Notes under the pieces: generated by a model
What the model saw: only the letters and a program-made list of their open reading frames with translations
Database searches by the model: none
Told to the model about the DNA's origin: nothing
Shown: positions 1 through 64,000 of the stretch, one piece after another
How positions within the stretch are numbered: position 1 is the first letter of the stretch
Layout of the letters: each line of letters opens with the position of its first letter
Origin: Polymorphobacter multimanifer
GTDB taxonomy: Bacteria; Pseudomonadota; Alphaproteobacteria; Sphingomonadales; Sphingomonadaceae
Direction: 5' to 3'
Assembly: GCF_014205635.1 (NCBI RefSeq)
Contig: NZ_JACIIV010000006.1
Span: 62,001-126,000 of the forward strand
Length of the DNA: 64,000 nt
Program-made: the position numbers and the translations under genes

Positions 1-163
1 CGACGGCGCGGGCATGGCCTTGCGAGCCGGTGTCGCGACCTTCGAAGGCATCGGACGAGAGGTGGCCGATCATCTTCCACCAGGCTTTGGTGTCGGCGTC
101 CTGAGGGCCGGCGGCGAGGGCTGGAGAGGCCAGAAGCGCTGCGATGCCGATGAGCCCCCGCAT
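1..163 (-). CDS. M28-family peptidase, N-terminal fragment
   Basis: Reading from an ATG at 163 toward base 1 gives about 54 residues with no stop, so the gene runs off the left edge. It begins with a signal peptide (MRGLIGIAALLASPALAAG). The mature start contains WWKMIGHLSSDAFEGRDTGS, which matches the characteristic N-terminal motif of secreted M28 zinc aminopeptidases (a Leu/Ser-rich stretch followed by EGRdTGs). The metal-binding and catalytic residues are outside the window. It lies 8 bp downstream of the DUF2141 gene on the same strand and may be cotranscribed with it. The family call rests on this short motif only. Confidence 0.6.
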   Translation of the reverse strand, partial: MRGLIGIAALLASPALAAGPQDADTKAWWKMIGHLSSDAFEGRDTGSQGHARAV

Positions 164-171
164 GGTGCTTC

Positions 172-702
172 CTATTTCTGGCGGATGGGGCGGGGCGAGA
201 GGCCCTGCATGTAGTTGAGGACGACATCGATGCGGGTGATGCCGGGGCCGGCGGTGAAGCGCGTCTTTTCGAGCGGGGGCTTGCCGAGCGGGATGCGGGG
301 ATTGTTGGAGAAGCCGATGCCGTCGCTCCAGACGTTCAACTTGCCGTCCTCGTTGCGATCGTGGAGGGCGACCATGACATAGCTGCCGGGGCGCGGCACA
401 GTGATGCAGACCTGCATGTTGCCGCTGGCGGTGACGGGCACTTCCTGGCGGCGAATGTATTTGCCCGAGCCGAGATAATCTTCCTGCTCATCGGGGTAGA
501 ATTGCACGCGCAGGCGGCCATCCCTGTTCTTGAAGCCGATGACGGTGACGAGGACGGCGGGGCCGCTAGCGCCGGCCCCTGTTGTGTTGGGGGCGCAGGC
601 AGCGGCATCGGTGCCGAGCACCTGGGCCTCGGCCGGCACCGCGAGCAGGAGGGGGAGGGCTGCGAGCGCCCTGCACGATTTTGCCATGACCTTGAACATC
701 AC
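172..702 (-). CDS. DUF2141 domain exported protein
   Basis: 176 residues. An N-terminal signal peptide (about residues 1-26, with ALPLLLAVPAEAQ) is followed by a beta-rich domain of the DUF2141 type. Recognisable elements are the strand VTVIGFKNRDGRLRVQFYP near residue 52, the central VALHDRNEDGKLN and the GxGFSNNPR segment, which are hallmarks of the family. DUF2141 proteins are small periplasmic or secreted proteins of unknown function. The gene runs divergently from lptF (775) and just upstream of the M28 peptidase fragment. No catalytic residues can be assigned. Confidence 0.85.
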   Translation of the reverse strand: MMFKVMAKSCRALAALPLLLAVPAEAQVLGTDAAACAPNTTGAGASGPAVLVTVIGFKNRDGRLRVQFYPDEQEDYLGSGKYIRRQEVPVTASGNMQVCITVPRPGSYVMVALHDRNEDGKLNVWSDGIGFSNNPRIPLGKPPLEKTRFTAGPGITRIDVVLNYMQGLSPRPIRQK

Positions 703-774
703 CCGGGTTATAGGGAACGCAATCGACGGGGTAACCCGTCGTCTGCCCTCTCATGCCGATGGCTTGCGGCAACA

Positions 775-2049
775 ATGCGGCGCTTGCCATCTCCGCTCCA
801 ACGGATTGTCGCCAAACCCTTGCTTACCCTCACCCGCTTCGATCGTTACCTGGCCCGGCTGATCATCGTGCCGCTCATCGGCTCGCTGGTGATTGCGGCG
901 ATGCTGCTGGTGCTCGACCGGATGCTGCGGCTGTTCGATTTCGTGATGAACGAGGGTGGGCCGGTGGATGTGGTGTGGCGGATGCTGGGCAATCTGCTGC
1001 CGGAATATCTGTCGCTGGGCATTCCGATCGGGGTGATGATGGGGGTGCTGCTGGCGTTTCGCGGCATCGCGATCTCATCCGAGCTCGATGCGCTGCGGGC
1101 GGTGGGGATCTCGTATTTCCGGCTGCTGCGCGTGCCGTTCCTGTTTGCGACGCTGTTCGCGGTCGTCAATTTCGGCATTGTCGGCTGGCTGCAGCCGGTG
1201 TCGCGCTATTCCTACGAAAACCTTCGCTACGAGCTGCGCTCGGGGGCATTGGGAGCGTCGATCAAGGTGGGGGAATTCGCCAGCCTGGGCAAGGGGATGA
1301 CGTTGCGGGTGGAGGAGAGCCTCGACAATGGCCGGGACCTGCGCGGGCTTTTCGTGCGCGCGCAGGGCGAGAACGGGCAGAGCCTCGCGGTGACGGCGGC
1401 GAGCGGCACGTTTCTTTCCACCGATGATCCGGAGGTGATCCTGCTGCGGCTGAAGGCGGGCACGCTGGTGCACAGCCCGGGCGGGGGGGCGGTGCCGCGG
1501 GTGCTTAGCTTCGAGCAACATGATTTGCCGGTCAATCTGCCCAACATGGCGAGCTTCCGCGTGCGCGGCGACGGCAATCTGGAAGCGACGCTGCCCGAGC
1601 TGGCGGCAAAGGTGTTCGGAGCTGACACGCCGCCCGTGGAGCGGCGCGATGCAAGTGCGACCTTCCACCGGCGGCTGGTGCAGTGCGTGGTGATGTTCGT
1701 GCTGCCGTTCCTCAGCCTGGCGCTGGGGGTGCCGCCGAAACGGTCCTCGTCCGCGCTCGGGGTGTTCATCGCGCTGATTGCATTGGTGACGTTTCACAAG
1801 CTGACCGAATATGGCGAGCGGATGGGGTCGCTCGGACGGGTCGATCCGTTCCTGGCGCAATGGGTGCCGTTCGCGGGGTTCGTGCTGTTTTCGCTCTGGC
1901 TGTATCGGACGCTGGCGCATGTGCCGGGCGGGCAGCCGCTGGGGGCGCTCGACCGCTGGTTCGGCAAGGCGAGCAAGCTGGTTTCGGGGATCGTCGGCCG
2001 GCTGGTGCAGCGCAGCAACTGGCGCGACGACGCGCTTTCGGCGGGCTGA
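775..2049 (+). CDS. lptF: LPS export ABC transporter permease LptF
   Basis: 424 residues from the ATG at 775. The open frame continues upstream to 361 but that part is antisense to the DUF2141 gene and is not coding. LptF is one of the two inner-membrane permeases of the LptB2FG complex that extracts lipopolysaccharide from the inner membrane. Visible are an N-terminal membrane segment (RLIIVPLIGSLVIAAMLL), two more around residues 75-130, a periplasmic beta-jellyroll region in the middle, and three C-terminal membrane helices. LptG follows 5 bp downstream, the usual pairing. Which of the pair is F and which is G is taken from gene order and from the SNTIAWYVARMF start typical of LptG. Confidence 0.9.
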   Translation: MRRLPSPLQRIVAKPLLTLTRFDRYLARLIIVPLIGSLVIAAMLLVLDRMLRLFDFVMNEGGPVDVVWRMLGNLLPEYLSLGIPIGVMMGVLLAFRGIAISSELDALRAVGISYFRLLRVPFLFATLFAVVNFGIVGWLQPVSRYSYENLRYELRSGALGASIKVGEFASLGKGMTLRVEESLDNGRDLRGLFVRAQGENGQSLAVTAASGTFLSTDDPEVILLRLKAGTLVHSPGGGAVPRVLSFEQHDLPVNLPNMASFRVRGDGNLEATLPELAAKVFGADTPPVERRDASATFHRRLVQCVVMFVLPFLSLALGVPPKRSSSALGVFIALIALVTFHKLTEYGERMGSLGRVDPFLAQWVPFAGFVLFSLWLYRTLAHVPGGQPLGALDRWFGKASKLVSGIVGRLVQRSNWRDDALSAG

Positions 2050-2054
2050 GGCGC

Positions 2055-3143
2055 ATGAAGCTTTTCCCCTCCAACACCATCGCCTGGTATGTGGCGCGGA
2101 TGTTCCTCATCCGCACGCTGGCGTTCATCGTCGGGCTGGTGGTCATTCTGGAATCGCTCGATCTGCTGGGGGAATCGGGGAAGATCCTCGCAGCGGCGGG
2201 CAACAGCGAGGCCGATCTCTGGGTCTATGTGGGGCTGCGGGTGCCGCAGATCATCCAGCTTTTCCTGCCCTTTGCGGTGCTGTTGGCGACGCTGGTGACG
2301 CTGGCGACGCTCAACCAGAACAGCGAGGTGGTGATCTTCAAGTCGGCCGGCATTTCGGCGCACCAGATTTTGCTGCCGCTCATATTGGCGGGGCTGGGGG
2401 TGGCGGCGATCAACTTCGCGTTCAACGAGCGGATCGTGACGCGGGCGACCGAGACGCTGAGGGCGTGGCAGGCGAACGAATATCGCAAGGTGACCGAAGA
2501 GACCGCGCCGACGACGGCACGCTGGGTGCGCGGCGGGGATGACCTGTTCAACGCCGAGACGGTGACGGGGACGGGGGCTGCGACGCGGCTGGGCAATGTG
2601 ACCATCTATGACCGGGTCGACAACAAGCTGGTGCGGGTGGTGATGGCGGAAGCGGCGACGCCGCAGGCCGAGGGCTGGACGCTGGCGCAGGTGCGGATTT
2701 TCGATGTGGCGGCGGGGACGATCCGCAATGTGCCGAGCCTGGCGTTTCCGACGAGCGTGGTGCCGCGGCAGTTCACCACCGCGAACATCGACCCGGCGTA
2801 TGTGCCGCTGTGGGATCTGATCCCGCAGATCGGCGAGCAGCGCGCGGCGGGCAAGCCAGTGGACACGCTGGTGGCGGCGGCGCACCACAAGGTTTCCGGG
2901 CCGCTTTCGGCGGCGTTGATGCCGCTGCTGGGAGCGGTTGCGGCGTTCGGGCTGGCGCGCTCGGGCCGGCTGTTCGTGCGGGCGGTGATCGGCATGTTCC
3001 TGGGGTTTGCGTTTTTCGTGGCGGACAATTTCATGCTGGCGATGGGCAATTTCGGCACGGTGCCGCCGGTGATGGCGGCGTGGGCGCCGTTTTTGCTGTT
3101 CCTGCTGATCGGCGAGGCGGTGCTGATCCGCACCGAGGAGTAG
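2055..3143 (+). CDS. lptG: LPS export ABC transporter permease LptG
   Basis: 362 residues, starting at ATG 2055 only 5 bp after lptF; a GAGG lies across the lptF stop and supports this start. The protein opens with MKLFPSNTIAWYVARMFL, typical of LptG. It has an N-terminal transmembrane pair with a conserved SLDLLGESGKI-type loop, a periplasmic jellyroll domain (about residues 120-260) and a C-terminal block of three membrane helices. It partners LptF and the cytoplasmic ATPase LptB, which is not in this window, in moving LPS to the LptC/A bridge. Confidence 0.92.
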   Translation: MKLFPSNTIAWYVARMFLIRTLAFIVGLVVILESLDLLGESGKILAAAGNSEADLWVYVGLRVPQIIQLFLPFAVLLATLVTLATLNQNSEVVIFKSAGISAHQILLPLILAGLGVAAINFAFNERIVTRATETLRAWQANEYRKVTEETAPTTARWVRGGDDLFNAETVTGTGAATRLGNVTIYDRVDNKLVRVVMAEAATPQAEGWTLAQVRIFDVAAGTIRNVPSLAFPTSVVPRQFTTANIDPAYVPLWDLIPQIGEQRAAGKPVDTLVAAAHHKVSGPLSAALMPLLGAVAAFGLARSGRLFVRAVIGMFLGFAFFVADNFMLAMGNFGTVPPVMAAWAPFLLFLLIGEAVLIRTEE

Positions 3144-3159
3144 CCGACTGAAATTGGTT

Positions 3160-3189
3160 GCCCCAATTTTGGCCGCCCCAAATTTGGCC
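3160..3189. repeat. two 15-bp tandem AATT-centred repeats
   Basis: Downstream of lptG two imperfect 15-base units lie head to tail: GCCCCAATTTTGGCC (3160-3174) and GCCCCAAATTTGGCC (3175-3189). The second is nearly palindromic around AAATTT, and AAATTGG (3151-3157) can pair with CCAATTT (3163-3169). There is no clear U-run, so a rho-independent terminator is not established. It could be a weak terminator or a protein-binding site. Confidence 0.4.
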
Positions 3190-3236
3190 GCAATGCCTGC
3201 CTATCCGGCTGGAATGACTTCCCTGGACCTTCGGCC

Positions 3237-4379
3237 TTGAGCGCGATCACCATTCGTCCGGTGCTGACGGGACAGGACCAGGCGCGGTTCATCGATCTGC
3301 CCTGGACGCTGTACCGTGATGATCCGCACTGGGTGCCGCCGCTGAAGTCCGAGGTGAAGGGGCTGATCGGCGGGCTGAAGACCAACCCCTGGTTCGAGCA
3401 TGCCGAAGCGGCGTTCTGGCTGGCCGAGCAGGGCGGCCGGGTGGTGGGGCGGATTTCCGCGCAGGTCGACCAGCTCGTGCTGACGCATGTTGCGCCGGAC
3501 CTCGGCCATTGGGGGATGTTCGAGAGCATCGATGACCAGGCGGTGGCGGATGCGCTGCTTGACACCGCCGAGGACTGGCTGCGCGCCAAGGGGATGGCGC
3601 GGGCGCAGGGGCCGTTCAGCCTGTCGATCTGGGATGAGCCGGGGCTGCTGGTGCAGGGGTTCGATGGCCCGCCCTCGGTGATGATGGGGCATCACCTGCC
3701 CTATTACGAGCGGCTGGTGACGGCGCGCGGCTATGCGGGCGTGAAGGACATGCACTGCTGGTCGGTGTCGATCCTCAAGCCGTTTCCGGAGATTGTCGAG
3801 CGGATCGTGGCGTTTTCGGAGCGCAACCCGCGGCTGGTGACGCGGCCGGTGGACAAGTCGCGCTTCGATGAGGAAGCGGCGCTGATCATGGACATATTGA
3901 ACGACGCCTGGGCCGACAATTGGGGGTTCGTGCCGCTGACGCCGCTGGAGATCGGCTTCATCGGCAAGAAATTGAAGTCGATCGTTTTCGAGAAGCTGAT
4001 CCGGGTGGCCGAATATGACGGGGTGCCGGTGGGGTTCATGATTGCGCTGCCCGACTTCAACGAGCTGACGCGCGACCTGAATGGCAGCCTGTTTCCGTTC
4101 GGCTGGGCGAAGCTGCTCTGGCGGCTGCGCAAGCCGCAGGTGCGGCGCATCCGCGTGCCGCTGATGGGCATTCGCAAATCGCTGCAGGGACACCGTGTCG
4201 CATCGCTGATGGCGTTCCAGATGATCGAGTATATCCGCCGCGAGGCTGTGGAGAATTTCGGCGGGGAGGAGGGCGAGATCGGCTGGATTCTCGATGACAA
4301 TGGCCCGATGCGGTCGATTGCCGATGTGATCGAGAGCCGGGTGACGCGGACGTATCGGGTGTTCGAGCGCGCGTTGTAG
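3237..4379 (+). CDS. GNAT-fold protein, YghO-like
   Basis: 380 residues from a TTG at 3237; no ATG or GTG upstream in frame fits. The protein resembles a conserved group of about 370-380 aa annotated as N-acetyltransferase-like (E. coli YghO type). It has an N-terminal IRPV...FIDLPWTLYRDDPHWVPPL segment, a central GPFSLSIWDEPGLLVQGFD motif, and a C-terminal acetyltransferase-like half with PVGFMIALPDFNE and RIRVPLMGIRKS. The substrate is unknown. It stands 93 bp after lptG on the same strand. The family recognition is from memory of the conserved motifs. Confidence 0.7.
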   Translation: MSAITIRPVLTGQDQARFIDLPWTLYRDDPHWVPPLKSEVKGLIGGLKTNPWFEHAEAAFWLAEQGGRVVGRISAQVDQLVLTHVAPDLGHWGMFESIDDQAVADALLDTAEDWLRAKGMARAQGPFSLSIWDEPGLLVQGFDGPPSVMMGHHLPYYERLVTARGYAGVKDMHCWSVSILKPFPEIVERIVAFSERNPRLVTRPVDKSRFDEEAALIMDILNDAWADNWGFVPLTPLEIGFIGKKLKSIVFEKLIRVAEYDGVPVGFMIALPDFNELTRDLNGSLFPFGWAKLLWRLRKPQVRRIRVPLMGIRKSLQGHRVASLMAFQMIEYIRREAVENFGGEEGEIGWILDDNGPMRSIADVIESRVTRTYRVFERAL

Positions 4380-4405
4380 AGCGAGCCGGGGCGCGGGGGA
4401 GGTCG

Positions 4406-4741
4406 TCAGTCCGCCTTGAATGCGGCCAGTTCGTTTCCGCTCGGATCGCGGAAGTGGAAGCGTCGACCGCCCGGAAAGGCAAATACCGGCTTGGTGATGA
4501 CCCCTCCTGCCGCGCTCACGGCGTCGAGGGAGACTTCCAGATCGTCGACTGCGATGACGACGAGGGGCGCGGCGGTGGCCTCGCTGGCGTCTGCCTGCAG
4601 GCCGATGTCGACGTCACCGGTCAACGTGCAGGAGTAGCTTGGACCGAAGTCGGTAAAGGCAAGGCCGAACGCATCGGCATAGAAGGCGCGGGTTGAAGGC
4701 AAGTCGGATGCGGGGAGCTCGACGAAGCTGATACGAGACAT
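4406..4741 (-). CDS. VOC-family glyoxalase-like protein
   Basis: 111 residues. The protein follows the single-module VOC pattern: ISFVELPASDLPSTRAFYAD at the start, a central VVIAVDDLEVSLDAVSAAGG, and a C-terminal FPGGRRFHFRDPSGNELA. These are the two beta-alpha-beta-beta-beta halves of a glyoxalase/bleomycin-resistance fold. The ATG overlaps the TAA stop of the TfoX-domain gene (TAATG), so the two are translationally coupled. Substrate specificity cannot be told. Confidence 0.85.
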   Translation of the reverse strand: MSRISFVELPASDLPSTRAFYADAFGLAFTDFGPSYSCTLTGDVDIGLQADASEATAAPLVVIAVDDLEVSLDAVSAAGGVITKPVFAFPGGRRFHFRDPSGNELAAFKAD

Positions 4742-5106
4742 TATTTGCCCTCCACAGGTTTCTTGCGCGTCTTCCCGGTTTTCGGCTTGAGGCCGGCTGC
4801 ACTGCGCGCGATCCACGATCGAAGGCTGCCGGCATCGGACAGGATCGCGTTCGGCAGCAGGAGATAGGTCTTGCTCGGCGGATCGTCCGGTTGATACCGC
4901 AGCGGCTTGACGTCGGCCACTTCGCTCAACGCCGCGTGATCCGCGCCGGTCATCTTGAGAGCGAGCCCCATGTTCGAGAGTGAAGCGAACGCCTGCCCGG
5001 CGGCATAGCCGAAAACCCCGCCGAACATCGGGCGGAAGGCAAGTTCGAGGTCGTGCGGGCGCGCAGCTTCCATCGCGGCCTGCAACGCCTTTGGATCGTG
5101 CTCCAC
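4741..5106 (-). CDS. TfoX N-terminal domain protein
   Basis: 121 residues from the GTG at 5106, which has GAGG 6 nt upstream; an ATG at 5196 would add 30 residues that do not look conserved. The RPMFGGVFGYAAGQAFASLS segment followed by GLALKM is the signature of the TfoX N-terminal domain. The C-terminus is Lys-rich (KPKTGKTRKKPVEGK). Standalone TfoX_N proteins are common and usually not competence regulators; their role is unknown. The gene is coupled to the VOC-family gene through a one-base overlap. Confidence 0.8.
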   Translation of the reverse strand: MEHDPKALQAAMEAARPHDLELAFRPMFGGVFGYAAGQAFASLSNMGLALKMTGADHAALSEVADVKPLRYQPDDPPSKTYLLLPNAILSDAGSLRSWIARSAAGLKPKTGKTRKKPVEGK

Positions 5107-5246
5107 GCTGCGCCTCGCTGTTTTTCGATCGATCGATGCTACGCACACACGCGGGCTCCTGACAACGTGCATGACGATCGCGGGCTGAAATTCCATGCGA
5201 TTGCCTTGCGCGCGCAACGGACGCTTTGAGAGGGGCATTCTGCCGG

Positions 5247-6017
5247 TCAGGCGGTGAGCGTGACCCAGGTGGGGGCGTGGTCCGAGGCTTTTTCCTGGCC
5301 GCGGACGTCGCGGTCGACGCCGGCGTTGAGGAGGCGGTCGGCGGCTTGCGGCGAGAGGAGCAGGTGATCGATGCGGAAGCCGTGGTCGCGTTGCCAGGCG
5401 CCGGCCTGATAGTCCCAGAAGGTCCATATGCCGCCGCGCGGGTGGAGGCTGCGGACGGCGTCGGTCCAGCCTTGCCAGAGCAGGGTGCGGAAGGCGGCGC
5501 GGCTTTCCGGCTGCATGAGCGCGTCGTCCTGCATGGCGCGCGGGTCCCAGATGTCGTCGTCATGGGGGATGACGTTGTAATCGCCGGCGAGGACGACGGG
5601 AGTGCCGAGGCCGAGCAGGGACGCGGCGTGCGCCTCGAGGCGGGCCATCCAGGCGAGCTTGTAATCGAACTTGGGGCCGGGCTGGGGGTTGCCGTTGGGG
5701 AGGTAGATGCTGGCGACGCGCACACCGCCGACCTCGGCTTCGAGATAGCGTGACTGTTCGTCGGACTCGTCCCCCGGCAGGCCGCGCTGCGTTTCGGTGG
5801 CGGGCTCGCGGCTGAGGATGGCGACGCCGTTGAAGCCCTTCTGGCCATGGACGAGGCAGTGCCAGCCGGCGGCCTTCAAGGTGTCGACGGGAAAGTTTTC
5901 GGTAGCCGTCTTGATCTCCTGCAGGCAGGCGACATCGGGCTGGAAGGCTTCGAGCCATTCGAGCAGGCGTGGCAGCCGGGCGTTGGTGCCGTTGATGTTG
6001 TAGGTGGCGATCTTCAT
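5247..6017 (-). CDS. xthA: exodeoxyribonuclease III
   Basis: 256 residues, full length for the Xth family. It is a Mg-dependent AP endonuclease/3'-5' exonuclease for base-excision repair. Expected motifs are in order: MKIATYNING at the N-terminus, CLQEIK (metal-binding Glu) near residue 36, a central GDYNVIPHDDDIW (Asp/Asn of the active site), and the C-terminal RIDHLL and SDHAP (catalytic Asp-His). The start codon overlaps the stop of the small membrane protein gene (ATGA at 6014-6017). Confidence 0.95.
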   Translation of the reverse strand: MKIATYNINGTNARLPRLLEWLEAFQPDVACLQEIKTATENFPVDTLKAAGWHCLVHGQKGFNGVAILSREPATETQRGLPGDESDEQSRYLEAEVGGVRVASIYLPNGNPQPGPKFDYKLAWMARLEAHAASLLGLGTPVVLAGDYNVIPHDDDIWDPRAMQDDALMQPESRAAFRTLLWQGWTDAVRSLHPRGGIWTFWDYQAGAWQRDHGFRIDHLLLSPQAADRLLNAGVDRDVRGQEKASDHAPTWVTLTA

Positions 6018-6253
6018 GGCTGGGGCTCGCGGAGCTTGCCGCGCAGTTTTCCCCCCTTCGTGCGGATGAGGCGGATGGCGACGCGCTCGAAGAACAGGAT
6101 GGCGAGCAGCAGCACGCCGCCGAGCACAAGCAGTTCGACGCGCATCAGGCCGGCGGTGTTGGCGCCGGTCGGGATGGTGGAGAGGCGCCAGATGATGCCG
6201 ACCAGCAGTGAAACCGCCAGTGCTGCAGCGACGCGGACGATGAGGATGCTCAG
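6014..6253 (-). CDS. small two-helix membrane protein between erpA and xthA
   Basis: The frame ending in TGA at 6014-6016, four bases into xthA, encodes two hydrophobic helices separated by a short loop (VAAALAVSLLVGIIW, then VELLVLGGVLLLAILFF), followed by a basic tail (RLIRTKGGKLRGK). The ATGA overlap with xthA and the clean membrane topology argue it is real. No ATG/GTG/TTG precedes the first helix in frame. A CTG at 6253, overlapping the erpA stop, would give 79 residues; the first ATG (6145) would give only the second helix (43 residues). The start is therefore uncertain and the function unknown. Confidence 0.5.
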   Translation of the reverse strand: MSILIVRVAAALAVSLLVGIIWRLSTIPTGANTAGLMRVELLVLGGVLLLAILFFERVAIRLIRTKGGKLRGKLREPQP

Positions 6254-6597
6254 ATCGAGAAGCTCGAGCCGCAGCCGCAGCCCGAGGCGGCGTTGGGATT
6301 GCGCACTTCGAAGGCGGCGGCCCCGATCTTCTCGACGAAATCGACTTCGCAGCCGGCGAGGAAGGGGAGCGAGTCGGGATCGACGAGCATGGTGACGCCA
6401 TCGGTTTCCACCGCGAGATCATCGACGGCGGCAACGGCTTCGAGGCCGAACTTGTACTGGAAGCCGGCGCAGCCGCCGCCATCGACCGAGAGGCGCAGCT
6501 TGAGATCGGGCTTGCCCTGGCGCGCGGCGATCGTGGCGACGCGCGCAGCAGCGGCGGGCATCAGGCGGGGATGCACGGGAAGGGGGGCTTGGTCCAT
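6250..6597 (-). CDS. erpA: iron-sulfur cluster insertion protein ErpA/IscA type
   Basis: 115 residues. A-type Fe-S carrier with the three conserved cysteines: one in DGGGCAGFQYKF (around residue 43) and the C-terminal pair in SGCGCGSSFSI. The DPDSLPFLAGCEVDFVE segment is typical of the family. It accepts clusters from the ISC/SUF scaffold and delivers them to apo-enzymes. Stop TGA at 6250-6252 adjoins the possible start of the small membrane protein gene, suggesting an erpA-small protein-xthA operon. ErpA versus IscA cannot be settled from sequence alone. Confidence 0.9.
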   Translation of the reverse strand: MDQAPLPVHPRLMPAAAARVATIAARQGKPDLKLRLSVDGGGCAGFQYKFGLEAVAAVDDLAVETDGVTMLVDPDSLPFLAGCEVDFVEKIGAAAFEVRNPNAASGCGCGSSFSI

Positions 6598-6641
6598 GTG
6601 CGCAATGTAGGCGCAAACGGATGTTGCTTCAATGCGGACTG

Positions 6642-7904
6642 TCAGCCGGCGATGCGGATGGGGGTCATCATCATGCCGCCGGCGGCCGGGGTGGTGTCGG
6701 CGGTGAGGGTACGATCCTCGAGGGCGGGGCCCTGCTGGGCGCGCTCGGCTTCGCCCTGGACGGCAAGCACGAACGAGGCGGCTTCGAGGAAGGGCTTGGG
6801 ATCGACGGGGCTGCCATCGACGCGGACTTCATAGTGGAGGTGGGTGCCGGTCGAGCGGCCGGTGGAGCCCATGCGGCCGATCAGGTCGCCCTGGCGGACC
6901 ATCTGGCCGGGCTTGACGAGGACTTTCGACATGTGGCCGTAGCGGGTTTCGATGCCCTTGCCATGGTCGATCTCGGCCATGATGCCATAGCCGTTCATGG
7001 AGCCGGCGCGGGCGACGCGACCATTGGCCGAGGCGAAGATGGGCTCGCCATGGCTGCCCGCCATGTCGGTGCCTGCGTGCATGGCAAGGCGGCCGTTGAA
7101 GGGATCGAAGCGGCGGCCATAGCCCGAGCTGCCACGGTAGTTCTTGACCGGGACGAGGGCCGGGATGGAGGCGAGCGAGGCCTGCATCGTCTCGAGCTTG
7201 CGCCAGCTCATGAACAGGTCCTTGAAGCGGGGCTCGACATCGCCGGTGGTGGCGGGAACGAACGGGCCACCCATGCCCTGGGCGGGGGCCGCACCCTTCC
7301 AGTCCGAGGCTGCGGTAAAGCGGCGGGGATCGAGGCCGAGGCGGCGGATAAGGGCCTGGGTATCGCGGATACGGGCTTCGGCGGCACCGGTGGCCTTGTC
7401 GACGAGAGCGAGCTGCTGGCTTTCGACCACGACGAGCGGCGGCATCATGGCTTGCACATCGGCGCTGGCGGTGGCGGAGGCGCTGCGGGGCAGGAGGGCG
7501 GCAAGGGCCTTGCTGTCCTGCTTGCCGGAGAGAAGGGCGGTGAGGAATTCCTGCCGAGCCTCGAGAAGGTCGGCGCGCTGGGCGACATCGCCCTTGACGA
7601 ACTGGGCTTCGCTGCGGGCGGCGGCGAGGGCGCGCTCCAGCTTGACGAGCTCCTGCTGCTTTGCGGCGAGGGCGGTTTCATCAGCGCTGTTGCCGCTGAT
7701 CATCGAGGTGGTGGCGATGCCGAGCCATCCGGCCACCAAAACTGCTGATCCAATCCCCATGAGCTGTTGCCACGTCCCTAATCTGATGGTCATCGCACTG
7801 TCCGGGTTGGTCCCATGGGCGCGGTGCCAAGTGATGCGGTGTTCGGGGAGGCGACGCTCAAGGCTGCCATTGAGGCCCGTTACGGCCTTTGCCAGTCTAT
7901 GCAC
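6642..7904 (-). CDS. M23-family metallopeptidase with N-terminal membrane anchor
   Basis: 420 residues. The N-terminus is cytoplasmic, followed by a membrane segment (about 47-70) and a helical, probably coiled-coil, periplasmic stretch (about 75-125). The C-terminal third is a lysostaphin-type LytM domain: RLAMHAGTDMAG provides the first His and the Asp zinc ligands, and THLHYEVRVDG contains the HxH motif. All catalytic residues are present, so it is probably an active peptidoglycan endopeptidase rather than an EnvC-like activator. Starts downstream (for example at the MTIRLGTW methionine) are possible because residues 1-37 look unconserved. Confidence 0.9.
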   Translation of the reverse strand: MHRLAKAVTGLNGSLERRLPEHRITWHRAHGTNPDSAMTIRLGTWQQLMGIGSAVLVAGWLGIATTSMISGNSADETALAAKQQELVKLERALAAARSEAQFVKGDVAQRADLLEARQEFLTALLSGKQDSKALAALLPRSASATASADVQAMMPPLVVVESQQLALVDKATGAAEARIRDTQALIRRLGLDPRRFTAASDWKGAAPAQGMGGPFVPATTGDVEPRFKDLFMSWRKLETMQASLASIPALVPVKNYRGSSGYGRRFDPFNGRLAMHAGTDMAGSHGEPIFASANGRVARAGSMNGYGIMAEIDHGKGIETRYGHMSKVLVKPGQMVRQGDLIGRMGSTGRSTGTHLHYEVRVDGSPVDPKPFLEAASFVLAVQGEAERAQQGPALEDRTLTADTTPAAGGMMMTPIRIAG

Positions 7905-8238
7905 GATGCACGATCCCCCGAACGGCTCAATTTGATGATCCCTGCGACCCGGTTATCTTTGCGCAACCGGAGGGCTCCTGGTGCCTCCGAGGGGTCTGGG
8001 CCGCAGCCCGTTTCCTCATCGACAAGACCTTTGAACCAGCCGGGGGCGGCAGCATCAACCCGCCGACGGCGACAAGGGGGGCAGGGCGTGGTCATGCCAC
8101 GATGAACCGTGCGTTCATCGTGGATAATTTTTCATGACACATGCAACTTTTTCAGCTCGCGTCCGTTTCTGCACGTCCTGACCGATGAAACCGACAGTGT
8201 CGCGATAGCGAACGCGTGTTCGAATCAGCGAGGCCGAA
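7905..8238. other. 334-bp intergenic region, no gene seen
   Basis: Lies between the start of the M23 peptidase gene and the end of bcp, both on the minus strand. Short open frames here have no recognisable content. It should hold the promoter of the M23 gene. A strong hairpin with a T-run sits at 8097-8132 and is listed separately. Confidence 0.5.
8097..8132 (+). terminator. perfect 11-bp hairpin followed by T5
   Basis: CCACGATGAAC (8097-8107) and GTTCATCGTGG (8113-8123) pair perfectly around a 5-nt loop, followed by ATAA and TTTTT (8128-8132). This is the form of a plus-strand rho-independent terminator, yet no plus-strand gene ends here. The nearest genes flank it on the minus strand. A short open frame (MNRAFIVDNFS) runs through the hairpin. 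Confidence 0.45.
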
Positions 8239-8709
8239 TCAGCCGAGCGCCTTTGCTGCGGCGAGGACGGCGGCGGCATGGCCGGGCACCTTCACCTTGC
8301 GCCAGACCTGCGCCACGCGGCCATCGCGGCCGACGAGGAAGGTGGCGCGCTCGATGCCCATGTAGCTCTTGCCGTACATCGATTTGGCGACCCAGACGCC
8401 ATAGGCCTCGGTGACAGCACCGCTCTCGTCGGCGCCGAGCAGCACGGTGAGGCCGTGCTTGTTGCGGAATTTGGCGTGGGCGGTGACGGAATCGCGCGAG
8501 ACGCCGACCACCACCGTGTCGGCAGCTTCGAACTCGGCAGCGAGGGCGGAGAAATCCTTGCCCTCGGTGGTGCAGCCGGGCGTATCATCCTTGGGATAGA
8601 AATAGAGGACCAGCTTGCGGCCGGCGAAGCGTGCGAGGCTCAGCTCGCCATCGCTGTCGGTTGGCAGGGTGAAATCCGGTGCAGCATCCCCGATTGCCAA
8701 TTCGCTCAT
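8239..8709 (-). CDS. bcp: thiol peroxidase of the Bcp/PrxQ type
   Basis: 156 residues. AhpC/TSA-fold peroxiredoxin reducing H2O2 and organic hydroperoxides. The peroxidatic cysteine is in FYPKDDTPGCTTEG near residue 46. The resolving cysteine that two-Cys Bcp proteins carry five residues later is a lysine here, and the protein has no other Cys, so it must work as a 1-Cys enzyme with an external thiol. The ATG follows the glnE stop with one base between (TGAGATG), so it is cotranscribed with glnE. Confidence 0.9.
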   Translation of the reverse strand: MSELAIGDAAPDFTLPTDSDGELSLARFAGRKLVLYFYPKDDTPGCTTEGKDFSALAAEFEAADTVVVGVSRDSVTAHAKFRNKHGLTVLLGADESGAVTEAYGVWVAKSMYGKSYMGIERATFLVGRDGRVAQVWRKVKVPGHAAAVLAAAKALG

Positions 8710-8710
8710 C

Positions 8711-11551
8711 TCAGCCTCCCTGTTCGCGTTCCAGCAGCGCTTCCCATGCCAGCCGCACCCGGCTCCTGGCCAGAGCCAAAGCGTCGACGGCGGCGGGGAA
8801 ACTTGCCGCACCCAGCGCCGTGGCGATCACTGCTTCGGTGGCGGGGGACAGGCCGCGGGTGGAACCCGCCCGGCCGATTCCGGGGGCCACCAGCCGCAGC
8901 ACCACCAGCCAGCGGGTGAGCAGGGCGAGCGCGTGCTGCAGTTCGGCGGCACGCTCGGGTTCGATGCGGCCGGCGGTGGCGAGGCGGGCGATTGCCGTGT
9001 CCATGTCGGGGGTGAGCGCCTGCGGTGTGCCGAGCTGGAGGAAATGGATGATGAATTCGAGATCGACGAGCCCGCCCGGCCCCAGCTTGACATCGTAGAG
9101 GCCGCCGGGGGGCTTGGCCCTGGCGATGTCGGCGCGCATCGCGAGGACGGCGTGGCGGAGGGTGGCGGGATCGCGCGGCTGGCCGAGCTGGGCGGCGATG
9201 ACGGCGTTGATGGCAGTGGCATCGCCCGCCACGACACGGGCGCGGGTGAGCGCCATATGCTCCCAGGGCTCGGCCTCTTCGGCCTGGTAGCGGGCAAAGC
9301 TTTCGAGGCTGACCATCATCATGCCCTTGGCGCCCCAGGGGCGGAGGCGTGTATCGACTTCGTAGAGCGTGCCTTCGGCGGTGGGCACCGAGAGTGCGGA
9401 GGTGAGCCGCTGCGCCCAGCGATTGTACCAGCGCGCGGCGGTGATGGGGGTGGCACCGTCCGACACGGCGGCGGAATTGCCTTTGAACAGGTAGATGAGA
9501 TCGAGATCCGAGGCATGGGTGAGCATGCCGCCGCCGTAGCGGCCCATGGCAAGCACGAGCGGGGCGGTGCCGGGCACCCGGCCATGGGCGGCGACCATTT
9601 CGGCGGTGACTGCGGGCACGATGGCATCCATCGCGGCATCGGCGATGGCGGCGAGGCTGCGCGCGACGGCGAGCGGATCGGCCCTGCCTTCGATGATCTG
9701 GGCGCCGAGCTGGAAGCGGCGCTCGCTGGTCCAGCGGCGCACACGGTCAAGCCGCTGCTCGAAGCTGCCGCTGCCGATGAAGCGGTCCAGCTCGGCGCTG
9801 AGCGCTGCGGCGTCGGGGAGCGGGGCGAAGGCATCGGGGGCGAGCATGACATCGAAGAGCGCGGGCGCGCGCGCGAGGGCATCGGCGAGGGTGGGGGCGA
9901 CGCCGAGCAGATGGGCAAGCAGCCCGACGAGGCGGGGATTGGCTTCGAGAAGGGCGAGGAACTGGGCGGCGGGGGGCAGGGCGCCGAAAAAGCTGTCGAG
10001 CCGCGCGGCGGCGCGGATCGGCTCGGCGGCGGTGGTGACGCCATCGATGATCGACGGCAGCAGGCGCTCGAAGGCGGCGCGCGCCGGATCGCTGCGGAGC
10101 GCACGGACGCTGCCGCTGCGCCAGCGCTCGATGAGCGGCGCGACCAGCTTGAGGTGCCTGGGGTGGCGGCGCTTGAGCCATGCGGTGGCATCGGCGGGCA
10201 CCGGCGTGGCCTCGGGGGCGGCGGCGCGGATCAGCCGATCATAGGCGGCGGCGACGGGAGACGTGACGCGCGCGAGACCGGACTGGACGCTGGGCCAGTC
10301 GGGCGCTCCGCAGAGCCTTGCCACCGCCGCACGATCGGCGGCGAGCTTGGGGACCATGTGGGTCTGCTCGTCGCGGCGCATCTGCAGCCGGTGCTCGACG
10401 GTGCGAAGCGCCCGGTAGCTGGCGGCGAGCTGGGCAGCCTCTGACGCCTCGATGCGGTCGGCTGCGACAAGGGCTTGCAGCGCATCGAGGGTGGCGGGAC
10501 AGCGCAGGGCGGGCTCGCGGCCGCCCCAGATGAGCTGGTGGATCTGGGTGAAGAACTCGACCTCGCGGATGCCGCCGCGGCCGCGCTTGAGATCGAATCC
10601 CGGCCCGAGCTTCTGGCCGGCCTCGAAGTGATCGCGGATGCGCAAGCTGACCGATTGCACATCGCGCACCGCAGTGAAATCGAGGCTGCGGCGCCAGACG
10701 AAGGGACGGATACGCTCGAGAAAGCCCTGCCCCAGCGCCAGATCGCCACCGACGGCGCGGGCGCGGACGAAGGCGAGCCGCTCCCAGGTTTCGGCTTCGG
10801 CCTGATAATAATGCTCGGCGGCACCGATGCTCAGGCTCATCGGGGTGATTTCGCTTGCCGGGCGCAGCCGCAGGTCGACGCGCGCGACATAGCCGTCGGC
10901 GGTCTGGTCGGCGAGCAGGGCGACGGCGCGGCGGGCGATGCGGACAGCGGCCTCGTCGGGCTCCTCATGCGCGCGGCGGGGGATGCGATCGGGATCGTGG
11001 AGCAGGATGAGATCGACGTCGGAGGAATAGTTGAGCTCGCGGCTGCCGAGCTTGCCGAGCGCCAGCGCCACCAGCCCGCGGTTGGGTGCATCGCGCTCGG
11101 CAAGGGCGGCAGCGATGGCGGCATGGATCGCGGCATCGGCGAAATCGGAGAGGGCGGCGGTGACGGTTTCGAGCGGCCACAGGCCGGCGAGATCGGCCAG
11201 CGCCACGACGAGGGCCACATCGCCGCGCGCGCGGCGCAGGCGGGGAGCGAGGGTTTCGGGATCGTGGGTTTCGGGGTCGTGGGTGGCGACCATCGCCAGG
11301 GCATCGTCGATGGCGGCGGCAGGTCCGGCCTCCGAAAATTGCCGGAGGACGGCGGCGCGGCTGCGCGCCAGGCCCTTGAGAAAGGGCGAGTGGACCCAGG
11401 CGGTGGCGAGCGCTGACTGCAGCGCCGGGCCGGCGCCGGCTGGCAGCAGGGCCTCGGCATCGGCTGGGACGGCGAGGGGGGGCAGTGCGAAGTTCATGAT
11501 GGCTGCGATGCCGGGCGGGAACGTTGCTGGCAAGCCGGTGTTCATGGACAC
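8711..11551 (-). CDS. glnE: bifunctional glutamine synthetase adenylyltransferase/deadenylase
   Basis: 946 residues, normal for GlnE, which adds or removes AMP on glutamine synthetase in response to PII. Two nucleotidyltransferase domains are visible: LGKLGSRELNYSSDVDLILL (about residues 165-184, deadenylase half) and MGRYGGGMLTHASDLDLIYL in the C-terminal half (adenylylase), each with the paired Asp metal ligands. Start is GTG 11551 or ATG 11545; ATG 11497 is also possible. A small in-frame tandem duplication gives HDPETHDPET near residue 91. The stop abuts bcp. Confidence 0.95.
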   Translation of the reverse strand: MSMNTGLPATFPPGIAAIMNFALPPLAVPADAEALLPAGAGPALQSALATAWVHSPFLKGLARSRAAVLRQFSEAGPAAAIDDALAMVATHDPETHDPETLAPRLRRARGDVALVVALADLAGLWPLETVTAALSDFADAAIHAAIAAALAERDAPNRGLVALALGKLGSRELNYSSDVDLILLHDPDRIPRRAHEEPDEAAVRIARRAVALLADQTADGYVARVDLRLRPASEITPMSLSIGAAEHYYQAEAETWERLAFVRARAVGGDLALGQGFLERIRPFVWRRSLDFTAVRDVQSVSLRIRDHFEAGQKLGPGFDLKRGRGGIREVEFFTQIHQLIWGGREPALRCPATLDALQALVAADRIEASEAAQLAASYRALRTVEHRLQMRRDEQTHMVPKLAADRAAVARLCGAPDWPSVQSGLARVTSPVAAAYDRLIRAAAPEATPVPADATAWLKRRHPRHLKLVAPLIERWRSGSVRALRSDPARAAFERLLPSIIDGVTTAAEPIRAAARLDSFFGALPPAAQFLALLEANPRLVGLLAHLLGVAPTLADALARAPALFDVMLAPDAFAPLPDAAALSAELDRFIGSGSFEQRLDRVRRWTSERRFQLGAQIIEGRADPLAVARSLAAIADAAMDAIVPAVTAEMVAAHGRVPGTAPLVLAMGRYGGGMLTHASDLDLIYLFKGNSAAVSDGATPITAARWYNRWAQRLTSALSVPTAEGTLYEVDTRLRPWGAKGMMMVSLESFARYQAEEAEPWEHMALTRARVVAGDATAINAVIAAQLGQPRDPATLRHAVLAMRADIARAKPPGGLYDVKLGPGGLVDLEFIIHFLQLGTPQALTPDMDTAIARLATAGRIEPERAAELQHALALLTRWLVVLRLVAPGIGRAGSTRGLSPATEAVIATALGAASFPAAVDALALARSRVRLAWEALLEREQGG

Positions 11552-11590
11552 CGGGGCAAAAGACCTCGTCGTAACAAGTGGAGAGTGGCG

Positions 11591-11719
11591 ATGCGTGCGA
11601 TTGTGATGATGACGGCCCTGCTGGTTCTGGCAGGCTGCAACACGATTTCCGGGGCGGGCGAAGATGTGAGCTCGGCCGGCAAGGCGGTGACGAAGACTGC
11701 CGACGACGTGAAGAACTAG
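11591..11719 (+). CDS. entericidin A/B family lipoprotein
   Basis: A 42-residue protein. It starts at ATG 11591 with GGAGAG 5 nt upstream. The sequence is a signal peptide with lipobox (LLVLAGCNTISG), followed by the entericidin pattern GAGEDVSSAGKAVTKTADDV and a stop. Entericidins are tiny bacteriolytic/antidote-like outer-membrane lipoproteins; in many alphaproteobacteria they are single copies of unclear role. It sits alone between divergent glnE and convergent coq7. Confidence 0.88.
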   Translation: MRAIVMMTALLVLAGCNTISGAGEDVSSAGKAVTKTADDVKN

Positions 11720-11731
11720 TTTTCTTTCTGG

Positions 11732-12274
11732 TCAGACGCGCTCGGCGACCCGGATTGCGATCCGGCAGCCGGCGCGGATGACCGCCTGCATGACCGGAAA
11801 CCCATTTTCTCCGGCATGGCCGGTCGCGGTTTCGCGGTGCTCGGCCTCGTCGCTGCGATAGTCGGCGACCATTCCCAGCAGTTCCGGATCACTGCCATCG
11901 GCGAGTGCTGTTTCCTGCGCGCCGTAATGTTCGTCGATGACGGTTTCCACCGCGACGGTGGCGGCCATGGCGGCCTTGGGGCCGATGAGCGCCGTGGCCG
12001 CACCGAGCGCATAGCCGGCAATATGCCAGAGCGGCGAGAAGACGGTGGGGCGCACACGGCGCTGCGTCATCAGCCGGTCGAAGCCATCGAGGTGGCGCTG
12101 CTCCTGCGCTGCCATGTGCGCGATCTCGCTCGCCATGCGCGAGCGGCGGCCCATGACCGCGAGCTGCCCGGCGTAGATGCGCGCCGCACCATATTCCCCG
12201 GCCTGGTTGACGCGGATCATCGAGGCGGTGTCGACGCTTTTTGCGGCGGGACGGTCACCGGGCAGGTGCCTCAT
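11732..12274 (-). CDS. coq7: demethoxyubiquinone hydroxylase Coq7
   Basis: 180 residues from ATG 12274, which overlaps the dsbB stop as ATGA; an ATG at 12289 is the alternative. Di-iron ferritin-like monooxygenase that makes 5-hydroxy ubiquinone precursor in ubiquinone synthesis. Ligand motifs are present in order: NQAGEYGAARIYAGQ (first Glu), AQEQRHLDGFD (ExxH), VETVIDEHYG, and a C-terminal SDEAEHRETA (ExxH). The length matches the Coq7 family. Operon: yqaA-dsbB-coq7. Confidence 0.93.
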   Translation of the reverse strand: MRHLPGDRPAAKSVDTASMIRVNQAGEYGAARIYAGQLAVMGRRSRMASEIAHMAAQEQRHLDGFDRLMTQRRVRPTVFSPLWHIAGYALGAATALIGPKAAMAATVAVETVIDEHYGAQETALADGSDPELLGMVADYRSDEAEHRETATGHAGENGFPVMQAVIRAGCRIAIRVAERV

Positions 12275-12729
12275 GCTTTCAATCGCCATAGTGCCAAGGC
12301 TCCGATGATGCTTGCGATGATGAAGTTCCATCCTGCCATGGAAATGCCGAAAAGGGACCAGGGAATGGCGTCGCAGCGCACCAGCGGCGTGGCGAGGATG
12401 GCGCCGATGATGTCCGCCGTCGAACCGCCGCTGGGGGTGGTGGCGCAGCGGGTGATGCCCTCCCACCATTTCTGTTCGACGCCGGCGTGAAAGCCGGCGA
12501 TGGCGGCGTTGCCGAGCATGGCCACGGCGGCGAGGGCGGCGACCGCGCGGGACTTGAGGACCAGCGCCAGCGTCGCGAGGACGAGGGCGGCGGCGATGGC
12601 CTGACGCTGCCAGATGCACATTTCACAGGGGACGAGGCCGCCGAGATGCTCGAAGGCGAGCGCGCCGCCGAGCAGGGCGAGGCCGCCGGCGAGGACGATG
12701 GCGGCGGGTTGGGCGACGTCAGAACGCAA
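12271..12729 (-). CDS. dsbB: disulfide bond formation protein DsbB family
   Basis: 152 residues. Four-helix inner-membrane quinone reductase that reoxidises DsbA. Cys35-Cys38 (PCEMCIWQRQ) form the CxxC pair that passes electrons to quinone, and Cys95 and Cys119 (ITRCATTPSGG, LVRCDAIPWSL) form the periplasmic pair. The only in-frame start before the first helix is TTG 12729, giving an 11-bp overlap with the upstream gene; the downstream end overlaps coq7 by ATGA. No DsbA is in the window. Confidence 0.88.
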   Translation of the reverse strand: MRSDVAQPAAIVLAGGLALLGGALAFEHLGGLVPCEMCIWQRQAIAAALVLATLALVLKSRAVAALAAVAMLGNAAIAGFHAGVEQKWWEGITRCATTPSGGSTADIIGAILATPLVRCDAIPWSLFGISMAGWNFIIASIIGALALWRLKA

Positions 12730-13300
12730 AGCGCACCACGAGGAAGCCGCCGACGAACAGGACGGTGGCGGCGAGCGCAAGCTGGTTGAAATAGCGATCG
12801 ATGAGCTTCTGTGCGGCAGCACCATAGCGGCGCAGGATGAGCGCCACGAGGAAGAAGCGGCCACCGCGGCCGAGGATCGAGGCGATGATGAGCACCGGGA
12901 CCGAAAGGCTGATGCTGCCGGCGGCGATGGTGGCGACCTTGTAGGGGATGGGCAGGAAGGCGAAGGCGAGCATCCACAGGAAGCCGTTGCTGGCGATGGA
13001 GGCGGCAAAATCGGCGAATCTTTCCTCATAGCCGTAGAGCTGGAGCAAGGGCACGCCGACCGCCTGATACAGGAACGAGCCGATGAGATAGCCGAGCAGC
13101 GCGCCGAGCACCGAGGCTATGGTGGAGACGGCGGCATAGCGGATCGAGCGCTCGGGACGGGCGATCGACATGGGGATCTGCATCACATCGGGGGGCACGG
13201 GAAAGAAGCTCGAATCCGCGAAGCTGATGCCGGCTAGCCAGCGCTCGGCCTGCGGCCCGGCGGCACGAGCGAGGGTCCAGTCATAGAGACGACGCAACAC
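12719..13300 (-). CDS. YqaA/DedA-like (VTT domain) membrane protein
   Basis: 193 residues with several hydrophobic segments. The FADSSFFPVPPDVMQIPMS motif near residue 27 and the re-entrant-type FAFLPIPYKVATIAAGS in the centre are typical of the YqaA branch of the DedA/SNARE-associated (VTT) family. Members act in membrane lipid or proton homeostasis; the exact substrate is unknown. First gene of a compact minus-strand operon with dsbB and coq7. Confidence 0.87.
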   Translation of the reverse strand: MLRRLYDWTLARAAGPQAERWLAGISFADSSFFPVPPDVMQIPMSIARPERSIRYAAVSTIASVLGALLGYLIGSFLYQAVGVPLLQLYGYEERFADFAASIASNGFLWMLAFAFLPIPYKVATIAAGSISLSVPVLIIASILGRGGRFFLVALILRRYGAAAQKLIDRYFNQLALAATVLFVGGFLVVRFAF

Positions 13301-13365
13301 GGTAAACCCTCGCTCACGGTCCGAACGACCGCGCGTGGTTTAGGCGGGCAGGGCCGCCAGCGCAA

Positions 13366-14724
13366 TCAGCGCTGCGCTGCAGCAGGCGAAAGACCGGCAG
13401 CTTCGGCCATCTGCACGGTGGCGGCGGGTGCGAGGCGGCCGAGCATCTTGACGGCATAATCGAGCTGGAAATCGAGCACGCCGGCCTTTTTGAGCTCGTC
13501 GGCGGTCTGGGTGAAGCGCGGATCGGGCTTTTCGTCGGTTTCCACCAGCTTCTCGGTGCCGTCCTTCACTTCGTTGATGAGGTGGCGGGTGAGATCCGCC
13601 TCGCGGCGGCGTGGGCGCTCGCCGCGCAGCGCGTCGGACAGCTGCGGCACTGACACATCGGGCTCGATGCCGGCCTCCTGCACGCTGCGGCCCGAGGGGG
13701 TGAAGTAGCGCGCCGTGGTGATGCGCAGGCCGGTGCCTTCGCCGAGCGGGATGAGCGTCTGCACCGACCCCTTGCCGAAGCTGCGCTCGCCGATGACCAT
13801 GGCGCGGCGATGATCCTGCAGCGCGCCGGCGACGATCTCGGCGGCCGAGGCGGAGCCCTCGTCGACGAGGATGACGATGGGCTTGCCGTGCGTCAGGTCC
13901 CCGGCCTTGGCGTGGTAGCGGATGATGTCTCCCTTGGCGCGGCCGCGCTGCGAGACGATCTCGCCCTTGTCGAGGAACACGTCCGACACTTCGATCGCCT
14001 GGTCGAGCAGGCCGCCGGGGTTGGAGCGCAGGTCGATGACATAGCCCGACAGGGCGGCACCGAGCTTCTTGTCGATGGCGGCCACGGCATCGCGGGTGGC
14101 GGGGCCGGTCTGCTTGTTGAAGGTGGAAATGCGGACGATGCCGACATTGTTCTTCACTTCCCACTTCACCGGGCGGATCTGGATGACCTCGCGGGTGAGC
14201 GAGAATTGCAGCGGCTTGGCCTCGCCCTGGCGAGCGATGGTGATGGCGATCTTGCTGCCGGCAAGGCCGCGCATCCGGTCCACGGCTTCGTTGAGCGGCT
14301 GGCCGTAGATGAGCTCGCCCTCGATATGGGTGATGTAATCGCCGGGCTTTATTCCGGCGCGGGCCCCCGGCGTGTCGTCCATGGGGGCGATGACCTTGAC
14401 CGCGCCATCCTCGATGCTGACCGACAGCCCGAGGCCGCCATATTCGCCATCGGTTGTCTGGCGCATCGACGCGAAATCGCGCTGGTCGAGATAGTTGGAG
14501 TGCGGATCGAGGCTGGCGAGCATGCCGTTGATGGCGCCATCGATAAGGGTCTTGTCATCGACCTTGTCGACGTAGGTGACGCGGACCTGCTCGAACACGT
14601 CCATCAGGGCATCGAGCTGCTTGTAGGTGTCGCTCTGCGCGGCGGCGCGCACCGTGGCGGTGCCGGCGAGGGCAGCGACGCCGATACCGACGAGGAGGAT
14701 CTTCTTTTGCGGGGACATGGTCAT
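13366..14724 (-). CDS. ctpA: carboxy-terminal processing protease, S41 family
   Basis: 452 residues from ATG 14724; the open frame extends upstream to 15279 but that part is antisense to the next gene. A signal/anchor segment (KKILLVGIGVAALAG) is followed by an N-terminal helical region, a PDZ domain (GLGLSVSIEDGAVKVIAPMD ... GIKPGDYI, about residues 85-160) and the S41 catalytic core. The nucleophile Ser is in DEGSASAAEIVAG and the general-base Lys in SFGKGSVQT. It trims periplasmic proteins at their C-termini. Transcribed divergently from the beta-helix gene with 142 bp between. Confidence 0.93.
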   Translation of the reverse strand: MTMSPQKKILLVGIGVAALAGTATVRAAAQSDTYKQLDALMDVFEQVRVTYVDKVDDKTLIDGAINGMLASLDPHSNYLDQRDFASMRQTTDGEYGGLGLSVSIEDGAVKVIAPMDDTPGARAGIKPGDYITHIEGELIYGQPLNEAVDRMRGLAGSKIAITIARQGEAKPLQFSLTREVIQIRPVKWEVKNNVGIVRISTFNKQTGPATRDAVAAIDKKLGAALSGYVIDLRSNPGGLLDQAIEVSDVFLDKGEIVSQRGRAKGDIIRYHAKAGDLTHGKPIVILVDEGSASAAEIVAGALQDHRRAMVIGERSFGKGSVQTLIPLGEGTGLRITTARYFTPSGRSVQEAGIEPDVSVPQLSDALRGERPRRREADLTRHLINEVKDGTEKLVETDEKPDPRFTQTADELKKAGVLDFQLDYAVKMLGRLAPAATVQMAEAAGLSPAAAQR

Positions 14725-14866
14725 CAACGCCATCCAGAACACGACAGAAGCCGGAATGTAACACAGAAAGGCCCGAGCGCCAGACCCTGCGGGGTCGCGG
14801 TGCTGCGGCCCTTTCGCAGGGGCAGCGCACAGGCTAGACTCGGGAAAACTGCCTGGGGATACATCG

Positions 14867-16138
14867 ATGCGCCATCCTGCCCTGCTTCTCGCTGCCCTGG
14901 TCCTGAGCCTGCCGGCCGATGCGAAGACGATCACGGTGCGGCCGGGGGCCGATGACCATAGGCGGCTGCAGGAAGCGTTGATCATGGCCGCACCCGGGGA
15001 CACGATCAGCCTGGGCAAGGGGCGGTTCCGGCTGCTCAAGGGGTTGAGCCTCGATGTGGCGGATGTGACGGTGAAGGGTGCGGGGCCCGATGCGACGATC
15101 CTCGATTTCACCGGGCAGACGGGCGAGGCGGAGGGGCTGCTGATCACGGCGGGTGGCGCGTTGATTGCCGATCTGGCGGTGGAGAATGCGGCCGGGAACG
15201 GGCTGAAATCCAAGGATGTCGATGGCATCAGCTTCGTCAATTTGCGGGTGGAGTGGACCGGGGGGCCCAAGGCGACCAACGGCGCCTATGGCGTGTATCC
15301 GGTCAGCTCGAAGAATGTGCTGATCGAGCGGACGCTGGTGCGCGGGGCTTCGGATGCCGGCATCTATGTGGGGCAATCGGCGAACATCATCGTGCGGAAC
15401 AATGTGGCCGAGATGAATGTGGCGGGCATCGAGATCGAGAACAGCTACAACGCCGATGTGCACGGCAATCTGGCGACGAACAATGCCGGCGGGCTGCTGG
15501 TGTTCGACCTGCCCGACCTGCCGCAGCAGGGCGGGCATTCGGTGCGGCTTCATGACAATCGCATTGTTGCCAACAATCATGTGAACTTCGCGGCACCCGG
15601 CAATATCGTGGCGAACGTGCCTTCGGGCACCGGGATCATGGTGATGGCGAACCGCAACGTGCACATCATCGGCAATGACGTGCGCGACAACAAGGGCAAT
15701 GCCGTGATGCTGGTGGCCTATACCCAGGCGTTCACCGACAAGGCGTACAACCCGCTACCGCGCAGCGTGGCGGTGCGCGGCAACCGCTTTGCCGGCAATG
15801 GCACCGCCCCCAGCTTTCCGGGCGGGGCGGCGATTGCCGCGGCGATCGGCGGCACGATCCCGCCGGTGATGTGGGACGGGGTGGACCGGTTCACGGCACC
15901 GGGGGCTTCGGCACCCACCCCGGCGGATGGGCCGATTTATGTCAATGACGCGCCGATGCTGAGCCTGAACCTGGGCAGCTGGGGGACGCCGCTGACGGAG
16001 GCGAAGCCGAGCGTGGGGGAGGCGATGGCGATGGCGACGCTGCCCGAGCCGGATGCGATCGTGCTTCCGGCAGCACAGCTGGCGCGGGCGGCGGCGATCA
16101 AGGGTGATGCGACGCGTGCGAGTTTTGCCGCTCAGTGA
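14867..16138 (+). CDS. parallel beta-helix protein of the TIGR03805 type
   Basis: 423 residues: signal peptide (HPALLLAALVLSLPADA), then stacked right-handed beta-helix coils. Typical rungs are VTVKGAGPDATILDF, NGLKSKDVDGISFVNLRVEW, YVGQSANIIVRNNVAEMNVA and NVHIIGNDVRDNKGNAVML. As I recall the TIGR03805 family description, members occur in two-gene pairs with a second conserved exported protein; here the next gene, the SO2930-type diheme cytochrome, starts inside the stop codon (GTGA at 16135-16138). Function of the pair is unknown. A carbohydrate ligand is suggested only by the fold. Confidence 0.85.
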   Translation: MRHPALLLAALVLSLPADAKTITVRPGADDHRRLQEALIMAAPGDTISLGKGRFRLLKGLSLDVADVTVKGAGPDATILDFTGQTGEAEGLLITAGGALIADLAVENAAGNGLKSKDVDGISFVNLRVEWTGGPKATNGAYGVYPVSSKNVLIERTLVRGASDAGIYVGQSANIIVRNNVAEMNVAGIEIENSYNADVHGNLATNNAGGLLVFDLPDLPQQGGHSVRLHDNRIVANNHVNFAAPGNIVANVPSGTGIMVMANRNVHIIGNDVRDNKGNAVMLVAYTQAFTDKAYNPLPRSVAVRGNRFAGNGTAPSFPGGAAIAAAIGGTIPPVMWDGVDRFTAPGASAPTPADGPIYVNDAPMLSLNLGSWGTPLTEAKPSVGEAMAMATLPEPDAIVLPAAQLARAAAIKGDATRASFAAQ

Positions 16139-17142
16139 TCGGGCGGGTGCTTCTCGGGCTTGCGGGCGGGTTGCTGCTGGGGGCGGCGCCGGCGGGGCCT
16201 GATGTGAAGCGGCTGCTGGCGGCGGAGCCGGCGCCGACGCTGGGGGCCTATCGGCTGTTTTCCGACCGTGCCGCAAACAGCCCGGCGGCGGGGGTGGAGC
16301 GGTACACGCTCAACACGCCGCTGTTCACCGACCATGCCGCCAAGGAGCGGCTGGCGTATCTGCCAGCCGGCACGGCCGCGCGGGTGGGGGCGGACGGCAA
16401 GATCGAATGGCCGGTGGGGGCGACGCTGATCAAGCATTTCGAATATGGCGAGGGCACCAGCTTCCGGCGGCTGGAGACGCGGCTGCTGATCCGCCGTGCC
16501 GATGGCTGGGCGCCGGTCTCCTATGTGTGGAACGCGGCGGGCACCGAGGCAAAGCTGCAGCGCGCGGGCATGACGATCCCGATGACGGTGGCGATCGCAG
16601 GAAAGCTCGTCAGCTTCGATTACAATGTGCCCAACCAGAACCAGTGCAAGCAGTGCCACCAGCAGGCTGGTGCGGTGACGCCGATCGGGCCGGGGCTGGC
16701 GAACCTCAATGATGGCGTGCAGCTGCAACGCTGGGTGGCGAGCGGGCGGCTGGCGGCGCTGCCGGCCGCGTTGCCGAAGCTGGCGCGCTGGGACGATGCG
16801 GCCGAGCCGGTGGCGATGCGGGCGCGGGCCTGGCTCGATGTGAACTGCGGGCATTGCCATAGCCGGGCGGGGTTTGCCTCGAACTCGGGGCTCTACCTCC
16901 AGCACGATGAGCCCGATGCCACCCATCTCGGTGTGGGCAAGCGGCCGGTGGCGGCGGGGCGCGGCTCGGGCGGCCACAGCTTCGGGATCGTGCCGGGAGA
17001 CCCCGATGCGTCGATCCTCGTCCACCGGCTCGAATCGACCGAGGCGGGGGTGATGATGCCGCAGTTCGGACGGACGCTGGTCGACACCGAGGCGGCGGCG
17101 CTGATCCGGGCGTGGATCGAGACGATGCCGCCAGCCGCTTAG
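16135..17142 (+). CDS. SO2930-family diheme c-type cytochrome
   Basis: 335 residues from GTG 16135. Signal peptide (VLLGLAGGLLLGAAPA), an N-terminal domain with LSEYRLF-like LGAYRLFSDRAAN and YTLNTPLFTDHAAKERL, then two heme-binding motifs: CKQCH at residue 171 and CGHCH at residue 238. A late QFGRTLVDTEAAALIRAWI resembles the C-terminal helix of class I cytochromes. It matches the TIGR03806 (SO2930) family that pairs with the beta-helix protein. Expected periplasmic or outer-surface electron carrier; partner unknown. Confidence 0.85.
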   Translation: MIGRVLLGLAGGLLLGAAPAGPDVKRLLAAEPAPTLGAYRLFSDRAANSPAAGVERYTLNTPLFTDHAAKERLAYLPAGTAARVGADGKIEWPVGATLIKHFEYGEGTSFRRLETRLLIRRADGWAPVSYVWNAAGTEAKLQRAGMTIPMTVAIAGKLVSFDYNVPNQNQCKQCHQQAGAVTPIGPGLANLNDGVQLQRWVASGRLAALPAALPKLARWDDAAEPVAMRARAWLDVNCGHCHSRAGFASNSGLYLQHDEPDATHLGVGKRPVAAGRGSGGHSFGIVPGDPDASILVHRLESTEAGVMMPQFGRTLVDTEAAALIRAWIETMPPAA

Positions 17143-17159
17143 GACCAAGCCCGACAAAA

Positions 17160-17195
17160 GGGGTCCGGGGCCCGAGGCCCCGGCCGCCGGAGGCT
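17160..17195 (+). repeat. 36-bp GC-rich dispersed repeat, single arm (copy A)
   Basis: Begins GGGGTCCGGGGCCCGAGG and ends CCGGCCGCCGGAGGCT. Its reverse complement is identical over all 36 bases to 21174-21209. It contains an internal near-palindrome centred on GGGGCCCGAGGCCCC. It fills the gap between the convergent cytochrome and acyl-CoA dehydrogenase genes, ending at the latter's stop codon. Confidence 0.85.
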
Positions 17196-18326
17196 CTAGT
17201 CGATAGCCAGCGTCTCGTAGCGCGCGAAGTGGTGGTCGACCGAGCCGAACAGGCCTTCGACGAGCGTGGCGCGCTTGAAGTAATGGCCGACGGCGAGCTC
17301 GTTGGAGATGCCGATGCCGCCATGGATCTGCACGGCGTTCTGGCCGACGAACTTGGCGGCCTTGCCGACCTTGGCCTTGGCCATCGAGACGGCGGTGGCG
17401 CGTTCGGCGGTGTCGAGCTTGAGGGTGGCCATGAGGGTGATGGAGACCGCCTGTTCGACTTCGAGGAACATGTCGACGATGCGGTGCTGGATGACCTGGA
17501 AATCGCCGATCGGCTTTCCGAACTGCTTGCGCTGCTTGGCATAGTCGAGCGTGGTGGCCTGGAGCACGCGGAGCAGGCCGCAGGCTTCGGCGCAGACGGC
17601 GGCGGTGGCTTCATCGACGACCTGCTCGATGATCGGCAGGCCTTCGCCCGCGCGCCCGAGCAGGTGATCGGCGCCGAGCGCGACGTTCTCGAAATAGACT
17701 TCGGACGCTGCACCGCCATCGACGGTCATGTAATCGCGGCGGGTGATGCCGGCGAGGCCCGAGGGGATGAGGAAGAGCGAGATGCCGCCGGCATCGCGCT
17801 GCGCGCCGCTGGTGCGCGCAGTGACGAGGAGATGGGTGGCATAGGGGGCCGAGGTGACGACCGACTTGTGGCCGTTGAGCACCCAGCCTTCGCCGTCCGC
17901 ACGCGCGGTGGTGGTGAGATCGTGGAGGTGGTAGCGGCCCTGCGGCTCGGCATAGGCGAAGGCGATGATGGCGTTGCCGGCGATGATCTCGGGGATGACG
18001 GCTTCGGCGATGGCGCCGCCGACGGCTTTCAACGCGCCGCCGCCGATGACGACGGTGGAGAGATAGGGCTCGAGCACCATGGCGCGGCCGATTTCTTCCA
18101 TGACGATCATGTTTTCGATGGCACCGCCGCCAAGACCGCCATGCGCTTCGGCGAAGGGCGCGCCGAGGATTCCGAGCTCTTCGGCAAAGGCCTTCCAGAC
18201 CGAGGGGCTCCAGCCTGCACCCGAATGGACCGACTTCATGCGCGCGTCGAAGCTGTAGGTGTCGGCGAGGTACCGCTGCACGGTATCCTTGAGCATGGTC
18301 TGTTCGTCGGTCAGATTGAAGTCCAT
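17196..18326 (-). CDS. acyl-CoA dehydrogenase, pimeloyl-CoA dehydrogenase small-subunit-like
   Basis: 376 residues. FAD-dependent acyl-CoA dehydrogenase fold: helical N-terminal domain (FNLTDEQTMLKDTVQRYLAD), middle beta-domain with WVLNGHKSVVTSAPYATHLL, and C-terminal helical domain with QRKQFGKPIGDFQVIQH and IHGGIGISNELAVGHYFKR. The usual EGTNE catalytic Glu segment is replaced by VEGLFGSVDHHFARY, as in PimD-like non-canonical subunits. It lies 106 bp downstream of a second dehydrogenase that resembles the large subunit, so the two probably form a heteromer acting on a medium-chain or dicarboxyl acyl-CoA. Confidence 0.85.
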   Translation of the reverse strand: MDFNLTDEQTMLKDTVQRYLADTYSFDARMKSVHSGAGWSPSVWKAFAEELGILGAPFAEAHGGLGGGAIENMIVMEEIGRAMVLEPYLSTVVIGGGALKAVGGAIAEAVIPEIIAGNAIIAFAYAEPQGRYHLHDLTTTARADGEGWVLNGHKSVVTSAPYATHLLVTARTSGAQRDAGGISLFLIPSGLAGITRRDYMTVDGGAASEVYFENVALGADHLLGRAGEGLPIIEQVVDEATAAVCAEACGLLRVLQATTLDYAKQRKQFGKPIGDFQVIQHRIVDMFLEVEQAVSITLMATLKLDTAERATAVSMAKAKVGKAAKFVGQNAVQIHGGIGISNELAVGHYFKRATLVEGLFGSVDHHFARYETLAID

Positions 18327-18432
18327 CGGAAGCCTCCCCGGCTGGTGTTTGCGCGCTTTTGTCGCGGTTTAGTCTTTATGTGGAAACGGCGGAAGGGGTC
18401 GCCTTCCGCCGCTGTTGTTCAGTGGTGCGGGA

Positions 18433-19641
18433 TCAGAGCCCCAGCACCATTTTCGCGATGATATTGCGCTGGATCTCGTTCGAGCCGCCGTAGATCGAGG
18501 TCTTGCGCATGTTGAAATAGGTGGGGGCCACGCGGCGGCTGTAATCGGGGCCGATCGCGCTTTCGTTGTCGCCCTCGCCGAAGCTGCGGAAATAGGGCGC
18601 GCCATAATGGCCGGCGGCTTCGAGCGCCAGTTCGGTGAGGCGCTGCTGGATTTCGGTGCCCTTGATCTTGAGCAGCGACGATTCCGGCCCAGGGCCCTTG
18701 CCCGAGGCTTCACCGGCCAGCGTCCGCAGCTCGGTGAACTCGAGTGCTGCGAGATCGATTTCGAGCTCGGCGATCTTCCGCTTGAAGAAGGGATTCGCAA
18801 TCAGCGGCTGGCCGCCATCCTGCTCGGACTTTGCGACCGCGCGGATGCGCTCGACACCGCGCTTGGAGGCGGCGACGCCGGCGATGCCGGTGCGCTCATG
18901 GGCGAGCAGGAACTTGGCGCACGTCCAGCCCTTGTTTTCGTCGTAGATGCGCTGGTCGACGGGCACGATCACGTCTTCGAGCCAGACTTCGTTGACTTCA
19001 TGCTCGCCGCCCAGGGTGATGATCGGGCGGACGGTGACGCCGGGCGAGTTCATGTCGATGAGCAGGAAGGAAATGCCCTCCTGCGGCTTCGACGCGGGGT
19101 CGGTGCGGACGAGGAAGAAGCCCCAATCGGCGTGCTGCGCCATCGTCGTCCAGGTCTTCTGGCCGTTGACGCGGTAGTATTCCTTGCCGTCCTCGCCGGT
19201 GAAGCGCTCGGCCTTGGTGCGGAGGTTGGCGAGATCCGATCCGGCGCCCGGCTCCGAATAGCCCTGGCACCACCACACATCACCCGACAGGATGCCGGGG
19301 AGGAAGCGCGCCTTCTGCTCTTCGGTGCCGAAGGTGTAGATGACCGGGCCGACCATCGACAGGCCGAAGGGCATGAGGCGAATCGCATCGGCGCGCGCGG
19401 TCTCCTCGGACCAGATGTAGCGCTGCACGCTGTTCCAGCCGGTGCCGCCATATTGCTTGGGCCAGGCCGGGGCGATCCAGCCCTTGGCGGCGAGCACCTT
19501 GTGCCATTTGAGGAAATCGTCCTTCGACAACTCCTCGCCCTCGTCGATCTTCCCGTGAAGCTCGGTCGGATATTCGTCGCGGATGACGGCGCGCACTTCG
19601 TCGCGGAACGCCAGATCTTCAGGCGAAAAGCTCAGGTCCAT
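18433..19641 (-). CDS. acyl-CoA dehydrogenase, pimeloyl-CoA dehydrogenase large-subunit-like
   Basis: 402 residues. Three-domain acyl-CoA dehydrogenase: N-terminal LSFSPEDLAFRDEVRAVIRD, the FAD-binding loop CQGYSEPGAGSDLANLRTKA, NGQKTWTTMAQHADWGFFLV, and C-terminal MRKTSIYGGSNEIQRNIIAK. The C-terminal GGSNEIQ places the catalytic-loop Asn-Glu. The pair with the next gene recalls pimC/pimD of Rhodopseudomonas. It is the first gene of the pair, both minus strand. Substrate not determinable here. Confidence 0.87.
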   Translation of the reverse strand: MDLSFSPEDLAFRDEVRAVIRDEYPTELHGKIDEGEELSKDDFLKWHKVLAAKGWIAPAWPKQYGGTGWNSVQRYIWSEETARADAIRLMPFGLSMVGPVIYTFGTEEQKARFLPGILSGDVWWCQGYSEPGAGSDLANLRTKAERFTGEDGKEYYRVNGQKTWTTMAQHADWGFFLVRTDPASKPQEGISFLLIDMNSPGVTVRPIITLGGEHEVNEVWLEDVIVPVDQRIYDENKGWTCAKFLLAHERTGIAGVAASKRGVERIRAVAKSEQDGGQPLIANPFFKRKIAELEIDLAALEFTELRTLAGEASGKGPGPESSLLKIKGTEIQQRLTELALEAAGHYGAPYFRSFGEGDNESAIGPDYSRRVAPTYFNMRKTSIYGGSNEIQRNIIAKMVLGL

Positions 19642-19738
19642 GGCAGTACTCCCCAGAGTTTGCGTGTGGCTAAATGCAGTGGTTGACGCTTACGTTAAGC
19701 GCACCGTCCGCCTTAGGCAAGCGTGCCGAAGTGTCGCC

Positions 19739-20113
19739 CTAGGGTCGTACCGGCAAGATGAGGGTGAGGCAGGCGCCGGGCTCCATGCGGGTGCCATCGG
19801 GCTTGCGGGCGGCGGCGGTGCGCACTTTCGCAGCGCCCGCTGCATCGGGATAGAGAAAGGCATCGAGAATGCAGGGCGGGCGAATGAACTGGAGCTGCCG
19901 CGCCGGGCCTTCGCTGCGACTCATCGAGGGGGCGCCGAGCAGCGCCACGACTTCGGCCTCCGATTTGCGCAGGATGAGCACCAGCCCGGGCGGATCGGGC
20001 GCCATGCGCGGCGGCGGAGGCGGCGCCTGCACGGTGGGGGTGGGGGCCGTGCAGCCGGCGAGCAGCAGGCCGGGTAGCAGGATGGGCAGCAGCAGGAGAT
20101 GCTTGAGATTCAT
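19739..20113 (-). CDS. uncharacterised lipoprotein
   Basis: 124 residues. Begins with a Leu-rich signal peptide and lipobox (LLPGLLLAGCTAP), then a Pro-rich spacer (TVQAPPPPPRMAPDPPG) and a small domain with LRKSEAEVVALLGAPSMSRS resembling the N-terminal helix-turn of SmpA/OmlA (BamE-like) folds. The BamE resemblance is my inference from the LLGxP pattern. Predicted periplasmic, anchored to the membrane. Divergent from the adenosine kinase gene with 45 bp between. Confidence 0.75.
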   Translation of the reverse strand: MNLKHLLLLPILLPGLLLAGCTAPTPTVQAPPPPPRMAPDPPGLVLILRKSEAEVVALLGAPSMSRSEGPARQLQFIRPPCILDAFLYPDAAGAAKVRTAAARKPDGTRMEPGACLTLILPVRP

Positions 20114-20158
20114 GCCTCCCTCCTAGCCATCCGGCGGCTCTCGCGCTAGGAGCCGGGC

Positions 20159-21175
20159 ATGAGCAGCACCGCACCCGCACCCCATTCCACCGCACCGCGC
20201 TTCGACGTGATCGCAATCGGCAATGCCATCGTCGATGTCATCACCGCCGCCCCGCCGTCCTTTCTCGCCGAGCGCGACATTGCCAAGGGCTCGATGCGGC
20301 TGATCAGCGCCGAAGAGGCGGAAGCGCTTTATGCGGTGATGGGCAGCGGCCGCGAAATCAGCGGCGGCTCGGCCGCCAACACCGTTGCCGGCGTGGCTGC
20401 GCTCGGCGCGAGGCCGGCGTTTGTCGGCCGGGTGGCGCAGGACCAGCTGGGGCAGGTGTTCACGCACGATATTCGCGCTGCCGGCGTGCATTTCGAAACA
20501 CCGGCGAGCGCCAATGGCAACCCGACCGGGCGCTGCCTCATTGTCGTCACCCCCGATGGCGACCGCACGATGAACACCTATCTGGGGGCCTGCCAGGAGC
20601 TTTCGGAGGCCGATCTCGATGCCGCCACCGTCGCCGCGTCGGGCATCCTCTACCTCGAGGGTTATCTCTGGGATCCCCCAGCACCGCGCGCTGCGATGAA
20701 GAAGGCGATCGAAGTGGCGCGCGCCAATGGCCGCAAGGTGGCGTTCACCCTGTCGGACGTGTTCTGCGTCGAGGGGCATCGCGAGGATTTCCAGGACCTG
20801 CTTGCCAGCCATGTCGACCTGATGTTTGCCAACGAGAATGAGGCGCGGGCGCTCTACCAGACCGACGATCTTGGCGTGGCGATGGCCGAGATGGCGAAGC
20901 ATGCGTGCATCACGGTCATCACCCGCTCCGAAAAGGGGGCGGTGGTGCTCGCCGGCGGCGAAGTGCACGAGGTGCCCGCCGAGCCTGCCACCCGCGTGCT
21001 CGACACCACCGGGGCGGGCGATCTGTTTGCCGGCGGCTTCATGGCCGGCATGGTGCAGGGCCGCTCGCTGCCCGATTGCGCGCGGATCGGCTGTATCGCG
21101 GCAGCCGAAGTGATCAGCCATTATGGCGCGCGGCCCGAGGCGGATTTGCGGGCGCTGGTGGCGGCCCGGATTTAG
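20159..21175 (+). CDS. adenosine kinase, PfkB family
   Basis: 338 residues. Ribokinase-fold sugar kinase. Visible are FDVIAIGNAIVDVI at the start, the substrate-binding GGSAANTVAGVAALG (about residues 72-86) and the C-terminal PfkB signature DTTGAGDLFAGGFMAGM with the catalytic Asp. The alphaproteobacterial relatives are annotated adenosine kinase (ATP + adenosine to AMP + ADP). The stop TAG overlaps the first two bases of a REP-like repeat. Confidence 0.88.
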   Translation: MSSTAPAPHSTAPRFDVIAIGNAIVDVITAAPPSFLAERDIAKGSMRLISAEEAEALYAVMGSGREISGGSAANTVAGVAALGARPAFVGRVAQDQLGQVFTHDIRAAGVHFETPASANGNPTGRCLIVVTPDGDRTMNTYLGACQELSEADLDAATVAASGILYLEGYLWDPPAPRAAMKKAIEVARANGRKVAFTLSDVFCVEGHREDFQDLLASHVDLMFANENEARALYQTDDLGVAMAEMAKHACITVITRSEKGAVVLAGGEVHEVPAEPATRVLDTTGAGDLFAGGFMAGMVQGRSLPDCARIGCIAAAEVISHYGARPEADLRALVAARI

Positions 21176-21300
21176 CCTCCGGCGGCCGGGGCCTCGGGCC
21201 CCGGACCCCATTAGTTGCGTTCGCGCCACACCTGAACCGTTATCGTTTTGCGACAACCCATTGATGGGGTCCGGGGCCTGAGGCCCCGGCCGCCGGAGGC
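21174..21300. repeat. REPIN-like inverted pair (copies B1 and B2)
   Basis: B1 (21174-21209) reads AGCCTCCGGCGGCCGGGG...GGACCCC and B2 (21266-21300) is its inverted copy, GGGGTCCGGGGCCTGAGG...CCGGAGGC, with one base different from copy A. The arms are separated by 56 bp. They could fold into a ~35-bp stem. The element fills the space between the convergent adenosine kinase and permease genes. Confidence 0.85.
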
Positions 21301-21306
21301 CTTGGA

Positions 21307-22860
21307 CTACGCGTCCTTGCCCCCCGGCGTATGGATCCCCGGCAGCGGCGGGACGCCCTGCGGCGGGATGTCGGGATCGAGCTCCGACACGCCGTCGATG
21401 CCCAGCGCCACGTTGGAGCGGCTGCGGCCATAGGCGAAGTAGAAGACGATGCCGATCGCGGCCCAGGCAAAGAAGAAGACGATCGCGGTCCAGGACAGGA
21501 AGGCGAACAGCACGAGGCAGCCGACGATCGCGGCGGGCGCGATGACCCAGACCGCCGGGGTGCGGAAGCTGCGCTTGCGATCGGGCTGGGTGCGGCGAAG
21601 CACCAGGATGGCGAGCGCCACGAAGAAGAAGGCGCAGAGCGTGCCGCCATTGGAGATGGAGGCGAGCTGGCCGACCGGGAAGAAGGCGGCGCCGATGGTG
21701 ACGGCGGCACCCGTGATCATGGTCACGATGTGCGGCGTCTTGAACTTGGGGTGGACCTTGGAAAGGGCGCGCGGCAGCAGGCCATCGCGCGACATCACGA
21801 AGAATACGCGGGTCTGCGCGAACATCATCATCAGGATGACGCTGGGCAGTGCGAAGCCGGCGGCGAGGCCGAGCAGATTGCCGACACCGGGATGGCCGAT
21901 CGAGCGGAGCACATGGGCCAGCGCTTCGTTGGAGCAGACCACCGAGGCTACCGTATCGGCGTTGCAGGCAGCGACCAGTTCGGGCGTGCCGGGATAAGGA
22001 GCGGTGCCATCGATGATGCCGACGGGCTGGGCGCCATAGGAGCCGATGACGCCGACGCCGACCGCGAGATAGAAGACGGTGCAGATGACGAGCGAGCCGA
22101 TGAGGCCGATCGGGATGTTGCGCTGCGGATCCTTGGTCTCTTCCGCGGCAGTGGAGACGGCATCGAAGCCGACATAGGCGAAGAAGATGATCGAGGCGGC
22201 GGTGATCGCCGAGGTCGAGCCGAGCGGCATGAAGGGCACGAAATTCTCGGCGTTGTAGGCGGGCAGTGCCAGCACCACGAAGGCGGTGAGGGCGGCGACC
22301 TTGATCACGACCAGCACGGCGTTGACGGTGGCGCTCTCCTTGGTGCCGACCACGAGCAGGGCGGTGACGGCGATCGAGATGATGACCGCGGGCAGGTTGA
22401 TGAGGCCGCCGGCATAGGGCCCGTTGGTGAGCGCGAACGGCAGCTCGTAGCCGAGAAATTCCTGAATGACGCCCACAGCATAGCCCGACCAGCCGACCGC
22501 GACGGCACTGGCTGCAACGGCATATTCGAGGACGAGCGCCCAGCCGACGATCCAGGCCATGAGCTCGCCGAAGGTGGCATAGCTGTAGGTATAGGCAGAG
22601 CCCGAGACGGGGACCATCGAGGCAAGCTCGGCATAGCAGAGCGCTGCGAGACCGCAGACGGTTGCGGCGATGACGAAGCTGAGCAGCATCGCCGGGCCGG
22701 CAAGCTGGGCGGCTTCGGACGTGAGCACGAAGATGCCGGTGCCGATGATGCCGCCGATGCCGAGCATGGTGAGCTGGAAAGCGCCCAGCGAGCGCGTGAG
22801 GGACTTCTTTTCTGCGGTCGCAAGAATCGAATCGAGCGACTTCACCCGCCAATCAGCCAA
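21307..22860 (-). CDS. amino acid permease, APC superfamily
   Basis: 517 residues from TTG 22860, which has AAGGGG about 9 nt upstream; a GTG at 22845 is the alternative. Twelve or more hydrophobic segments. Family signatures: LTMLGIGGIIGTGIFVLT in helix 1 with the broken GxGIF motif, SGSAYTYSYATFGELMAWIV, and FAYVGFDAVSTAAEETKDPQ. It resembles the cationic amino acid transporter group (YfnA/CAT-like). Divergent from the ast operon, so a role in arginine uptake is plausible but not shown. Confidence 0.9.
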   Translation of the reverse strand: MADWRVKSLDSILATAEKKSLTRSLGAFQLTMLGIGGIIGTGIFVLTSEAAQLAGPAMLLSFVIAATVCGLAALCYAELASMVPVSGSAYTYSYATFGELMAWIVGWALVLEYAVAASAVAVGWSGYAVGVIQEFLGYELPFALTNGPYAGGLINLPAVIISIAVTALLVVGTKESATVNAVLVVIKVAALTAFVVLALPAYNAENFVPFMPLGSTSAITAASIIFFAYVGFDAVSTAAEETKDPQRNIPIGLIGSLVICTVFYLAVGVGVIGSYGAQPVGIIDGTAPYPGTPELVAACNADTVASVVCSNEALAHVLRSIGHPGVGNLLGLAAGFALPSVILMMMFAQTRVFFVMSRDGLLPRALSKVHPKFKTPHIVTMITGAAVTIGAAFFPVGQLASISNGGTLCAFFFVALAILVLRRTQPDRKRSFRTPAVWVIAPAAIVGCLVLFAFLSWTAIVFFFAWAAIGIVFYFAYGRSRSNVALGIDGVSELDPDIPPQGVPPLPGIHTPGGKDA

Positions 22861-23015
22861 GAATAATCCCCTTCCAAAACACCGGCACGCCTTAGCGCCC
22901 CCGCGTGCGCCGCACAATCGCAACATAGGGGCAGGGTTGGAGCAGCGGGTCAAGCCGAATGCCGGAGTGCTGGTGATAAATCACAGGCGACCGGCGATGT
23001 TAGAGAAATCACAGA

Positions 23016-24302
23016 ATGCTGTGGCGGTGGCAGGGCGGCTGGGCTATCACTGTGCGGGTGAGTATCGGAACCGATCTTGTCGACGTCGCTGCCCTTTCGG
23101 GCGCGGAGGCTGAAGTGCTGGCGCGCCTTGTTGGTGCGCGGCCGTTGATGCTGGCGCAGGTGCTCGACTGGGCGGCGATCAACAGTGGCAGCCGCAATGT
23201 TGCGGGCCTGGCGGCGATGGGCGATCGGCTTGAGGCGGCATTTGCGCCGCTCGGCGGCGAAGTGCTGCGCGTGGCGCCGGCGGCGGTGACCAGCCTCGAT
23301 GCCAGTGGGTGCCAGGTGCCGCTGTTTCATGGGGATAGCCTGCATGTGGTGATGCGCCCGCAGGCGCCGGTGCGGGTACTGCTGACCGGGCATATGGACA
23401 CGGTGTTTGCGGCCGACCATGTTTTTCAGACGTGCCGCTGGCTCGATGCGGATACGCTGAACGGCCCTGGCACCGCCGACATGAAGGGCGGGATTGCGGT
23501 GATGCTTGCGGCCCTTGGCGTGCTGGAAGCGAGCCCCTGGCGCGAGCGGCTGGGCTGGGAAGTGGTGATCAACGCCGATGAGGAAGTGTCTTCGTTGGGA
23601 TCTGCGCCGTTGCTGGCGGAGGCGGCGCGGCGGTGCGACCTGGGGCTGACCTTCGAGCCGGCACTTCCCGATGGCACGCTGGCCGGGGCGCGGCGCGGTT
23701 CGGGCAATTTTTCGGCGGCGATCACCGGAAAAGCGGCGCATGCGGGGCGCAACCCGGACGAGGGCCGCAATGCGCTGCTCGCGGCGGCCGACCTGGCGCT
23801 GCGGCTGGCAGCACTTGGAGACGATGCACTGAGCGTCAATCCGGCGAAAATCGAGGGTGGCGGACCGAACAATGTGGTGCCGGACCGTGCGGTGCTGCGC
23901 TGGAACATGCGGCCGACGACCCCGGAGGCTCAGGCGCGGGCGCAGGCCGGGGTGGAGCGTCTCGTGGCCGAAGTGGCGGCGGCGCATGACGTGCAGGTGC
24001 ATCTGCATGGGCATTTCGCGCGGCCGCCGAAGCCGCTCGATGCCAATCAGGCGCGGCTGTTTGCGCTGGTGAAGGGGTGTGGGGCGGCGCTTGGGCTGCC
24101 GATCGGCTGGCGCGACACGGGCGGGGTTTGCGACGGCAACAACCTGGCCGCCACCGGGCTGGCTGTGGTCGATACGATGGGGCCGCGCGGTGGGGCGATC
24201 CATTCGGCGGACGAGTTTCTGTGCGTCGATTCGCTCGAGGAGCGGGCGCGGCTGGCAGCGCTGGTGTTGCTGCGCGTGGCGCAGCACGGCTGGGTGCGCT
24301 GA
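23016..24302 (+). CDS. M20-family hydrolase in the ast operon
   Basis: 428 residues from ATG 23016; GTG 23058 is an alternative that omits a poorly conserved leader. M20/CPG2-type zinc hydrolase: VLLTGHMDTVF (His-x-Asp), GPGTADMKGGIAVML (bridging Asp), NADEEVSSLGS (catalytic Glu-Glu) and a late AIHSADEF (His ligand). A dimerisation domain sits between (GKAAHAGRNPDEGRNAL). It overlaps astA by TGATG, so it belongs to the arginine succinyltransferase operon. AstE (an M14-type succinylglutamate desuccinylase) is absent from the operon, and this enzyme could do that deacylation; this is inference. Confidence 0.85.
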   Translation: MLWRWQGGWAITVRVSIGTDLVDVAALSGAEAEVLARLVGARPLMLAQVLDWAAINSGSRNVAGLAAMGDRLEAAFAPLGGEVLRVAPAAVTSLDASGCQVPLFHGDSLHVVMRPQAPVRVLLTGHMDTVFAADHVFQTCRWLDADTLNGPGTADMKGGIAVMLAALGVLEASPWRERLGWEVVINADEEVSSLGSAPLLAEAARRCDLGLTFEPALPDGTLAGARRGSGNFSAAITGKAAHAGRNPDEGRNALLAAADLALRLAALGDDALSVNPAKIEGGGPNNVVPDRAVLRWNMRPTTPEAQARAQAGVERLVAEVAAAHDVQVHLHGHFARPPKPLDANQARLFALVKGCGAALGLPIGWRDTGGVCDGNNLAATGLAVVDTMGPRGGAIHSADEFLCVDSLEERARLAALVLLRVAQHGWVR

Positions 24303-25303
24303 TGTGGATCGTGGAGCCGGCGCGGGCGGGCGACCTCGAGGCGCTGTTGGGGCTGGCGCGGATCACCGGCAGTGGCTTCACCAACCTGCCAACCGACGAG
24401 GCGGCGCTGGCGGCGCGGCTCGATTGGTCGACAAGGAGCTTTTCGCGCGACGTGGAAGCGCCCGAGGACGAACTTTACATTTTGGTGTTGCGCCACAGCG
24501 AGACGGGGGCGGTGGGTGGCACGGGGATGATCTTCAGCCGCATCGGGGCGCGCTGGCCGTTTTATTCTTACAAACTCAGCCAGATGTCGCAGGCGTGCCG
24601 CGAGCTGGGGAGGGTGGTGCCGCTTTCGTTGCTCAATCTGGTGACCGATCATGACGGGGCTTCGGAGGTGGGTGGGTTGTTTCTGCATCCCGACCATCGG
24701 TCGGCGGGCATCGGCAAGCTGATCGCGCGGGCGCGCTATTTGTTCATCGCGCGGCACCGGGCGCGGTTCGGGGAGAAGATCATTGCCGAATTGCGCGGCG
24801 TTTCGGACGAGGAGGGCAATTCGCCGTTCTGGGATGCCATTGGGCGGGCGTTTTTCGGAATGAGCTTTCCGGAGGCCGACCGCTTCAATGCTGCGCATGG
24901 CAGCCAGTTCATTGCCGATCTGATGCCGCGCCAGCCGATCTATACCGCGCTGCTGCCCGAGGCGGCGCGGGCGGTGATCGGCCAGCCACACCCCAAGGGC
25001 AAGGGGGCGCTGGCGATGCTGGAGGCGGAGGGGTTTGTGCAGGACAATTACCTCGACATCTTCGATGGCGGGCCGACGGTGACGGCGCGGACCGACCGGC
25101 TGCGGACGGTGTCGGCGGCGCGGACTTCGGTGGTGGCGCGGATCGGTGATGCTGATGACGCGGTGCCTTCGTTGATTACGGCAGGCAAGTTGCTGGATTT
25201 CCGGGCTTTTTTTGCGCCGATGGGGGGCGGGTGCCTGGCCGCAGCGCCGGCTGCGGCGGCGCGGGTTCTTGCTGGGGAAGAGATCATCCATGTGCCCGCC
25301 TGA
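24302..25303 (+). CDS. astA: arginine N-succinyltransferase
   Basis: 333 residues. Transfers succinyl from succinyl-CoA to arginine, first step of the AST pathway. Typical motifs are WIVEPARAGDLEALLGLA, GSGFTNLPTDEAAL, SLLNLVTDHDGASEVGGLFL and LPRQPIY-like LMPRQPIYTALLP. The GNAT core lies around LHPDHRSAGIGKLIARARYL. ATG overlaps the stop of the M20 gene by one base; its own 3' end overlaps astD by 14 bp. Confidence 0.95.
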   Translation: MWIVEPARAGDLEALLGLARITGSGFTNLPTDEAALAARLDWSTRSFSRDVEAPEDELYILVLRHSETGAVGGTGMIFSRIGARWPFYSYKLSQMSQACRELGRVVPLSLLNLVTDHDGASEVGGLFLHPDHRSAGIGKLIARARYLFIARHRARFGEKIIAELRGVSDEEGNSPFWDAIGRAFFGMSFPEADRFNAAHGSQFIADLMPRQPIYTALLPEAARAVIGQPHPKGKGALAMLEAEGFVQDNYLDIFDGGPTVTARTDRLRTVSAARTSVVARIGDADDAVPSLITAGKLLDFRAFFAPMGGGCLAAAPAAAARVLAGEEIIHVPA

Positions 25304-26711
25304 GATGCTTGTGAGCCTGGACCCCTGCACTGGCGAGGGAGTTTGGGAGGGGCCGGTGGCGGGGGTGGCGCAAGTGGCTGCGGCGGTGGAGGCGGCGCGG
25401 GCGGCGTTTCCTGGTTGGGCGATGGCGCCGGTGGAAGCGCGGCATGCGGTGGCGCGGGCGTTTGCGGAAGCGGTGAAGGCAGAAGCCGAGCCTTTTGCGC
25501 GGCTTATCGCGCGCGAGACGGGCAAGCCGTTGTGGGAAGCGCGGACCGAAGTGGCGAGCACGGCGGCGAAAGTGGAGATCAGCATTTCGGCCCAGATGGG
25601 GCGCGCAGGGGTTGCCGAGGGGGAGGTAGCGGGGACGCGGTCGGTGACGCGGCACAAGCCGCATGGGGTGCTGGCGGTGCTGGGGCCGTATAATTTTCCG
25701 GCGCATCTGCCCAATGGGCATATCGTGCCGGCGTTGATTGCGGGGAATGCGTGCGTGTTCAAACCGTCCGAGCATACGCCGGCGGTGGGGGCTTTCATGG
25801 CCGATTTATGGGAGCGCGCGGGGTTGCCGAGGGGTGTTCTGGGGGTGGTCCAGGGGGCTGTGGGGACCGGAAAGGCGCTGGCCGGGGCGGATATCGACGG
25901 GCTTTTGTTCACCGGGTCGGCCGGAGGGGGTGCAGCACTTGCGCGGCAGTTTGCCGAAACGCCGGGGCGGATCCTGGCGCTGGAAATGGGTGGCAACAAT
26001 CCGCTGGTGGTCTGGGACCTGGCGCCCGACAAGCTTGAGGCCGCGGCGGCGCTGATCGTGCAATCGGCGTATCTTTCGGCGGGGCAGCGCTGCACCAATG
26101 CGCGGCGGCTGATCGTGGAGGACCGGGCGGCGGGGCCGCTCATGGAGGCGGTGACGGCGTTGATCGACCGGTTGATCGTCGACCAGCCTTTTGCCGATCC
26201 GGCGCCGTTTCTGGGGCCGGTGATTCATAATGCGGCGGCGGAGCATCTGGTGGCGGCGGCGGCGGGGCTGGCGGGGGAGGGGGCGCGGGTGTTGCGGCCG
26301 CTGGTGCGGCGCGATCCGGCGCGGCCATTCCTGACGCCGGGGCTTTATGATGTGACCGGGCTTGGGGCGCGGCCGGATGACGAGTTGTTCGGGCCGTTGT
26401 TGCAGATGGTGCGGGTGGAGAGCTTCGAGGCGGCGATGGACGCTGCAAATGCCACGCGGTTCGGGCTGGCGGCGGGGCTGATCGGCGGGGAAGAGGCCTT
26501 GTATCGTCGCTTCTGGGCGGCGAGCCGGGCGGGGGTGGTCAACTGGAACCGACCGACCAATGGGGCGGCGTCTTCCGCACCCTTCGGGGGCATCGGGGCG
26601 AGTGGCAACCATCGGCCATCGGCCTATTATGCGGCGGATTATGCGGCCTGGCCGGTGGCGAGCCTGGAGGCCGAGGTACCGGCGGCGACGATTGGGGTGG
26701 GGGTGCGCTGA
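25290..26711 (+). CDS. astD: succinylglutamate-semialdehyde dehydrogenase
   Basis: 473 residues from ATG 25290, chosen because GGGGAAGAG lies 7 nt upstream; ATG 25305 just after the astA stop is the alternative. Aldehyde dehydrogenase oxidising N-succinylglutamate semialdehyde with NAD. Motifs in order: VLGPYNFPAHLPNGHIVPAL, FTGSAGGGAAL (NAD site), ALEMGGNNPLVV (general-base Glu), SAGQRCTNARRL (catalytic Cys), and the C-terminal PFGGIGASGNHRPSAYYA. Overlaps astB by one base. Confidence 0.95.
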   Translation: MCPPEMLVSLDPCTGEGVWEGPVAGVAQVAAAVEAARAAFPGWAMAPVEARHAVARAFAEAVKAEAEPFARLIARETGKPLWEARTEVASTAAKVEISISAQMGRAGVAEGEVAGTRSVTRHKPHGVLAVLGPYNFPAHLPNGHIVPALIAGNACVFKPSEHTPAVGAFMADLWERAGLPRGVLGVVQGAVGTGKALAGADIDGLLFTGSAGGGAALARQFAETPGRILALEMGGNNPLVVWDLAPDKLEAAAALIVQSAYLSAGQRCTNARRLIVEDRAAGPLMEAVTALIDRLIVDQPFADPAPFLGPVIHNAAAEHLVAAAAGLAGEGARVLRPLVRRDPARPFLTPGLYDVTGLGARPDDELFGPLLQMVRVESFEAAMDAANATRFGLAAGLIGGEEALYRRFWAASRAGVVNWNRPTNGAASSAPFGGIGASGNHRPSAYYAADYAAWPVASLEAEVPAATIGVGVR

Positions 26712-27973
26712 TGTTGCAGGAAATCAATTTCGACGGGTTGATCGGGCCGACGCACAATTATGCGGCGTTGAGCTTCGGCAACCTCGCCAGCCAGACCAAT
26801 GCCGGGGCGACGAGCCGGCCGCGCGATGCTGCCTTACAGGGGCTGGCAAAAATGCGGTTCGTGATGGGGCTGGGGTTGCCGCAGGGCTATCTGCTGCCGC
26901 TGGAGCGGCCCAACACGGTCTGGTTGCGCGCACTCGGGTTTTCGGGATCGGACGATGCGGTGTGTGCGGCGGCGCATGCGGCAGACCCGCGGCTGTTTGC
27001 GCAAGGCTGCTCGGCTTCGGCGATGTGGACGGCGAATGCGGCGACGGTGTCTCCGGCGCCCGACACGCTTGACCGGCGGACGCATATCTCGGTCGCCAAT
27101 CTTTCGCGCATGGTCCACCGCAGCATCGAGCATGGCGAGACCGAGGCGATGCTGCGCCGGGCGTTCGCGCATCCGCATTTTGCGGTGCATGCCGCGCTGC
27201 CGGCGAGCTTTGGGGACGAGGGGGCGGCGAACCATATGCGGCTGGCGGCGGAGCATCATCTGCCGGGGCTGGAGATTTTCGTTTACGGGGAAGAGGCGGG
27301 GCGTTTTCCGGCACGGCAGAACCGGCGGGCGAGCGAGGCGATTGCGCGGCGACATGCGCTCGACCCTGCACGGACGGCGTTTGTGGCGCAGAGCCAGGAT
27401 GCGATCGACGCCGGGGCTTTTCACAATGATGTGGTGGCGGTGGCGAATGGCCGGGTGCTGTTTGCACATGAGCAGGCGTTTGCCGATCCGGCGGGCTTGC
27501 GCGGCTGGCTTGGCGAGGCGATGGCAGACGCGGTGTTCATCGAGGTGCCGGCGGCGGCAGTGCCGCTCGAGGATGCGATCAGCAGCTATTTGTTCAACAG
27601 CCAGCTGCTGACGCTGCCGGGCGGTGAGATGGCGCTGATCTTGCCGGGGGAATGCGAGACTTGCGGCAGTGTGCGCACCTGGCTGGACACGCTGCTGGCG
27701 GCGGACACGCCGATCCGCCACCTGCACTTTGTGAATGTGCGCGAATCGATGCGCAACGGCGGCGGGCCGGCGTGCCTCCGGCTGCGGGTGGCGGCCGCAC
27801 CGCACACGATCGACCCGCGGTTTCTGCTCACGCCGGCGCGCGCCGATGCGCTGGAGGCGCTGATCGAGGCGCATTGGCCGGAGACGATCACGCCGGGGGA
27901 TTTGGGGTCGGCGGATTTGTGGGGTCAGGCGCGGGCGGCGCGGGGGGCTTTGCTGGGGTTGCTGGGGTTGTAG
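26711..27973 (+). CDS. astB: N-succinylarginine dihydrolase
   Basis: 420 residues. Guanidino-group hydrolase that converts N2-succinylarginine to N2-succinylornithine, NH3 and CO2. Family signatures: INFDGLIGPTHNYAALSFGN at the start, ASAMWTANAATVSPAPDT, FYTHNDVVAVANG-like GAFHNDVVAVANGRVLF, and a C-terminal SMRNGGGPACLRLRVA with the catalytic Cys. Last gene of the M20-astA-astD-astB cluster. AstC, the transaminase expected between AstB and AstD activity, is not in the window. Confidence 0.95.
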   Translation: MLQEINFDGLIGPTHNYAALSFGNLASQTNAGATSRPRDAALQGLAKMRFVMGLGLPQGYLLPLERPNTVWLRALGFSGSDDAVCAAAHAADPRLFAQGCSASAMWTANAATVSPAPDTLDRRTHISVANLSRMVHRSIEHGETEAMLRRAFAHPHFAVHAALPASFGDEGAANHMRLAAEHHLPGLEIFVYGEEAGRFPARQNRRASEAIARRHALDPARTAFVAQSQDAIDAGAFHNDVVAVANGRVLFAHEQAFADPAGLRGWLGEAMADAVFIEVPAAAVPLEDAISSYLFNSQLLTLPGGEMALILPGECETCGSVRTWLDTLLAADTPIRHLHFVNVRESMRNGGGPACLRLRVAAAPHTIDPRFLLTPARADALEALIEAHWPETITPGDLGSADLWGQARAARGALLGLLGL

Positions 27974-28057
27974 GGGGGCGACGGCGGCTGGAATCCACGC
28001 TGCTGACTTAATCTGGCAACTTTCGACCCAATATTGGCCGTTTCTACGTCAACCTCC

Positions 28058-28094
28058 GAACGGCCGCTCCTAGCAGAATCGGCCGTTCAGTTTT
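28058..28094 (+). terminator. possible terminator downstream of astB
   Basis: GAACGGCCG (28058-28066) and CGGCCGTTC (28080-28088) pair perfectly around a 13-nt loop, followed by AG and TTTT (28091-28094). It lies 85 bp after the astB stop and marks the beginning of lower-GC DNA. The T-run is short and the loop large, so function is uncertain. The remaining bases between 27974 and 28219 show nothing else recognisable. Confidence 0.35.
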
Positions 28095-28219
28095 ATCGAG
28101 CCAGAGTATCTGCAAAGCATCGTTATTCGAGTAATTCACTATTCTCGAAGCCGACTTTTGAGCCTGAACTATCGAAATGGACGGGACGGAGTACGTGAAC
28201 TTAATCCGCACGAACAAAT

Positions 28220-29555
28220 TTACCTTCGGGCTGGATTTGGGTCCCGCAAATCAAAGTTGGCGATACGCTCAAATGCCGCTTCGAACCGGTCCAAAGTTTT
28301 CGCAACGGGACCGCTTTTCGCTGTCAAAATATCTGGGTTTTGAAGGAGATAGAGTGACGGATCGAAATGACTGAATTCTGGCGCCTCGGGCGGAAGGACC
28401 CTGAAGAAAGCTTCCGCCTTTTTGACCAAACGCTGTGTTGTTGTGTCGGCAGCATCCAGTGATTCAATCGTCATTCGGTGCGTATCGGAAAGGGCGTAGG
28501 TCCTGTTTACAAGTTCGACGAACACTTCTGGTTCAAAGAAATCTTCAATATCAGCCTCTTCCTTGCCCGCGATTTCCGTCGCAAGGATGATCCGCTCCTG
28601 AGCTAGTAGGCTAGACTTATAAAGCTCATCCAGTTTGCGCTTTTGACCGCGCTCAAAGTCGGTGAGGACGGCAACATTCAGCTTGTTGCCATAAAATAAA
28701 CGGACAAAAGGCAATATCTTATCGATGCCACCTGACGGACAAATCGCCCATTGAGGTGCCAGATGTTTTCGGCCGGCAGCCTTTAGGACCGCCGATGCGG
28801 CTTGAAGATACAAGATGTCGCTAGGTCCCTCGACGAGAAGTGTATTTTTTCCAATAACGAGCGTCTGGCTGACCTCGAAGCCCATTGCGCCGAAGATCGG
28901 GAAGTTTGTTTGAGGATCCGTTGTTAGGACGTCGGAGCGAATCTTGGTTCCGATAGACTTTTTCCGATCTCGTGCATCCCTAACGACCACGTCCTCGACG
29001 GTGCGGACACAAGCCAAGTTGTCAGGTGGTACCATGAACGGCGAGTGCGTCGTCCAGATCAATTGGTGATTCGGGGCAATCTGCTCGGAGAAATAACGCA
29101 GCAGATCGAGTTGAGCTGTACCATGGAGGGTGAGGCCGGGTTCATCGAGCAGCAGTATAACGTTACCGTGCGTTCTCTTGATCTGCGCAAATTTGACTAG
29201 GAAAGAGAAAAACCAAATAAATCCTGCCGACCGCTCTGAAAATGGTACTGTCACGCCGCGGAGATTGTTCTCTACACGTGCTCGTGCTACTGGACCAGCA
29301 TTGAAAGGTGCCGGGTCACCAGACTTTCCCTCAGAAAGAACAACCTTAATTTTGAGTTCTTCGTTTTGTGACCAGTAGTCAAATATCTGATTGGTTATCC
29401 TCAACGCGGCTGCCTCGCACTTGGCGTTGAGCTCCTCAAACTGGGTGGTAGCGACGAGTTCTTCAAGCGTTGTCCCGGCATATTCAAGAAAGTCGAGGAA
29501 TACGCGGTCGCCGTTTGCCATCTCAATGCCGTTTCGCTTGTCGGCATCCAGCTTA
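28220..29555 (-). pseudogene. OLD-family ATPase/TOPRIM nuclease, C-terminal part (split by IS)
   Basis: 444 residues of the original protein (from KLDADKRNG to the stop). It carries the C-terminal half of an ABC-type ATPase with Walker B and D-loop (VILLLDEPGLTLHG) and the H-loop (WTTHSPF), then a TOPRIM domain (LLVEGPSDILYLQAA with Glu, VAVLTDFERG with Asp, and EADIEDFFEP). OLD-family proteins are ATPase-nucleases, many of them in phage defence. The Walker A half lies at 30883-31540 beyond the IS. An open frame continues 34 codons into the IS to a pseudo-start at 29656 and adds no native sequence. Base composition is distinctly lower in GC than the flanks. Confidence 0.85.
29554..29555. repeat. 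TA target-site duplication, left
   Basis: TA immediately outside the left inverted repeat, matched by TA at 30883-30884. Keeping one TA and removing the element gives a continuous reading frame through the OLD gene (codons for L-T-K-L-D). Confidence 0.75.
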
Positions 29556-29572
29556 GGCGGCGTGGACAAATT
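29556..29572 (+). repeat. left terminal inverted repeat of the IS
   Basis: GGCGGCGTGGACAAATT, perfectly inverted at 30866-30882. It lies 34 bp outside the end of the passenger gene, so that gene is inside the element. Confidence 0.85.
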
Positions 29573-29606
29573 AGCTGGGGAGATCAGGTGGTCGCAAGCT
29601 GCAAGA

Positions 29607-30005
29607 TCAGGGTTTGAGCCGCATAGGATGTTTGGGATTGCGCGCGATCCATGCATCTACTTCTCTAAGGTCGTCAGGGTATGCTTCGGCCTCTGGGAAG
29701 CTCCTGTAACTCCAGAACCGAAACCCTGCCTCCCACAGCTTACGAAGCTTTTCCCATTGCTCGTTTTCACGTTTCTTTGGGGTACGAAAGGTACGCCCCA
29801 TCAACGCGAGGGGCTTTCCGCATTCTGGGCAGCCATGCTCGGTACTGCCTGTGCGTTTCCAAGATTTTTGGCAGGCGAAACACGCGTGAGCGATGAGGTA
29901 ATCAGGGCCTGCAAGATAGGGCCGCACATAAGGCAGCTGGATAACGCGGTTGCCGAGGGCTTTGCGCAACTCCATCCGGTCGTGTTTCGCCATAGCCTTG
30001 CTCAT
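29607..30005 (-). CDS. zinc-ribbon passenger protein of the IS
   Basis: 132 residues from ATG 30005; TTG 30041 would add 12. The protein has two CxxC pairs, HACFACQKSW and GCPECGKPL, forming a zinc ribbon, followed by MGRTFRTPKKRENEQWEK and LWEAGFRFWSYR. The combination MGRxFxxPK...QWxKxxxLxxxGFRF recalls a family of small uncharacterised alphaproteobacterial proteins, from memory. It is transcribed away from the transposase and lies wholly between the IS ends. Function unknown; regulation of transposition or a host-benefit cargo are both possible. Confidence 0.75.
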   Translation of the reverse strand: MSKAMAKHDRMELRKALGNRVIQLPYVRPYLAGPDYLIAHACFACQKSWKRTGSTEHGCPECGKPLALMGRTFRTPKKRENEQWEKLRKLWEAGFRFWSYRSFPEAEAYPDDLREVDAWIARNPKHPMRLKP

Positions 30006-30103
30006 TCGCTTGAGACTGCCGCAACGGCGCGGAGTTCGCAATGCATGAGCGGGATTGACGGGGTGTCTGCTGATTGATTCAAGGCTGTCTTTTGGAGGCA
30101 GGC

Positions 30104-30885
30104 TTGAGCCGGGGAGATCTCACCGAAGCAGAATGGCGCATCTTGAACGATTTGCTGCCGATCGAGCGCAAGAACCGGGGTCGGGGCAGACCTCCGGAAC
30201 AGAATCGTTTGATCATCAACGGCATACTCTGGCGGCTTCGGTGCGGTGCCCCGTGGCGCGACGTGCCTCCCAAATACGGCAACTGGAACACGATCTACCG
30301 GCGGTTTAGGCGCTGGAGCGAGGCTGGGGTCTGGGAGGCCGTTTCGGTCACGCTGGCCGAGATCATGGCGGACAGCGGCCACTACAGCATCGACAGCACC
30401 ACGGTTCGCGCCCACGTCTCGGCAGCGGGCGGAAAAGGGGGGCTCATCGACGCGCACTTGGCCGCTCGCGGGGCGGGTTCACCAGTAAGCTTCACTGTCT
30501 GGCTGATGCCAGAGGACGACCGCTCGCGTTCCTCCTGACGGTCGGCGAGGCGGCAGACTGCAAAGCATATGACGCCCTGATCGGCTTGCCCGAGCGCGAA
30601 CCGGTCGCCCTGCTTGCTGACAAGGGCTACGATGCTGATGCAATCCGTGCCGACCTTGCCCAACGGAAGATCAAGGCTGTCATTCCTGGTCGGTCAAACC
30701 GCCGCGTGAAAATTGAATATGACCGAGCGCTCTACAAGCAGCGCAACCGCATCGAACGCATGTTCGGTCATCTCAAGATCAACCGCGCCATCGCGACCCG
30801 CTACGATCAACTCGCCAACAGCTTCCTCGGCATGGTCCATCTCGCCACTGCCAGATACTGGCTCAAATTTGTCCACGCCGCCTAG
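30104..30885 (+). CDS. IS5-family transposase, two frames joined by -1 frameshift
   Basis: Start TTG 30104 with GGAGG 5 nt upstream. Frame 1 encodes the N-terminal DDE part (DLTEAEWRILNDLLP, NGILWRLRCGAPWRDVPPKY, and the first Asp in YSIDSTTVRAHVSAAGG). At A4G6 (30433-30442) a -1 slip leads into the second frame, which reads ALGRSRGGFTSKLHCLADA, LLADKGYDADAIRADLAQRK (second Asp), and YKQRNRIERMFGHLKINRA (Glu). The stop TAG is at 30883-30885, partly formed by the target duplication. Without the slip, frame 1 ends at 30538. Catalytic triad is complete, so the element may be active. Confidence 0.85.
30433..30442 (+). promoter_or_regulatory. slippery A4G6 site for programmed -1 frameshifting
   Basis: GGAAAAGGGGGGCTC holds A4G6 exactly where the two transposase frames must join. 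A -1 shift gives K-G-G-A-H-R-R-A-L-G-R-S-R-G-G, the sequence expected between the two catalytic Asp segments of IS5/IS427-type transposases. A plain loss-of-frame mutation is the alternative. Confidence 0.65.
30866..30882 (-). repeat. right terminal inverted repeat of the IS
   Basis: AATTTGTCCACGCCGCC, reverse complement of the left end. It forms the last codons of the transposase gene. Confidence 0.85.
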
Positions 30886-31540
30886 TGAGGGAGACTTCAC
30901 CGCTCATGCGGTCCCAGTGCGAAAAGTACATAAATTTTGGCATTCGTTTCGAGAGAATGTCTATCGCGCGCAGCGTGGCGTCACGATCGCGGAAGTCCCC
31001 AATAAGCGCGAACAGCGCGTCCTGCGCCGGCGTTCGTGTGGCTAACCCTTCCAGTGCCTCATAGGCTTTCAATGTGGTCCGCGCCTCACTCAGCACCGCT
31101 TTGTCGTCGGCGCCAAGTTCGGACCTTGAGATAAGATTCGCTAAAACCTTGGCCTCATTGATCGTAAGGGTCCACGTGGCCGCCGTTTCCTCGTAGCTCT
31201 TGGACACTTCGAAGGTGTTCGCCTGAATGACGTCGGTGCCGAGCTCGGCTTCGACCGCCGTCACGTCTGCTGGCTCGAGTTCCCAGGTCGCGGTCATGAC
31301 CACGGCCTCATTTCCGTCGTGAATGTTGACATACTCAGCGAGATTCTTACGCGGATAATTGGTGATCTTATTGTATTGAGTGAAGCTGGGATCAGTCGAC
31401 CGCAGACCTTCCAGCGCTTTCAAAAAGGCCGATTTTCCGGCCTCGTTTTTGCCTACTAGGCAAGTTGATTGGTCGATCTCCACAACGTTCGAGTCCAAGA
31501 TGTTACGATAGTTAGTGGCGTGCGCGGTGATCAGCTTCAC
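30883..31540 (-). pseudogene. OLD-family ATPase/TOPRIM nuclease, N-terminal part (split by IS)
   Basis: 219 native residues from ATG 31540, then the IS end; the open frame goes six codons into the IS. It begins MKLITAHATNYRNILDSNVV and has Walker A in CLVGKNEAGKSAFLKALEGL (about residues 27-45), typical of OLD/RecF-like ATPases. The last native segment, FMYFSHWDRMSGEVSLT, joins in frame to KLDADKRNG at 29553 after excision of the IS, restoring a protein of about 663 residues. No companion helicase (as in Gabija) is adjacent, so it was probably a stand-alone OLD gene. Confidence 0.85.
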
Positions 31541-31841
31541 GGTCTCGGCTCTCCTGACAGCAAGGCGTAGAGCAACGGAATCTCGCCTTAACCAACGATA
31601 ACAGATTGAACTGCATTGCTGTACAAATCAAGAACGCAAAACGCGTGCCTTCATGAAAGATGTATTTCGGGGTAAGCGCTTTGGGAGATTGCCTTAACAG
31701 TGCTGCTTTTTTAAGTATTTATTGGTCACTCCTGCCCTAAGCCGCCGTTCAATGAGACCGCCTGTAATGGCAGAAAAGTTCCAATTTCGGACATTGAAGC
31801 ATTTGCTTCAGCCCCGGCTCCAATGACCTTTCAGACCCTGC
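31541..31841. other. 301-bp AT-richer intergenic region
   Basis: Between the start of the OLD gene and the end of the M1 peptidase fusion gene. Base composition is lower in GC than the flanks and includes a T6 tract (about 31717-31722) and the TA-rich TTAAGTATTTATTGG. It should contain the promoter of the OLD gene on the minus strand. No open frame with recognisable content. It looks like the right edge of the acquired island. Confidence 0.5.
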
Positions 31842-34800
31842 CTACACCCCCCCCGTCACTTCCACCACATTGTCGTCCGAGTTGCGGTCGACGTATTTGT
31901 TATAGGGGTCGATGCCGGCGAAGGTGGGGGGTTTGGGGGTGATGATGCGGAGCTCCTGTTTGCCGGCGCGGATGGGGTGGCGTTCCATGAGGAGAACGTC
32001 GGTCTTGCCGAAGGCGCCCTGGCCGGGGCGTTTGGTGAAGAGGCCGATGTCGATGATGTCTGAAAGGGGGGCGGGGGTTTCCTTGCCCTGGCCGTCGGCG
32101 TGGGCCTTGGTGGCTTCGATGGTGATGCGGGTTTCGTAGGTGTTGTTGGGCAGCTTGCGGGTGGTGGCGTCGGTGGCCTTGAGGTCGAAGATGGTGATGC
32201 GCTCCATGAGGTCGGACACGAGCTGGCGTTCGGAGGGGGTGCGAGCGAGGGCTTTCAGGCCGTCGACCAGGATGGTGGAGCGGGGGTAGGGGGCGCCCTT
32301 GAAGCGGTGCTCATCGAGCAGGCGGGCGAGGAGGGCGTTGACGCGGTCCTCCCCCAGCCGATCGGCGAGGAGGTACATGACGACCGCGCCCTTGCGGTAG
32401 TGGATGTAGCCCTGGTTTTCGACGCGGTTCAGCGGCAGCTCCTCGATGGCTTCGCTGCCGCGCGAGCGGAGGTAGTTGTCGAGCTCGTATTTGAGGAAGC
32501 GGCGGATCTTGTCCGGCCCGTAGAGCTGCTTCATCACCATGAGGGCGCTGTATTGGGCGAGGGTTTCCGAGAGCAGGGTGCCGCCCTGCATGTCTGCGCC
32601 GAGCAGCTGGTGCGCCCAATATTGGTGGGCGACTTCGTGGGCGGTCACGTAGGTGACATAGTCGATCGAGTCTTCGTCGCCATTGTCGGCGAGGAAGCCG
32701 ATGCCTTCGGAATAGGGCATGGTGCCGGCGAAGGCCTGGGCGAAGCTGGCGTAGCCGGGGAACTCGACAACGCGGGCGTGATCGAACTGGTAGGGGCCGA
32801 AGTTGGTGCGGTAATAGCCGAGCGAGGCCTTCATGGCGGCGAGCATGCGATCGGCGTTCCAGCCGTGGCGGGCATCGTGGAAGACGCTGAGCTTGACGCC
32901 ATCGGCTTGCGCCGTCTTCTCTACATAGTCGGCGGACTGGACCGAGAAGAAGCTGAGGATCGGGCCCTTGGAGACGAAGGTGGCGGTGCGGCGGCCGCCG
33001 CTGGTGACGTCGGACGTGCGCACGCCGGGGGCCAGGGGGACCTGGCCGGCATCGGTGGAGAGGGTGATTTCGGCGGAGACCCAATCGGCGAAGCCGATGT
33101 AGCTGCGGCGGGTGGCGGACAGGTCTTCGAGCCTGGGGGGGCGAAGCTCGGCGGGGAGGCCATATTTGCGGCGCTTCACCCGGTCTTGCAGCAGGCCCGA
33201 ACGGCCCATGCCGATGAGGGGAGCGAAATCCACGTTGTTGACGAAGCTGCCGTTGGCGACGAGGCCGGAATCATCGCCGTTGGCGGTGAAGCCCTGCTGC
33301 CAGCGGCGGGTGCGGAAGCTGATGGGGAGGGTGGCGCCCGGCGCCAGCGGGGTGGCCAGGCGGAAGATGTGATAGCCGAGGCGCTTGTCTTCGAGGGTGC
33401 GGGTGGCGCCGGGGATATCGAGTGCCAGAAGCTCGATGCGCGGATCGGTGATGCGGAGGTGGAGATCGGTGATGGGGGCGGTGCCGGGGTTGCTCAGGAG
33501 CATCTGGCCGCGGGCTTCGAGGCGGCGTTCGGCGGGGAAGAGATCGATGGCGAGCTTTATGTTGGTGGTGACGGGTTGGGCGAGGTTCTCGTATTTGAGG
33601 TAGGATTTTTCGAGATCGGCCTGCAGCAGCTCGAAATCGTCTTCGGTGCGGTAGGTGTTGAGGATGTTGGTGTTCCAGTAGATGAAGCTGCCGCTGGCGA
33701 TGGCGACGAGCAGGCCGGCACCGGCGATGAGGCCGGGGGTGCCCATCAGGCCCGAGGGCAGGCGGCGGAGGCGGGGGGCAAGGCGGACTTCGGTGCCGCG
33801 GCGCCAGAGGAGATGCGCGGCGACGGCGAGGAGCAGGGCGACGGCACCCCAGTAGAGGCGGAGCCACCAGGCGGCGGGGCCGCCGAGCTGATCCCCGTTC
33901 ATGTCGGAAAAGCGGACGCGGCCGGTTTCGCCGTAAAGGTAGAGCGGGTGTTCGAAGCCGAGGTTGGCGAGGGTGATGGTGGCGACGACGTAGAGCACCA
34001 TCAATGCCCAGCCGACATATTTGTTGGGGCTGAGCGCCTGCACGAACACGGCGAGGACGGCGAGGAGCAGCATGTCGACGGTGCCGGGGAGGAGGTACCA
34101 GAGCAGCCATTGGCCGAAATCGATGGCGGCCGAGCCGCGGATGAGCTGGATGATGATGGCGGCGACCATGCCGGCGGCGAGGGTGGCCATGAGGACGCCG
34201 GCGACGGCGATGACCTTGGGGACGAGATAGGCCCAGCCGGGGAGCGGGGTGGAATCGATGATCTCGTGGAACTTGCGCTCGCGATCGCGCCAGACGAGCT
34301 CGCCGGAATAGTAGATGGCAATGATGATGGGGATGATGCCGAAGCTGCCGAACAGGGTTTCGACGAGCGCGAAGGTGGCGGGGCGCGAGGGGGTGCCGTA
34401 GATCTCGTTGGCGAACCAGAGCGCACCGCCGGCATTGAAGAGGCCGGCGAGAATGAGGACGATGAAGGCGGGGCTGCGGAACAGCATCTGCATTTCGAAG
34501 CGGGTGCGCGCCGACAGCCGGGCCCAGGCAGTGCCGGTGCTTTGGGTGGCGGGCAGGGTGGCGACGGTGACGGGGGCGACGGCGGCGAGTTTTGCCTCTT
34601 TTTTCGCGGCCTTGGCGGCGGCGCGTCTGGAGAGGCCGCGCTCGCCGAAGCGGAAGCGGGCGAGCGCGAGGCCGATGGCGGCAAGGGCGATGCCGAACCA
34701 GAGCGCGCGGTTGGCGAGCAGGCTGCCGTCGATGGGCGGGGTGAGGCTGTTCTGCTCAGTGGCGGTCCAGTAGCGGGTGGCGTTGCCGAAGGCTGCGAAG

Positions 34801-35435
34801 CCGAAGGGCTCGACGATGGCGGCGAGCTCGCGCAGCTCGGGCCTGGATTGCAGCACGCCGACGAGGACGAGATAGGCGATGAGGAACACGACGACGCCGA
34901 GATAGGAATAGAGCATCGAGCGGGTGAGCGTGGCGACGGCGAAGAAGATGCTGGCGGTGAGGAAGACGTTGGGGAGGGCGAGCACGCCATAGGCATAGGC
35001 ATAATCGGCGAGGCGGTTGGGTCCGACGGTTTCGGAATCGACCCAGGGCATGAAGGAGCCGAGGACGATGGCGAGCGGCACGGCGAGGAAGGCGACGGCC
35101 GCAGCGATGCTCGCACCCGTGAAGCGGCCGATGAGATAATCGAAGCGGGACACGCGGGTGGAGCGCACCATCGGGCCGAAGCCGCTCTCGTCATCGCGAA
35201 CGATGACATTGGCGACGAAGGCGGTGGTGACGAACATGAAGAAGATCGACAGCACCAGATGCACCTGGGCGATGGCGAAGGGGCTGTTGACCTTCACATT
35301 GCCGCCGCCGCCGATGGAGATTTCCTCGAGCGTGGTGGCGCCGAAGGTGAGCAGGAAGAACAGGATGCCGACGACCCAGAAGACCGGATTGCGGAACTGG
35401 TAGCGCAGCTCGAAGGCGGCGATGCTGGCGAACAT
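31842..35435 (-). CDS. ABC-2 permease fused to an M1-family aminopeptidase
   Basis: 1197 residues. The first ~590 residues hold about twelve hydrophobic segments in two ABC-2-type permease blocks (AFELRYQFRNPVFWVVGILF at the start; a second block from ARTRFEMQMLFRSPAFIVLI). The rest is a periplasmic M1 metallopeptidase domain with HEVAHQYW at about residue 933 and the third zinc ligand in LLSETLAQY, 18-19 residues later, plus a later YRKGAVVMYLLADRLG (Tyr region). The ATP-binding partner is the adjacent upstream gene, overlapping by one base (35435). Such permease-peptidase fusions are known in proteobacteria; their substrate is not established. Confidence 0.92.
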   Translation of the reverse strand: MFASIAAFELRYQFRNPVFWVVGILFFLLTFGATTLEEISIGGGGNVKVNSPFAIAQVHLVLSIFFMFVTTAFVANVIVRDDESGFGPMVRSTRVSRFDYLIGRFTGASIAAAVAFLAVPLAIVLGSFMPWVDSETVGPNRLADYAYAYGVLALPNVFLTASIFFAVATLTRSMLYSYLGVVVFLIAYLVLVGVLQSRPELRELAAIVEPFGFAAFGNATRYWTATEQNSLTPPIDGSLLANRALWFGIALAAIGLALARFRFGERGLSRRAAAKAAKKEAKLAAVAPVTVATLPATQSTGTAWARLSARTRFEMQMLFRSPAFIVLILAGLFNAGGALWFANEIYGTPSRPATFALVETLFGSFGIIPIIIAIYYSGELVWRDRERKFHEIIDSTPLPGWAYLVPKVIAVAGVLMATLAAGMVAAIIIQLIRGSAAIDFGQWLLWYLLPGTVDMLLLAVLAVFVQALSPNKYVGWALMVLYVVATITLANLGFEHPLYLYGETGRVRFSDMNGDQLGGPAAWWLRLYWGAVALLLAVAAHLLWRRGTEVRLAPRLRRLPSGLMGTPGLIAGAGLLVAIASGSFIYWNTNILNTYRTEDDFELLQADLEKSYLKYENLAQPVTTNIKLAIDLFPAERRLEARGQMLLSNPGTAPITDLHLRITDPRIELLALDIPGATRTLEDKRLGYHIFRLATPLAPGATLPISFRTRRWQQGFTANGDDSGLVANGSFVNNVDFAPLIGMGRSGLLQDRVKRRKYGLPAELRPPRLEDLSATRRSYIGFADWVSAEITLSTDAGQVPLAPGVRTSDVTSGGRRTATFVSKGPILSFFSVQSADYVEKTAQADGVKLSVFHDARHGWNADRMLAAMKASLGYYRTNFGPYQFDHARVVEFPGYASFAQAFAGTMPYSEGIGFLADNGDEDSIDYVTYVTAHEVAHQYWAHQLLGADMQGGTLLSETLAQYSALMVMKQLYGPDKIRRFLKYELDNYLRSRGSEAIEELPLNRVENQGYIHYRKGAVVMYLLADRLGEDRVNALLARLLDEHRFKGAPYPRSTILVDGLKALARTPSERQLVSDLMERITIFDLKATDATTRKLPNNTYETRITIEATKAHADGQGKETPAPLSDIIDIGLFTKRPGQGAFGKTDVLLMERHPIRAGKQELRIITPKPPTFAGIDPYNKYVDRNSDDNVVEVTGGV

Positions 35436-36322
35436 CAGGCGGCCTTCAGGGCTGCACGGCTGCCGGCGAGGGTGGCGAAATACACGTCTTCGAGGCCGCC
35501 TTCCACCGCCTCGAAGCCGGCGCCGGGGTGCGCATCCGAGAGGACATGGATGACGGTGCGGCCGGCGAAGAGGCGGGTGCTGATGATGATGTGGCGCTCG
35601 GCCATCTCGGCCATGTCGGACCGGTCGATGGTGCGTGCCCAGACGGTGCCGCGGGCGCGGGTGATGAGATCCTGCGGCGCCCCTTCGAGCTGGATGCGGC
35701 CATCGGCGAGGACGGCCATGCGCGGGCAGAGATCCGCCACGTCATCGACGATATGGGTGGAGAGGATGATGACGACATTCTCCCCGATTTCGGCGAGCAG
35801 GTTGAGGAAGCGGTTTCGCTCCTCGGGGTCGAGGCCGGCGGTGGGCTCGTCGACGATGATGAGCTCGGGGTTGCCGATGAGCGCCTGGGCGATGCCGAAG
35901 CGCTGGCGCATGCCGCCCGAAAAGCCGGCGATGGCCTTGTTGCGGACGCTCCAGAGGTTGACCTGGACCAGCAGCGTCTCGACGGTGGCCCTGCGATCGG
36001 ACGCCGATGCGATGCCCTTGAGGACGGCCATGTGATCGAGCATCGCATAGGCGCTGACACGCGGATAGACGCCGAAATCCTGCGGCAGATAGCCGAGGCG
36101 TTCGCGCAGCCGCGCAGGCTCGGCGATGATGTCGATATCGCCGAAGCGGATGGTGCCGCTGCTGGGCGTCTGCAGCGTGGCGATGGTGCGCATCAGGGTC
36201 GATTTGCCGGCGCCATTGGGGCCGAGCAGGCCGTACATGCCCTTGGGGATGGAGAGGGTCACGCCGTCGAGGGCGCGGGTGCCGTTGGGATAGACATGGC
36301 TGACGTCGACAAGTTCGAGCAC
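35435..36322 (-). CDS. ABC transporter ATP-binding protein
   Basis: 295 residues, one nucleotide-binding domain. Walker A GPNGAGKSTLMRTIA near residue 36, Q-loop LPQDFGVYP, signature FSGGMRQRFGIAQAL, Walker B LIIVDEPTAGLDPE and H-loop LSTHIVDD are all intact, and a ~70-residue C-terminal extension follows. It energises the permease-peptidase fusion encoded immediately downstream. Divergent from the ACP gene with 209 bp between. Confidence 0.93.
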   Translation of the reverse strand: MLELVDVSHVYPNGTRALDGVTLSIPKGMYGLLGPNGAGKSTLMRTIATLQTPSSGTIRFGDIDIIAEPARLRERLGYLPQDFGVYPRVSAYAMLDHMAVLKGIASASDRRATVETLLVQVNLWSVRNKAIAGFSGGMRQRFGIAQALIGNPELIIVDEPTAGLDPEERNRFLNLLAEIGENVVIILSTHIVDDVADLCPRMAVLADGRIQLEGAPQDLITRARGTVWARTIDRSDMAEMAERHIIISTRLFAGRTVIHVLSDAHPGAGFEAVEGGLEDVYFATLAGSRAALKAA

Positions 36323-36531
36323 CCCGGACTCCTGTGAAGAAGTGTATTGGCGTAGCAGAACACTTGATGCGGTCGCCCGTCAAGTCCCCGCAGCCGGTGA
36401 CCGCCTGTCGCAGGAAATGCACCGAAGCGATTGTGCAGTGCCGCGAACACCTTTCATCCCGCGGCGCTTCCATGCTAGGCGGCACGGGCTTGATCGGCGG
36501 GCGATGATCGGGCGGGCTATGGAGCAGATTG
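36323..36531. other. divergent intergenic region upstream of the ACP-FkbH-MBOAT cluster
   Basis: 209 bp between the divergent ABC ATPase and ACP genes. It must carry the promoters of both. Short inverted matches are present (ACTTGATGCGG and CCCGTCAAGT near 36362-36386), which could be an operator. No gene seen. Confidence 0.4.
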
Positions 36532-36774
36532 ATGGACGAGACACAGGTTCTGGCGAAGTTCCGCGACGTCTTTGCCGATGTGATGGACATCGATGACCCC
36601 GAGATCGGCATGGAGTCGACCGCCAAGGATTTCGAGGAGTGGGACAGCCTGTCCAACATCCGGCTGGTGGTGGCGGTCGAGCGGGCGTTCGGCACGCGCT
36701 TCTCCAATGCCGATATCGAGGGTTTTTCGTGCGTCGGCGATCTGGTGCGCGCACTTGTGGCGCGCGCCGGCTGA
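36532..36774 (+). CDS. stand-alone acyl carrier protein
   Basis: 80 residues from ATG 36532 with GGAG 7 nt upstream. Four-helix ACP with the phosphopantetheine Ser39 in FEEWDSLSNIRLVVAVE. The surface is acidic (MDIDDPEIGMES). It is not the housekeeping fatty-acid ACP: there is no fab context, and the gene is the first of a cluster with an FkbH-type HAD enzyme, an MBOAT acyltransferase and two SGNH-type proteins. It probably carries the unit that FkbH loads. Confidence 0.92.
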   Translation: MDETQVLAKFRDVFADVMDIDDPEIGMESTAKDFEEWDSLSNIRLVVAVERAFGTRFSNADIEGFSCVGDLVRALVARAG

Positions 36775-36798
36775 TCGCACGAACGAGGGGCCTCGCCG

Positions 36799-38715
36799 AT
36801 GCATTCCCCCACCACCGATCCGCTGGGCTTGCCGTGGCTGTTGCCGGCACCCGATGACGTGCGGGGGCAGGTGCGGGCGCTTGCCGGCAGCGCCGAGGCC
36901 ATTGCGGCGCAGGCGCTGACGGGGCTTGCGGGTCATGCGCTCGACCTCGACCAGCTGACGAGCGTGGCGAAATTGCTCGACAAGGGGCGGTCGCGGATCG
37001 AGGCGGGGACGCTGACGCCGCTCAAACTCGCGCTTCTGCTCGATGGCACCGCCGATCATCTCGCTCCGGCGATCCGCGGCTCGGGGCTGCGGCACGGCTT
37101 GCTGATCGACTGCTGGGTGGCGCCCTATGGACAGGCGCTGGCGGAAGCGACGCGGCCCGGAAGCGACCTTAGCGCCAGCGGCGCGCAGATGGCGCTGGTG
37201 GCATCGGATTTCCGCAGCCTGGGGCTGGGGCGGCCGCATGTGGATGCGGGGGCGGCCGAAGACGCGGTGGCGGGGGCGCTGGCACGGATCGAGGCGATTG
37301 TCGGTGGGTTGGCGGGCCTAAAGATCACGCCGGTGCTGGCGACGGTGCCGGTGCCCGCCGGAAGCTGGATGGGCAGCTTCGATGCGCTGGCTCCCGGATC
37401 GCCCGCGGCGATGGTGGCGGCGTTCAATGTGCGGCTGGCGGCCCTTGCGCAGGCGCGTGGCGCGCTGCTGTTCGATGCGGCGCGGGTGGCCGCCCTTGCC
37501 GGGCATGGCCGCTGGTTCGATGACGGCTTGTGGAACCGCTCGAAGATTCCGTTTGCGCTCGATGCGGTGCCGCTGTGGGCGGACCATGTGGCGCGGCTGC
37601 TGGGCGCGGCGCGCGGCAAGGCACGCAAGTGCCTGGTGCTCGACCTCGACAACACGCTGTGGGGCGGGATCATCGGCGATGACGGGCTGGAGGGGATCAA
37701 GCTCGGACAGGGATCGTCCGACGGCGAGGCGCATCTGGCGGTGCAGGCGATGGCGCTCGACCTGAAGGCGCGCGGGGTGGTGCTGGCGGTGGTTTCCAAG
37801 AACGAGGAGGCGGCAGCGCGGCTGCCGTTCCAGAAACACCCCGAGATGCTGCTGCGCGAGGCGGACATTGCGGTGTTCATCGCCAACTGGAATGACAAGG
37901 CGACCAACATCGCGCATGTGGCGACGACGCTGAACATCGGCGTCGATGCCCTGCTGTTCCTCGATGACAATCCCGCCGAACGGGCGCGGGTGCGGCAGAT
38001 GCTGCCGCAGGTGGCGGTGCCCGAAGTGCCGGCCGACCCGTCGCTCTATCCGATGATGGTGATGGGATCGGGCTGGTTCGATGCGGTGGCGCTTTCGGAC
38101 GATGACCTGAAGCGTGCCGAGCAGTATCGCGCCAATGCCGAGCGCAGCGTGGCGCTGCAGCAGATCGGCGATTATGACGATTATCTGGCCTCGCTCGACA
38201 TGGCGTGCGAGCTTTCGCGCTTCGATGCGATCGGGCGGGCGCGGATTGCGCAGCTCATCAACAAGTCCAACCAGTTCAACCTGACGACGCGGCGCTACAC
38301 CGAGGCCGAGGTGGCGGTGGCAGAGGCCGACGATCAGGTGTTCGACCTGCAGGTGCGGCTGGTCGATCGGTTCGGGGACAATGGCATGATTTCGGTGGTG
38401 ATCGCCAAGGCTGCGGGGGACGAGTGGCTGATCGACACCTGGCTGATGAGCTGCCGGGTGCTGGGGCGGCGGGTCGAGGAGGCAGTGCTGGCGAGCCTGG
38501 TGCAAGGTGCGCGCGGCGCAGGGGCTGTGCGGCTGGTGGGCGAATGGCTGCCGAGCCCGAAGAACGCGATGGTCGAACGGCACTACGAGAAGCTGGGGTT
38601 CAAGGCGGCCGGCGCACTCGAAGGCGGCGGCACGCGCTGGGTGCTGGAACTGGCGGACCATGTGCAGCCGAAGCTGCCGATGGCGCTGAGCGGCGACCGG
38701 AGCTTTGCTGCGTGA
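36799..38715 (+). CDS. HAD-IIIC/FkbH-like protein
   Basis: 638 residues. An N-terminal ~270-residue domain (with ALLLDGTADHLAP, VLATVPVPAGSWMGSFDAL) precedes the HAD domain with D282 and D284 in CLVLDLDNTLWGGIIGDDG, VVSKNEEAAA and LFLDDNPAERARVRQM. A C-terminal GNAT-like domain (INKSNQFNLTTRRYTEAEV, SCRVLGRRVEEAVL, YEKLGFKAAG) is typical of FkbH. Characterised FkbH enzymes take D-1,3-bisphosphoglycerate, dephosphorylate it and load a glyceryl group onto an ACP. The ACP gene lies 24 bp upstream. Substrate here is inferred. Confidence 0.9.
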   Translation: MHSPTTDPLGLPWLLPAPDDVRGQVRALAGSAEAIAAQALTGLAGHALDLDQLTSVAKLLDKGRSRIEAGTLTPLKLALLLDGTADHLAPAIRGSGLRHGLLIDCWVAPYGQALAEATRPGSDLSASGAQMALVASDFRSLGLGRPHVDAGAAEDAVAGALARIEAIVGGLAGLKITPVLATVPVPAGSWMGSFDALAPGSPAAMVAAFNVRLAALAQARGALLFDAARVAALAGHGRWFDDGLWNRSKIPFALDAVPLWADHVARLLGAARGKARKCLVLDLDNTLWGGIIGDDGLEGIKLGQGSSDGEAHLAVQAMALDLKARGVVLAVVSKNEEAAARLPFQKHPEMLLREADIAVFIANWNDKATNIAHVATTLNIGVDALLFLDDNPAERARVRQMLPQVAVPEVPADPSLYPMMVMGSGWFDAVALSDDDLKRAEQYRANAERSVALQQIGDYDDYLASLDMACELSRFDAIGRARIAQLINKSNQFNLTTRRYTEAEVAVAEADDQVFDLQVRLVDRFGDNGMISVVIAKAAGDEWLIDTWLMSCRVLGRRVEEAVLASLVQGARGAGAVRLVGEWLPSPKNAMVERHYEKLGFKAAGALEGGGTRWVLELADHVQPKLPMALSGDRSFAA

Positions 38716-38795
38716 GGGCTGTGTGCAGCAGTTTTGCGGGTGGTGTGCGCGGGGCTTCTGCCTGCCGCCGCGCGCTGTTCTGACGATCCGGCGCA

Positions 38796-40352
38796 ATGCT
38801 GTTCAACTCGCTCCAGTTCTTGCTGCTGTTCCTGCCGGTGACGCTGGCGGGGTTCTACCTGCTGCTCCACTTCGGCAAGCGGGACTGGATCTATGCCTGG
38901 CTGGTGGGCGCCAGCCTGATTTTCTATGCGGTGTGGAACCCGCCCTATGTGGCGCTGCTGGTGCTTTCGATGGTGGGCAACCATGCGCTCGCCAGGCAGA
39001 TCGAGCGACTGCGGCCGGTTCGGCCGTCGGCGGCGAGTGCGGCGCTGTATCTTGGCGTCGCGGTGAATGTGGGGCTGTTGATCTACTACAAATACGCCAA
39101 CTTCTTCCTCGACATCACCAACAGCGTCGCCGACACCGACTGGACGCTGCACAAGATCATCCTGCCGCTGGCGATCTCCTTCTACACGCTGCAGCAGGTG
39201 GCGTTTCTCGTCGATGTCGCGCGCGGCGATGTGAAGACGACGAGCCTGGCGCGCTATGCGACCTTCGTCATCTTCTTCCCGCAGCTCATCGCCGGGCCGA
39301 TCGTGCATTACCGCGAGATGATGCCGCAGTTCTTCGGACGGGCGGCGGGGCGCTTTGCCAGCGCCAACATCATGGTGGGGCTGGTGATCTTCGCGATCGG
39401 GCTGTTCAAGAAGACGGTGATTGCCGACACGGCGGCCGGCTTCTCCACACCGATCTTCACCGCGGCGCGGATCGGCGCTGACATCGGGCTCGTCGATGGC
39501 TGGACGGCGGTGTTCTGCTACACCATCCAGCTCTATTTCGATTTTTCGGGCTATTCCGACATGGCGGTGGGGCTGGCGCGGATGTTCGGCATCATCCTGC
39601 CGATGAACTTCCACTCGCCGCTGCGCGCCGGGTCGATCATCGACTATTGGCGGCGCTGGCACATGACGCTGCAGCGCTTCATCGTGGCGTATATCTTCCA
39701 GCCGATCGTGCTGCCGCTCGCCCGGCTGGCGGCGCAGTGGGGGCTGGGCAAGTGGCAGGGCTTTGCGCTCGCCACGGTGCTGCCGACGATGCTCTCCTTC
39801 ATCATCAGCGGGCTCTGGCACGGGGCGGCCTGGACCTTCGTGCTGTGGGGGATGATGCACGGCGTGTATGTGGCGGTGAACGAATTCTGGCGGCAGTATC
39901 GGCGCAAGGCACGACGCAAGGCGCCGCCGGGGCGTGGTGACGTGGTGCTTTATTATGTGATCACGCTGCTTGCGGTGCTGTTTGCCAATGTGATGTTCCG
40001 CGCCGAGGGCGTGGGCTCCGCGCTTGCGGTGTGGGGCGGGATGCTGCGGCTCGACCAGCTGGCGAGCCTTGGCGATTTCGTGCCGATGTCGCTGGCGGAG
40101 GTGTTTTCGAAGCCGCTGGTGCTGATCGTGATCGGCATGGCGCTCATCGCCTTCTTCCCCAACACCCAGCAGTTGATGACGCGGTATCGGCCGGTGCTGG
40201 AATGGGATGTGTGGAAGCGCGTGGCGCCGCCGGTGATCAGCCTGACGTGGCGGCCGACGCTCGTGTGGGCGGTCGCGACCGGGCTTGTGCTGATGCTGGG
40301 GACGGTGTTCATCCTGCGCGGCCAGTCCGAATTCATCTATTTCAACTTCTGA
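38796..40352 (+). CDS. MBOAT-family O-acyltransferase (AlgI/DltB-like)
   Basis: 518 residues, about ten membrane helices. Opens MLFNSLQFLLLFLPVTLAGF, the usual AlgI-type start. Key motifs: FPQLIAGPIVHYREMMPQF, the substrate channel region IQLYFDFSGYSDMAVGLARM, NFHSPLRAGSIIDYWRRWHM, and the catalytic His342 in SGLWHGAAWTFVLWG. In AlgI, PatA and DltB systems this protein moves an acyl group across the membrane to a polysaccharide or teichoic acid. Here the donor would be the cluster's ACP. An 80-bp gap separates it from FkbH; no other ORF fits in it. Confidence 0.93.
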   Translation: MLFNSLQFLLLFLPVTLAGFYLLLHFGKRDWIYAWLVGASLIFYAVWNPPYVALLVLSMVGNHALARQIERLRPVRPSAASAALYLGVAVNVGLLIYYKYANFFLDITNSVADTDWTLHKIILPLAISFYTLQQVAFLVDVARGDVKTTSLARYATFVIFFPQLIAGPIVHYREMMPQFFGRAAGRFASANIMVGLVIFAIGLFKKTVIADTAAGFSTPIFTAARIGADIGLVDGWTAVFCYTIQLYFDFSGYSDMAVGLARMFGIILPMNFHSPLRAGSIIDYWRRWHMTLQRFIVAYIFQPIVLPLARLAAQWGLGKWQGFALATVLPTMLSFIISGLWHGAAWTFVLWGMMHGVYVAVNEFWRQYRRKARRKAPPGRGDVVLYYVITLLAVLFANVMFRAEGVGSALAVWGGMLRLDQLASLGDFVPMSLAEVFSKPLVLIVIGMALIAFFPNTQQLMTRYRPVLEWDVWKRVAPPVISLTWRPTLVWAVATGLVLMLGTVFILRGQSEFIYFNF

Positions 40353-40364
40353 CGGGATGTTTGC

Positions 40365-41393
40365 TTGAGCCGGCCGATGCGTCTTGCCCCCTTTGTCCTG
40401 GTGATGCTGGCCAGCATCCTGGCCGGCTATGCGGCGCTGGCGGCGTTTCCGCACGATCCGTACATCCGCTACCAATCGTTCAAGGGAACGATCTTCGGGC
40501 GGCTGACGTGGATCTATGATCGTATCCACCATGATGTGGCTCCGATCGATGTGGTGGTGCTCGGCTCGTCGCGCAGCGGGGCGGCGGTGGTGCCGCCGCT
40601 GCTGGAAGAGGCGCTGGCGGCGCGCTGCGGCCGGCCGATCAAGGTGGCCAATTTCGCGCTGCCGGCCTCGGGCATGGACATCAGGCTGACGCTGCTCGAC
40701 GAGCTGCTGGAGACCAAGCGGCCGCGGCTGGTGGTGTTCGACACGGTGGAGCGGCTGCCGCGCGACGGGCACCAGGCCTTTGCCGACCTGGCGCGAACCT
40801 CGGAAGTGCTGGGCAGCCCGTTGCTGATCAATCGCAACCTGCCGTCCAACCTGATCCGCCTGCCGGTGCGGCAGGTGCAGCTGGCGGCCGCCACGCTGGC
40901 GCCGACGGCGTTTGGCTACACCGGCAGCTTCATCCCCGAAAATTATGCCGGCACGACGATCCGGATCGAGCCCGCCGATATTCTGGACAACTACCGACTG
41001 CCGCGGGCCGACATGACACCGCAGGAGCATGCAGCGCTGCTCGACGCGGACTCGGCACGGCGGCTGGCCGGGCTGACGCCGCCGCTGTTCGGCGGCAGCA
41101 TCGCCCCGCTCGAATTCGGGGTGTCACGCCATTATGTGCGTGCGGTGCATGACCGGGCGCGAGCCTCGGGGGCGCGCTTCGCCATCCTGTTCTTCCCCTT
41201 CTACAAGGGCCCTGCGGCGCCGCTCGACCGCGATTGGCTCGAGGGCGTGGCGCCGGTCTGGTCCGTGCCCGGGGTTTCGGGGGATCCGGCGAATTATATC
41301 GACACGGCGCATCTGGGGCGCAAGCCGCAGGCGCAGGTGCAGGCGTGGCTGGCGGACCGGATTGCCGGGGAGCTGGGCTGCAAGGCTGGTTGA
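40365..41393 (+). CDS. DltD/AlgX-like SGNH-type periplasmic protein
   Basis: 342 residues from TTG 40365 (ATG 40377 possible). An N-terminal membrane anchor (LAPFVLVMLASILAGYAALA) is followed by a periplasmic domain with VVVLGSSRSGAAVVPPLLEE (Ser nucleophile position), FALPASGMDIRLTLLDELL and a late PANYIDTAHLGRKPQ that supplies Asp-x-x-His. This arrangement matches the SGNH-like partner that many MBOAT acyltransferases need for the final transfer. It is 12 bp after the MBOAT stop and overlaps the next gene by TGATG. Confidence 0.75.
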   Translation: MSRPMRLAPFVLVMLASILAGYAALAAFPHDPYIRYQSFKGTIFGRLTWIYDRIHHDVAPIDVVVLGSSRSGAAVVPPLLEEALAARCGRPIKVANFALPASGMDIRLTLLDELLETKRPRLVVFDTVERLPRDGHQAFADLARTSEVLGSPLLINRNLPSNLIRLPVRQVQLAAATLAPTAFGYTGSFIPENYAGTTIRIEPADILDNYRLPRADMTPQEHAALLDADSARRLAGLTPPLFGGSIAPLEFGVSRHYVRAVHDRARASGARFAILFFPFYKGPAAPLDRDWLEGVAPVWSVPGVSGDPANYIDTAHLGRKPQAQVQAWLADRIAGELGCKAG

Positions 41394-42292
41394 TGCGGGC
41401 GGTGCGGCGCATCCTGCTCGTGCTGCTGGCAATGCTGGTGGTGGCGGCGATCGGGCTTGCGGCGCTGGCCGCGACGACGCCGGGGGGCATGCAGCAGGCG
41501 ATGCGCGACGTCCGCCGTGGGGTGCGCGAGACGCTGGGGCTGCCGAAATTCTGGTATGATGTGCGCAAGGTGGCGAAGGCGAGCGGGGCCGCGGTGGCGT
41601 GCCCCGACCCGGCGGTGACGCTGACGATCGTGACGGGGGGACAGTCCAATTCCGGCAATTCGGTGGAGGGGCGCACCGCCTCCGACCCGGGGGAGCAGCT
41701 GTTCGTGTTCGACGCCGGCAAATGCTTTGTGGCGGCGGACCCGATGGCCGGTGCTTCGGGCAAGCGCGGCAGCCTGTGGCCCGACCTTGGCCGGCGGCTG
41801 CATGCGGCCACCGGGCGGCCGGTGCTGTTCATCAACGGCGGCATCGGCGGCTTCCAGGTGGCGGACTGGCTCGACCGGCGCTCGGGCTATTGGGACAATC
41901 TGGCGGGGCGGGTTGCGGCGGCGCGGCAGCTCGGGTTCGAGCCGGGCTGGATCTTGTGGCACCAGGGCGAGACCGATGCTTCCACCGGGATTTCGCCCGA
42001 ACGCTTCGAGCGCGAGCTGGGGCAGCTGACGCGCGACCTGCTTGCGGCCGCACCGCGGGCGAAGCTCTACCTGTTCCAGACGACGCTGTGCTCGAGCCCG
42101 CGCAACCTGGCCGGGGTGCCGCCGCTGCGTGCCGTGCAACAGGCGATTGCCGATGCGAACCCGCGGATCGTGGCGGGGCTGAACACCGATACCCTCGATG
42201 GGCGCTACCGCTGGGATGGCTGCCATTTCAACGCCGCCGGGCGCGATGCGATCAATGCCGAAGTGGCGCGGGATCTGCTGGCGGCGGGGTAG
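41393..42292 (+). CDS. sialate O-acetylesterase-like (SASA) SGNH hydrolase
   Basis: 299 residues. Signal/anchor helix (ILLVLLAMLVVAAIGLAALA), then an SGNH domain: TIVTGGQSNSGNSVEG with Ser85 as nucleophile, NGGIGGFQVADWL, WILWHQGETDAST and a C-terminal WDGCHFNAAGRDAINAE carrying the Asp-His pair. Family members remove O-acyl groups from sugars. The start overlaps the stop of the preceding gene, so it belongs to the acyltransferase operon and may edit or remove the same substituent. Confidence 0.85.
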   Translation: MRAVRRILLVLLAMLVVAAIGLAALAATTPGGMQQAMRDVRRGVRETLGLPKFWYDVRKVAKASGAAVACPDPAVTLTIVTGGQSNSGNSVEGRTASDPGEQLFVFDAGKCFVAADPMAGASGKRGSLWPDLGRRLHAATGRPVLFINGGIGGFQVADWLDRRSGYWDNLAGRVAAARQLGFEPGWILWHQGETDASTGISPERFERELGQLTRDLLAAAPRAKLYLFQTTLCSSPRNLAGVPPLRAVQQAIADANPRIVAGLNTDTLDGRYRWDGCHFNAAGRDAINAEVARDLLAAG

Positions 42293-42307
42293 AGGTGAAG
42301 CACAAGG

Positions 42308-42432
42308 GCCTCCGGCGGCTGGGGCCTCAGGCCCCAGACCCCGTTTTGGGGCCTGCGCCCGCATTGATGCTGCCGGACCTGGCGATGACCAGCAATTGGG
42401 GTCTGGGGCCCGAGGCCCCAGCCGCCGGAGGC
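42308..42432. repeat. REPIN-like inverted pair (copies C1 and C2)
   Basis: C1 (42308-42342) begins GCCTCCGGCGGCTGGGGC and C2 (42398-42432) is its inverted partner beginning GGGGTCTGGGGCCCGAGG, with 55 bp between. They differ from copies A/B mainly by CCGGGG to CTGGGG changes that are compensated in the other half of each arm. The element lies between the convergent esterase and AMP nucleosidase genes. Confidence 0.85.
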
Positions 42433-42438
42433 CTCACT

Positions 42439-43926
42439 TTACCGGAACGGCGGCTCGTCGAAGGCGCGGAGTTTGCGGGAGTGGAGTTCGGGGCCTTCCT
42501 GCATCAGGAGGCGCACGGCTTCGATGCCGATGTGGAGGTGTTCGGAGATGGCGCCTTCGTAGAAGCGGTTGGCCTGGCCGGGGAGCTTGATCTCGCCGTG
42601 GAGGGGCTTGTCGGAGACGCAGAGGAGGGTGCCGTAGGGGACGCGGAAGCGATAGCCCTGGGCAGCAATGGTGGCGCTTTCCATGTCCACGGCGACGGCG
42701 CGGGACTGGTTGAAGCGGAGTGCGGAGCGGCTGAAGCGCAGCTCCCAGTTGCGATCGTCGGTGGTGACGACGGTGCCGGTGCGCAGGCGCGGCTTGAGGG
42801 CGCCGCCTTCGGCGCCGGTGACGGATTCGGCGGCGGTCTGCAGCGCTTTCTGGACTTCGGAGAGGGCGGGAATGGGGATTTCCGGCGGCAGCACGTCATC
42901 GAGGACATGATCATCGCGGAGATAGGCGTGGGCGAGGACATAATCGCCGATGCGCTGCGAGGGGCGCAGGCCGCCGCAATGGCCGATCATCAGCCAGGCT
43001 TCGGGGCGGAGCACGGCAAGGTGATCGCAGATCGTCTTGGCGTTGGCGGGGCCGACGCCGATGTTGACGAGGGTAATGCCGTTGCCGTTCGGGCCGATGA
43101 GGTGCCAGGCGGGCATCTGGAAGCGGCGCCAGGCGGAATCGCTGGCGGCGAGCTCCTCGGCGCTGCTGGCGGCGAGGATATCATGGCCTCCGGGGGCGGC
43201 GAGGCGCGAATAGGTGCCATTGGCGAGCTCGCCGCCGGCCCAGCGCACGAACTCGTCGACATAGCGGTGATAGTTGGTGAGCAGGATGTAGCGCTGGAAA
43301 TCTTCGGGCGCGGTGCCGGTATAGTGCTTGAGGCGGGCGAGGCTGAAATCGGTGCGCGGGCCATCGAAGAGCGCGAGCGGGCTGGCATCGGAGAGGCGGG
43401 GATCCCATAGCCCGTCTGCCAGCTCGTCGCCGATCTGGGCGAGATCGGTGGTGGGGAAGAAGCGGGCGAGCGCTGTCGCGGCGACGGTATCGAGCTTGAG
43501 ATCGGCGCCGTCGAGGACATAGGGATAGGGGATTTCGACGGTGGAGCGGCCGGTTTCGACGTCGATGTCGTAATCGGCCATCAGCAGGCTGAGCTGCTCG
43601 ATGAGGTAATCGCGGAACATCGCCGGGCGGGTGATGGTGCTGGCGTAGAGGCCGGGGCGGTTGATGCGGGCGAAGGCGCGCACCGGGCGGGGCTGCGCCG
43701 GCCTGGCGCCGTCGGCGCCGCGGGTGCTGATGCGCAGCTCGGGATAGGCCCAGTCGCCGCGCACGCGGGCGGCGGGATCGGGCGGGGTGCCGGTCTCGAT
43801 GAAGTCGGCCAGGGCGGCGCGCAGGGCGGCGGTGGCGGCGGCGTGGATCGCCACGAGTTGATCGACAAGGCGCTCCGGGGTGAGTGTTTCCGGGGTGGGG
43901 GCGGGTTCTGGGGTTTGGTCCGACAT
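42439..43926 (-). CDS. amn: AMP nucleosidase
   Basis: 495 residues from ATG 43926; the frame extends upstream antisense to the next gene but is not coding there. Hydrolyses AMP to adenine and ribose 5-phosphate. N-terminal AMN domain (GDWAYPELRISTRG, RPVRAFARINRPGLYASTIT) and C-terminal nucleosidase domain with GITLVNIGVGPANAKTICDH, MIGHCGGLRPSQRIGDYVLA, AVAVDMESATIAAQGYRFRV and LLCVSDKPLHGEIKLPGQAN. Divergent from the acyl-CoA dehydrogenase gene with 61 bp between. Confidence 0.94.
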   Translation of the reverse strand: MSDQTPEPAPTPETLTPERLVDQLVAIHAAATAALRAALADFIETGTPPDPAARVRGDWAYPELRISTRGADGARPAQPRPVRAFARINRPGLYASTITRPAMFRDYLIEQLSLLMADYDIDVETGRSTVEIPYPYVLDGADLKLDTVAATALARFFPTTDLAQIGDELADGLWDPRLSDASPLALFDGPRTDFSLARLKHYTGTAPEDFQRYILLTNYHRYVDEFVRWAGGELANGTYSRLAAPGGHDILAASSAEELAASDSAWRRFQMPAWHLIGPNGNGITLVNIGVGPANAKTICDHLAVLRPEAWLMIGHCGGLRPSQRIGDYVLAHAYLRDDHVLDDVLPPEIPIPALSEVQKALQTAAESVTGAEGGALKPRLRTGTVVTTDDRNWELRFSRSALRFNQSRAVAVDMESATIAAQGYRFRVPYGTLLCVSDKPLHGEIKLPGQANRFYEGAISEHLHIGIEAVRLLMQEGPELHSRKLRAFDEPPFR

Positions 43927-43987
43927 GCCGCAGCCCTTTGCCTTATCCGGGCGCGATAGGCTAGGGCAGCGGTTCAGGAGAGCTCCG

Positions 43988-45133
43988 ATGCAATTTGCCC
44001 TTACCGAAGACCAGCTGGCGATCCAGGAGGTGGCGCGGCGCTTCACGGCGGACGCGATCACGCCGCATGCGGCCGAATGGGACGAGAAGCATCTGTTTCC
44101 GCTGGACACGATCCGGGCGGCGGCGGGGCTCGGCTTCGGGTCGATCTATGTGCGCGAATCGAGCGGCGGCATCGGGCTGGGGCGGCTGGAGGCGGCGCTG
44201 ATCATGGAGGCGATGGCCTATGGCTGCGCCAGCACCTCGGCTTTCATCTCGATCCACAACATGGCGGCGTGGATGATCGACTGTTTCGGTGATGCAGCGC
44301 TTCGGGCGAAGTATTTGCCATCGCTGGTGACGATGGAGACGATCAGCAGCTATTGCCTGACCGAGCCGGGATCGGGATCGGATGCGGCGGCACTTCGCAC
44401 GCGGGCGGTGCGCGAGGGCGATGCGTATGTGGTGACCGGCAGCAAGGCGTTCATTTCGGGGGCCGGGGTGAATGATCTTTATGTGACGATGGTGCGCACC
44501 GGCGAGGATGGGCCACGCGGCATTTCGGCGCTGGTGATCGAGAAGGACATGGCCGGGGTTTCGTTCGGGGCGCCCGAGCGCAAGCTGGGGTGGCATTCGC
44601 AACCGACCGCACAGGTGAACTTCGATGGCGTGCGAGTGCCGGTGACCAATCGGATCGGGGATGAGGGGCAGGGCTTTGCGATTGCGATGGCGGGGCTCGA
44701 CGGCGGTCGGCTGAACATCGGGGCCTGCTCGCTGGGCGGCGGGCAGCGCGCTCTCGACGAGGCGATTGCCTATACGCGTGGGCGGCAGCAGTTCGGCAAG
44801 GCGATTGCCGATTTCCAGGCGACGCAGTTCAAGCTGGCCGACATGGCGACCGAGCTGGAGGCAGCGCGCGCGCTTCTCTACATGGCGGCCGAGAAGGTGA
44901 GCAGCGGGGCGCCCGACAAGACGCGCTTTGCCGCGATGGCGAAGCGGCTGGCGACCGATACGGGGATGAGCGTGGCCGACCGGGCGCTGCAGCTGCACGG
45001 TGGCTATGGCTATCTGATGGATTATCCGGTGGAGCGCATCTTCCGTGATTTGCGGGTGCACCAGATTCTGGAAGGCACGAATGAAATCATGCGCGTGATC
45101 ACGGCGCGGGAATTGCTTCGCGGCGCCAATTGA
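43988..45133 (+). CDS. acyl-CoA dehydrogenase, isobutyryl-CoA type
   Basis: 381 residues from ATG 43988. Canonical acyl-CoA dehydrogenase: FALTEDQLAIQEVARRFTAD, SSYCLTEPGSGSDAAALRTR (FAD loop), VTGSKAFISGAGVNDLYV, TRGRQQFGKAIADFQATQFK, and LHGGYGYLMDYPVERIFRDL with the catalytic Glu in LEGTNEIMRVI. The C-terminal Glu and overall pattern match ACAD8-like isobutyryl-CoA dehydrogenases of valine degradation. No other valine genes are adjacent, so substrate is tentative. Confidence 0.9.
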   Translation: MQFALTEDQLAIQEVARRFTADAITPHAAEWDEKHLFPLDTIRAAAGLGFGSIYVRESSGGIGLGRLEAALIMEAMAYGCASTSAFISIHNMAAWMIDCFGDAALRAKYLPSLVTMETISSYCLTEPGSGSDAAALRTRAVREGDAYVVTGSKAFISGAGVNDLYVTMVRTGEDGPRGISALVIEKDMAGVSFGAPERKLGWHSQPTAQVNFDGVRVPVTNRIGDEGQGFAIAMAGLDGGRLNIGACSLGGGQRALDEAIAYTRGRQQFGKAIADFQATQFKLADMATELEAARALLYMAAEKVSSGAPDKTRFAAMAKRLATDTGMSVADRALQLHGGYGYLMDYPVERIFRDLRVHQILEGTNEIMRVITARELLRGAN

Positions 45134-45226
45134 ACGGACGTTTTGCACTTTCATGCAATGCGGGCCGTTGCCGTAAACTGTTGCCAACGATAATTTCTTG
45201 CTTCGAAGTTCTTTCGAACATGGGGC

Positions 45227-45778
45227 ATGATCATGGCAGGCAATTTCAAGGCATGCGTGCTCGGCGCAGCAATGGCGTTGGTGACCCCCGTTTCCGCGAT
45301 GGCCGTGGAGCCGATCTTCTACAACACCGATGAAGGTGGCGGCGAAGGCGATGGATCGCTCGAATTTCTGAATGCCTCGACGTTCCGGATCATCGGCTCG
45401 GACAACGGAGCCGCCAGCTATGCGACCTATGAATTCGTCGCGTTGACCGACTTTTCGATTTCGACGGTGTTCCGTTACGGCAGCGTCGACAGTGGCGGGC
45501 CGGCGTTCGACCCGGCGGGTTACTTCATCAACGATCAGCGGACCCAGCTTTCGGACAATGATGGCCCGCGCGGCGTGTTCCAGGTCGGGACCGTCGATTT
45601 CTCGGTGCTCGCCGGGGATGGCTACGGCTTTTATGTCTACAGCTCGGACGGACTGTTGGGGCGCGGAAAATTGACGGTGGGGGCGTTGCCCGAGCCGGGC
45701 AGCTGGGCGCTGATGATTGCCGGCTTCGGGCTGGTGGGCGCGTCGATGCGCCGCCGGCGGGCAGTGACCGCCGCCTGA
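45227..45778 (+). CDS. PEPxxWA-CTERM sorting-signal protein
   Basis: 183 residues. Signal peptide (ACVLGAAMALVTPVSAMA), a beta-rich middle with no recognised domain (FYNTDEGGGEGDGSLEFLNA, STVFRYGSVDSGGPAFDP), and a C-terminal sorting signal LPEPGSWALMIAGFGLVG followed by MRRRR. This is the PEPxxWA variant common in sphingomonads, recognised by an exosortase-type transpeptidase linked to exopolysaccharide systems. The exosortase is not in the window. A second ATG at 45233 is possible. Confidence 0.88.
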   Translation: MIMAGNFKACVLGAAMALVTPVSAMAVEPIFYNTDEGGGEGDGSLEFLNASTFRIIGSDNGAASYATYEFVALTDFSISTVFRYGSVDSGGPAFDPAGYFINDQRTQLSDNDGPRGVFQVGTVDFSVLAGDGYGFYVYSSDGLLGRGKLTVGALPEPGSWALMIAGFGLVGASMRRRRAVTAA

Positions 45779-45822
45779 GTGCGGCGGTTGCGCCGGCGGG
45801 GCCGAGCGGGCATCAACGGGGG

Positions 45823-46194
45823 ATGAAACCCTCGGTCCTGCCGGCAATCGCCGCTTTCAATGCCATTCTCTGCCTGACGGTGGGGACGTTTGCAGCGCAT
45901 GGCATCAAGGATGTGCAGGCGCGCGAGTGGATCATGACCGGGGTCATCTTCCAGTTGCCGCATGTGGCGGCGGTGTTCGCGCTGCTGGCGTGGCAGGACA
46001 ATCTGCTGGTGCGGCGATGCGCCTGGGGGCTGGCGCTGGGCAGCCTGATCTTCGCCGGCAATCTCTATGCGCTTGCTCTTGGGGCACCGCGCTGGATTGC
46101 GGCGTTTGCGCCGATCGGGGGTACGCTGATGATGTTCAGCTGGTTCGGCGTGGTGCTGGCGGCGTTCATGGGGCACCGGCTGCCCAAGGAATGA
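45823..46194 (+). CDS. DUF423 membrane protein
   Basis: 123 residues, four hydrophobic segments. N-terminal LPAIAAFNAILCLTVGTFAA with the conserved GTFAAHGIK, central FQLPHVAAVFALLAW and late APIGGTLMMFSWFGVVLAAF match the DUF423 (YgdD) family of small inner-membrane proteins with unknown function. It is 44 bp after the PEP-CTERM gene and convergent with the RidA gene. Confidence 0.9.
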   Translation: MKPSVLPAIAAFNAILCLTVGTFAAHGIKDVQAREWIMTGVIFQLPHVAAVFALLAWQDNLLVRRCAWGLALGSLIFAGNLYALALGAPRWIAAFAPIGGTLMMFSWFGVVLAAFMGHRLPKE

Positions 46195-46233
46195 GTGTTG
46201 CCGGGGGCGTTGTATCCCCCGGCAACGCGCGGC

Positions 46234-46719
46234 TTATTTTGCGGCGATGACGGTGAGCTCTACAAGGAACTGCGGAGCGGCAAGGGCTGTGACCTGCATC
46301 GTGGTGCGGGTGACGGTGGTGGGGTTTTCGGACGTGCCGAAGAACTCGGCGAAGCCGGCGTTGAAGCCTGCGAAATCCATCTTGCCGTCCATGCCCGGGG
46401 CGGCGACGAGAAAGGCATCCATGCGGACGATATCTGCCATCTTGTAGCCCTGGGCTTCGAGCAGGCCCTTGATCTTGTTGAGCGTGCTGACGGTCTGGGC
46501 CTTGGTGTCCCCATAGTCGCTGCCGCCCTGGGTGGCGGGGGAGGCGAGGTTGCCCGACAGGTACAGGGTTTCTGCGCTTGCCTTGACCTTGGCACCGGAG
46601 AGGATGCGGCCGCCGGCGGTGCCGATCTTCTCGACATTTTGGGCGGAAGCGGCGGCGGGAAGTGCGGCGAGGCCGAGTGCGGCGCCGTAAGCAAGCAGGC
46701 CGATGGCGAATTTGTTCAT
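46234..46719 (-). CDS. exported RidA-family protein
   Basis: 161 residues from ATG 46719. A signal peptide (IGLLAYGAALGLAALPAAASA) precedes a YjgF/YER057c/UK114 domain: ETLYLSGNLASPATQGGSDY, QTVSTLNKIKGLLEAQGYKM, and FGTSENPTTVTRTTMQVTAL near the C-terminus. Canonical RidA is cytoplasmic and hydrolyses enamine/imine intermediates; its active-site Arg is normally in RxxxxV. Here the Arg in TRTTMQV occupies a comparable place. A periplasmic location is unusual. It lies downstream of the TonB receptor gene region and shares its strand. Confidence 0.88.
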   Translation of the reverse strand: MNKFAIGLLAYGAALGLAALPAAASAQNVEKIGTAGGRILSGAKVKASAETLYLSGNLASPATQGGSDYGDTKAQTVSTLNKIKGLLEAQGYKMADIVRMDAFLVAAPGMDGKMDFAGFNAGFAEFFGTSENPTTVTRTTMQVTALAAPQFLVELTVIAAK

Positions 46720-46808
46720 GGATGGTCCCCTCTCTTGTGGTGAAAACAAGTCGGGCGGCAGGATAGCCCTGCCGCCCGGTTGTGCAAGCCGTGTTGCGGG
46801 CGAAGGGC

Positions 46809-49538
46809 CTAGAACTTCACCTGCACGCGGGCATAATAGAAGCCGCCCATCTGGCCGAGCGGCGCAGAGCCCGGATAGAGCGAGCCGTTGCCCTGGCCGC
46901 CGGTCGACGGGAAGGCGTTGCGGGTTTCGACATCCGGATAGTTGTTGAAGATGTTCTCGGCACCGATGGCGAAGCGATAGTTTTCAGCAAAGGTGAGGCC
47001 GGCTTCGAGATCGAGGCTGACTTCGGCGCCGAACTCCTTGCCCCATTCCCCGACGTTGCCGGCCGGATTGGCGGCCGGGTAAAGCTGGCGGAAGGCGGCG
47101 ACCTGTGCTGGCGTGCTGCCTGCGGGCGGGTTCACCGGGGTGAAGTAGGTGGTGAACTTGCTGAAGTAATTGAGGCGAGCAGTCAGGTCGAAGATGCCGG
47201 CGGTGAAGTTCTCGGAGAGAACGGCGCGCCACCGGGGGTTGGAATCCTCGATGTTGCCCAGCCGGGTGTTGTCGATGAGCGCCAGCACGCGGGTGTCGGT
47301 CGGGCGCAGCGTCGAAAGCGCTATGTTTTCACGCCCGGTGACCTTGGTCTGGTTCCAGTTGACGGCGAGGCTGGTGTTGAAACTGCCGAGATCGTTGTTG
47401 GTACGATGCGTCAGCACGATGTCCACGCCCTGTGTCCTGGTGCGGAAGCCGTTGGTGAAATAGTTCACCTGTCCGAGATCGAATGCGTTGGGCACGCCGG
47501 CGGCAGCCAGCAAAACCTGATCGGCGGCTGTGACGTTGACGTTGCTGGTTGTCCCGATTCTGTCCCGAACGCGGATGTTGTAGTAATCCGCCGTCAGGTT
47601 GAAGCCACCACCCGGGGTGACAACAAAGCCGCCCGAGAAGCTGGTCGACTTTTCCGGTGTGAGAGGCACCGCGCCATAAAAGCCCGCGAGTGCCGAATCC
47701 GGCCGCGCGGTGGCGACGGCCACCGGCACCGGGCTGCCCTGCGGGAAGGCGGTCTGGACGTTCTGGGTGAACTGCTGGCCCGGCGTTGGGGCGCGGAAGC
47801 CGGTCGAAGCGGCACCGCGGATGGCGATGGCATCGGTGAAGGCGTAGCGCGCCGTGAACTTGCCGTTGAAGGTGCTGCCGAAATCGTTGAAGTAATCATA
47901 GCGGCCGGCGATGCCGATCGACAGGTTTTCGACGGGATCGGCTTCGAAGTCGAGATAGGCCGAGTAGCTGTTGCGGCCACCTTCGACGACCGAATCCGGA
48001 CCGAAGCCGGGAAAGCCGTTGGCGCCGACCGGCTTGGTGACGTTGAAGCGGGTGAGGTCGTTGCGCTCCACGAGCTGCGAGCCATAGATGCCCGGCTCCC
48101 ACGACGCACGGTCGCCGAGGCCGACTTCATAGGCTTCACGACGGAACTCGAAACCGGCCGCGATGAACAGCGGCTTGGCGAAGCCGACATCGGTTTCGTA
48201 GGTGAAGTCGAGGTTGCCGTTGTATTCGGTCTGGACGAGCTTGCCGAGATAGAAATCGGTGGGCGAATCCGGCCCGAGCGACGGGTTGAGGGTTTCGCTC
48301 ATGTAATAGCGGATCTGGTTGCGGCCATAGCTGCCCGAGGCATCGAACTTGAGGCCCCAGCTGGTCTCGCCCTTGTAGCCGCCGGTGATCGACATGTCTT
48401 CGTTGACGCCTTCGAAGAAGGGCACGAAGCCGTTGGGGAAGACCGAGACATCGTCGAAGGTGCGGCCTTCGGCATCCCAGATCGGGCGGCCGCTGACCGG
48501 ATCGGTGCCGATGCGATCGAGATAGGCTGGCGTGGAGATCGACTTGCCGAGCACGCCGGTGCCGGTGCGCAGCGGGATGTCCGGCGCCACGACGCCGCGC
48601 GGGCGGCGATAGTTGAAGTCGTTGCCCTGGCGCTGCCAGCCATAGTTGCCGAACAGATAGACTTCGCCGTCACCGACCGGGATCGCCGAGTTGAGGACGA
48701 AACGATAGGCGCGGTTCTCGGGCTGGCCGAGGCGGTTGCCAGTGGCGTATTTCGGCGTGATGCCGGCGGCGACGAGGGGTGCGATTTCCGGACGGGCAAC
48801 CGAACGGTCCCACACGCGCTGATCGATGAATTCGCCGGTGACGTTGATGAAGCCCTCGCCGAGCTTGAAGCCGGCGTTGGCAGTGACCTGCAGATCCTCG
48901 CCATCGCCTTCATAGGTCTGGCCGTAGCGGGCAGCGACGGTGTAGCCATTGTCTGCACGGCTGAGGCCGATGTTGATGACGCCGGCGATGGCATCCGAGC
49001 CATATTGGGCGGCGGCGCCATCGCGCAGCACTTCGATGCGCGACACGGCAGGCGAGGAGATCTGTGACAGATCTGGGCCCTGCGAACCGACGTTGAGCGC
49101 GTCTCCGGTCACGTTGACGAGGGCGGAGCGGTGCATGCGCTTGCCGTTGATCAGGACGAGGATCTGGTCGGCGGGCAGGCCGCGAAGGTTGGGCGGACGC
49201 ACGAAGGCCGAAGCATCGCCGAGCAGGTTGCGGTTCTGGTTGAAGGAGGGGATGAGCGTCTTGAGGATGTTGCCGAGTTGCGGCGATGGCTGGGCCTTGA
49301 AATCGTCTGCAGTGAAAACGTCGATCGGCACGGCGGATTCGGCGACGGTGCGATCGGTGCGGCGGGTGCCGGTGACGATGATCTGCGCGCCGGCATCGTC
49401 GGGTGCGGCCTGTGCGGTGTCGACGGTCTGGGCAACGGCGGCGGACGGCGCGGCCATAAGGGTTGCCACTGCGAGCGCCGCGAGCGAGGCGCCGCGGATT
49501 GCTGCAGTCTGGATTGTCAGGAATTTCGGTTCGGTCAT
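46809..49538 (-). CDS. TonB-dependent outer-membrane receptor
   Basis: 909 residues from ATG 49538 with GAGGGG 7 nt upstream. Signal peptide (LAALAVATLMAAPSAAVAQ), TonB-box-like AQIIVTGTRRTDRTVAESAV, plug domain with PNLRGLPADQILVLINGKRM and SRIEVLRDGAAAQYGSDAIAG, then a 22-strand barrel ending in GGFYYARVQVKF with terminal Phe. The ligand cannot be told; the closest pattern is the large sphingomonad family used for siderophores, oligosaccharides or vitamins. A perfect 20-bp palindrome lies in its leader (49570-49589). Confidence 0.93.
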   Translation of the reverse strand: MTEPKFLTIQTAAIRGASLAALAVATLMAAPSAAVAQTVDTAQAAPDDAGAQIIVTGTRRTDRTVAESAVPIDVFTADDFKAQPSPQLGNILKTLIPSFNQNRNLLGDASAFVRPPNLRGLPADQILVLINGKRMHRSALVNVTGDALNVGSQGPDLSQISSPAVSRIEVLRDGAAAQYGSDAIAGVINIGLSRADNGYTVAARYGQTYEGDGEDLQVTANAGFKLGEGFINVTGEFIDQRVWDRSVARPEIAPLVAAGITPKYATGNRLGQPENRAYRFVLNSAIPVGDGEVYLFGNYGWQRQGNDFNYRRPRGVVAPDIPLRTGTGVLGKSISTPAYLDRIGTDPVSGRPIWDAEGRTFDDVSVFPNGFVPFFEGVNEDMSITGGYKGETSWGLKFDASGSYGRNQIRYYMSETLNPSLGPDSPTDFYLGKLVQTEYNGNLDFTYETDVGFAKPLFIAAGFEFRREAYEVGLGDRASWEPGIYGSQLVERNDLTRFNVTKPVGANGFPGFGPDSVVEGGRNSYSAYLDFEADPVENLSIGIAGRYDYFNDFGSTFNGKFTARYAFTDAIAIRGAASTGFRAPTPGQQFTQNVQTAFPQGSPVPVAVATARPDSALAGFYGAVPLTPEKSTSFSGGFVVTPGGGFNLTADYYNIRVRDRIGTTSNVNVTAADQVLLAAAGVPNAFDLGQVNYFTNGFRTRTQGVDIVLTHRTNNDLGSFNTSLAVNWNQTKVTGRENIALSTLRPTDTRVLALIDNTRLGNIEDSNPRWRAVLSENFTAGIFDLTARLNYFSKFTTYFTPVNPPAGSTPAQVAAFRQLYPAANPAGNVGEWGKEFGAEVSLDLEAGLTFAENYRFAIGAENIFNNYPDVETRNAFPSTGGQGNGSLYPGSAPLGQMGGFYYARVQVKF

Positions 49539-49569
49539 CTTTGGCCCCTCAATGGAAAACACAAAAGTT

Positions 49570-49589
49570 CACACGGGCGAGCCCGTGTG
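49570..49589. promoter_or_regulatory. 20-bp perfect palindrome in the TonB-receptor leader
   Basis: CACACGGGC-GA-GCCCGTGTG, 31 bp upstream of the receptor start codon. It could be an operator dyad or an mRNA hairpin near the ribosome-binding site (GAGGGG). No gene lies between 49539 and 49796; a second weaker dyad GTCAC-GAATT-GTGAC is at 49765-49779. Confidence 0.45.
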
Positions 49590-49796
49590 CACCAACTCAA
49601 CTGCCGTGCCGAATGACACTGACAGCAACTTTTTCCCTTCCCCCAGGCAAACCCTTGTTGACGGTGGGGCGGTCTGATGCCGCCACAAGCCGTCACGCCT
49701 GTCCTACAATCAGGGAGTAATTGGTGGATTATTGCAAGCCATGGGCCGCTTGAGGTTCGATTCAGTCACGAATTGTGACAATCCGGCAACAGGCGA

Positions 49797-50333
49797 TTAT
49801 GCAAGCGGCTTGTCCATCGGCACGAAACGGACCGGTGTGCCGCCGAGATCGAGGGTGACCGGCGCGCTCGGGACATAGCCGCGGGCGGCGTAGAAGGGCT
49901 CGCCGGGGAGGGTTGCCATCAGGGCGGTGCGGGTGAAGCCATGCGATGCAGCGGCGTGTTCGCAGGCGCGCAGCAGGGCGTCGCCGACACCCTGGCGGGC
50001 GAAGCCGGGGGCGACGAAGAAGGCGCGGATGCGCGCGGCGTCGGTGGCGGGATCGAGCAGCCCCGATTCGCGGGCGGCGTAGCGATCGCCGCCGAACAGT
50101 GTTGTGCGCCGGCTCCAGCCGCCGCAGCCGGCGAGGGCGCCGGCCCGTGTCGCGACGAGGTAGCTGCCGTCGGCGACCAGCTCCGAATCGACGCCGAAGA
50201 CATGGGTGATGGCGGCTTCGGTTTCTGCAGCCGTGTAGAAGGGCGGGCCCAGCGCGCGGGCCGAGGCGGCGATAAGGGCTTCGAGGGCGGGCACTTCGGC
50301 GGCGATTGCCGCGCGGATGATGACTGGTTCCAT
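49797..50333 (-). CDS. GNAT-family N-acetyltransferase
   Basis: 178 residues from ATG 50333. Single GNAT domain: VIIRAAIAAEVPALEALIAA at the N-terminus, AFFVAPGFARQGVGDALLRA as the acetyl-CoA-binding V/I-x-x-x-x-R/Q-x-x-G-x-G/A motif, and YAARGYVPSAPVTL as the C-terminal motif. Substrate unknown. Divergent from tdk with 51 bp between. Confidence 0.87.
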   Translation of the reverse strand: MEPVIIRAAIAAEVPALEALIAASARALGPPFYTAAETEAAITHVFGVDSELVADGSYLVATRAGALAGCGGWSRRTTLFGGDRYAARESGLLDPATDAARIRAFFVAPGFARQGVGDALLRACEHAAASHGFTRTALMATLPGEPFYAARGYVPSAPVTLDLGGTPVRFVPMDKPLA

Positions 50334-50384
50334 GCTGTTGACGCCCCCCGTTGACTGCTGCGGTCCGCCCGCCGACAAGCCGGC

Positions 50385-50978
50385 ATGGCGAAGCTCTATT
50401 TCTACTATGCCTCGATGAATGCCGGCAAATCCACGATGCTGCTGCAGGCGAGCTTCAATTACCGCGAGCGCGGCATGCACACGATGCTGTTCACCGCCGG
50501 GATCGACGACCGGGCGGGGGCGGGGGTGATTGCATCGAGGATCGGCATTGAGGCGGCGGCGACGCCGTTCGGGGCGCGGACCGACCTGTTTGCGGTGGTG
50601 GCGGCCGAGCATGCGGCGGGAACGGTGCATTGCGTGCTGATCGACGAGGCGCAGTTCCTGGGCGCGGCACAGGTGTGGCAGGCGGCGCGGATTGCCGATG
50701 AGCTGGGGATTCCGGTGCTCGCCTATGGGCTGCGGACGGACTTTCGGGGGCGGCTGTTCGAGGGGTCGCAGGGGTTGCTGGCGATTGCCGATGTTCTTTC
50801 CGAGATCAAGGCGGTGTGCGCGTGCGGCCGCAAGGCGATCATGAATTTGCGCATCGATGCGCGAGGGCGCGCGGTGGCGGAGGGCGCGCAGACCGAGATT
50901 GGCGGCAACGAGCGCTATGTGGCACTGTGCCGGCGCCATTTCAGCGCAGCTTTGAACCTGACGGAGACGAATGAATGA
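50385..50978 (+). CDS. tdk: thymidine kinase
   Basis: 197 residues, type II thymidine kinase (thymidine + ATP to dTMP). P-loop SMNAGKST at residues 10-17, the central [14 protein letters not shown] (catalytic Glu), [12 protein letters not shown] lasso region, and zinc-binding Cys in AVCACGRKA and ALCRRHF. The 3' end overlaps gpx as ATGA. Confidence 0.95.
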
Positions 50979-51453
50979 CCGACCTTTCCGCCCACCCGCT
51001 GAAGACGATCGATGGCCGTGAGACGACGCTGGCCGAATGGGCGGGCGAGGTGCTGCTGGTCGTCAACACGGCTTCGAAATGTGGTTTCACGCCGCAATAT
51101 GCGGGGCTGGAGGCGCTGCACGCGAAGTATCGGGACAAGGGCTTTGCGGTGCTCGGCTTCCCGTGCAACCAGTTCGGGGCGCAGGAGCCGGGGGACGAGG
51201 CGGAAATCGCCAGCTTCTGTTCGACGAAGTTCGATGTGGATTTTCCGATGTTCGCCAAGGTGGAGGTGAACGGCGAGGCTGCGCATCCATTGTGGAAGGC
51301 GCTGAAGAAGGCGGCCCCCGGGCTGCTCGGTTCGGAGGCGATCAAGTGGAATTTCACCAAGTTTTTGGTGGGGCGTGATGGCCGGGTGATCGAGCGCTTT
51401 GCGCCGACGACGACGCCCGAGCAGCTCGATGCGCGGATTGCGGCGCTGCTCTG

Positions 51454-51454
<1 letters not shown>
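50975..51454 (+). CDS. glutathione peroxidase-family thiol peroxidase
   Basis: 159 residues. GPx fold with Cys36 as the peroxidatic residue in [12 protein letters not shown], Gln in [13 protein letters not shown] and Trp in [10 protein letters not shown]. The additional Cys in FPCNQF and FCSTKF are positions used in thioredoxin-dependent bacterial GPx. Reduces hydroperoxides. Overlaps tdk (ATGA) and the aminotransferase (TGATG), so the three form one transcript. Confidence 0.93.
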
Positions 51455-52770
<1,316 letters not shown>

Positions 52771-52847
52771 AATGTGTCTGCATTGAAACATCGGGGTGTT
52801 CCGGCTATCTCCGGTGGTTCCGGGGGCGCGCAAGAGAGGATCATTCC

Positions 52848-53768
52848 ATGTCGATCGCCGCCATGCTTGCAGCCGCAGTGCTGTTGGCAACGCCGGAAAC
52901 GGCGACCCGCGAGCTCGGAAAGGCGGCCGCCGGCGATGTCGTGCGCTTTGCACCGGGCGATTATGGCCGGGTGACGATCAAGGACAAGCGCTTCCAGCCG
53001 CGGCTGACGCTGGAAGCCGGGGATGCCAGGATGCGGCTGTTCCTGATCGACTCCTCGGGCATCGATGTGGTGGGCGGGCAGTTCGGCGGCACCCGCGCTG
53101 CTGCACCCGATGGCGGCGCTTCCGCCGAGATGACGCGGTACGATGCGGACGGCAAGCGAAGCATTCCTTCCGCCGGGGGTGGCGATCTGCAGACGGGCTA
53201 TGGCGCGATGATCAAGGGCTCGAGCCATGTCGAGTTTCGGGACGGGCTGTTCCATGATGCGCGCAAGGGGCTGATCATCTCGCATTCGACAGATGTGGTG
53301 GCGCGCGACCTGCGCTTCGAGCGGATGTCCAGCGATGGCATCAACATCGCGGCGGCACAGCGGGTGCTGGTGGAGCGGATCGAGTGCCATGACTTCGATC
53401 CGTCACCCGGTGCGCACCCCGATTGCGTGCAATTGTGGAGCCCGCCGAGCGGGGCGACGGCGGACATCACGGTGCGCGACAGCCTGGCACGGGGGCGGAC
53501 GCAGGGCTTTGCCGGGTTCAACCATCCGAAAAAGGGGCAGACGGGGTTCGATCGGATCAGGTTCATCGACAACCGCGCGGAAGTGAGCTTTCCGCATGGC
53601 ATTTCGATCTATGATTGCCGCGATTGCGAGATCACGGGCAATGTCGCGCGGCCCTATACCGGGGCGAAACACCGGGTGATCGTGCGCGTGATCCGCTGCA
53701 CCGATTGCGTGGTGGCGGACAACAGCAATGGACCGCGGCCCGTGCGCGCGCCTGCGCCGAAGGGCTGA
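52848..53768 (+). CDS. exported right-handed beta-helix protein
   Basis: 306 residues. Short signal peptide (IAAMLAAAVLLATPETA), then beta-helix coils with SSHVEFRDGLFHDARKGLII, RDLRFERMSSDGINIAAAQR, VERIECHDFDPSPGAHPDC and YDCRDCEITGNVARPYT. The pattern resembles polysaccharide lyase/epimerase-like pectate-lyase folds, with Asp/His clusters near GAHPDCVQLW that could be catalytic or Ca-binding. No enzyme assignment is possible. Lies just upstream of the ABC-like exporter genes. Confidence 0.82.
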   Translation: MSIAAMLAAAVLLATPETATRELGKAAAGDVVRFAPGDYGRVTIKDKRFQPRLTLEAGDARMRLFLIDSSGIDVVGGQFGGTRAAAPDGGASAEMTRYDADGKRSIPSAGGGDLQTGYGAMIKGSSHVEFRDGLFHDARKGLIISHSTDVVARDLRFERMSSDGINIAAAQRVLVERIECHDFDPSPGAHPDCVQLWSPPSGATADITVRDSLARGRTQGFAGFNHPKKGQTGFDRIRFIDNRAEVSFPHGISIYDCRDCEITGNVARPYTGAKHRVIVRVIRCTDCVVADNSNGPRPVRAPAPKG

Positions 53769-53870
53769 CCGATGCTGTGAAATAAAATATCGCGGGTGGG
53801 GCCTTGCGGGATGGAACATCGGTTCCCACCATAGGCCGTGGAATTCACAACCAGTTCAGTCGGGAAACCA

Positions 53871-55598
53871 ATGGCCGCCTCAAATGCCCCGTTGATGACA
53901 CTTCGCGAGGTATTTGCCTGGTTCGGGCCGGTGCTGGGGCCGGAGAAGAATTTCTTCTGGCTGGCGATCATCTACGGGCTCGGCATCAGCCTGCTTTCGC
54001 TGGCGACGCCGGTATCGGTGCAGGTGCTGATCAACTCGGTGGCCAATACGGCGCTGCCGGTGCCGCTGTTCACGCTGGCGTTCGTGCTGTTTTTCCTGCT
54101 GGGCCTGTCGGCGCTGCTGGCGGTGCTGCGCAACCATCTGATGGAGCTGTTCCGGCGCCGTTTCGGGGCGCGGCTGGTGGCCGACATCACGCTGCGCGCG
54201 ATCAATGCCGCCAATCCCGACTTTGCCGACAGCCAGCGGATTTCGCTGTTCAACCGCTTTTTCGAGATCGTCTCGGTGCAGAAGGCGGTGCCGACGCTGC
54301 TGATCGGCGCCTTGACGCTGATCCTGCAGGCGCTTGTCGGCTTCATCGTGACGAGCTTCTACCATCCGGTGTTTCTCGCCTTCAATGTTGTGGTGGTATT
54401 GCTGGTGGTGCTGGCCTTCTGGGTGTGGGGGCGCGGCGCCATGATATCCTCGATGGCGCTCAGCCATGAGAAATATGGCGCTTCAGAATGGCTGGAGAGC
54501 GTTGGTGCGTCCGATGGCTTCTACAAGTCGGCGGACCATCGCACCTATGCCATCGACCGCTCCGAGGCGGCGGCGGCGAGCTATGTGAAAGCGCATGCCC
54601 GGCACTATGGCTATACGCTGCCGCAGACGGTGGCGCTCTACTTCCTCTATGCGGCAGCGTCGGCAGGGTTGCTGGCGCTGGGGGGATGGCTGGTGATCCA
54701 GCAGCAGATCTCTATCGGCCAGCTGGTGGCGGCGGAGCTGATCCTGTCGGGCGTGTTCCTCGGGATTTCGCAGCTGGCGGGTTATCTCGATGATTTCTAC
54801 AAGCTGGTGGCCACAGTCGAGGAGCTGTCGCTGCTCTACAGCATTCCGCAGGAGACGCGGCCGGGGGGCAAGGTGATGGTCGGAAAGCCGACACGCCGGC
54901 TCGTCGACCCGGTTCGATCTGGCGAGCTGGTGTTTGCGCGGGTCGTGACCGACCTGCCGACGGGGCCGTGCCTGCTCGACTTCAGCATTCCCAGCGGCAT
55001 GCGGCTAGTGGCGCAGGGGGTGCCGAGCATGGAGCGACGCATCGCCAACATGCTCAAGCGGCAGGTGAAGCCCGATTCAGGGCTGATCGCGATCGGCGAT
55101 GTCGATATCGGCAGCCTCGATGTGCTGCTGCTGCGCTCGGACATCACCGTGCTCGACCGCCCGAACATCGTGGAAACCACGATCGAGGACTATCTGAAGC
55201 TGGCCGACCCCGATTCCGACCCGGCCGAGATGCTGGCCGCACTTCGACTGGTGGGGCTGGAAGACCGGATCTCGATGCTTCAGGATGGGCTGCAGACGCG
55301 GATGAGCTTCACGGGCTATCCGCTGTCGGTAGCCAAGACGATGCAGGTGAAGCTGGCGGCCGCCGTGCTGGCGCGGCCCAAGGTGCTGGTGCTGTCGCCG
55401 CTTTACGATACGGTGCCGGTGCGCTGGCTCGACCAGGTGTTTGCGCACTTCGATGGCAAGGAAACAACGGTGCTGTATTTCAGCAACCGCCCCGAGGCGA
55501 TCAGGCTCGACGGCTATCTGTGGATCGGCTGCCAGGACCAGCAGATCGTTGGCGACTGGGAGCAGTTCGACGCGCTGCGCAGCGGGGACACGCAATGA
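53871..55598 (+). CDS. T1SS-type ABC protein with a degenerate ATPase domain
   Basis: 575 residues from ATG 53871 (GTG 53838 is possible). The N-terminal part is a type-1 ABC exporter membrane domain with about six helices. The C-terminal nucleotide-binding domain keeps its fold pattern but has lost all motifs: where Walker A should read GxxGxGKST it has GVPSMERRI; the LSGGQ region is TGYPLSVAKTMQ; Walker B Asp-Glu is replaced in VLVLSPLYDTV; and the H-loop His is missing in LYFSNRPEA. It therefore cannot be expected to hydrolyse ATP. It overlaps the HlyD gene (ATGA). Confidence 0.85.
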   Translation: MAASNAPLMTLREVFAWFGPVLGPEKNFFWLAIIYGLGISLLSLATPVSVQVLINSVANTALPVPLFTLAFVLFFLLGLSALLAVLRNHLMELFRRRFGARLVADITLRAINAANPDFADSQRISLFNRFFEIVSVQKAVPTLLIGALTLILQALVGFIVTSFYHPVFLAFNVVVVLLVVLAFWVWGRGAMISSMALSHEKYGASEWLESVGASDGFYKSADHRTYAIDRSEAAAASYVKAHARHYGYTLPQTVALYFLYAAASAGLLALGGWLVIQQQISIGQLVAAELILSGVFLGISQLAGYLDDFYKLVATVEELSLLYSIPQETRPGGKVMVGKPTRRLVDPVRSGELVFARVVTDLPTGPCLLDFSIPSGMRLVAQGVPSMERRIANMLKRQVKPDSGLIAIGDVDIGSLDVLLLRSDITVLDRPNIVETTIEDYLKLADPDSDPAEMLAALRLVGLEDRISMLQDGLQTRMSFTGYPLSVAKTMQVKLAAAVLARPKVLVLSPLYDTVPVRWLDQVFAHFDGKETTVLYFSNRPEAIRLDGYLWIGCQDQQIVGDWEQFDALRSGDTQ

Positions 55599-56707
55599 GC
55601 ACAACGATCGTGACCGACGCGCTGCGGCCCGACCCGCAGTCGTTTCCCACGCTCGCTTCGATCAATCCGCCGCGCGTGCTGCGCGCCACCGGCTGGATGG
55701 TGGGGCTGGGCATCCTGTTCGTCATCCTGTTTGCGGCCTTCACCCCCTGGGTGCAGACGGCACCGGGCAGCGGGACGGTGATTGCGCGCGACCCGGCGGC
55801 GCGGCAGACCAACATCACCGCGATGGTGCCCGGGCGGCTTGACCGCTGGTATGTGACCGATGGCGATTATGTCGAGTTGGGCGACCCGATTGCGCGGGTG
55901 GTGGACATGGACCCGCAGCTGCTCGAGCGGCTGCAAGGGGAACGCGGGCAGCGGCTGGCCGAGATCGAGGCGACGCGCGCGGCGATGCGGACCGCCGAGC
56001 TCGATGTGGCGCGGACACGGACGCTTTTCGACGAGGGGCTGGCAGCGCGGCGCGACCTGGAGCTGGCGCAGATCAAGGTCGCCGAATTTCGGGGCCGGAT
56101 CGCGGGCAGCGAGGCCGAGATCAACAAGATCGATACCGGCATCCGGCGCCAATCCCAGCAGCTGGTGACGGCGCCGCGGGCCGGGCGGATCATGCGCGTG
56201 TCGGCAATCGACACGGCGACGGTGGTGAGCACGGGCGATGTGCTGGCGACCTTCGTGCCCGAGCAGACCGAGCGGGTGGTCGAGCTGTATGTCGATGGCC
56301 GCGATGTTCCGCTGATCCACCCGGGACGGCGGGTGCGGCTGGAATTCGAGGGCTGGCCGGCGATCCAGTTTTCAGGCTGGCCGTCGGTGGCGAAGGGGCT
56401 TTTCGACGGCGAGGTGAAGGCGGTGGATGTGTCGGCGTCACCCAACGGGCTGTTCCGGATCCTGGTGGTGGAAAGCCCGGACCGGGATCCCTGGCCCGGG
56501 GAGCCGCAGGTGCGGCTGGGGGCTGCGGTGCGTGGCTGGGTGCTGATGAACACGGTGAAGGTGTGGTTCGAATGGTGGCGGCTGCTCAACGACTTCCCGC
56601 TGCAGTTCACATCGGGCAGTGAGGCGGGGAGCGCTGCGGGTGGTTCGCCGCCGGGTGGCGGGAGCGGGAGCGGGAGCGGTCGGGCGGCGGGTGGCAATGC
56701 CGGATAA
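55595..56707 (+). CDS. HlyD-family membrane fusion protein
   Basis: 370 residues from ATG 55595. One membrane helix (VGLGILFVILFAAFTPWVQT), a biotinyl-lipoyl-like barrel-sandwich domain split by a helical hairpin (ERLQGERGQRLAEIEATRAA ... IAGSEAEINKIDTGIRRQSQ), then VTAPRAGRIMRVSAIDTATV and beta-barrel RVRLEFEGWPAIQFSGWPS. The C-terminus is Gly/Ser-rich (SPPGGGSGSGSGRAAGGNAG). Periplasmic adaptor between the ABC-like protein and the TolC homologue downstream. Confidence 0.9.
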   Translation: MSTTIVTDALRPDPQSFPTLASINPPRVLRATGWMVGLGILFVILFAAFTPWVQTAPGSGTVIARDPAARQTNITAMVPGRLDRWYVTDGDYVELGDPIARVVDMDPQLLERLQGERGQRLAEIEATRAAMRTAELDVARTRTLFDEGLAARRDLELAQIKVAEFRGRIAGSEAEINKIDTGIRRQSQQLVTAPRAGRIMRVSAIDTATVVSTGDVLATFVPEQTERVVELYVDGRDVPLIHPGRRVRLEFEGWPAIQFSGWPSVAKGLFDGEVKAVDVSASPNGLFRILVVESPDRDPWPGEPQVRLGAAVRGWVLMNTVKVWFEWWRLLNDFPLQFTSGSEAGSAAGGSPPGGGSGSGSGRAAGGNAG

Positions 56708-58193
56708 GGCCTTGTTGCAGGCATTGGTGCTGGCACTCGCGATCGGAACATCGGCTGTAGCCCAGCCGGCGCCGCCGGCGGCTGCAGTTTTGCCGGCGTC
56801 GCCGGCGGCTGCACTCTCGTCGGCGCCGGCGCTGGCGGCAGCGCCGAGGACCGGGGTGCTGACGCTTGCGGAGGTGCTGGCTTCGGCGCGCTTCCATGCG
56901 CCGCAGGTGCTCGAGGCGCTGGCGCGGGTGCGGGGTGCCGAAGGCAGGGTGCTGAGCGCGCAGGCGGCGTTCGACACGGTGTTCAGTGCCGATGCGACCT
57001 CGCGCGTGGCAGGGTTTTACGACGGGCAGATTGCCAGCGCCACGATCACGCGGCCGCTGCCCGACAACGGCGGCTATGCCTATGGTGGCTACCGTGTCTC
57101 TTCGGGGCGCTTCCCGATCTACGAGGACGAGTATTTCACCAACCGCGCCGGCGAGGTGAAGGCGGGGGCGGTGTTTGCACTGCTGCGCGACCGGGCGATC
57201 GACGAGCGGCGTTTTGCGCGGAGCTTTGCCGAGGCCGATGTGGCGATTGCCGAGGCGGACCGGCTGATGATCGCCATCGGTGTGCAGCAGGCAGCGCTCT
57301 CGGCCTATATCAACTGGGTGGCGAGCGGGCTGCGGCTCAACGTGTATCGCGACCTGCTGGCGCTGGCGCAGGAGCGGCAAGCGGGCTTCCGGCGGCAGGT
57401 GGAGGAAGGGGCGCGGCCGCGGATCCTGCTGACCGAGAACGAGCAGAACATCCTGCGCCGCCAGACGCTGGTGGTGCAATCCGAGCAGGCGCTGGCGCAG
57501 GCGGCAACGACGCTGTCGCTCTATGTGCGCGATGCCGATGGCCGGCCGATCATCGTCGGCACCGAGCGTCTGCCGGACAGCATGCCGCCGCTGCCGATGC
57601 GCGGTGCGGCGGGGCTCGACCCGGCGGCGATTGCGGCGGCGCGGCCCGATGTGCGGATGCTCGACATCCGCATCCGCCAGTCGAGCAGCCGGCTGGCGCT
57701 CGACCGCAACAATTTTCTGCCGAAGTTCGACTTCAGGGTGGAGGCCAGCCGCGACCTCGGGCCGGAGGGGCGCGGCGGATCGTCGAGGACGCCGACCGAG
57801 GGCAAGCTGGGCTTCAGCTTCACGCTGCCGCTGCAGCAGGGTGCGGCGCGCGGCCGGCTGGCGCAGACCAATGCCGAGATCGAGGCGCAGCGCCAGCGCC
57901 GTCGGCTGCTCGAGGACCAGATCAACGCCCAGGTGGCACAGCTCGCGGTGGCAGTGGAAGCGACGCAGCGGTTGCGGACGCTGGCGGCCGACGAGCAGGC
58001 GCGGGCGCTCGACATGGCGGTGGCGGAGCGGCGGCGCTTTTCGGCTGGCGCGTCCGACTTTTTTCTTGTGAACGTGCGTGAGGAAGCTGCCGCCGATGCG
58101 CAGGTGCGCGCGCTCGATGCGATCATCAGACAGGTGAGTGCCAATGCCGAACTTGCCTCTGTCACGGCCGATCTCGATGCGCTCGGGCTTTAG
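56697..58193 (+). CDS. TolC-family outer-membrane efflux protein
   Basis: 498 residues from ATG 56697, overlapping the HlyD gene by 11 bp. Signal peptide (LALAIGTSAVAQPAPP), an Ala/Pro-rich linker, and the two OEP repeats: LTLAEVLASARFHAPQVLEA ... RVLSAQAAFDTVFSADATSR and later LGFSFTLPLQQGAARGRLAQ ... EAQRQRRRLLEDQINAQVAQ. It would form the trimeric channel-tunnel. The 3' end overlaps the lipoprotein esterase gene by 17 bp. Confidence 0.9.
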   Translation: MPDKALLQALVLALAIGTSAVAQPAPPAAAVLPASPAAALSSAPALAAAPRTGVLTLAEVLASARFHAPQVLEALARVRGAEGRVLSAQAAFDTVFSADATSRVAGFYDGQIASATITRPLPDNGGYAYGGYRVSSGRFPIYEDEYFTNRAGEVKAGAVFALLRDRAIDERRFARSFAEADVAIAEADRLMIAIGVQQAALSAYINWVASGLRLNVYRDLLALAQERQAGFRRQVEEGARPRILLTENEQNILRRQTLVVQSEQALAQAATTLSLYVRDADGRPIIVGTERLPDSMPPLPMRGAAGLDPAAIAAARPDVRMLDIRIRQSSSRLALDRNNFLPKFDFRVEASRDLGPEGRGGSSRTPTEGKLGFSFTLPLQQGAARGRLAQTNAEIEAQRQRRRLLEDQINAQVAQLAVAVEATQRLRTLAADEQARALDMAVAERRRFSAGASDFFLVNVREEAAADAQVRALDAIIRQVSANAELASVTADLDALGL

Positions 58194-59046
58194 GGTCAGC
58201 CGCCGGGCGGTGTTCCTGGGGGCGGCTGCGCTGCCGCTGGCCGGGTGCACGCGGTTCGAGGCGCTCAACGGGCTCAACGCGGTGACGCCGGGGGACGGGG
58301 ACACACGGCAGACCGGGCGCGACATCTTCTTCGGTGGGGACCCGCGCCAGGCGCTCGATGTCTATGCGCCCGAGGCTGCCGGTCCGCATCCGGTGGTGGT
58401 GTTCTTCTATGGCGGCAGCTGGGCCTCGGGGCGGCGGCAGGACTATGGCTTTGCGGCGCGCGCGCTGGCATCGCGCGGGTATGTCGTGGTGGTGCCGGAC
58501 TATCGGCTGGTGCCGGCGCATGCGTTTCCGGATTTTGTCGAGGACGGGGCGGCGGCGGTGCGCTGGGCGGCGGCCAACATCGGGCAGCATGGCGGCGACC
58601 CGGCGCGGATCGCGGTGATGGGGCACAGTGCCGGGGGTCATATCGCGCTGATGCTGGCGCTGGACCGGCGCTGGCTGGGGGATGCCTCGCCGATCAAGGC
58701 GGCGGTCGGGCTGGCGGGGCCGTATGATTTTCTGCCGTTCGAACCCAATGGTGCGGCCGACCGCGCCTTCGGCCATCTGCGCGACTTGAAGACGACGCAG
58801 CCGATCAGCTTTGCCGGGCCGGGGCGGCCGCCGGTGCTGCTGCTGCAGGGGCTGGATGACGACACGGTGCTGCCGCACAATGCGCGGAACCTGGCGGCGG
58901 CGCTGCAGGCGGCGGGCTCGGTGGCCGAAACGAGGTTCTACGACGGGCTGGGGCATGTCGGCATCGTGCTGGCGCTTTCGAAGCCGTTCCGGGGCCGGGC
59001 GCCGGTGCTGGCGGATGCCGCGGCGTTTCTGGCGGCGCGGGTATAA
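58177..59046 (+). CDS. alpha/beta hydrolase lipoprotein
   Basis: 289 residues from ATG 58177 (GTG 58138 upstream is possible). Tat-like, lipobox signal: SRRAVFLGAAALPLAGC, Cys24. Hydrolase features: oxyanion GGSW in VVVFFYGGSWASG, nucleophile Ser in VMGHSAGGHIALM, Asp in GLDDDTVLPHN and His in GLGHVGIVLA. Similar to the BD-FAE/esterase-lipase group acting on acylated polysaccharides. It closes the exporter operon, overlapping tolC by 17 bp. Confidence 0.87.
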   Translation: MRSGFRVSRRAVFLGAAALPLAGCTRFEALNGLNAVTPGDGDTRQTGRDIFFGGDPRQALDVYAPEAAGPHPVVVFFYGGSWASGRRQDYGFAARALASRGYVVVVPDYRLVPAHAFPDFVEDGAAAVRWAAANIGQHGGDPARIAVMGHSAGGHIALMLALDRRWLGDASPIKAAVGLAGPYDFLPFEPNGAADRAFGHLRDLKTTQPISFAGPGRPPVLLLQGLDDDTVLPHNARNLAAALQAAGSVAETRFYDGLGHVGIVLALSKPFRGRAPVLADAAAFLAARV

Positions 59047-59125
59047 TGCTGATCCTCCGCACGATTTGGCGCGCTGGACCGCTGCCGGGCTTGACCGCTG
59101 GGGGTGGCCCGTCCAGAAACCGGGC

Positions 59126-59395
59126 ATGACCGATGAACCGCTTTCTGCCCAGAGTTTGGGCACCCTGAGTTTCGAGGACGCGCTGAAGCGGCTTGAGGCT
59201 ATCGTGCACAGCCTGGAGAGCGGGGCGGCGAGCCTCGAGGATTCGATTGCGCTTTATGCGCAGGGGCAGGCGCTGAAGGCGCATTGCGAGGCCAAGCTGG
59301 CGCAGGCGAATGCACGGATCGAGGCGATTGTGGCGAGCGATTCCGGCGAGGCCAGCGGCACGCGCGCGTTCGATGCGCCGGCAGGCGGTGGCTGA
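59126..59395 (+). CDS. xseB: exodeoxyribonuclease VII small subunit
   Basis: 89 residues from ATG 59126. Two-helix XseB domain: LSFEDALKRLEAIVHSLESG and SLEDSIALYAQGQALKAHCE, matching the family closely. Partner of XseA (not in the window) in single-strand DNA degradation and repair. Followed 4 bp later by ispA, the common order xseB-ispA. Confidence 0.93.
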   Translation: MTDEPLSAQSLGTLSFEDALKRLEAIVHSLESGAASLEDSIALYAQGQALKAHCEAKLAQANARIEAIVASDSGEASGTRAFDAPAGGG

Positions 59396-59399
59396 GACG

Positions 59400-60299
59400 A
59401 TGCCCGGGGCTTCGCTTACGCTGAAACCGGCGCTCGACGCGATCGGCAAGGCGATCGACCAGCGCTTCGACCGGCTGTTGCCGGTGCCCGAGGACAGCCG
59501 GGCGCGGTTGTTCGAGGCGATGCGGCATGCCGCGATCGGCGGCGGCAAGCGGATGCGGCCGCTGCTGGTGGTGGCGGCGTGCGACCTGTTCCATGTCGAC
59601 CGCGAGCGCGCCCTTCGGGTGGCGATGGCGATCGAGTGCATCCATGTCTACAGCCTGATCCACGACGACCTGCCGTGCATGGACGATGACGACATGCGCC
59701 GCGGCAAGCCGACGGTGCACAAGGCGTTCGACGAAGCGACTGCGGTGCTGGCCGGTGATTCGCTGCATGATCTGGCGTATGACATCCTCGCCGATGCGGC
59801 GACGCATGAGGATCCGTTCGTTCGGCTCGAGCTGATCCAGGCGCTGTCGGCGGCTTCGGGGCCGATGGGCATGGCCGGCGGGCAGATGATGGACCTTGTT
59901 GCGGGCGATGCGCTCTATGATCTGGGCGCGGTGACGCGGCTGCAGCAGCTGAAGACCGGGGCGCTGATCGGCTTCTGCCTCGAAGCGGGCGGCATCATGG
60001 GTGGCATTGCCGATGGCCAGCGCACGCCGCTGAGGGGCTATGCGCGCGACCTGGGGCTGGCGTTCCAGATTGCCGATGACCTGCTCGACGTCGAGGGCAC
60101 CGAGGCCGCCGCCGGCAAGGCGCTTCGCAAGGACGAGGAGGCCGGCAAGGCGACCTTCGTGTCCCTGCTCGGGCTGGAGCGGGCGCGGACGCAGGCGCAG
60201 ATGCTCATCGACCAGGCGATACTGCATCTGGCGAGCTTCGGGCAGGAAGCCGATCTGCTGCGCGCCATCGCGCGCTTCGCCATCGAGCGGGACCGCTGA
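59400..60299 (+). CDS. ispA: polyprenyl synthase, farnesyl/geranylgeranyl diphosphate type
   Basis: 299 residues from ATG 59400. Class I trans-prenyltransferase making short-chain isoprenyl diphosphates. First Asp-rich motif in IHDDLPCMDDDDMRRG, second in FQIADDLLDVEG, plus GGKRMRPLLVVAA and KTGALIGFCLEAGG. The spacer between DD and the next D (DDLPCMDDDD) is the type II FPPS pattern. Substrate length cannot be settled here. Confidence 0.93.
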   Translation: MPGASLTLKPALDAIGKAIDQRFDRLLPVPEDSRARLFEAMRHAAIGGGKRMRPLLVVAACDLFHVDRERALRVAMAIECIHVYSLIHDDLPCMDDDDMRRGKPTVHKAFDEATAVLAGDSLHDLAYDILADAATHEDPFVRLELIQALSAASGPMGMAGGQMMDLVAGDALYDLGAVTRLQQLKTGALIGFCLEAGGIMGGIADGQRTPLRGYARDLGLAFQIADDLLDVEGTEAAAGKALRKDEEAGKATFVSLLGLERARTQAQMLIDQAILHLASFGQEADLLRAIARFAIERDR

Positions 60300-60300
60300 G

Positions 60301-60800
60301 GTGGCGCGCATCGGCGTCTATCCCGGCACCTTCGATCCCGTGACGCTCGGGCATATGGACATCATCCGCCGCGGCGCCAAGCTGGTCGACCGGCTGGTGA
60401 TCGGCGTGGCGACCAACCCCTCCAAATCGCCGATGTTCACGCTGGAAGAGCGCAAGGCGCAGATCTTGCGCGAGACCGCGGATATTCCGGGCGTGGAGGT
60501 GGTGGCGTTCGATGCGCTGCTGATGACCTTTGCCGAGCGGCAGGGGGCGAGCATGATCGTGCGAGGCCTTCGTGCGGTGGCGGATTTCGAGTATGAGTTC
60601 CAGATGGCCGGCATGAACCAGCAGCTGAACAATGCGATCGAGACGGTGTTTCTGATGGCGGATGTGGCATTGCAGCCGATCGCTTCACGTCTGGTCAAGG
60701 AAATTGCGATCTATGGTGGCGAGATCGGCAAGTTCGTGAGCCCGGCGGTGGCCGCCGAGGTGCGCGCGCGCGTCGACGTTATTGGACGCAAGGGTAGCGA

Positions 60801-60804
<4 letters not shown>
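60301..60804 (+). CDS. coaD: pantetheine-phosphate adenylyltransferase
   Basis: 167 residues from GTG 60301, one base after the ispA stop. Penultimate step of CoA synthesis: 4'-phosphopantetheine + ATP to dephospho-CoA. Motifs: IGVYPGTFDPVTLGHMDIIR with the HxGH-like T/H-x-G-H, IVRGLRAVADFEYEFQMAGM, and IASRLVKEIAIYGGEIGKFV. The 3' end overlaps the next gene by ATGA. Confidence 0.96.
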
Positions 60805-61508
<704 letters not shown>

Positions 61509-61585
61509 GCCGCGTTTTGCCGGTGTGATATTGCAAGTTTGATTGCGGCGTTACTGCGCGGCCGGTTTCGGTTGCCGGCAGGCTG

Positions 61586-62218
61586 ATGGTTGTTATTGTA
61601 TCGGCGCTAGGGGTGCTGATGCTCGATTTTCTGCTCGATGGCGATGTTGTTGCCTTCAGCCTGGCGCTGGTGGCAATGATTGCCGTCGGTGCGGTGCAGG
61701 CGATCGGCCTTGATGCCGATGCCGATGCCGATGCGATGGGCGGCGGGCTCGATTGGCTGAATGCGGGTCGGTTGCCGCTGCTGATGCTGCTCGTGGTGTT
61801 TCTGGCGGTGTTCGGGATGGTCGGGCTGGCGTTGCAGCAGGCGGCGCTGGCGCTGGCGGATGGTGTGCTGCCATGGGTGGCGGCGGTGCCGGCGGCGGCG
61901 GTGCTGGCGCTGCCGGGCACGCGACTGGCGGGGCGGCTGCTCGCACCGATCCTGCCGCGTGACGAGACGACCGCGGTGGCCCTCGAAAGCCTTGTCGGGC
62001 GCCGGGCGCGAATTGTTGTTGGCGTGGCGCGGCCGGGCAGCCCGGCGCGGGCGCGCGTGACCGATGCGCATGGCCAGGCGCATTTCGTGATGGTGGAGCC
62101 GGCGGCGGCGGGCGAGCATGACGAGCGCGCCGAACTGCTGCTGGTGGCGCGCGAGGGCGATGTGTTCCGCGTGGTGGAAGTCGACCCTGATCCCTTTGGC
62201 GAAGCGAGGAATGGCTGA
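61586..62218 (+). CDS. YqiJ-like OB-fold membrane protein
   Basis: 210 residues. N-terminal membrane half with three hydrophobic stretches (MLDFLLDGDVVAFSLALVAM, LLMLLVVFLAVFGMVGLAL, WVAAVPAAAVLALPGTRLAG), with an acidic DADADADAMGG loop between, then a C-terminal OB-like beta-domain (LESLVGRRARIVVGVARPGS, HFVMVEPAAAGEHDERAEL). Matches YqiJ, which pairs with the flotillin YqiK; stop and start overlap by one base (TGATG). Confidence 0.8.
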   Translation: MVVIVSALGVLMLDFLLDGDVVAFSLALVAMIAVGAVQAIGLDADADADAMGGGLDWLNAGRLPLLMLLVVFLAVFGMVGLALQQAALALADGVLPWVAAVPAAAVLALPGTRLAGRLLAPILPRDETTAVALESLVGRRARIVVGVARPGSPARARVTDAHGQAHFVMVEPAAAGEHDERAELLLVAREGDVFRVVEVDPDPFGEARNG

Positions 62219-63936
62219 TGAACGATCTGGTGCCTGTGAATGATGGCGGCGGTGATGCGCTGATCCTGCTCGGCGGTGGCGGGCTGGTGATTCTGGTCAC
62301 GCTGCTGGTGTTGGGGCTGATCGTGGCGCGGCTCTACCGGCGGGCATCGAAGGAGATCGGCTTCGTGCGCACGGGCTTCGGTGGCGAGAAGGTGGTGATC
62401 AATGGTGGTGCGCTGGTGCTGCCGGTGCTCCACGAGACGATGCCGGTGAACATGAACACCGTGCGGCTGCCGGTGGAGCGGCGCAATTCCGATGCGCTCA
62501 TCACTTCGGACCGGATGCGGATCGATGTGAAGGCGGAATTCTATGTGCGGGTGAAGCCCGACATGGCGAGCATTGCCACGGCAGCGCAGACGCTGGGCAA
62601 CCGGACGATGCGCCCCGAAGCGCTGAAGGAGTTGATCGAGGGCAAATTTGTCGATGCACTACGCTCGGTGGCGGCGGGGATGACGATGAACCAGCTGCAC
62701 GAGCAGCGCTCGGACTTTGTGCAGAAGGTGCAGCAGGTTTCTTCGGCCGATCTTTCGATGAATGGGCTGGAGCTGGAAAGCGTATCCCTGACCGGGCTCG
62801 ACCAGACGTCGATCGAGCATTTCAACGCCAACAATGCCTTCGATGCCGAGGGGCTGACCAAATTGACCGAGCAGATCGAGCTGCGCCGCAAGACGCGCAA
62901 CGACATCGAACAGGACACAAGGGTGCAGATCGAGACAAAGAACCTCGAGGCCGAGCGCGAGCGGCTGAATTTGCAGCGCGAGACCGAGTTTGCGCGGATA
63001 GAACAGGAGCGCGAACTGCAGATCCGCCGGGCGGCGCAATCGGCGGAGATTGCGCAGCAGCAGGCGGAACGGGGCCGCGAGGCCGAGCAGGCGAAGATCG
63101 GCGCCAAGCAGATGGTGGACGGCGCGCAGATCGAAGCCGACCGGGCGGTGGCGCAGGCGCGGATTGCGCAGGAGCAATCGGTGGCGATCGCGCGGCAGGA
63201 AAGCCAGATTGCGGTGCAGAACAAGAGCCGCGAGGAGAGCCAGGCCAAGGCCGAGGCCGACAAGGCGCGCGCCGAGGCTGTGGCAGCCGAGGAGCGAGTG
63301 GTGACGGCGCGCGAGAACGAGATTGCCGAGCGTGCCAAGCTGATCGAGCTGATCGAGGCGGCCAAGGAAGCCGAGCGCATGGCGATCGGCATCAAGGTGG
63401 CGGCGGAGGCCGAGAAGGCGGCGGCGGGCAACCGCGCCGAGGCGGTGCGGCTGGAGGCCGAAGGCCAGGCCGAGGCGGCGAAGCTGACCGCCGAGGGCAT
63501 TCGAGCGCGCTTCGAGGTGGATGCGCAGGGGCAAAAGGCGCTGAACGAAGCCGCCAACCTGCTTTCGGACGAGCAGGTTTCGATGCAGACCAAGCTGGCA
63601 CTGCTGAAGGTGCTGCCGGAGATCATCCGTGAGGCGGCGAAGCCGATGGAGGCGATCGACAGCATCAGGATCGTGCAGGTGGAAGGGCTTGGCGGCGGCG
63701 GCGGGGGTGGTGGCGCAGGCAGTGCTGGTGCTGGCGATGGCAATCTGGCCGATGCGGCGATGACGGCGGCGCTGCGCTACCGGGCGCAGGCGCCGATCGT
63801 GGACAATCTGCTGCGCGAGCTGGGACTGGACGGCAAGGCGCTGGGGCTGGCGGGGCCGGGGGTGACTGAGCCGGGGGTGATTGCGCCGGGGGTGACTGGG
63901 CCGGGGGTGACTGCGCCGGAGACGCGCTCCACGTGA
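62218..63936 (+). CDS. yqiK: flotillin-family protein YqiK
   Basis: 572 residues. One N-terminal membrane helix (GGGLVILVTLLVLGLIVARL), an SPFH/band-7 domain (about 50-240, with FVRTGFGGEKVVINGGALVL and MNQLHEQRSDFVQKVQQVSS), a long Ala/Glu-rich coiled-coil with repeated E/A/R heptads (residues ~250-430), and a Gly-rich C-terminal linker. It organises membrane microdomains. The last residues are a fourfold tandem PGV(T/I)xP repeat coded by 15-bp units at 63856-63915. Overlaps the next gene by GTGA. Confidence 0.92.
   Translation: MNDLVPVNDGGGDALILLGGGGLVILVTLLVLGLIVARLYRRASKEIGFVRTGFGGEKVVINGGALVLPVLHETMPVNMNTVRLPVERRNSDALITSDRMRIDVKAEFYVRVKPDMASIATAAQTLGNRTMRPEALKELIEGKFVDALRSVAAGMTMNQLHEQRSDFVQKVQQVSSADLSMNGLELESVSLTGLDQTSIEHFNANNAFDAEGLTKLTEQIELRRKTRNDIEQDTRVQIETKNLEAERERLNLQRETEFARIEQERELQIRRAAQSAEIAQQQAERGREAEQAKIGAKQMVDGAQIEADRAVAQARIAQEQSVAIARQESQIAVQNKSREESQAKAEADKARAEAVAAEERVVTARENEIAERAKLIELIEAAKEAERMAIGIKVAAEAEKAAAGNRAEAVRLEAEGQAEAAKLTAEGIRARFEVDAQGQKALNEAANLLSDEQVSMQTKLALLKVLPEIIREAAKPMEAIDSIRIVQVEGLGGGGGGGGAGSAGAGDGNLADAAMTAALRYRAQAPIVDNLLRELGLDGKALGLAGPGVTEPGVIAPGVTGPGVTAPETRST
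63856..63915 (+). repeat. four tandem 15-bp units at the end of yqiK
   Basis: CCGGGGGTGACTGNG-type units at 63856, 63871, 63886 and 63901 with one or two changes each. They encode PGVTE, PGVIA, PGVTG, PGVTA. Confidence 0.85.
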
Positions 63937-64000
63937 CCTTTCGCCCTCATGTTCTGGCCAGGCGCGAGCAGAAAGTGCTGAAGCGCTACCAGGTCTGCAG
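63933..64000 (+). CDS. start of an unidentified protein, cut by the window end
   Basis: A GTG at 63933 overlaps the yqiK stop (GTGA) and is followed by 22 open codons (TFRPHVLARREQKVLKRYQ). Position and coupling suggest a third gene of the yqiJ-yqiK operon. Too little sequence to name it. Confidence 0.5.
   Translation, partial: MTFRPHVLARREQKVLKRYQVC

Follow-up and report, generated by a model that had tools for sequence, protein, structure and literature searches.

A five-gene operon of Polymorphobacter multimanifer that may form a Dlt-like, carrier-protein-dependent relay for acylation outside the cytoplasmic membrane

Five adjacent genes of Polymorphobacter multimanifer, located at positions 36532-42292 on the plus strand of the 64,000-nucleotide stretch of DNA analysed here (the window), probably encode a Dlt-like relay in which a carrier protein, loaded by an FkbH-type enzyme with what is likely to be a glyceryl group, supplies the acylation of a polymer outside the cytoplasmic membrane. 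The genes encode, in order, a stand-alone acyl carrier protein (ACP; 36532..36774, 80 residues), an FkbH-type carrier-protein acyltransferase (36799..38715, 638 residues), an MBOAT acyltransferase (38796..40352, 518 residues), a membrane-anchored protein of the SGNH superfamily with a DltD-like predicted fold (40365..41393, 342 residues) and a carbohydrate esterase of the SASA type, whose N-terminus is hydrophobic (41393..42292); all five lie on the plus strand. Open reading frames and profile scores bear out the original prediction of five genes on one strand with TGATG at the last junction, where, as read from the sequence, the TGA of the SGNH gene and the ATG of the esterase gene have one base in common; the other intergenic gaps are 24, 80 and 12 bp. 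The set is not a chance assembly, because one relative (L031) has all five genes, in an order that differs from that of the window, and because FkbH, ACP and MBOAT genes are found together in many other bacteria. The operon contains no ketosynthase, dehydrogenase or NRPS gene, and searches with Pfam and NCBIfam profiles gave no DltA-type adenylating ligase among its five genes. Scans of the operon for promoters (one promoter-like site, within the FkbH gene, against a shuffled mean of 0.7) and terminators (six terminator-like sites against 3.9 expected) were uninformative, and a search of PHROGs returned weak matches only. Elsewhere in the assembly, 16S rRNA gave no match, and an AMP-nucleosidase-like protein shares 67% identity with its counterparts in three named genomes (a Sphingomonas MAG, S. 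populi and a Novosphingobium capsulatum MAG) among the ten searched, which makes an affiliation with Sphingomonadales likely.

The carrier protein matches PF00550 with 33.9 bits (cut-off 20.8, E 3.9e-08) and its phosphopantetheine site, Ser39, sits in a DSL motif. The FkbH protein scores 283.8 bits against TIGR01686, for which the curated cut-off is 146.65, and 51.9 bits against TIGR01681 in the NCBIfam search, with an N-terminal FkbH_N domain recognised by PF21211 (27.6 bits, cut-off 27). In its HAD-IIIC domain the residues D282, D284, S333, K367, D389 and D390 are invariant in all six aligned proteins, as is Cys552 of an SCR motif in the C-terminal third, which is taken to be a GNAT-fold domain. 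A fold search with the predicted structure gave GNAT enzymes and 3SLR, a HAD protein that also matches by sequence over residues 68-432. A domain score above the cut-off, the HAD residues and a GNAT-like domain, as looked for in a member of the FkbH family, are all present, and it is this family membership alone that points to glyceryl as the group that is probably loaded.

The MBOAT protein scores 96.1 bits against PF03062 (cut-off 27), and its closest solved relatives by sequence are the DltB entries 6bug and 8jem. His342 is invariant in all 79 aligned MBOATs; this residue, Ser39 of the ACP and D282/D284 of FkbH had each been singled out in the original prediction, and all of them were confirmed. 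The protein ends in FIYFNF, which includes Tyr515 and fits the FXYXXF tail demonstrated to act as an acyl-tyrosine shuttle in PatA (PMC12148441), so that both the catalytic histidine and the C-terminal motif of an MBOAT-SGNH pair are in place. The tail is present in 47 of the 56 FkbH-linked MBOAT reading frames and missing from the other nine, and is also seen in all 22 unlinked MBOATs, a biased comparison as these were drawn from the window's order only; it therefore marks MBOAT/SGNH chemistry in general.

The SGNH protein matches no Pfam family above the cut-off and no NCBIfam family. Its model, which has a mean pLDDT of 85.3 and a predicted N-terminal helix at residues 7-26, gave eight matches with E <= 0.001 and TMq of 0.36-0.43 in a fold search of the PDB, all of them to DltD entries, among them 3bma with the title D-alanyl-lipoteichoic acid synthetase; the TM-scores with DltD are low, at 0.33-0.43. 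In an alignment of 11 homologues Ser69, Asn96 and His316 are invariant and Asp313 is present in nine, giving the MBOAT a DltD-like SGNH partner with a catalytic serine and histidine. Scanning for neighbours of the SGNH type with a loose motif was positive at 20 of the 56 linked MBOATs, but was dropped since it missed most of the loci known to have one. The esterase matches PF03629 with 41.6 bits (cut-off 24.8), and the motifs GQSN and HQGETD were spotted by eye. A homologue with 43% identity is found in L031, and the sole PDB match by sequence at E <= 0.1 is 2apj (E 0.021).

FkbH, ACP and MBOAT genes are found together in several phyla. An MBOAT lies within 5 kb of FkbH in 51 of the 80 named FkbH loci, which were kept among at least 565 matches to a six-member alignment whose members are all MBOAT-linked, so that the comparison is biased. 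An ACP match is found no more than 2.5 kb from FkbH in 61 of the same 80 loci, with [DE]S[LIVMA] in the aligned stretch in 53. The gellan producer Sphingomonas elodea ATCC 31461 does not appear by name among the 80. Among 148 relatives, 20 genomes carry FkbH and 10 of these have an MBOAT within 4 kb; in a draw of 385 genomes from the class, a close FkbH is present in 26, with an MBOAT within 5 kb in 11 and none at E <= 1e-30 within that distance in 14, the remaining one being assigned to neither group (the window genome is included in both draws). FkbH must therefore serve other transferases too, and at one locus (L056) a hexapeptide-repeat protein is found beside FkbH in the MBOAT's stead. 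The ACP accompanies FkbH and not the MBOAT as such, with a match (E <= 0.01) in five of six linked relative loci against none of 14 unlinked MBOAT regions. Conservation of gene order had been proposed as a check, and here the outcome is divided: the FkbH, ACP and MBOAT genes do stay together, but the exact five-gene order of the window was seen in no other locus examined, sequence searches detected the window's SGNH subfamily in only five of the 80 named FkbH loci, besides four relatives, and the esterase in one of 86 loci.

On a tree of 79 MBOATs, from which L026 and L083 were omitted as having no complete open reading frame, FkbH linkage requires two changes, compared with a mean of 19.4 on shuffling and with none of 500 shuffles as low. 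Several of the linked MBOATs from other phyla are divergent, with scores of 67-107 bits. An Arg-Asp pair is present in all 22 of the unlinked MBOATs from the window's order and in none of the 37 sequences of the three main FkbH-linked clades, where the change adjoins the WH motif; the window protein has V297-A298 at this position. Arginine or lysine occupies the place in three of the main group's 41 linked MBOATs and in 13 of the 16 more divergent linked ones. Loss of the pair as a mark of carrier-protein use was rejected, as DltB, a known user of a carrier protein, retains it, and the loss is thus not simply a matter of a carrier protein in place of CoA. These observations bear on the possibility, which seems quite unlikely, that the MBOAT and its SGNH partner work as a conventional acetyl-CoA-dependent O-acetyltransferase pair of the AlgI/PatA type, with FkbH and the ACP making glyceryl or hydroxymalonyl for something else. 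The FkbH genomes of the class that lack a nearby MBOAT would be consistent with this, as would an unlinked clade that is 39-47% identical to the window MBOAT and has the same tail, and a 2023 review, in the text available, gives acyl-CoA as the donor for all MBOATs except DltB (PMC10213974); the linkage across phyla with so few changes on the tree, the substitution that the three main linked clades show next to the WH motif and the lack of any other enzyme in the operon to use a loaded ACP all argue for the relay instead.

In the relay, the substrate of FkbH would be an acyl phosphate, most likely the glycolytic intermediate D-1,3-bisphosphoglycerate; the HAD domain of the enzyme would remove the other phosphate and the glyceryl group would be passed to the phosphopantetheine of the ACP, as is suggested by the enzyme family. 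Because the acyl phosphate would supply the energy, neither an ATP-dependent ligase nor a CoA ester would be needed. By analogy with PatA, the MBOAT may then accept the acyl group from an ACP docked at the cytoplasmic face, His342 serving to transfer it to the protein's own Tyr515 in the FIYFNF tail. The anchored SGNH protein would take it from the tyrosine onto Ser69 and esterify a periplasmic glycan with it at a hydroxyl, in the manner of DltD and PatB, and the SASA esterase may remove or edit the group. The outward route from FkbH through the ACP to the MBOAT/SGNH pair, as originally predicted, gains support from the conserved linkage, the MBOAT tree, the acyl-tyrosine hexapeptide and the DltD-like fold, while the choice of glyceryl still derives from the family and the sphingan argument put forward with it is weak.

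Two further genes are found with relatives of the operon. Of 12 selected linked loci, eight have a methyltransferase match and ten a match to an epimerase-like VOC protein; neither is matched in the window, and a gene of the VOC subfamily was not found in a search of the organism's genome. Novosphingobium meiothermophilum (L051) is one of the relatives that do carry the VOC gene. The VOC gene is present in all nine of the other fetched loci with the window's SGNH subfamily as against six of the 80 named FkbH loci, and was on this basis rejected as a general neighbour of FkbH. Such neighbours raise the possibility that the same relay carries another group, with FkbH loading lactyl, for example, or glyceryl that is O-methylated or epimerised at C2 on the carrier before transfer, and FkbH with an O-methyltransferase is the proposed source of the 2-O-methylglycerate of suomilide in the available text of two papers (PMC10143770, PMC13122637). 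With both genes unmatched in the window and the VOC subfamily not found in the genome, this would seem distinctly improbable, and a plain glyceryl group is the simplest reading for this organism. From D-1,3-bisphosphoglycerate this should be D-glyceryl, whereas the glycerate of gellan is described as the L form (PMC9104527, available text). An epimerase could possibly reconcile the two, as one accompanies the relatives, though the genome search gave none for the window organism. A more speculative picture, offered tentatively and perhaps not to be borne out, is of a second class of carrier-protein MBOATs over several phyla, in which glycolysis would power the formation of glyceryl-ACP by FkbH and an MBOAT without the Arg-Asp pair would carry the group across the membrane. 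In most of the window's subfamily the VOC protein, which resembles methylmalonyl-CoA epimerase, would invert C2 to give L-glyceryl, which the methyltransferase may then cap. The organism of the window, having lost the epimerase or never had it, would make the D form, and epimerase-bearing versions would explain L-glyceryl of the kind seen in gellan.

The analogy with gellan, by which the original prediction had made a glyceryl substituent plausible, was set aside as evidence, given the L form in gellan, the D form expected here, the lack of recognisable polysaccharide genes around the operon and the location of the genome's capsule-type genes on other contigs. The predicted gene list of the window, inspected mostly by eye, showed no gene recognisable as belonging to polysaccharide synthesis or export. 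In the genome search Bac_transf matches were found on contigs C1, C3 and C20 and Poly_export matches on C1, C3, C5, C13 and C20, with none of either on C6; within the window and C6, no sphingan-type locus was recognised at or beside the operon. The capsule-type loci on C1, C3 and C20 could be the source of the acceptor. Genes of polysaccharide loci lie nearby in the five relatives tested (L032, L034, L050, L054 and L062), and by eye no clear polysaccharide locus was seen among the neighbours of three linked loci (L058, L063 and L077). The separation of the window operon from recognised polysaccharide genes could be taken to mean that the acceptor is a lipid, a lipoprotein or peptidoglycan, the last of which is also modified by MBOAT/SGNH pairs (PMC12148441), but this is unlikely, as some relatives adjoin exopolysaccharide-type genes and the last gene of the operon encodes a SASA carbohydrate esterase.

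FkbH paired with an envelope MBOAT was not found in the searchable open-access literature, and the available text of the sources searched assigned no gene to the addition of glyceryl to bacterial polysaccharides; while the parts are known, the five-gene combination appears undescribed in that literature. If the operon works as proposed, the statement in the review, and that in the available text of the PatAB paper that MBOAT/SGNH pathways other than Dlt have no carrier protein (PMC12148441), would need a further exception, in several phyla, and one that is charged by a glycolytic acyl phosphate and not by ATP. The operon provides a testable set of enzymes for glyceryl groups on bacterial polysaccharides, with the VOC gene as a possible stereochemical switch. 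As the gelling behaviour of gellan and similar polymers is set by their acyl groups (PMC9104527, available text), the enzymes of the operon could be useful.

Among known systems, PatA/PatB, AlgI/AlgJ and WssH-type acetylation likewise combine an MBOAT ending in FXYXXF with a separate anchored SGNH protein, but are said, in the text available, to use acyl-CoA without a carrier protein (PMC12148441), whereas the window operon has an ACP and FkbH and an MBOAT that lacks Arg-Asp. The Dlt system of teichoic acid D-alanylation (DltA, DltB, DltC, DltD and DltX) has in common with the operon a dedicated carrier protein and an acyl-tyrosine tail motif, as well as the kinship of the window MBOAT to DltB and of the predicted SGNH fold to DltD. 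It differs in that FkbH stands in the place of a DltA-type ligase, the tail is fused to the MBOAT where Dlt has the separate DltX microprotein, the acyl group is probably a hydroxy acid and not D-alanine, and the window MBOAT, at 173.4 bits, falls below the cut-off of 375 for the DltB equivalog TIGR04091. In the polyketide and non-ribosomal peptide pathways with FkbH/ACP loading (tetronates, methoxymalonyl-ACP, suomilide) an ACP also adjoins FkbH, but in the window the partner is a membrane acyltransferase and FkbH has the N-terminal FkbH_N domain. Methylated glyceric acid is present on the flagellin of Campylobacter jejuni, where to our knowledge no MBOAT/SGNH pair accompanies cj1302. This FkbH-domain gene is placed, in the available text of its description, in the flagellar glycan locus, so that there, too, an FkbH domain is found in a surface-glycan setting (PMC7099621).

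The five genes of the operon (36532–42292, + strand) lie where the original prediction placed them, tightly packed on a single strand, and four of the products match known families: the acyl carrier protein (ACP; PF00550), FkbH (TIGR01686 and PF21211), the MBOAT acyltransferase (PF03062) and the SASA esterase (PF03629). The fourth, SGNH-like protein scored above the cut-off for no Pfam or NCBIfam family. Its AlphaFold model, built from 11 homologues (mean pLDDT 85.3), gave eight PDB matches at E ≤ 0.001, all DltD entries with modest TM-scores of 0.33–0.43; Ser69 and His316 are present in 11/11 homologues and Asp313 in 9/11. The operon is flanked on one side by a gene read from its sequence as AMP-nucleosidase-like and on the other by an ABC transporter/M1 peptidase pair, in which an ABC ATPase gene (35435–36322) adjoins the gene for a single 1197-residue protein (31842–35435) that has both ABC-2 permease segments and an M1 peptidase domain. 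About 5 kb upstream, a stretch of low third-position G+C (28220–31540) looks like a small mobile island, with two transposase-like ORFs (30074–30538 and 30586–30885) and one like an OLD-type ATPase (30863–31540), all named by eye.

Conservation of the gene order, which the original prediction proposed as a check, held only in part: all five genes recur at one other locus, L031, but as SASA, FkbH, ACP, MBOAT, SGNH, and the exact order was seen nowhere else. SASA was not found at the other 85 FkbH loci searched. The pairing of FkbH with an MBOAT is much wider. Among 148 relatives FkbH was found in 20 genomes, this one included (E ≤ 0.001), with an MBOAT within 4 kb in 10 of them. At 80 named FkbH loci an MBOAT lies within 5 kb in 51 and an ACP within 2.5 kb in 61, 25 of the loci having a flank under 5 kb on one side; since these are the best 80 of 565 confirmed matches to a query alignment of MBOAT-linked members only, the linkage rate is skewed upward. 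A fairer figure comes from the class draw of 385 genomes: FkbH (E ≤ 1e-60) occurs in 26, again including this genome, with an MBOAT (E ≤ 1e-30) within 5 kb in at least 11 and none in 14 (G272 is in neither count), where random placement would yield far below one pair by a rough estimate made without a computed control. At G395:C4:25115-26980 the matched FkbH frame contains one in-frame TGA. Among the best 80, the MBOAT-linked loci include many Pseudomonadota families, Acidobacteriota, Nitrospinota, Bacteroidota, Verrucomicrobiota, Elusimicrobiota and Omnitrophota, and several of them across phyla carry divergent MBOATs.

The ACP tracks FkbH, matching in 5/6 MBOAT regions with FkbH, the sixth ending at a contig end, and in 0/14 without FkbH, two of these regions being under 10 kb long. 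L056 (9983–13760) and L057 (9686–11884) have FkbH and ACP and no MBOAT match. At L056 their neighbours are a hexapeptide-repeat protein and a gene matching a methyltransferase, and L057 has a Bac_transf gene nearby; glyceryl transfer by cytoplasmic enzymes may therefore exist too. At L032 (8487–12215) the MBOAT is flanked by two different SGNH paralogues, 31.6% and 38.8% identical to that of the window, which perhaps serve two acceptor sites.

The structure model of FkbH (mean pLDDT 79.8) matches the HAD protein BF1531 (3SLR) and GNAT acetyltransferases; by sequence 3SLR corresponds to residues 68–432, and the GNAT domain would be the C-terminal third. Cys552, in an SCR motif, is a candidate covalent transfer residue because it is invariant in 6/6 aligned proteins, while the cysteine of the CSKN motif of relatives is Val in the window protein. 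The 1,3-bisphosphoglycerate chemistry of FkbH is cited or proposed in two papers (PMC7489565, PMC5318452). The acyl group of the putative relay is likely, though not certain, to be glyceryl.

A quick tree was made from 79 MBOATs; some of its long branches are unsure, and its unlinked rows come from the window's order only. FkbH linkage takes 2 changes on it, while shuffled labels average 19.4 and 0/500 shuffles gave a value as low. Eight residues past the conserved W[HN], 22/22 unlinked MBOATs have LRDY, and DltB has RDF. The three main linked clades comprise 37 MBOATs, all without the Arg-Asp pair, the window protein having Val-Ala, and 16 divergent linked MBOATs are mixed, with R or K in 13; RD is kept at L112, KD is found at L072 and L075, and Arg is lost at L070. 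This loss suggests that the donor or acyl pocket has changed in the main linked clades, but is no proof of carrier-protein use, since DltB keeps the pair. A sister clade (L035–L046, the MBOATs of L006–L018), 39–47% identical to the window MBOAT, keeps the pair and has no FkbH or ACP match nearby; a 330–405-residue gene comes after the MBOAT at L035, L037, L038 and L044.

In 8/9 relatives' loci a small VOC gene directly follows the SGNH gene; at the exception, L062, an extra gene, AT3-like by eye, lies between. The VOC gene accompanies this SGNH subfamily in 9/9 loci fetched and is also present at L050. Among solved structures its product is closest to methylmalonyl-CoA epimerase (1jc4, E 2.7e-09), and among NCBIfam models to TIGR03081, below cut-off. 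His10, Glu57, His79 and Glu129 are invariant in 10/10 proteins and, from the fold, are presumably the metal-binding positions. Scores above 200 bits occur in 4/148 relatives, the same four with a close FkbH-MBOAT-SGNH module; as these contributed to the search model, what counts is that all the other genomes stay at or below 45.3 bits. Among the genomes of the class draw the sole match at E ≤ 1e-25 (1/385, G340) lies beside MBOAT and FkbH. The window genome gave only a 28-bit match, and a single-protein search, run without a control, was also empty; SASA occupies the would-be VOC position. The VOC protein could epimerise C2 of glyceryl-ACP, which is alpha to the thioester as in methylmalonyl-CoA. 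VOC-bearing systems would then supply glyceryl in the L form that gellan carries, and the window system would supply the D form.

Some relatives' operons sit in polysaccharide loci: nearby are Poly_export, Wzz, Polysacc_synt and AT3 genes at L054, Bac_transf at L050, Wzz at L062, Wzy_C at L032 and PS_pyruv_trans at L034. By eye, no clear polysaccharide genes lie near L058, L063 or L077. In the window's own genome Bac_transf was found on contigs C1, C3 and C20 and Poly_export on C1, C3, C5, C13 and C20, with neither on the operon's contig, C6, and the proposed link to gellan is unsupported for this genome.

A literature search, mainly outside subscription journals, found no paper pairing FkbH with an envelope MBOAT; the two that contain both terms concern nonribosomal peptides, for which they propose glycerate loading by FkbH, followed by an O-methyltransferase (PMC10143770, PMC13122637). 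A Dlt-like relay, more likely right than not, is the best explanation of the operon. DltB provides the nearest solved structures to the window MBOAT and its sole NCBIfam match (TIGR04091, below cut-off). According to a review, acyl-CoA is the donor for all MBOATs except DltB (PMC10213974), and DltC is described as a hub (PMC9338922). The window MBOAT ends in FIYFNF; work on PatA showed that the tyrosine of such an FXYXXF tail takes up the acyl group and passes it on from the MBOAT in the direction of the SGNH protein (PMC12148441). Such a tail is present in 47/56 complete MBOAT ORFs near FkbH genes (L083, without a complete ORF, is excluded); its F, Y and F are also found in 22/22 unlinked relatives, so it marks MBOAT/SGNH chemistry in general. 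With this tail, and DltB as nearest solved relative and family model, the operon resembles a Dlt system in which FkbH takes the place of DltA and the shuttle tail, as in PatA, is part of the MBOAT itself.
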